IMG/VR virus record: IMGVR_UViG_3300030107_002018
Coordinates: 1-21,647 of that record
Strand: one strand, 5' to 3'
Origin: a virus
Length of the DNA stretch: 21,647 nucleotides
Part shown: positions 1 to 21,647 of the stretch, piece after piece
Position numbering within the stretch: position 1 is the first letter of the stretch
Layout of the letters: each line of letters starts with the position of its first letter
Notes under the pieces: model-generated
Database searches by the model: none
Told to the model about the DNA's origin: nothing
The model's input: the letters and a program-made list of their open reading frames with translations, nothing else
Program-made: the position numbers and the translations under genes

Positions 1-49
1 CAAGGTTATGTAGTTCGTTAAATTGGTCTTCAGTGGCTCGTTTCTTCAT
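1..49 (-). CDS. Probable terminase small subunit (DNA maturase A, T7 gp18-like), N-terminus only
   Basis: Only the first 16 codons lie in the window; the gene runs off the left edge. They read MKKRATEDQFNELHNL, and the ATG overlaps the TGA of the upstream 54-codon gene (ATGA junction). Small terminases recognise the DNA concatemer and load the large subunit for headful or end-specific packaging. The assignment rests on position (T7 order is fibre, holin, gp18, Rz, gp19) and on my recollection that cyanophage small terminases begin with a similar basic-then-helical stretch. Sixteen residues are too few for a firm call. Confidence 0.5.
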   Translation of the reverse strand, partial: MKKRATEDQFNELHNL

Positions 50-210
50 TCTTTCATTCCTGGGAATAGATTACGTCTGACAATCTCTACTGCTTTATCG
101 TCAATGGTGTTATCAGTGGATTTGGCATAAGCCTCTAATAGTTGGATGATCAAATTCTTCACTGCAGTAGTGGAGAGAAATGTCATTAGGATTGGTTTGA
201 TGATCAACAT
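46..210 (-). CDS. 54-residue holin-position protein, putative class II-type holin
   Basis: A 54-residue protein with a hydrophobic N-terminal half (LIIKPILMTFLSTTAVKNLI) followed by a helical acidic/basic tail ending in RRNLFPGMKE. The gene sits just ahead of the putative small terminase, where T7 has its holin gene 17.5 (67 residues, one membrane helix), so a role in host lysis or membrane attachment is plausible. I chose the ATG at 210 because GAGG lies about nine bases upstream. An in-frame ATG at 225 would add five residues and would overlap the stop of the preceding gene. The hydrophobic stretch contains two lysines, so it may be an amphipathic helix rather than a true transmembrane segment. 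Function is inferred from location only. Confidence 0.55.
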   Translation of the reverse strand: MLIIKPILMTFLSTTAVKNLIIQLLEAYAKSTDNTIDDKAVEIVRRNLFPGMKE

Positions 211-214
211 ATCT

Positions 215-340
215 TTATCCCTCATCTGCCTTTACAAACTTACCGTTAGTATCTCTTTTCTTAGTAGATTTTTTCTTCTTTGCTTTAGCTTGTTCAGCTT
301 CTGCTTTTTCTTTAGCAAGTCGTATGCTTAATGTACTCAT
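215..340 (-). CDS. 41-residue lysine/alanine-rich hypothetical protein
   Basis: A small, strongly basic protein: residues 9-30 are an AKEKAEAEQAKAKKKK-type charged helix, and the tail is TNGKFVKADEG. Its ATG overlaps the TGA of the preceding exported-protein gene (ATGA) and its stop lies five bases before the next chosen start, so it belongs to the translationally coupled cassette. There is no signal peptide, membrane span or recognisable domain. The composition would suit nucleic acid or acidic-protein binding, but this is only a guess. Confidence 0.6.
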   Translation of the reverse strand: MSTLSIRLAKEKAEAEQAKAKKKKSTKKRDTNGKFVKADEG

Positions 341-1122
341 TTAGATTTAGTGGTAGTTGGACATTGATACTCCTGTTTTTGCCAAGGGAATTTAAAACCC
401 TTAACTGGAGTGCATTCGTTTTGTAGATACTGTTTAACAGCAACCTTTTTATTCTTTTTGTATTCAACTATTGGTACTACGTCATGACACATGTCATATA
501 CACGAGTACCTTCAGCCAGCATGAATCCCTTTTGTTGGAGTTCAGCACATTTCAGTACACGTACAAGCTCATAATCAAGCCTCATCTTTTCTTCTTGCCG
601 TTTGGCTATACGTCTACATTGTGCTAAACCTTTACGGTCTAAGGGAAACATAAAGTTAATCTGACCTCCCCAGTTCTCAGCTACTGTATAGCTTCTCTGA
701 GACATCTCCTCATCAAATGGGACTGTATGATTACCCATGTAGAATGGACTGAATGTCATCGTACTGCCATTACAGCTTACCCCAGAGCCATAGTGCTGCC
801 TTGAAGGTGCTCCATTGTTCTGGAATTGCACAGCTTGATTTGTGACATTCCCAGTCGCTGCAGCAACAGGATTAGATACGTTTTGAGTCTCTGGTTCTGA
901 TGCTTTAGATGGTGCTATTGAGAGAAGACTGATAAGGAAACAGTAGTAGATTCCTGTGAGATAGTTCGGTCTACCTCTATCAGTTCTATTATCTGACTGG
1001 CTGCTCTGGTTACTACTTCTAATGAGAAGTCTGAACCGGGAGTGGTCAAAGTAAAGATTGAATCTTCGTCTACTATTCCTCCAGAGCTTGCCGAGGTATG
1101 AGTTATATTGTCCCCAGACCAT
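337..1122 (-). CDS. Exported cysteine-containing protein, true start uncertain
   Basis: The convincing part is roughly residues 57-261. It has a hydrophobic stretch (YYCFLISLLSIAPSKAS) that looks like a signal peptide with a cleavage site near SKA, then GNVTNQAVQFQNNG, a conserved-looking glycine/serine region, a charged helix (CRRIAKRQEEKMRLDYEL) and several further cysteines, consistent with periplasmic disulfides. The only ATG, GTG or TTG upstream of the signal is the ATG at 1122. That start adds about 56 arginine/serine-rich residues, all encoded over the preceding gene in another frame, with only a distant GGAG. I think the real start is non-canonical, close to the stop of the upstream gene near 915-955. 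I recall similar proteins in other cyanophages but know no function. The stop overlaps the next ATG. Confidence 0.6.
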   Translation of the reverse strand: MVWGQYNSYLGKLWRNSRRRFNLYFDHSRFRLLIRSSNQSSQSDNRTDRGRPNYLTGIYYCFLISLLSIAPSKASEPETQNVSNPVAAATGNVTNQAVQFQNNGAPSRQHYGSGVSCNGSTMTFSPFYMGNHTVPFDEEMSQRSYTVAENWGGQINFMFPLDRKGLAQCRRIAKRQEEKMRLDYELVRVLKCAELQQKGFMLAEGTRVYDMCHDVVPIVEYKKNKKVAVKQYLQNECTPVKGFKFPWQKQEYQCPTTTKSK

Positions 1123-1286
1123 TTACTTAATGCTGCTCCATAGGTGGTGGTGGTTATTGTTTCTTCTATATCAACCGTTGTAGTGGTTGTAGAGTTCATT
1201 GACCCTTGGGTGAAATTGGGTTGTACTAACTCTGCTCTAACTGCTGTTGGTGATGCCAGCATTAAGAGTAATAGCCATTTCTTCAT
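915..1286 (-). CDS. Exported threonine/serine-rich hypothetical protein
   Basis: A 123-residue protein with a textbook signal peptide (MKKWLLLLMLASPTAVRA, cleavage expected before E19). The mature part is rich in Thr and Ser (STTTTTVDIEETITTTTYG) and has alternating polar/hydrophobic residues, suggesting beta structure. It ends in a repeat of the same style (ISQESTTVSLSVFSQ). The ATG overlaps the TGA of the upstream two-span membrane gene (ATGA), so translation is probably coupled. There is no lipobox cysteine, so it is not an obvious outer-membrane spanin. Its 3' part is shared with the following exported gene in a different frame. The position in the lysis/packaging region allows a cell-envelope or virion-surface role, but none is proven. 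Confidence 0.75.
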   Translation of the reverse strand: MKKWLLLLMLASPTAVRAELVQPNFTQGSMNSTTTTTVDIEETITTTTYGAALSKWSGDNITHTSASSGGIVDEDSIFTLTTPGSDFSLEVVTRAASQIIELIEVDRTISQESTTVSLSVFSQ

Positions 1287-1573
1287 TGTTTGGGTTTTTC
1301 GTTCTTCTTATTGTTATTACCATTACCAGTAGTCAAGCCAAATGTTGCAAGTGCTCCAGTAAAAATACTAGCAGGAAAAGTTATATCCCCACCGGGACTC
1401 TTCTTGATCATAGGTATTTCTACATAGTTTAAGGTAATGATGAATCCTGACCAAACTACAACACCTAGCCTAACGAATGTTCCTAAGATTTGTATTTGGT
1501 GTTCTTGATCTTCTGCAGCATCTTTTAATTTACTGAAGAATCCTTTTTCTTTTTCTGTTTTTGCTGCTTCCAT
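1283..1573 (-). CDS. Two-span membrane protein, holin-like
   Basis: A 96-residue protein. Residues 1-28 are charged and cytoplasmic-looking (MEAAKTEKEKGFFSKLKDAA). Residues 30-50 are a hydrophobic helix (LGVVVWSGFIITLNYV), a short loop carries IPMIKKSPGGD, residues 66-83 are a second span (FPASIFTGALATFGLTTG), and the tail is short and basic, rich in Asn and Lys. Small size, two spans and a charged C-terminal tail fit a class II holin topology. The location between fibre and packaging genes fits lysis too. It overlaps the end of the proline-rich gene upstream by 49 bases and the start of the exported 123-residue protein by four. It could instead be a minor virion membrane-interacting protein. 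Confidence 0.7.
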   Translation of the reverse strand: MEAAKTEKEKGFFSKLKDAAEDQEHQIQILGTFVRLGVVVWSGFIITLNYVEIPMIKKSPGGDITFPASIFTGALATFGLTTGNGNNNKKNEKPKQ

Positions 1574-1923
1574 TTATCTACTTTTTTCTGTAGGAATTTC
1601 TGTACTTGTTTCTTGATTTTATCAAAGAAAGGTGTAGCAAGGGTGGTTGTGGCTACAGCTGCTACAGCTGCATAGGTTGCAGTAGCTACGACTTCTGCAG
1701 TTGGTAAAGGTAAGTCAATATCAATAACAGGTAGTTTTACTTTAGGTTGCTCTGTTTGTACTTCGTCCTTTTCTTTCTTTTCTACGCCTTTAGGAGCTAC
1801 CAAATTACTAGGAGGTATGACAATGGGTGGGAAGACTGGCATATCTGCTGTAGGCGGTTCTAGAGGGATGCTAGGCATGTCTAGAGCTTTTGGTAGTTGA
1901 GGTTTGATGGATGGGATTTTCAC
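1525..1923 (-). CDS. Proline-rich, membrane-anchored protein with basic C-terminus
   Basis: A 132-residue protein in three zones. Residues 1-75 are proline-rich with many IP, LP and PP pairs and a charged insert (KKEKDEVQTEQ). Residues 76-98 are an Ala/Thr-rich hydrophobic segment (EVVATATYAAVAAVATTTL) that could span a membrane. The tail is a lysine-rich amphipathic helix (KKQVQKFLQKKVDKWKQQ). The start is a GTG three bases after the stop of the beta-propeller gene; there is no clear Shine-Dalgarno sequence, so coupling is likely. An extended proline rod joined to a membrane anchor could bridge envelope layers or a virion surface and a membrane. I recall related proteins in cyanophages, without known function. 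Confidence 0.7.
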   Translation of the reverse strand: MKIPSIKPQLPKALDMPSIPLEPPTADMPVFPPIVIPPSNLVAPKGVEKKEKDEVQTEQPKVKLPVIDIDLPLPTAEVVATATYAAVAAVATTTLATPFFDKIKKQVQKFLQKKVDKWKQQKQKKKKDSSVN

Positions 1924-1926
1924 TGA

Positions 1927-3705
1927 CTAAAAATTAATATCCATTTCATAGAGGTTATCGTTAGCCTGTCCTAATACATGTAATTTATATCCATCAAAGG
2001 TATTAACTACACGGATTTCAGCAGGGGTAGTGTCAAACCCTTCAGTACTTCCTAAACCTGTAAGTGTAAGCGTACTGGTAACGTCGAAAGGAACTGAAAC
2101 TGTATAGTGTGCAATTCTTGGATCACTAAATCCACAAACGTATATTGATTTCCCATCAGGAGTAAAATCAAATGATCTGGGTGCTCCTATTTCTGAGGTG
2201 AACGTAGATGACGTGCCCTCATAAGTCATTGCAGTTGAACCTCTACCTAAAACATATGGTTTAGCAAGACTCCATTGGTAGATGAGATCATCAGTACCAT
2301 CAAGCATATAACACTTTGTTCCATCAGGGTTAAACCTAAACGCTGTTGGGAGATTATGACCTTGATTATTAATAGCACCGTCACTATAACTAGATAACTC
2401 GTATGCAGTTGTTAAAGGTATTGATACGGCTTTGTCATCATAATTAGTAGATCTATCCATAATCGTGATAGAAGTTCCATCACCGTTAAACCTACAACCA
2501 TAGGGTTTATCTATGCAGTTTGTTATATAAGTGCTAAGGGTCCAACTACTTGATACATCAATTGTTTCATAATCTGAAATTGTCGAAGAATCAAATGCTG
2601 TACTAAGGTTATATGCCGTTATAGTATCGTCTCCATCGGAATCATAATTAATTACTACTAATTTCGTTCCAGTAGGATTGAAATCAAAAGATGTGGGGTA
2701 GGTAACGTCAGACCCATCTCCATGCCTTTCTAAGTCTGTTGCTGAAACATGTGTAACTGTAGAGCTAAGATCAAATCCAGTACTTAAAGTCCATTCATTG
2801 ATTTCGTCACCAGAATATCCAATAACAAACATTTTTGTTCCATCAGCATTAAACGCTACATCACTGGGAGCGCGTTCATAATCTCTAATATTTAAAGCTG
2901 TTCCTTCCGTGATTGTTCCACTTGTAACGTCATACGCATTGGAAACACTATATTCAACTACATAGTCAGGATTATTGTATAACCTACCTCTACTAACTAG
3001 GAAAAATTTGGTTCCATTATTATTCCACCTAATAGATGATGGATAGTCGTAACCATCAGCACCAACATCATAGTAACCGTCATATGATGCTGTTCCAATG
3101 TTATAGGCAGTTGATAATGAAAATTGTTGAATATAGTCGTCTGTTTGCCCAACCATATAAAACTTCGTCCCATCACCATTAAATTCACACCCCCATACAG
3201 TAGATTCCCCACTACCTATAGTTGTGATATTTTCTAATCTTTTGTTTTGCTGCTCATATCCTGCGCTGAATAAATTATTGGTTGTTTCGGTTGATATATC
3301 CCACTCATTAACCATTGTGAACTGTTGTGCCTGATCTCTCGTAGTTCCACCAAGATAAATATATCTACCATTTGGCGAAACTTCGATTAAAGTCCCGTTA
3401 CTGTCATATTTATAACTGTTCCATGTAGCTTGAACACTTGCTCCAGAGAGATTGAAGGGAGTTGTACATTCGTAATGTTTGACATAATCATTACTGTAGA
3501 GCAAATAGAAATGAAGTCCGTCTGGAGACCAAGCAAATGAATTAGCAGTTACCCCCGTGGTGAATATATTCGTAGCATGTAAACCAACTTTTTTTAAGCC
3601 TGCTGAAGATAGATGGCTAAGCCTTACATTATCAGTGATGTCATACATCCCTGAAGATCTCGATTCGACATTGCCCCCTGAAATTAAACCTCTTGCTTTT
3701 GACAT
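1927..3705 (-). CDS. Beta-propeller repeat protein, putative receptor-binding or virion surface protein
   Basis: A 592-residue protein built almost wholly from about ten copies of a blade-like repeat of 45-65 residues, beginning near residues 57, 107, 173, 225, 283, 340, 404, 456, 512 and 564. The consensus is FxFNxDGTKxFVxGxxxDxI, followed by a WxLSTAYDxSS-type strand. The first 45 residues lack the repeat and may be the attachment segment. The architecture resembles YVTN/WD-like propellers used for protein or glycan binding. Its place in the fibre region argues for an adhesion role. The ATG overlaps the stop of the 119-residue gene by one base (TAATG). No enzyme motif is visible. Beta-propeller is inferred from repeat pattern only. 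Confidence 0.8.
   Translation of the reverse strand: MSKARGLISGGNVESRSSGMYDITDNVRLSHLSSAGLKKVGLHATNIFTTGVTANSFAWSPDGLHFYLLYSNDYVKHYECTTPFNLSGASVQATWNSYKYDSNGTLIEVSPNGRYIYLGGTTRDQAQQFTMVNEWDISTETTNNLFSAGYEQQNKRLENITTIGSGESTVWGCEFNGDGTKFYMVGQTDDYIQQFSLSTAYNIGTASYDGYYDVGADGYDYPSSIRWNNNGTKFFLVSRGRLYNNPDYVVEYSVSNAYDVTSGTITEGTALNIRDYERAPSDVAFNADGTKMFVIGYSGDEINEWTLSTGFDLSSTVTHVSATDLERHGDGSDVTYPTSFDFNPTGTKLVVINYDSDGDDTITAYNLSTAFDSSTISDYETIDVSSSWTLSTYITNCIDKPYGCRFNGDGTSITIMDRSTNYDDKAVSIPLTTAYELSSYSDGAINNQGHNLPTAFRFNPDGTKCYMLDGTDDLIYQWSLAKPYVLGRGSTAMTYEGTSSTFTSEIGAPRSFDFTPDGKSIYVCGFSDPRIAHYTVSVPFDVTSTLTLTGLGSTEGFDTTPAEIRVVNTFDGYKLHVLGQANDNLYEMDINF
1930..3537 (-). repeat. About ten tandem propeller-blade repeats within the 592-residue protein
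   Basis: At protein level each unit carries an F/V-x-F-N-x-D-G-T-K core, then a hydrophobic strand, an acidic turn, and an L-S-T-A-Y/F-D-like strand. Examples are CEFNGDGTKFYMVGQTDDYI, VAFNADGTKMFVIGYSGDEI and FRFNPDGTKCYMLDGTDDLI. At DNA level the copies are diverged but share a CCATC-rich stretch coding for DGT. Confidence 0.75.
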
Positions 3706-4064
3706 TAGGAAATATCCTCATAACCAATGACAAGTTCGAGATCACTTGCTGCAGAAGCAACCGCACGAATAGAGTCACCTTCCTCTAAATAAAAATATGT
3801 CTCCTTTGAACACAATATTTGAGTTGCTTTTGGTGGGACAGAAATTAACTTTGCAATATATCTATCTGTTGAACCGTCATAAATACTAATACTAATATCA
3901 GCCGAGTTTGTGCCATCAACATTTGCACAAAGAATACTGTTGATTTTTAATGCTTTACCACTAGAAGAAGCATTTTCTAATGCAGCAGCAATAGTAGCTG
4001 TGACTGCATATCTAGCGGTCTTTCCTGTAATTGTTGTTGGGCTTTTTAGATTTGGTGCAGCCAT
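3705..4064 (-). CDS. Small putative virion structural protein of cyanophage type
   Basis: A 119-residue protein starting MAAPNLKSPTTITGKTARYA, with an Ala/Ser-rich helix and then beta-rich sequence (ISISIYDGSTDRYIAKLISV, ETYFYLEEGDSIRA). It ends ELVIGYEDIS. I recall close relatives in T4-like and T7-like cyanophages, usually annotated as structural or unknown. It has the best ribosome binding site in the region (TAAGGAGGT, eight bases before the ATG), suggesting high expression, as expected for a virion component. It is followed by the propeller gene with a one-base overlap, so the two may form one assembly, with this protein as an oligomeric adaptor. That pairing is inference from order. Confidence 0.75.
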   Translation of the reverse strand: MAAPNLKSPTTITGKTARYAVTATIAAALENASSSGKALKINSILCANVDGTNSADISISIYDGSTDRYIAKLISVPPKATQILCSKETYFYLEEGDSIRAVASAASDLELVIGYEDIS

Positions 4065-4072
4065 GTTTTTTT

Positions 4073-4081
4073 ACCTCCTTA
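4073..4081 (-). promoter_or_regulatory. Strong ribosome binding site of the 119-residue gene
   Basis: The minus strand reads TAAGGAGGT followed by eight bases, mostly A, and the ATG at 4064. It is a near-perfect anti-16S match, unlike the A/T-rich leaders in front of the capsid and gp11 genes, and it fixes the start. Confidence 0.8.
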
Positions 4082-4087
4082 TTAAAT

Positions 4088-5416
4088 TTAAAAGATCATT
4101 CCCATTATTACGGGATCTAGACCTGAACCACCGCCACCACCTCCACTTGGCTCGTCTGCAAATTCTAATGCGTTAGCCGCAGCATTTACTTTTAACCATT
4201 TATTAGCCGTGAAACTAGATGGTGTATCAGTTAATCCTGTAAAAGTTGAGCTTCCTCCACCTCCACCAGACTGATCATCCCATTTCCAATTACCAGTAGC
4301 ACTTGAATCATATACCAAAACTTTACCAGCACCAGCAGTACCACCAGCATTGATATGTTTTTCTTCTATTTTATCATCAGCAATAACAGTAGCTCCATCA
4401 CCTGTAGATGTTACGTCTCCAGTGTGGTCTGGATGTGAGTAGTTATTAGCAGAAACTGTAATACCATCTAACTTTGATTTTAGTGTATCTGTAAAATTAT
4501 TCTGAGTAAGACCGCCATCCCCTACTGAATAAGTAGTGTTTGTATCTACTGGTACGTCCCAAGTACCATCTGCTCTGAGGTATTTATCTCCGTGAGGATT
4601 TAATCCTTGAGGAGCTATACCTTGTGAAGCTGCACTAACTAAGTTATAAGTTGTATCTGGTGGCACATCCCATGTTTTATCTCCACGAAGGAATTTCGTA
4701 GTCGCATCTGTGGTAGGTAACTGAGGAACTACACCACTAGCAGTAGTGGTTACATCAGGTACTGTTGGCACAGCCCAAGTAGCATCTCCTTTTAAAAACT
4801 TATCTTGATCTCCTCCTCCTGATACTGTACCAGGTGCTAAACCATTAGTACTTTCAGTAAAGATGTTATAAGTTGTATCTGTATTAGCTATATAGTCTGG
4901 TACTTGCCATGTCCCATCTGCCTTAAGGAATTTACCACCAGGAGTATTTACACCATCAGTACTTGGAAGTATTGGAGCTAAACCATTATTACTTATATCA
5001 ACAGTGTTGGGGTATGGAGGTACTTCCCAACTAGCATCAGCTTTAAGAAATTTACCTCCATGAGGATTAGGTAGTTGAGGTGCTAAACCATCAGCACCTG
5101 TAGTAACAACACTAGCTCCCGTTGGTATAGCCCAAGAACAAGTTCCATCACCATCTGCTTTTAAGAATTTAGTATCAGCTTCATTACTATTAGTTGTAGA
5201 TTTTACAGAAGTACCTTCTACAGTAGGTGTATTAAATGTAGGTGCTGATCCGTTATTAGACGTTAAGACTAACCCATTACTAGTTCCATTAGCTAACTTA
5301 GCTAAGGTTACAGCTCCATCAGCTATCTCAGTTGTACCGATTGCATCATCTGGTATCTTAACCGACGTGACGGCATCATCTTTGACGCCGCCTGTTTCTA
5401 CTTGTGTTGCTCCCAT
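4088..5416 (-). CDS. Second tail-fibre-like protein with KFLKADGTW repeats
   Basis: A 442-residue protein. Residues 1-45 carry the fibre-type motif GGVKDDAVTSVKIPDDAIGT with repeated IxDGAV/DDAI units. Residues 83-290 hold six copies of a KFLKADGTWxVP unit spaced about 35-45 residues apart, typical of phage fibre shafts. Residues 327-350 contain YSHPDHTGDVTSTGDG, also a fibre motif. Two glycine runs (near 384-388 and 425-430) frame a final small domain, and the protein ends GLDPVIMGMIF. Tail-collar domains usually begin with a sequence of this kind (PVGxI...), so this fibre seems to stop where such a tip would start. The gene begins one base after the stop of the main fibre gene, suggesting a two-part fibre. 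Confidence 0.8.
   Translation of the reverse strand: MGATQVETGGVKDDAVTSVKIPDDAIGTTEIADGAVTLAKLANGTSNGLVLTSNNGSAPTFNTPTVEGTSVKSTTNSNEADTKFLKADGDGTCSWAIPTGASVVTTGADGLAPQLPNPHGGKFLKADASWEVPPYPNTVDISNNGLAPILPSTDGVNTPGGKFLKADGTWQVPDYIANTDTTYNIFTESTNGLAPGTVSGGGDQDKFLKGDATWAVPTVPDVTTTASGVVPQLPTTDATTKFLRGDKTWDVPPDTTYNLVSAASQGIAPQGLNPHGDKYLRADGTWDVPVDTNTTYSVGDGGLTQNNFTDTLKSKLDGITVSANNYSHPDHTGDVTSTGDGATVIADDKIEEKHINAGGTAGAGKVLVYDSSATGNWKWDDQSGGGGGSSTFTGLTDTPSSFTANKWLKVNAAANALEFADEPSGGGGGGSGLDPVIMGMIF
4547..5170 (-). repeat. Six KFLKADGTW-type fibre repeats
   Basis: Units start near residues 83, 122, 162, 206, 241 and 278 of the 442-residue fibre: KFLKADGD, KFLKADAS, KFLKADGT, KFLKGDAT, KFLRGDKT and KYLRADGT, each followed by W and then I/V-P. 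A related unit (FLRGDGAW) occurs once in the main fibre near residue 524. The intervening GLAP-type segments are also repetitive. Confidence 0.85.
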
Positions 5417-5417
5417 A

Positions 5418-8400
5418 TTACTTAATTAGTAGTTTGGTAGATGATATAGCTATTCCAGCTAATACCTCTGGTGTACCTGCTGTAGTAGATAAGGTACCAT
5501 CAGTAGCAACATAGTATGTACTGCCTGCTGTTAAACCTGATTGAGTTGTTGTATTACCAACTACATTTATTTTTCCTGTTGTATTATTTGAAATTGCAGC
5601 AGTTGAGAACCCTATGAAGTTTTCAACATCAACTGTAGGTTTAGGCTCAAATATTAATGCGTCTACGTCATTTGCTTCTTTAACTATAAATAATAATTCG
5701 TTTGAATTCGGCACATATGCCACAGTTGCTGTTTGAGCACTAGTAGATGTACTTCCCTCATTTATAGATGTATCTGTGACCGCTTCAGTAAGTGTTGTAG
5801 TTCCAGCAGTTACTTTAAATCTTACTAATCTCCAATCGCTTGTTATTCCCGTGTTGTTATTATCTGATCTATGATATACTAAGCCAAATTGGTCGTTACC
5901 CGAATCATAATATGCAGTTGGACCAAAACCATTCAAATGTACTAGATTAGTACTAGATGATCCTAATTCACTACCTACAGTAAAAGTAGATCCATTAAAA
6001 GTAATAGCTTTAGCATAAACTCTGTGATTACTCTCTAATACATAGAAAGCTACAAAAACATTGTCAGTAGGATTATATGCCAACCGTGTACTGTCGCAGT
6101 CTGAATCGACTATCAATGTTGAACTATTATTCGATAAATAATCGGTACTTTTATCTATTTCTCCAGTTGAGTCTATTTTAAAGTCAAATATACGTGGACG
6201 ACCATCTGATGATGAGGAACTTTCTTTATACAGAGCAACGTATGAATTATTTGTAGTATCATAAGCTATACCTCCTGCGTTAGCCTGATTCTCGGTTAGA
6301 TATATATACGAGTCATCATTATTAGAATTTATAGTTAAGTTATTATTTGAAGAATTAGTAACCATCCCAACTACATATGGGTAATAATAATTAGTACCAC
6401 TTATTGTAACTGTTTTTGTATATAGACAAGCTACTGTACCATTATCATCATCGGCTGCAAGAAAAAAATTATAATTTGCTGCTTGTGAGCCATAACCAGT
6501 AATCTCACCATTTGCGTCAGCAGGTGGTTCAACTTCAGTTCCCCAATTAATCTGTGTATTATCAGTTGAATCTAGTGAACCAGCTTTAAAATGGATGTTA
6601 AATACGTTACCTGTTTCTTCTAATACATAGGCTAAAATAAATTTATTATGAACTGTGCTATAACAAGCAGTAAAACCTCTTTGAACGTCACCAGAAACAG
6701 CTGTTCTATCAGTACCAAAGGTTATTGTGTTATCTGCATTAATTGTTGCAACTCTATATTTTATAATCCTAGTACTTGATGATTCTTGAAAAAAGATAAC
6801 TACCTTACCACTGTCAGGGTCATAAATAAGATCCAAAACACCGCCTGCGATATTACTATTAACTTCTTGTAATGCAGTGATAATATCTGAATAGGTTGCT
6901 TTGATTTCACTAGAACGTCCAGTACTCATAATAGCTACAGGTTTATTAGCAGCAATAGCTCCATTTGCTGTAGCTGTTATTGTTCCTCCAGCTGGTTCCC
7001 ATGCACCATCACCTCTTAGAAATGTATCACTGCTTGCTGTACCTGTAGCATTTATTTTTGCCATAGATACTGAGTTATCAGCTGGTGTACCTATACTTAA
7101 CGCCGATCCTAAAGTAGTTACAAAAACATTAGTTCCATTAGTGGGAGCACTAGAGAAGATTATGTCATGACCATCAATAGCAAACCCTTCACTAGGTTGT
7201 GAAGTACCATCATTAGGTTTTTGAATAACTCCAGCACGACTGACAATATGATGTGCAGCTGTGACACCAGTAGGATGGTTAGTTAGTTTAAACCTGTAAG
7301 CAGTACCGTTAAAAGTAGAACTACCACCACCAGTACCATCGGATTCATCAAGACCATTAATAAAGGTTTCACCAGTGGTAACAAGATCTATCCACTCTCC
7401 TGAGTTGCCATCATATACCTTCATCTTTCTAGTGTCGGTAGTTGATGTATCCCAGTAAAGGTCTCCGTCATCATTATCAGAGGCAGGTGCACTAGCTGCT
7501 ACTCTATATCTACTATGGAAATCATTTATATCATCGCTTAACTTTAAAACATCTGCTTCAGTAGCTAATAGTTTATGATAGGTATATTTATGATCAGCAC
7601 CTGTAGATGTAACTATAAGACCATTTCCCTCTGGTAACGCACCTTGTAAGCCTGACTTAAAACCTTCAATAGTAACTGCTGTTCCATTTACTGTTGTACA
7701 GTCACCACTTGTTGAGTTAAGAGAAGAATTAACAGTAATGCCATGTGCATCGTTAATACTTACAATAACACCATTTGCTGGTTGTGTATTTGGAAAACTA
7801 TCTTCATTAGCAATAGCTATAAAACCACCAATAGCTGATAAAGAGCTGGTGACATGATTAGCAACAACCTTTGAAGAAGGTATCTCATCATCATCAGTAG
7901 CAGTTAATAATCCATCAGTTGATGTTCTAAAGCTTTTACCACTTATAGCTGTAAGAAGAGCATCTTCATCTTGTTTAGCATCTAACTGAGTTTGGATATT
8001 AGAGGTAACACCATCTACATAATTTAACTCAGTAGTTGAAACAGTAGCACCATCTAATATTTCTATCTCAGCTTGTGTTAAAGCTGCTAAAGCTCCAGAT
8101 GCTCCAGTTTGACAGTTTGAAAGATTAGTTAAATCAGTATCAGCATTTTGTTTTAAAACTAATCTATCTTGAATAGCTTTAGTAGTTGCTATCTTTGTAT
8201 CATCAGTTGTATACCAAGCTTCTGTACTATGAACTGTGTCGTCACCATCTTGCCAAGCTGTTGCAATATCTCGTTTAGCTTCTTGTGTAACAAATAAGTT
8301 TTGATTAAAGTTGTCATTTAGATCTTGTGACTTAATAGCTGAACCTGCATAGAAGGTTGCTTCTAAGTTATCTACATTTGTATCACGATAAATCCTAATT

Positions 8401-8591
8401 ACTCCAGCACCAGAGGCAGGTACATGTCCATTATTAAATTGTATGGTTGTTGGAGCACTAGATGGAATAGTGAACTCCGACGTATCCTCTCCAGCGACGC
8501 TAACTTTAACGTCACTGGGCTTTAAATATTCAAATTCAAAAGTATAGGTGGCGGAGCCTGTACTATTATAAGTTTTTTCAGTAAGTGCCAT
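5418..8591 (-). CDS. Tail fibre, T7 gp17-like N-terminus with embedded beta-propeller
   Basis: A 1057-residue protein (T7 gp17 is about 553). Residues 15-112 match the T7 fibre attachment domain: YTFEFEYL, IRIYRDTN, the IKSQDLNDNFNQ segment and EAKRD align with the same places in T7 gp17. Residues 172-207 have the cyanophage shaft motif EIEILDGATVSTTELNYVDG, and residues 377-403 have DLYWDTST..KMKVYDG. Residues 584-985 hold about seven blade-like repeats (AYDTTNNSYVALYKE, AYNPTDNVFVAFYVLE, YYDSGNDQFGLVYH), a probable propeller head. The C-terminus (GLTAGSTYYVATDGTLSTT to SSTKLLIK) is a common cyanophage fibre ending. It docks to the gp11/gp12 tail and binds the host. It begins 16 bases after the gp16 stop. 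Confidence 0.9.
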   Translation of the reverse strand: MALTEKTYNSTGSATYTFEFEYLKPSDVKVSVAGEDTSEFTIPSSAPTTIQFNNGHVPASGAGVIRIYRDTNVDNLEATFYAGSAIKSQDLNDNFNQNLFVTQEAKRDIATAWQDGDDTVHSTEAWYTTDDTKIATTKAIQDRLVLKQNADTDLTNLSNCQTGASGALAALTQAEIEILDGATVSTTELNYVDGVTSNIQTQLDAKQDEDALLTAISGKSFRTSTDGLLTATDDDEIPSSKVVANHVTSSLSAIGGFIAIANEDSFPNTQPANGVIVSINDAHGITVNSSLNSTSGDCTTVNGTAVTIEGFKSGLQGALPEGNGLIVTSTGADHKYTYHKLLATEADVLKLSDDINDFHSRYRVAASAPASDNDDGDLYWDTSTTDTRKMKVYDGNSGEWIDLVTTGETFINGLDESDGTGGGSSTFNGTAYRFKLTNHPTGVTAAHHIVSRAGVIQKPNDGTSQPSEGFAIDGHDIIFSSAPTNGTNVFVTTLGSALSIGTPADNSVSMAKINATGTASSDTFLRGDGAWEPAGGTITATANGAIAANKPVAIMSTGRSSEIKATYSDIITALQEVNSNIAGGVLDLIYDPDSGKVVIFFQESSSTRIIKYRVATINADNTITFGTDRTAVSGDVQRGFTACYSTVHNKFILAYVLEETGNVFNIHFKAGSLDSTDNTQINWGTEVEPPADANGEITGYGSQAANYNFFLAADDDNGTVACLYTKTVTISGTNYYYPYVVGMVTNSSNNNLTINSNNDDSYIYLTENQANAGGIAYDTTNNSYVALYKESSSSSDGRPRIFDFKIDSTGEIDKSTDYLSNNSSTLIVDSDCDSTRLAYNPTDNVFVAFYVLESNHRVYAKAITFNGSTFTVGSELGSSSTNLVHLNGFGPTAYYDSGNDQFGLVYHRSDNNNTGITSDWRLVRFKVTAGTTTLTEAVTDTSINEGSTSTSAQTATVAYVPNSNELLFIVKEANDVDALIFEPKPTVDVENFIGFSTAAISNNTTGKINVVGNTTTQSGLTAGSTYYVATDGTLSTTAGTPEVLAGIAISSTKLLIK
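5637..6842 (-). repeat. About seven propeller-type repeats in the tail fibre
   Basis: Repeats start near residues 587, 641, 709, 774, 836, 892 and 957. They share Y-x-x-x-x-N/D-x-x-V/F-x-x-x-Y/F followed by a second strand ending in K/F-x-V/I. Seven copies would close one canonical seven-bladed propeller. The blade motif differs from the DGTK motif of the separate 592-residue propeller protein. Confidence 0.65.
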
Positions 8592-8607
8592 TGTATGGTT
8601 GTGTTAA

Positions 8608-11600
8608 TTATCTGGGTAGATTTAGTAATTCATCAATTTGTTTATTCATGTCAGCATTCTGTTTAGCTTTTTCTATAAGACCTTTCTTCATATAAGACTT
8701 AGTTATAGCTCGACCTGTTCCCTGTATATCTAAATGTCTATACTTAGGGTCCATAGCCATTCTAGCTTCAGCACGTTGTTGAGATCGTTTAATTAAATTT
8801 GATAACTCCTGATATACAGGTGAAGATTGATTATAATCTCTAATTTCTTGAGCTGATCTTCCAGGTGTATTTACAAACTTCCTCATCTCATCTATCTCTT
8901 CATTCCAACGCCTATTATTTACAAAGTCTTTTTCTATAACTTTCCAGAGCTGATCTTCACCCATTAACTTACCTATCACTTCTCTTTGTTCAGCTGTGTA
9001 ATCAACATCAGAATCGAATTTCTTTTTAAGAATACCCATGTCATCAAAGCCACTGTTGATAAGCCATAATCTCCATGGTTCTTCTCCTCCACTTACTTTT
9101 TGTGGACTGAAGGCGTTTAAGATTCTAAGGAAATGATTATCTACTTCATTAATTTTCTCACCTGTCCAATGATCAGTTTGAGAAGGTAGTATTGGTTTTA
9201 GAGGTGTAGTATTTAAAACATAACCTAAGAAATCATCATAGATATCTTTTTGAGCTTGAGTAATAGCATTAGCAATAACACCAACAGCTCCATTCATAGG
9301 TATTGCACCTCTAACAATATTTGCAGCTAGTCTTTTAAACTCAGCCTCATTACCACCAGTGATTGCTAGGAATGGTTCAATACCATATAAAGGTGTGTTG
9401 TTTAAGAATGTTGCTGATATGGTCCAACCTAATTTATCTACAAAGCTTGTAGTCATATTCTGACCAATAGCTGTTTGATAGTAAGCTAAGTCACCAACAA
9501 GAGCAAACATCTGTTCAATCATTGGTATGCCTTTATAGCTAACCCAATTATTCCCAATCTTTACAGTGTATGGTCTCCAACCTTTTCTCTTTAAGTCTTG
9601 TCTTTCAGCTGTATTAGCAGGACCATTACCTCGAATACCACCTGATAAAGCATAGTTATACCCAAAGATAGCAGTAGCACTACCAAGCATTATACGACCT
9701 TCATATTCATCTTTAAGCTGTTTATATATAGCCATTGCATTAGGAGTCTCATCAAAGTTTTTAATACCGTGAGCTTCTAGTGCCTTTTTAATTTTACCTA
9801 TATCATCACCAGCTTGTAGAACTAACCCATATTTACTTTTCCATCCTGGTATTAGACCTATTGGTGTATACGAAAGTGCTGCCTTAACTTGGTTTATACC
9901 AGTTCTAGGGAACATCATTAATACCTTTGCAGCAGGTATTTCGTTAATTCCTTGGTTTAACCAGTTAGTAATACCATCATCAAGGTTTAATGCTATTTCA
10001 CCTGATGAATTCTTAGCTGCTTTATCTGTCAGTAATCCATTCTTATCGAACATATTACTGTAGTTAAGCTCCTCAGCTTCTTTTAATGCTTTGCTAAATA
10101 CCTGTGGATCAGTTGTTTTACCATACTTGCTAAAGACATCATCATATGCTCTTATTCTTGAGTGCATGGTAGCCATAAAGGTATCAGTAAAAGCATCAAC
10201 TCCAGCCATACTTGTCATTCCATACCTAGCCCATCTCATGCGAGATATATTTCTATTTAACTTCGCCCATCCATAGAAAAACTTCTGAGCAGGCGTTAAT
10301 AGTTCCTCAGCTGTATCAAGGATTTGATAGGCTCCATCATCAGCACTTGTATAATCTTTACGGATAGCTTTCATCATAAAATCAGGATCACTATTCACCC
10401 TTCTCATACGTTGCATAGCATCACCTAAAGCTCTTCTTGTGGTTTCAAAAACAGCTCCATGTAGATATACAGCTCTTTCCAATGGTTCTATATCACGCTT
10501 AAGTATTGATCTAACACCAGATCTTGTAAGTGTTGTTAATGGTCTAAGTATTAACTGTTTACCGTTACCTACTAAAGCTCTTAGTCCAGATAAACCAGAT
10601 AGAACATTATTGTATGTAACAGCCCAAGCACCTTTAGCAAAGAGGTTCATACCTCTTGTACCTTGATTAACTAATAATCCCGCTGGACTAAGTTGAGCAC
10701 TTATCCACTTATTAAGACCACGGATACTATTAACATCACCATCTGTATAGTCATAAGCTTCTTTTAGAGCATTGGCTAATGCTGGGTTTTCAGCCATAGC
10801 CTTCTCTAACTCTTGCCTCCATGTTTTAGCTGCAGCATGTGTTTTCCTACCGTTCTCTTCAAACTCCTTAAGGGTCATAATTGCATTCTCAGCAACATTC
10901 CCTTTCTTCCAACGCTTCCACCACTTAAGGTTATTTAATGTCCAACCAGCAACATACTTAGATGATCCGTACTGAGCTTCTAATAGCTCCACACGGTCTA
11001 ATATGTTTTTCATAACAACATCATCATCTAATAAAGTTTTAAATGTGACACCATTACCTGATATAGCTGATATCTCTTTACCTAAAGTAGACATAACTCT
11101 AGCTGCTGTTTCTTGTGACTCTCTGCCTATATAGACATCAAGTAAATCACTTATTGCTAGAGCTGCAGCCTCAGTAGCTTGAGGGTTTAAATATTTAACA
11201 GAGGTAGCATTTTCAAACTCATCTAATACATCTGTAACTGTGTTGTACTGCTTTGCATTTAGTATTTTCTCTAATGCTTCACCAGTACCTGGCTTCATTA
11301 TCTTTTCATATATCTTCCATACGGCTTTACTTCTTTCGTTCTTATTCCACTTATCTTGAAAGTCAACGTATTTACCCGCCTGACGTACCTTTTTAGCAAT
11401 ACCAGCAACCATGTGATGAGACTTACCAAGTACTAAGCCTTTCTTTCTCATGGCATCTGTATAAGGAGCTGTTGGTACAGCATTCCTTGCATGTTCACCA
11501 GCTTCTTGTGCAGCTACATCAATAGTATTTTTAACTGCAGATCCAGGTATTGGTGCTTTACCTTCCTGTAAAGTCTCACTTGTAAGTTTAGGTGTTATGT

Positions 11601-12780
11601 CAGGGTCAAGATTAGTAGCTGTTGGATTAGCTACAACTTTCTCTACAGCTCGTCTATCCCTAGCAACATTTCTTGAGCGTTGCCTTTCTCTAACAAAAGA
11701 CTCACCTGCATTTTGAGTTGCTTGAGATTGACCAGTTTCTTCTATCTGTTTAATAAGTAGATTCTTTTCATCGACAAGTTGTTTTACCTGTTGCTCTTTT
11801 AAACCTCCACTTTGAATAGCAGCATCTATATCCATGATCCTATTCTTAGTATCTCGCTCCATATGTTTGAGCTGAGTACTACGTTTCCAATTCTTAGCAA
11901 CCTTATCTTGACCTTTTATATTCCAAAGAAGTGGTTTACCTGCATTAAAGGCATACCCAAGTAGATCTCCAAATCCACTAAGAACACCTTCATCAATACC
12001 TGCCAAGAGTTTATTCATCTCTGGACTAGTACCATCAAGTGTTTTTAAATCTTCAGATATAGGGTATGTACCTTGTGGTCCAAATATCTCAGGAAATTTA
12101 TCTGAGAAAAATCTAAATGCAGCTGGACTAGTAAGTAATCTATTTGTTGGATCTTCACCATAGTCACTAATTAATGCCATGGCTGAGTTAATAGCTCCCA
12201 TTCCCCCAACATTTGCTGCTGCTTTAGTTATTCCAGTTAACTTTGAAGCACCTACAGCCTTTGCATATGCTCCTGCAGTAAGAACAGTAGGAAGAATAAA
12301 ACTAGCTGTTGCTCTAAATCTATTAGCCCCCTCATCGTCAAACTTAGTTACTTCATCCCATTTATCATCTAAAGCTCCTAATCCTGGTACTAAACCAATA
12401 ACATCCATAGGTACATCTAAAGCACCCATAGCTGTTAGATAAGCCCAAGTAGAAGGGTTAGCATCTAATTTCATTCCACTATGTATATCTAGTAGATGTT
12501 TAGGTTTTCCTTCTTGTGGTTGCTTAGTAGGTTCAGGTGTAGGTTGTTCAGTTGATACAGGTTGAGGTGCTGGTTGTGGAGCATTGACATTTGGTTCTTT
12601 TATAATTTGACCAGCGGTATCAACTACTTGAGAATCTATGTCCTCTGGGTCAGCATGTAGATATGTATTAGGTGCATTATAAGTTTTACCTTCTTTAATG
12701 TTCCTTAATTCATCCTCTGCAAGTTTTCTTCTGTACTCCTGTATTTCCGACTGCTGATCTGTTATGTCTTCATTAATCAT
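8608..12780 (-). CDS. Internal virion (ejection) protein, T7 gp16-like
   Basis: A 1390-residue protein, close to T7 gp16 (1318 residues), the largest internal core protein. In T7 it is ejected with gp14 and gp15 to form the trans-periplasmic DNA channel and sits in the inner membrane. The call rests on size and order (gp12, gp14, gp15, gp16, gp17). Residues 1-95 are charged then proline-rich (PQPAPQPVSTEQPTPEPTKQ). Residues 105-215 contain several Ala/Gly-rich hydrophobic segments (VIGLVPGLGALDD, FILPTVLTAGAYAKAVG), and helical charged stretches follow. I do not see the lytic transglycosylase signature (a catalytic Glu followed by an S..GA.GL.Q-like pattern) that T7 gp16 carries at its N-terminus. 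The start overlaps the gp15 stop by one base (TAATG). Confidence 0.85.
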   Translation of the reverse strand: MINEDITDQQSEIQEYRRKLAEDELRNIKEGKTYNAPNTYLHADPEDIDSQVVDTAGQIIKEPNVNAPQPAPQPVSTEQPTPEPTKQPQEGKPKHLLDIHSGMKLDANPSTWAYLTAMGALDVPMDVIGLVPGLGALDDKWDEVTKFDDEGANRFRATASFILPTVLTAGAYAKAVGASKLTGITKAAANVGGMGAINSAMALISDYGEDPTNRLLTSPAAFRFFSDKFPEIFGPQGTYPISEDLKTLDGTSPEMNKLLAGIDEGVLSGFGDLLGYAFNAGKPLLWNIKGQDKVAKNWKRSTQLKHMERDTKNRIMDIDAAIQSGGLKEQQVKQLVDEKNLLIKQIEETGQSQATQNAGESFVRERQRSRNVARDRRAVEKVVANPTATNLDPDITPKLTSETLQEGKAPIPGSAVKNTIDVAAQEAGEHARNAVPTAPYTDAMRKKGLVLGKSHHMVAGIAKKVRQAGKYVDFQDKWNKNERSKAVWKIYEKIMKPGTGEALEKILNAKQYNTVTDVLDEFENATSVKYLNPQATEAAALAISDLLDVYIGRESQETAARVMSTLGKEISAISGNGVTFKTLLDDDVVMKNILDRVELLEAQYGSSKYVAGWTLNNLKWWKRWKKGNVAENAIMTLKEFEENGRKTHAAAKTWRQELEKAMAENPALANALKEAYDYTDGDVNSIRGLNKWISAQLSPAGLLVNQGTRGMNLFAKGAWAVTYNNVLSGLSGLRALVGNGKQLILRPLTTLTRSGVRSILKRDIEPLERAVYLHGAVFETTRRALGDAMQRMRRVNSDPDFMMKAIRKDYTSADDGAYQILDTAEELLTPAQKFFYGWAKLNRNISRMRWARYGMTSMAGVDAFTDTFMATMHSRIRAYDDVFSKYGKTTDPQVFSKALKEAEELNYSNMFDKNGLLTDKAAKNSSGEIALNLDDGITNWLNQGINEIPAAKVLMMFPRTGINQVKAALSYTPIGLIPGWKSKYGLVLQAGDDIGKIKKALEAHGIKNFDETPNAMAIYKQLKDEYEGRIMLGSATAIFGYNYALSGGIRGNGPANTAERQDLKRKGWRPYTVKIGNNWVSYKGIPMIEQMFALVGDLAYYQTAIGQNMTTSFVDKLGWTISATFLNNTPLYGIEPFLAITGGNEAEFKRLAANIVRGAIPMNGAVGVIANAITQAQKDIYDDFLGYVLNTTPLKPILPSQTDHWTGEKINEVDNHFLRILNAFSPQKVSGGEEPWRLWLINSGFDDMGILKKKFDSDVDYTAEQREVIGKLMGEDQLWKVIEKDFVNNRRWNEEIDEMRKFVNTPGRSAQEIRDYNQSSPVYQELSNLIKRSQQRAEARMAMDPKYRHLDIQGTGRAITKSYMKKGLIEKAKQNADMNKQIDELLNLPR

Positions 12781-15182
12781 TATTCAACCTCATATGGGAC
12801 TACTTGACCTAATTCAACATCGTAATCAAAGTCGTCGTTATTCTTTACCCTTTGGAATAACTCAGGAGTAAGTAGTAAATTCTCCCATGACAATGGAACT
12901 TGATACTCTATTGGTAATTGATTACTAACAGTAGCTACAACTTTAGGTTCCATAAATCGAGGTTCTCTAGTGGATTGAGGGTGATACCTCAATTGAATAG
13001 CTTTAGCTGCATCTTGTTTTATCCTTAAGCGTTGTATCATTTTCTTACCAAGAGGATCACTGGTTTGTCTAAATAAAGTCCCTGAGAAATCTTCTATCTT
13101 TAAATTCATTTTCTCAAGATGACCAGTATCCTCAGCAGCTTTTAATTGCTGTTGCCAAATATCATGAGGACTACCATATCTATTTGGATTTATTTTAGAG
13201 ATATGATAAAAAGCCTCTGGTAGGCGATAACTTTTACCATCTCTAAACGCTTCAGCTATCTCTTTTAATTCTTGTGGATGAACTAATAATTCAGTACTTA
13301 ATCTAGTGGGATCATCCTGAAATCTTTTAAGTGTTTTATTTATATCTTTTAAAGTAGATACGTTATGTATTTTTGGTGCATTTTTATGTGACCCAGGTGT
13401 GAAGCTATTGAAGAATGATTTAACTCCATTGTTTCTTTCTTGTTGACCTGGAACAGTCACCATGAATTTACCTGTACCATTTTTAATCTGCAACTCAACC
13501 ATCTGAGATGCAGCATCAGCATCTTGTGTTTTTAAAAAGTTTTTTCTAAATTCAATTTCTGCTTGACGTAACGCACTACGGAAACTTGGATGCAATGAAG
13601 CTTCAAGGCTAAAATCTTTTAAGGAGTTACGAAGTGCATCTTTAAATCTAGGAATAATGACTTCATCCATATCTGTACTTGCAAAAAGCTTGTCATTAGT
13701 TTGTGCTTGTTGCCAATACTTAGTTTTTAGATCTTGAGGAACATTTGGATCACCTAAATCTTCTGATGTAAGTGTTCCATTTTGTACATGTTCATTTATC
13801 CAGTCTCTCCAGTAATCACCATCTGCTCTACCTTGTACACTTTGATCGAGATAGGGTAGTAAAACGCCTAAACTATTTGGATCATGTCCGTTTGTATGTA
13901 GTTCATTAATAAGTTTTTGAGCAACTCTTCTATCACCATTGTATCTAGTTGGATCTTTAAAAAACAACTGAGCATCTCTTAATACCTCTGCTTTCTTTGC
14001 ACTATCAAAAGCTTTAGCGTTTTTTTCACGAGTTTCCCTGATAATTCTTCTTTGATTAATTAAATCGAGTAATTGCTCTTTGTTTGCATCAGCCCATGTT
14101 TTATTCATGTGCAAATGCGTAGTCTTCTCAAGCAGCGTTTTTGCTTCTATATCACTAAAATGGTCTATGTTCCTTAAAGCTGCAAAAGTTGCATCTTTAG
14201 CTTCTGCTGGTGTGAAGAAATTACCAGTTGTAGGATTTATCTCTCTTGTTTTTGCTAAATAAAATTGATTTAAACTATCAGGTGTTTTAAAAGTTGCAAG
14301 AACTTCTAAAGCTTCAGCACTCCTCTTTTGAGTAAACGCTACTGATTGTCGATGTATTGATTTATCAAGAATTGATTGAGTACCTTTCCTCATTTGCTGG
14401 AACATTGGTTCCAAGAAATCAGAAGTTAAACCATATAATTTATGATCTTTTAGATACTTAATTCTTAATGCTTCTAATGCTTGCCTTTGCTTAACTGGAT
14501 CAGTAACACCCATACGGGCTATCTGTTCCTGAGCAAACGTAGACCAACCCTCACCAGCTTTAACAGAGTATGCCTTTAATCTTCCATAGTCTGAGGCATT
14601 ACCTTTACCTCTTACATAGTTAACTTCTTGATTTGTATAACCTTCAGCTCGTAGCTGATCTGCTAAGGCTTCAAAGTCTTGACTCTGAGACCATTGCTTA
14701 TCTTCTAAAAGGTCTTGTCTTATTTGATCTTCTAAAGACGTACCATGATTCATATGGTACTGATAAGAATCATTAGCAGTAGCTTCCCAGTTCTTTGCCT
14801 GTATAGTTTGGTAATCAGCAAAAGCTTGTTTACTGAAACCTATAAGCTGCTGTAGGTTATCTCCTTGTTGTTTAATCTTTGCTAATTCAGCATTGTTATT
14901 CTGAACAGCTTGATTTCTATTGTTTACGAGTGCTCTTTCTCGTGTTGAAAAGGCTTGTTGATCTATGTTGATCTCCTTACGATTAGCCTCTTCCGATTGC
15001 ATAACCCTTTGCAGGTCTGCCTCAGCTTGTAGATCCCTGTTTCTTCTCTCTTTCTCTGCTTGTTTAAGGTTAGCTAGATCTTGATTTTGCTTTTCCTGTA
15101 AACGAGTAATAGATGAGAAACCTGGGTCTATATTGCTAAAGCCTTTTCCAACGGCGTACCCTTGGAATCTTCTTTTTCCCAT
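12780..15182 (-). CDS. Internal virion (ejection) protein, T7 gp15-like
   Basis: An 800-residue protein (T7 gp15 is 747). Residues 25-150 are Gln/Glu/Lys/Arg-rich and predict as long helices (DLANLKQAEKERRNRDLQAE, NNAELAKIKQQGDNLQQLIG). Most of the remainder looks helical and soluble, as in T7 gp15, which forms the middle ring of the internal core and the periplasmic tube after ejection. No signal peptide or membrane span is visible. The gene starts 11 bases after the gp14 stop without a clear Shine-Dalgarno sequence, and its stop overlaps the gp16 ATG. Assignment is by length, composition and strict synteny. Confidence 0.85.
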   Translation of the reverse strand: MGKRRFQGYAVGKGFSNIDPGFSSITRLQEKQNQDLANLKQAEKERRNRDLQAEADLQRVMQSEEANRKEINIDQQAFSTRERALVNNRNQAVQNNNAELAKIKQQGDNLQQLIGFSKQAFADYQTIQAKNWEATANDSYQYHMNHGTSLEDQIRQDLLEDKQWSQSQDFEALADQLRAEGYTNQEVNYVRGKGNASDYGRLKAYSVKAGEGWSTFAQEQIARMGVTDPVKQRQALEALRIKYLKDHKLYGLTSDFLEPMFQQMRKGTQSILDKSIHRQSVAFTQKRSAEALEVLATFKTPDSLNQFYLAKTREINPTTGNFFTPAEAKDATFAALRNIDHFSDIEAKTLLEKTTHLHMNKTWADANKEQLLDLINQRRIIRETREKNAKAFDSAKKAEVLRDAQLFFKDPTRYNGDRRVAQKLINELHTNGHDPNSLGVLLPYLDQSVQGRADGDYWRDWINEHVQNGTLTSEDLGDPNVPQDLKTKYWQQAQTNDKLFASTDMDEVIIPRFKDALRNSLKDFSLEASLHPSFRSALRQAEIEFRKNFLKTQDADAASQMVELQIKNGTGKFMVTVPGQQERNNGVKSFFNSFTPGSHKNAPKIHNVSTLKDINKTLKRFQDDPTRLSTELLVHPQELKEIAEAFRDGKSYRLPEAFYHISKINPNRYGSPHDIWQQQLKAAEDTGHLEKMNLKIEDFSGTLFRQTSDPLGKKMIQRLRIKQDAAKAIQLRYHPQSTREPRFMEPKVVATVSNQLPIEYQVPLSWENLLLTPELFQRVKNNDDFDYDVELGQVVPYEVE

Positions 15183-15193
15183 TTGTTTTGTCG

Positions 15194-16117
15194 TTATTGG
15201 TTAACTCCCCAAGTTGGGCTAGGTGTTTGATGTATAAATGAGCCACCATAATTATTCGTATTTCCACCTCCAGGGAAACTACTTGTACCTGCAGTACTTG
15301 CTGCATAAGCATTAAAACCTGCACCAGCTGCACTAGCTAATGTACTTACAAAACTAGGTACTTGAGTAGTAGATACACCCTTAATAGGCTTTGGTCCAAA
15401 GTCAAAGTCTTGTAATGCTCTAGGCATCTCATAGTCAGCTACTGGAGTATCTAGAGGTTTAAGTGGTTCTGGTGGTGCCTCTGGTCTTAACATTCTATTC
15501 GCATCAGCTTTAGTTAAGAACTGCTTGTACTGCATTCGGGTGTTGTTATTAGCACTAAGTAATGACTCAGTTAATATTGCATGTTGTCTACCACCATCAG
15601 CTATTAAAGATTGCATAGCTTTATTTGAACTAGCACCAGCTTGAGATTTAACTGATAGTTCTCCTTTTTTTATAATGCTTTCAATGATGTTATCTTCATT
15701 TTCAAAAGCCATCTGCTGATACGTTTCACGCTCTTGTAAAGCTTTACGCTCAGTAGCATCCATTACGGATTGACCATACAGACGTTCAGACTTATTAAAT
15801 AATCTATTTTGTTGATCTATTTGATAACTTCTAATCTTTAGTTGTTGCTGATAGTTTCTTAAATTATTTTTATCTTTAAAGGCTGCTAATTTTAACTCAT
15901 TTCTTTGCTTGAGTTCTATACCTCTGATTATTTCATCTCTCTGAGCTATAAGACGATCTTTTCCCATATTCCACATAGGAAGATCGTACTCGTCGTACTT
16001 CTTCTGTAAGAATGCTTCCTCTTTGTTCTTTGCTTTCTTGGCTGATGACTGAGCAGACTTCGATCGTATAAATCCAATTCCTGCACTTATCAATGTAGGT
16101 GCTAACCATGCTGGCAT
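15194..16117 (-). CDS. Internal virion (ejection) protein, T7 gp14-like
   Basis: A 307-residue protein, longer than T7 gp14 (196). The N-terminus has a short hydrophobic helix (PAWLAPTLISAGIGFI), fitting gp14, which in T7 inserts in the outer membrane as the distal part of the ejection channel. Residues 25-150 are Lys/Gln/Glu-rich and likely coiled coil (YQQQLKIRSYQIDQQNRLFN). The C-terminal third is Pro-rich, then Ala/Gly-rich (STLASAAGAGFNAYAAST), then Asn/Gly-rich, possibly a flexible tail. The start is decided by a good Shine-Dalgarno sequence eight bases upstream, inside the last codons of the gp12 gene. Confidence 0.85.
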   Translation of the reverse strand: MPAWLAPTLISAGIGFIRSKSAQSSAKKAKNKEEAFLQKKYDEYDLPMWNMGKDRLIAQRDEIIRGIELKQRNELKLAAFKDKNNLRNYQQQLKIRSYQIDQQNRLFNKSERLYGQSVMDATERKALQERETYQQMAFENEDNIIESIIKKGELSVKSQAGASSNKAMQSLIADGGRQHAILTESLLSANNNTRMQYKQFLTKADANRMLRPEAPPEPLKPLDTPVADYEMPRALQDFDFGPKPIKGVSTTQVPSFVSTLASAAGAGFNAYAASTAGTSSFPGGGNTNNYGGSFIHQTPSPTWGVNQ

Positions 16118-16120
16118 ATC

Positions 16121-18766
16121 TTAAGTCCTCCTATAAAATCTCGGTGAGTAGTTTCCTTCCCACATCATCGAGTTCAGAGAGACGGGAAATGGTGAGTCAG
16201 TAAAGACCCGTAAAGTAAAGTTCTTACTTCTTTGGTGTATTGGTAATGTAAATATTGTTGACTCATTAAGTGCTATATCATCAGCTATATATGTATTAGC
16301 TGAAGTAACAGGTTGTAGATCATACCATTCATCTAGGTAGATAACTATCTGAGCTCCTGTTGCTGGTGCTGTAGTGAATTCAATTTCAGTATCACTCACA
16401 AAACTAAATGCTGTATTGATTACATTATTTACCTTAACTTTAACTTGGTTTCTATCTACATAATCCAAGTCTGAAGTAGTCCATTGGAATTTCTTAGTGG
16501 TGTTATCACCTACATGTTCTTTCTTACCTGCAAACCTACCAACAGCATTAAGTTTAAAACCTAATACACCTGATAAACCTACATCAAACTTAAGCCTAGA
16601 TATTGTTAAACTAGCTGTGAAGTCCTTTGTTCTACCCTCCTGATCAAGCTGGTAATAGACCTGTGGTAGGGTCATATCGAAGTTATAGGCATAACCTACA
16701 TAGACGTTACTTGCAACGCTCTCAAGGTCTTGTCCAGGGACTTTAAAGTATGTACCAGTACCATCTGTACCTGTCTCTGGTGTGATGGTAAAACCTGAAT
16801 TATTGAATGTACCAGCTGCTGTTGTACCAGCTATAATCAATACATTCTTTTCATCAGTTAAATTGGCATAAGGTAGATAACATTTAGAAAAGTCATTATC
16901 TGCGTCATAATCTACAGAACTAGCCTGTGCATATAAGTCCATACATGGGTTAATCTTCTGACCCTGTGCATTAGTTATGATAGCTACATCTGGACTCTGA
17001 GTTAGGTTTGAATTAGATAGAGTATATTGATCCCCTTGCTTAGTAACACAGTACATATCATCCTGATCTAGAGCCATAGCCTGAACAGTTCCAGGTAGTC
17101 TCCATTTAAACCAAGACTCCATCAATAACTGATCACCATTCTTATAAGTCCTATAGAAATATATCTCTTTACTTGACTGACTAGATATAGCAATGAACTC
17201 ATTCTGGATACTAGCCACAAGAGTATCTGCATCTATAGTTATCCACTCATTAACTACACGACCTATATCAAGTATGTCAGGACTCTCTCCTAATCCTTTA
17301 GGTTGCATAGCAAATACCCTTACAAAGTTAGGAGTCTTACTGATGAAGTTAAAGTGTGTACCTATATCTATTGGATCAACTGTATCACTCATCTCCATGT
17401 TGGAGATAGGTCGGATCTTTGTAGACTGTGGTGTTAAAGGTCCATCATCTGAATAGATAATAAACTGTTGATTCTTACTGAATAATAGTAAACCCTGTCT
17501 AGCTGGTTTTATTGCATGTAGCTTAGTAGGTCTAGTTGATGCACAGTTAACATCTATAGGATCAGCAGCTGTATGTGTTCTGGCTGATACTGCATATAAC
17601 TCATAAGGTTCTTTAGCTCTGCTAAGGATGACATTATCTTCAGATAAGAATCCAAGTCTATCGTCATGAAAGAATGTCTTCTTAATAGTTTTACCAACAA
17701 AGCTAGGGTGGCTGTTTGTTAAGTCATCTCCTACAAGCCTATCTCCCCATGTAATAGCTTCAAATACAAAAGTATTAGTACCTGTATTCCTTAACCTATG
17801 AGGCATACTAGAGGCTGTTAAACCTGGAGATTGGTTATTACCTATACTCTCTTTCCAATAACCTGAACCACCTGTTGATGGGTTATCAGCTACAAACTTT
17901 GCATAGTAGTTATCCTCATCATATAAAGGTGAGTTAACTATGGTAACTAAGTGGTTATGAAATGAGTTAGGAGGTAGCCAAGATTCATTAGAAGCCCAGT
18001 CTTGGAAGACAACAAGCCTTTCATTATCATCTCCACCTGTAGCACTTAATGTAAATGCAGTTCTGGTAGAACTGATAACTCTATCTAGTTGTAAAGATGT
18101 ACCATGCTTAATTACATCTAAACCACTAATATTTAAATCATCAATCCTAGACTTCAGAGTATCTAATATCTCATCAAAATCAGCATCTGATGCTGCAGTA
18201 TAAGTAGCGGTTGTACTACCAGCTACTGTTACAGAGAATGTCTCTCCCTGCATCTGCTCTATCTTTCCACTTAGTAGAAGAGTTCCTCTACTCTGAGCTA
18301 CAAAATCAGTAGCGTCTGGTTGTGCAGTTACAGTGAATGTATCATTAGTAATGATAGTTGTATCCTGAACTGTATTTATGTTGTAGTTAGTATTAGCTGT
18401 TCCAGTTAGGTAAGCATGTGTATCACCATTAGTAACGGTACATGCAACACCAGTATCTGCATTCCATACATAGATACTGCCATTAGTACTATCAATTTTA
18501 GGAACGATACAGCCTATATATCTGGTAGTTGTATCTCTATTAATGTAGAACCACTTAGCATTATCTAACTGAGTTCCACTAAAGTCAGTACCACCTGTAT
18601 TCTTTAATTTAGATATAAACTTAAACCCAGGTCTCTTTGTCATACCTAATGTCATATCAGGTAAACCATTAATACATTCTTTAACCTGACCTGGAAGTTT
18701 CTTACTATCTGTCTGTTTAGATACCCCACTTAAATAGTTAGATATCCTTTGAGTTACTGCAGCCAT
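16121..18766 (-). CDS. Tail tubular protein B (nozzle), T7 gp12-like
   Basis: An 881-residue protein (T7 gp12 is 794), which forms the hexameric tail nozzle below the gp11 ring and carries part of the fibre-binding surface. The N-terminus shows the family pattern: ISNYLSGVSKQ, a P-x-Q, an NG, then GMTKRPGFKFISKL, aligning with the ISQSIKNLKGGISQQ to QKRP stretch of T7 gp12. The middle and end are beta-rich. The ATG overlaps the gp11 stop by one base (TAATG), as expected for coupled production of two tail partners. The terminal codons (RRT) contain the AGGAGG used by gp14. Confidence 0.93.
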   Translation of the reverse strand: MAAVTQRISNYLSGVSKQTDSKKLPGQVKECINGLPDMTLGMTKRPGFKFISKLKNTGGTDFSGTQLDNAKWFYINRDTTTRYIGCIVPKIDSTNGSIYVWNADTGVACTVTNGDTHAYLTGTANTNYNINTVQDTTIITNDTFTVTAQPDATDFVAQSRGTLLLSGKIEQMQGETFSVTVAGSTTATYTAASDADFDEILDTLKSRIDDLNISGLDVIKHGTSLQLDRVISSTRTAFTLSATGGDDNERLVVFQDWASNESWLPPNSFHNHLVTIVNSPLYDEDNYYAKFVADNPSTGGSGYWKESIGNNQSPGLTASSMPHRLRNTGTNTFVFEAITWGDRLVGDDLTNSHPSFVGKTIKKTFFHDDRLGFLSEDNVILSRAKEPYELYAVSARTHTAADPIDVNCASTRPTKLHAIKPARQGLLLFSKNQQFIIYSDDGPLTPQSTKIRPISNMEMSDTVDPIDIGTHFNFISKTPNFVRVFAMQPKGLGESPDILDIGRVVNEWITIDADTLVASIQNEFIAISSQSSKEIYFYRTYKNGDQLLMESWFKWRLPGTVQAMALDQDDMYCVTKQGDQYTLSNSNLTQSPDVAIITNAQGQKINPCMDLYAQASSVDYDADNDFSKCYLPYANLTDEKNVLIIAGTTAAGTFNNSGFTITPETGTDGTGTYFKVPGQDLESVASNVYVGYAYNFDMTLPQVYYQLDQEGRTKDFTASLTISRLKFDVGLSGVLGFKLNAVGRFAGKKEHVGDNTTKKFQWTTSDLDYVDRNQVKVKVNNVINTAFSFVSDTEIEFTTAPATGAQIVIYLDEWYDLQPVTSANTYIADDIALNESTIFTLPIHQRSKNFTLRVFTDSPFPVSLNSMMWEGNYSPRFYRRT
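16126..16132 (-). promoter_or_regulatory. Ribosome binding site of the gp14-like gene
   Basis: AGGAGGA on the minus strand, eight bases before the ATG at 16117 and embedded in the last codons of the gp12-like gene. It fixes the gp14 start. Confidence 0.75.
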
Positions 18767-19380
18767 TATCTACTAAGTGCTTTGTATGGTTGATAACTGA
18801 CATAAGGGTGTGCTCCGTCAGGTTGTCCAAAGAATGAATAATCACCTTGGGTTGTTTCATACTCCAGAGCCATAGCTCTCATGTATGCCTCTTTTTGTTG
18901 GAGCATTTGGTATTGACCTTGGTCTCCAACTATTCGACTAGACACAACAGTAGATGCTCTAGCTGTTATGTAGTCCTGTACTGGTCGTGGTAGATCTACC
19001 CAATCAAATAGCCATGTGATATCGCAATCGACAGGTCCATCTTTCCACTCCCATGTATGGTGTTCTTTATCATATAATTTCCCGCCTTTTCTGATTGCCT
19101 GTTTATCACCAGCATTAGATTGGCTAAGGTCTATTTGTAATACGTTATTTGGTATTGCTATCTCATTATTACTATCGGGTATCATCTCATAATGTGGCTC
19201 TTTATTGAAAGACCAGCCTTCACTTTGTACCTCTCTAGATACTTCTAGTAGAGTTTGATATGCAATCGCAACGTCTGGGTTGGTTTCATCTAAAGTGGTG
19301 ACTGGTGCCTGACCACAAGCCATCAGTATTTGATTTATAGCGGGTAATTCTTGAGTAGCATTAGTGGTAGGGAAAGCCAT
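18766..19380 (-). CDS. Tail tubular protein A (adaptor), T7 gp11-like
   Basis: A 204-residue protein (T7 gp11 is 196), the dodecameric adaptor ring that joins the portal to the nozzle and helps hold the fibres. Residues 10-60 (ELPAINQILMACGQAPVTTL, then EVQSEGWSFNKE) align well with T7 gp11 ([20 protein letters not shown], then IQSRGWTFNIEE). Other shared features are RKGGKLYD and an aromatic acidic C-terminal part. The gene follows the terminator behind the capsid gene, and its leader is A/T-rich with no Shine-Dalgarno sequence. Its mRNA should come from readthrough or from its own promoter. Confidence 0.93.
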   Translation of the reverse strand: MAFPTTNATQELPAINQILMACGQAPVTTLDETNPDVAIAYQTLLEVSREVQSEGWSFNKEPHYEMIPDSNNEIAIPNNVLQIDLSQSNAGDKQAIRKGGKLYDKEHHTWEWKDGPVDCDITWLFDWVDLPRPVQDYITARASTVVSSRIVGDQGQYQMLQQKEAYMRAMALEYETTQGDYSFFGQPDGAHPYVSYQPYKALSR

Positions 19381-19384
19381 AGGT

Positions 19385-19396
19385 ATAAATATTTAT
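19385..19396. repeat. AT-only perfect palindrome between the terminator and the gp11 start
   Basis: ATAAATATTTAT, a 12-base perfect palindrome four bases upstream of the gp11 ATG and just downstream of the intrinsic terminator. It could be part of a promoter or simply the AT-rich leader; there is no independent support for a role. Confidence 0.35.
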
Positions 19397-19400
19397 GAAT

Positions 19401-19428
19401 AAAAAAAAGGGAGCCATAAAGACTCCCC
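19401..19428 (-). terminator. Intrinsic terminator after the capsid gene (T-phi position)
   Basis: On the minus strand GGGAGTC, a five-base loop TTTAT, and GGCTCCC form a seven-pair stem (one G-T pair) followed by eight T residues, starting ten bases after the capsid stop. T7 has its main late terminator, T-phi, at exactly this point between gene 10 and gene 11. It would let partial readthrough set a high capsid to tail-protein ratio. Confidence 0.88.
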
Positions 19429-19437
19429 ATATAAGGG

Positions 19438-20610
19438 TTAAGAACCCCATGCAGATGGTGCAGTAGCACCTGTATAAAGTTCAACTGCAGCAGCAGGATT
19501 AACATAATCCGCCCCACAGGCTAAACGTCCAAGTATCACATCTCCCTGGTAAATGACCGATACATCTCCCTTGGTTACTTGTACTTGAGGACCAATAGCT
19601 TCAACGATACCTGCAGCTTCACGTTGGAAGATAAGTCCACATGACTTACTACCTACTTCTGTGGCTGTACCGTAATCGTTATTGATACCATCTGAACCAT
19701 CATCGTAGTTATCGTCACCAGATAATGCTTCACCTACAAAGCTACCAGCATTAGGAAGTTGTACTTCTGCTGAGTCAGCTGTTGGTGCATCAGCTCCACC
19801 AGTACCAGATAACTTAGTACCGTAAGATCCCATGAATGGAATATTCATTGACTTGTAGATCTTGATACCAGCAATCTCAATGATGCCTTGACCTGACTGT
19901 AAGGACTTACCTTGTACGTCACGGTTTACTAGTCCATTATTTCCAATGTCTTGGATCAATTCATAGTATTGACGTGGGTTAAGTACAGCTACTCTCCCGT
20001 CACCACTGACTCCTTTTTCGTCAAGTGCTGCAGCAGCATCGTAGAACGCATTTACTAGGTTCGCTGGTACATAAGCATCTGAATCGTTAGCAGTAGATCC
20101 TACACGAATCTGTGTACCACCTGGCTCTACATAGTTAGCCTTAGAGATAGGTGATGCTTTACGTGCTCCACGTGTGACAGCTCTGAAAGCAAGTCTGTCA
20201 TATTTCTCAGCTAGTGCGTAGCCAATCTTACGAGAGATCTCTGATCTCAAGTCATAATGTGCAAGTGTCTCATCTAGCTCATATAAAAATGCTGAACTGA
20301 TAAGGAGATCATCTACAGTTATAGTCTTCTCAGATACTGGAGGTGCTCCATCACTGTTACCTAATATTGAATTTCCTGGTGTGTGAAATTCACTTTTGGT
20401 ACGACCTGTGTAGATGAACTGCAATGATTTGCCGTTCTTAAGAGTTCTCTTCATGAGAAGGTCTCTAGCAATTGTGTTGTGCTGGAAGCCTTTAAACATC
20501 TCACCTGAGAACAGTTTTAAATAGAGCGCTCGTCTGTCCGAGCCTCCATTATCAGCACCAGGTACGGTTACCGACGCCTGATGATCTGTTGATTGATGTA
20601 TTGTTGACAT
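19438..20610 (-). CDS. Major capsid protein, T7 gp10-like (HK97 fold family)
   Basis: A 390-residue protein (T7 gp10A is 344). Matches to T7 gp10 run in order: SGEMFKGFQHNTIA (T7 SGEVLTAFNEATM), GKSLQFIYTGRTKSEF (GKSAQFPVIGRTKAAY), EKTITVDDLL (EKTITIDGLL), and HYDLRSE (HYDVRSE). The C-terminal half contains the expected VAVLNPRQYYEL and the GIKIYKSMNIP segment. A Gly/Asp-rich insertion (ALSGDDNYDDGSDG) near residue 297 may be a surface loop. It forms the icosahedral shell. The gene has no Shine-Dalgarno sequence; its leader is AT-rich and preceded by stem-loops, and a strong terminator follows. It would share the late transcript with psbA and the small genes upstream. Confidence 0.95.
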   Translation of the reverse strand: MSTIHQSTDHQASVTVPGADNGGSDRRALYLKLFSGEMFKGFQHNTIARDLLMKRTLKNGKSLQFIYTGRTKSEFHTPGNSILGNSDGAPPVSEKTITVDDLLISSAFLYELDETLAHYDLRSEISRKIGYALAEKYDRLAFRAVTRGARKASPISKANYVEPGGTQIRVGSTANDSDAYVPANLVNAFYDAAAALDEKGVSGDGRVAVLNPRQYYELIQDIGNNGLVNRDVQGKSLQSGQGIIEIAGIKIYKSMNIPFMGSYGTKLSGTGGADAPTADSAEVQLPNAGSFVGEALSGDDNYDDGSDGINNDYGTATEVGSKSCGLIFQREAAGIVEAIGPQVQVTKGDVSVIYQGDVILGRLACGADYVNPAAAVELYTGATAPSAWGS

Positions 20611-20680
20611 TGTTAAAAATTAATTTGATATATACGTTTCTCAGCTGAAATTTTTTGATCATTTTTTGTGGTCTATCCCA

Positions 20681-20692
20681 CCGTCTAGACGG
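20681..20692. repeat. Perfect 12-base palindrome in the capsid leader
   Basis: CCGTCTAGACGG, about 70 bases upstream of the capsid ATG. It can form a cruciform or a short RNA hairpin and could bind a dimeric protein. No T-run follows on the minus strand, so it is not a typical terminator. Confidence 0.6.
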
Positions 20693-20747
20693 CTAATAGG
20701 TATCCTCCGTAGAGGGCTAGAAGCCAAATTACAGAGAGGTCCGACAC
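20685..20747 (-). CDS. Possible 20-residue hydrophobic micro-ORF (GTG start)
   Basis: The reading frame starts at GTG 20747 with AGAGAGG seven bases upstream and encodes one short hydrophobic helix (VIWLLALYGGYLLAV) ending at a TAG inside the 12-base palindrome. It overlaps the end of the 40-residue membrane gene by 19 bases. A good ribosome site and a clean membrane-helix composition favour a real peptide. Its length and the stem-loop over its start weaken the case; conservation in relatives would decide. Confidence 0.3.
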   Translation of the reverse strand: MSDLSVIWLLALYGGYLLAV

Positions 20748-20851
20748 TGAGGTGCCTCTCTGCTATGGAAGTTAACGTGTAGTACTTCCACGTGAATGAA
20801 GAAGGCTAGAGCAAATAATACTACTAGCCATAGTTCATTGAACTTCTTCAC
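20729..20851 (-). CDS. 40-residue single-span membrane protein (GTG start)
   Basis: The GTG overlaps the TGA of the preceding 49-codon gene (GTGA), the usual coupled junction here. The product begins MKKFNELW, has a membrane helix (LWLVVLFALAFFIHVEVLHV), and a short polar tail ending CRTSL. The positive N-terminus and helix suggest an N-in inner-membrane or thylakoid peptide. I do not recognise it; it does not resemble the phage high-light-inducible proteins, which carry an ExxNGRxAMxG motif. Confidence 0.5.
   Translation of the reverse strand: MKKFNELWLVVLFALAFFIHVEVLHVNFHSREAPQCRTSL
20732..20762 (-). promoter_or_regulatory. Stem-loop with eight-base-pair perfect stem upstream of the capsid gene
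   Basis: The arms CAGAGAGG and CCTCTCTG are separated by 15 bases, within which CAC/GTG can pair again. On the minus-strand RNA the 5' arm contains the candidate ribosome site of the 20-residue micro-ORF. There is no U-tract after it. It could be an RNase III-type processing site, as T7 uses between genes, an mRNA stabiliser, or a translation switch. Confidence 0.55.
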
Positions 20852-20997
20852 TTTTTATCAGGTATATCACTAGTTGGAATCTCTTCCTCAATAGTTAATG
20901 GGTCCATCATGTGTAGAGGTATTCCTGATTTAGAAAATTCAGGTTCGGGAGTCAGTGAAGTAACTGACGCCCTAGCCTTATCACTTTGATGAGCCAT
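20848..20997 (-). CDS. 49-residue acidic hypothetical protein
   Basis: The ATG overlaps the TAA of the beta-barrel gene by one base (TAATG). The product begins MAHQSDKARASVTSLTPEPE, continues with FSKSGIPLHMMDPL, and ends with an acidic segment (TIEEEIPTSDIPDKK). It has no membrane span, signal or known domain and looks largely disordered. The junctions on both sides (TAATG and GTGA) argue that it is translated. Function unknown. Confidence 0.55.
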   Translation of the reverse strand: MAHQSDKARASVTSLTPEPEFSKSGIPLHMMDPLTIEEEIPTSDIPDKK

Positions 20998-21359
20998 TAG
21001 AACTTAAACTTAGCTCCAGCTTTAACGTTATAAACATTATCGAAGTCGCCAGCTGTAATGCCAGAGAACTCACCATAGAAAGCTAACTTATCAGTTGCGT
21101 TATAGTTAAGCCCAGCCTTACCAGAGATTTCAGTCTCAGTACCATCAACACCTTCAGCAGCAATGATAGTTGGACCACCTTGTATGTAGTAGGAAGTTTT
21201 ACCTTCTCCACCTTCAGCACCAATGTGGAAGTCTATAGCTCTACCAAAGTATTCTTTACCTTCATAACCTTGGTTCAATTCTGTGTTGAAATATACTCCA
21301 GCGGATGCAGGTGCAGACGCTAATGTGGTGGCTGCGAGAGCAAGTGCAATTGTTTTCAT
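20997..21359 (-). CDS. Exported small outer-membrane beta-barrel-like protein
   Basis: A 120-residue protein with a clear signal peptide (MKTIALALAATTLASAPASA, cleavage after residue 20). The mature part has alternating strands (VYFNTELNQGYEG, AIDFHIGAEGG, SYYIQGGPTIIA, ISGKAGLNYNA, AFYGEFSGITAG) and ends in VYNVKAGAKFKF with a terminal phenylalanine, the classic C-terminal signal for outer-membrane beta-barrel insertion. About six to eight short strands would make a very small barrel. I recall related proteins in other cyanophages with no assigned role. It lies between psbA and the capsid gene, so it is probably expressed late. Changing the host surface or permeability is a reasonable guess. 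No Shine-Dalgarno sequence is visible; its ATG follows the previous stop by two bases. Confidence 0.75.
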   Translation of the reverse strand: MKTIALALAATTLASAPASAGVYFNTELNQGYEGKEYFGRAIDFHIGAEGGEGKTSYYIQGGPTIIAAEGVDGTETEISGKAGLNYNATDKLAFYGEFSGITAGDFDNVYNVKAGAKFKF

Positions 21360-21361
21360 AG

Positions 21362-21424
21362 TTAAATAGTTTTTGTTTTTGTGTAAGCGATGCCGCGATA
21401 CATGTAAGTGACTTTGATTGTCAT
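21362..21424 (-). CDS. 20-residue DUF4278-like peptide
   Basis: The peptide MTIKVTYMYRGIAYTKTKTI contains the Y-R-G-x-x-Y core that opens DUF4278 proteins, small proteins common in cyanobacteria and their phages. The ATG at 21424 has GGAG nine bases upstream, which supports this start over the in-frame ATG at 21460. It ends two bases before the beta-barrel start. Full DUF4278 proteins are longer, so this may be a minimal or truncated member. Function unknown. Confidence 0.5.
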   Translation of the reverse strand: MTIKVTYMYRGIAYTKTKTI

Positions 21425-21503
21425 TGGATTAATCTCCATGTACCTCAGACCCCGTTCCATGTCTAAGGTTTCATGCGTCCCATAGGGATGAACGGAAGTA
21501 TCG

Positions 21504-21647
21504 TTAGGCTATTGATGTGATCTCTTTAGCCGCGAGATCTAACGGGAAGTTATGTGCGTTGCGTTCATGCATTACCTCCATGCCTAAGTCAGCTCTGTTT
21601 AATACGTCAGCCCATGTAGGAATTGTTTTACCACTAGCATCAACTAC
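21504..21647 (-). CDS. psbA: Photosystem II D1 protein, C-terminal end (partial)
   Basis: The last 47 codons of psbA; the gene continues off the right edge. The sequence [20 protein letters not shown] then AHNFPLDLA is unmistakably D1. In standard D1 numbering the manganese-calcium cluster ligands His332, Glu333, His337, Asp342 and the carboxylate of Ala344 are all present. An eight-residue tail (AKEITSIA) follows Ala344 and would be removed by the host CtpA protease. Phage psbA replaces photodamaged host D1 so that light energy keeps supporting phage production. Its location upstream of the capsid gene fits late, structural-gene-linked expression. Confidence 0.97.

Follow-up and report, generated by a model that had tools for sequence, protein, structure and literature searches.

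Long same-strand overlaps formed when a downstream gene replaces its start codon with one farther upstream have been modelled (PMC2542354, PMC3887535), and the spanin genes of phages occur embedded, overlapped or separated (PMC6139136). When analyzing a 21,647-base virus record, the whole of which is called the window here, we examined two overlapping genes for exported proteins, U and D. By its proteins and its closest relatives, the record belongs with the T7-like marine cyanophages (Autographiviridae). By sequence, U belongs to PHROG 650/DUF6322 and D to PHROG 1755/848, families without a recorded function that include gp165 of some cyanophages. We found no account of the U-D pair in the open literature searched on P-SSP7 gp44/gp45, DUF6450, DUF6322, cyanophage spanins and overlapping genes, or virion proteomics.

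Layout of the locus

On the minus strand, past the tail genes, the order is a small gene, the gene of a DUF6450 protein, U, the D frame and more small open reading frames (Table 1). U and D share 208 nt and D is read in the −1 frame relative to U; ahead of the hydrophobic stretch the D frame has only one ATG, GTG or TTG codon, ATG 1122. A preliminary description of this DNA had already noted two heavily overlapping exported proteins, signal-peptide codons lying over the end of the upstream gene, and a single canonical start ahead of that signal peptide, and our analysis bears out all of these points. The AxA-type site of D (APSKA/SE, the slash marking the site) sits just beyond the U stop. Positions with a minus sign are counted from the end of the U stop codon, so that ATG 1122 is −208.

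Table 1. Features of the U-D locus in the window.
Feature	Position	Strand	Description
Small protein gene	1525..1923	−	GTG start; precedes the DUF6450 gene
Small membrane protein (DUF6450, PF20048)	1283..1573	−	4-nt overlap with U start (ATGA)
U	915..1286	−	Exported, 123 aa; signal peptide MKKWLLLLMLASPTAVRA; C-terminus STTVSLSVFSQ; DUF6322 (PF19847)/phrog_650 family
D	337..1122	−	Exported, 261 aa/codons; −1 frame relative to U; predicted start ATG 1122-1120
D start codon ATG (predicted)	1120..1122	−	Position −208; built from U codons Lys AAA and Trp TGG; in-frame stop TAA (1125-1123) directly before
D codons 1-57	952..1122	−	Basic, Arg/Ser/Asn-rich pre-signal extension, entirely within U
D signal peptide hydrophobic core	916..951	−	IYYCFLISLLSI, codons 58-69; −1 frame reading of U's last codons
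Mature D, predicted	337..900	−	Begins SEPETQN; four invariant Cys; modelled as a beta-hairpin, then a 36-residue helix

The DUF6450 gene also overlaps the gene preceding it, by 49 nt (1525..1573), which makes three successive overlapping junctions. Another exported cyanophage protein is encoded in the same window at 20997..21359 on the minus strand; it has 120 aa, ends in FKF and resembles a small outer-membrane beta-barrel.

The start of D in the window's virus

Six IMG/VR scans and 14 annotated records gave 388 distinct homologous loci, 372 of them usable, which we sorted by their best-matching U into the groups T (window), R2 (S-RIP2), P7 (P-SSP7), S19 (Syn19) and H38 (S-H38). D-like sequences are present in 454 phage records, from podoviruses and from Kyanoviridae myoviruses, and a single-sequence search found U homologues in 52. 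D lies in the −1 frame of U at all loci except two (P-SCSP1d and P-SCSP2), and the codons of the conserved Ser/Thr-rich U tail (...SVFSQ, ...SVFTQ or ...SIFTQ) double as the hydrophobic core of D. The overlap is not a chance arrangement, since all untruncated homologues that we examined, from five cyanophage lineages, retain it.

A stop in the −1 frame arises from a synonymous choice in U, a T-ending codon ahead of AAN, AGN or GAN. We compared the D-frame stops seen with those expected under a null model of each lineage's own codon usage only. In the window's subclade (65 loci), 82 stops were seen against 76.6 expected from U's second codon to −211 (counted over −361..−211). From ATG −208 on, none was seen against 222 expected (0 against 181 in −205..−60 and 0 against 41 in −59..−4), counts that come from related and hence not independent loci, with 11 parsimony changes of stop state upstream of −208. 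A first pass over 128 T loci, with within-gene shuffles as the reference, likewise gave 0 stops against about 310 in −208..−60. The boundary is sharp: at six T-clade loci, the window included, a stop stands at −211, in the codon adjoining ATG −208, and none is seen in the T clade at −199 and −196, the informative positions that follow (26.7 and 49.1 expected). In the control +1 frame, stops are near or above expectation across −364..−60, so composition is not the cause of their lack in the D frame. The sister subclade (56 loci, NATL1A-7-like) has a D frame open to −364, with 0 stops against 55 expected in −361..−211. That two sister subclades differ in this way under an identical null is the best guard against problems of kinship and of the null model.

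In the window's subclade D-frame stops are neutral before ATG −208 and absent from it onward, which places the start of D translation at ATG 1122. The codon at −208 is ATG in 108 of 130 loci and GTG in 16. Over all groups, 353 of the 372 loci have a canonical ATG or GTG at their lineage's own position, no untruncated locus is without a canonical in-frame start for D, and the pattern of an overlapping gene with its own canonical start, a stop-free frame from the start codon and neutral stop density before it, was found in five lineages. On these counts we consider it highly probable that U and D are a conserved same-strand overlapping pair of exported proteins, with D translated from an ordinary start inside U, here ATG 1122. 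The preliminary description had held that D has no credible start codon, a claim overturned by stop avoidance that begins exactly at ATG 1122; for the same reason, the option to retain among those it offered is the third, a true N-terminal extension.

Its other two options put the origin of D near the end of U, and both fail to explain stop avoidance 150 nt farther upstream. A programmed −1 ribosomal frameshift fusing U to D would suit the −1 frame of D at all but two loci and the overlap of the signal peptide with U's last codons. However, an X XXY YYZ heptamer at one position is common to at most 2 of the 372 loci, in keeping with the earlier remark that no classic slippery heptamer is present, and D of the MPP-C phages, which lies in the +1 frame, has an ATG of its own. 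A late shift would also leave −208..−60 unprotected from stops; in a frameshift pair, selection should not act on the downstream frame until the shift site is reached, and here the frame is stop-free from −205 on. We regard frameshifting as very improbable. Initiation at a rare AUA, AUC or AUU codon beside the U stop has candidates in ATA −4 and ATC −19, present in the window and some relatives, but neither codon is conserved, position −4 being GTA where U ends CAGTAA. A signal peptide begun there would lack a basic n-region, and such a start would leave both the stop avoidance back to −208 and the lineage-specific boundaries unexplained, and we give it hardly any credence.

It could also be argued that D in the window's virus begins at −364, 8 nt past the U ATG, as in the NATL1A-7-like sister clade with its stop-free upstream region; ATG −364 is present in 63 of the 65 window-subclade loci. 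In the window, however, the TAA directly before ATG 1122 excludes this start, barring stop read-through or re-initiation, and in its subclade stops ahead of −208 are as frequent as neutrality predicts, which makes a start at −364 extremely unlikely here.

With ATG 1122 as the start, D would be translated in the −1 frame of U from an ordinary codon 208 nt before the U end. Its leader would consist of 57 basic residues, a long n-region for a signal peptide, followed by the hydrophobic core that U's last codons encode in the −1 frame. A signal-peptidase site after this core puts the predicted beginning of mature D near position 900. We infer from the sequences both initiation at ATG 1122 and cleavage of the D signal peptide.

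Constraint on the leader was measured as change at U four-fold sites where T makes no stop, between independent sister pairs. In the window subclade the change was 0.264 in region A (−325..−211), 0.244 in region B (−208..−60), 0.065 in region C (signal peptide) and 0.254 in single-coded D; the corresponding values in the sister subclade were 0.398, 0.296, 0.169 and 0.377. U-synonymous change drops about fourfold over the D signal-peptide core, and the extension changes at near the rate of single-coded DNA. These rates indicate that the extension must be open while its residues are close to free, and that the signal peptide is strongly held. Exceptions within B are a few sites, such as the U codon with its third base at −124, which is GCT in 91 of 92 loci (Trp in D). 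The Arg/Ser-rich residues had earlier been taken for a frame shadow, and conservation of the residues encoded between 1122 and 955 had been proposed as a check. The extension indeed has almost no constraint at the amino-acid level, but its frame is kept stop-free in the homologues, so that "shadow" describes the residues and not the frame. The open D frame, its 5′ boundary in each lineage and the constraint on the signal-peptide part are established by the sequence statistics.

U-synonymous change was also very low at 1244-1282 (U codons 3-15, in the U signal peptide), at 0.079 and 0.074 in the two subclades against 0.25-0.38 elsewhere, even though, in the window subclade, these codons lie upstream of D. 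The initiation region, RNA structure or codon choice are candidate causes.

D starts among cyanophage lineages

The stop test gave a separate D boundary for each lineage, and all of these boundaries fall within U at a canonical codon in the D frame. Aligning homologues to locate their starts was a check that the preliminary description had suggested. In H38, ATG −64 is present in 60 of 60 loci, and stop counts are normal up to −70 and then 0 against about 104 expected. S19 has ATG at −178, −172 or −166 in 36 of 37 loci. P7 has ATG or GTG at −67 (40 loci), or at −112 where the codon at −67 is absent. In R2 the start is ATG −193 (66 of 75 loci), homologous with −208, as the Trp of U's xWSG motif shows; the Ser codon preceding this Trp is TCA, which creates the ATG, in 65 of 72 loci, compared with a 27% TCA usage among Ser codons. 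In the NATL1A-7-like subclade, ATGAAGAAATGG carries the U and D starts 8 nt apart, and the NATL1A-7 GenBank protein ADP00132 (gp165) is annotated from −364. In the MPP-C phages P-SCSP1d and P-SCSP2, D occupies the +1 frame of U and has ATG −56 and the signal peptide MTRSTLLALSLLCLSLVSNKARAEG. At their loci (L008 1805-2335 and L015 1745-2275), a small indel past the U stop shifts mature D into the +1 frame, and the same U codons encode the new D signal peptide in that frame.

The conservation of Trp codons in U accounts in part for the NTG codons at the D start sites. Shine-Dalgarno-like sequences at the D starts are uneven (68 of 72 loci in R2, where they are enriched, about half in T and about none in P7); this pattern is confounded by U Gly codons, and we excluded it as evidence for D starts.

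Some loci have lost the usual start, and these exceptions conform to the general pattern. In L065, L083, L084, L088, L232, L360 and L363 the frame is open to the twin ATG, and in L007, L375 and L382 stops have gathered and D begins at −112. The R2 start has become CTG in L375 and L382, where stops pile up and the open frame contracts to GTG −112; L327 and L365 have TTG alone at −193.

Since the D leader must be open but is nearly sequence-free, the start codon is free to wander between lineages. It would have moved among −364, −208/−193, about −172, −112, −67/−64 and, in the other frame, −56. A broader reading, which we hold to be possible but doubtful, is that the start moved stepwise over about 300 nt within U among living cyanophages, ending in the twin-ATG sister clade with nearly all of U dual-coded, that leader length (about 9 to more than 100 residues) may tune D export or dosage relative to U, and that U and D may build an assembly of a new family in the outer membrane.

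Most records examined annotate D too short and lose the signal peptide. D is annotated from its mature part, or from past the signal-peptide start, in NATL2A-133, P-SSP7, S-RIP1, S-RIP2, SS120-1, S-H38, DSL-LC02 and P-RSP2, and from the predicted start in Syn19, Sf-FS3, NATL1A-7, P-SCSP1d and P-SCSP2. In S-SSM7 (L012 1195-2346), D is a single 1152-nt gene annotated from far upstream, in a long overlap with an unannotated U frame beneath it.

Protein families, possible functions and related systems

U matched phrog_650 over its full length (residues 1-123, E 1.8e-29) in profile searches. The DUF6322 profile matched 37 of 43 U relatives (best 7.4e-43), with the window's U below threshold. D matched phrog_1755 (E 2e-52) and phrog_848 (E 3e-47, improving to 1.5e-51 once the extension was included). 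Bacterial genomes searched with a D profile yielded 17 matches, mostly single-cell and MAG contigs resembling phage DNA; the D homologues in MAGs and genomes labelled Flavobacteriaceae, Neomarinimicrobiota, Euryarchaeota and others (L470-L473, L479-L484) are probably mis-binned or contaminating cyanophage contigs.

Both proteins have signal peptides with conserved AxA-type sites and N-termini that look cleavable. Structure models of moderate confidence (pTM 0.37 and 0.43) have two strands of about 22 residues in U, and in D a beta-hairpin with a 36-residue helix after it. As the most likely role, held with low confidence, we suggest that U and D would cooperate late in infection, at the outer membrane, close to it or in the periplasm, the timing being deduced from their place after the tail genes. 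The mature proteins might form an oligomeric outer-membrane beta-barrel or channel, with U as a long-hairpin subunit and D contributing a TolC/OEP-like hairpin and helix. The modelled long U strands and the hairpin and helix of D fit this, as do weak U fold matches that include pore hairpins and phage tail proteins, and weak TolC/OEP family matches in 7 of 50 D members. None of these matches is significant (fold searches, best E 0.04 for U and 0.7 for D; OEP, best E 0.059), PDB sequence profile searches gave nothing significant either, and we think such a channel unlikely. A barrel or channel is compatible with a D start at a canonical codon inside U.

A two-component spanin pair disrupting the outer membrane, a likeness that the preliminary description had drawn from nested spanin genes, is suggested by overlapping exported genes that adjoin a small membrane protein. 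It fails on a defining feature, the o-spanin lipobox, which is absent from U (0 of 362), scattered in D (5 of 362) and, as had been noticed at the outset, missing from both window proteins. An i-spanin has an uncleaved N-terminal transmembrane segment and a periplasmic coiled coil; D does have a long helix, but the signal peptides of both proteins look cleavable and not like an i-spanin anchor. In cyanomyoviruses, moreover, the upstream neighbour is phrog_564, another family, and DUF6450 is absent. A DUF6450 gene beside U in podoviruses and phrog_564 in myoviruses mark the U-D pair as a unit and leave a lysis cassette unsupported. A spanin role is improbable.

The analysis fixes the predicted start point of D, a widespread and mostly mis-annotated exported cyanophage protein. 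The loci form a natural series of start-codon relocation within a neighbouring gene, with sister clades as controls, and they indicate that the codons of one gene can supply the secretion signal of another, whichever of the two alternative frames is read. Locating a start by the boundary of stop avoidance can also serve to correct the starts of other overlapping phage genes.

Like U and D, the Rz/Rz1 two-component spanins are exported proteins of genes overlapping in different frames (PMC6139136). U and D differ from them in having no lipoprotein partner or evident i-spanin topology, in belonging to different families, and in being widely conserved where spanins are extremely diverse. The start-replacement models (PMC2542354, PMC3887535) are similar in that the downstream gene acquires a start within the upstream gene and in that the possible start sites depend on the neighbour's amino acids and codons, the Trp codons of U giving NTG. 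In contrast to those models, the start is followed here in a single gene pair from one lineage to the next, across about 300 nt; in one clade the ATG of D is offset by 8 nt from that of U and the overlap is nearly complete, and in one case the reading frame has changed.
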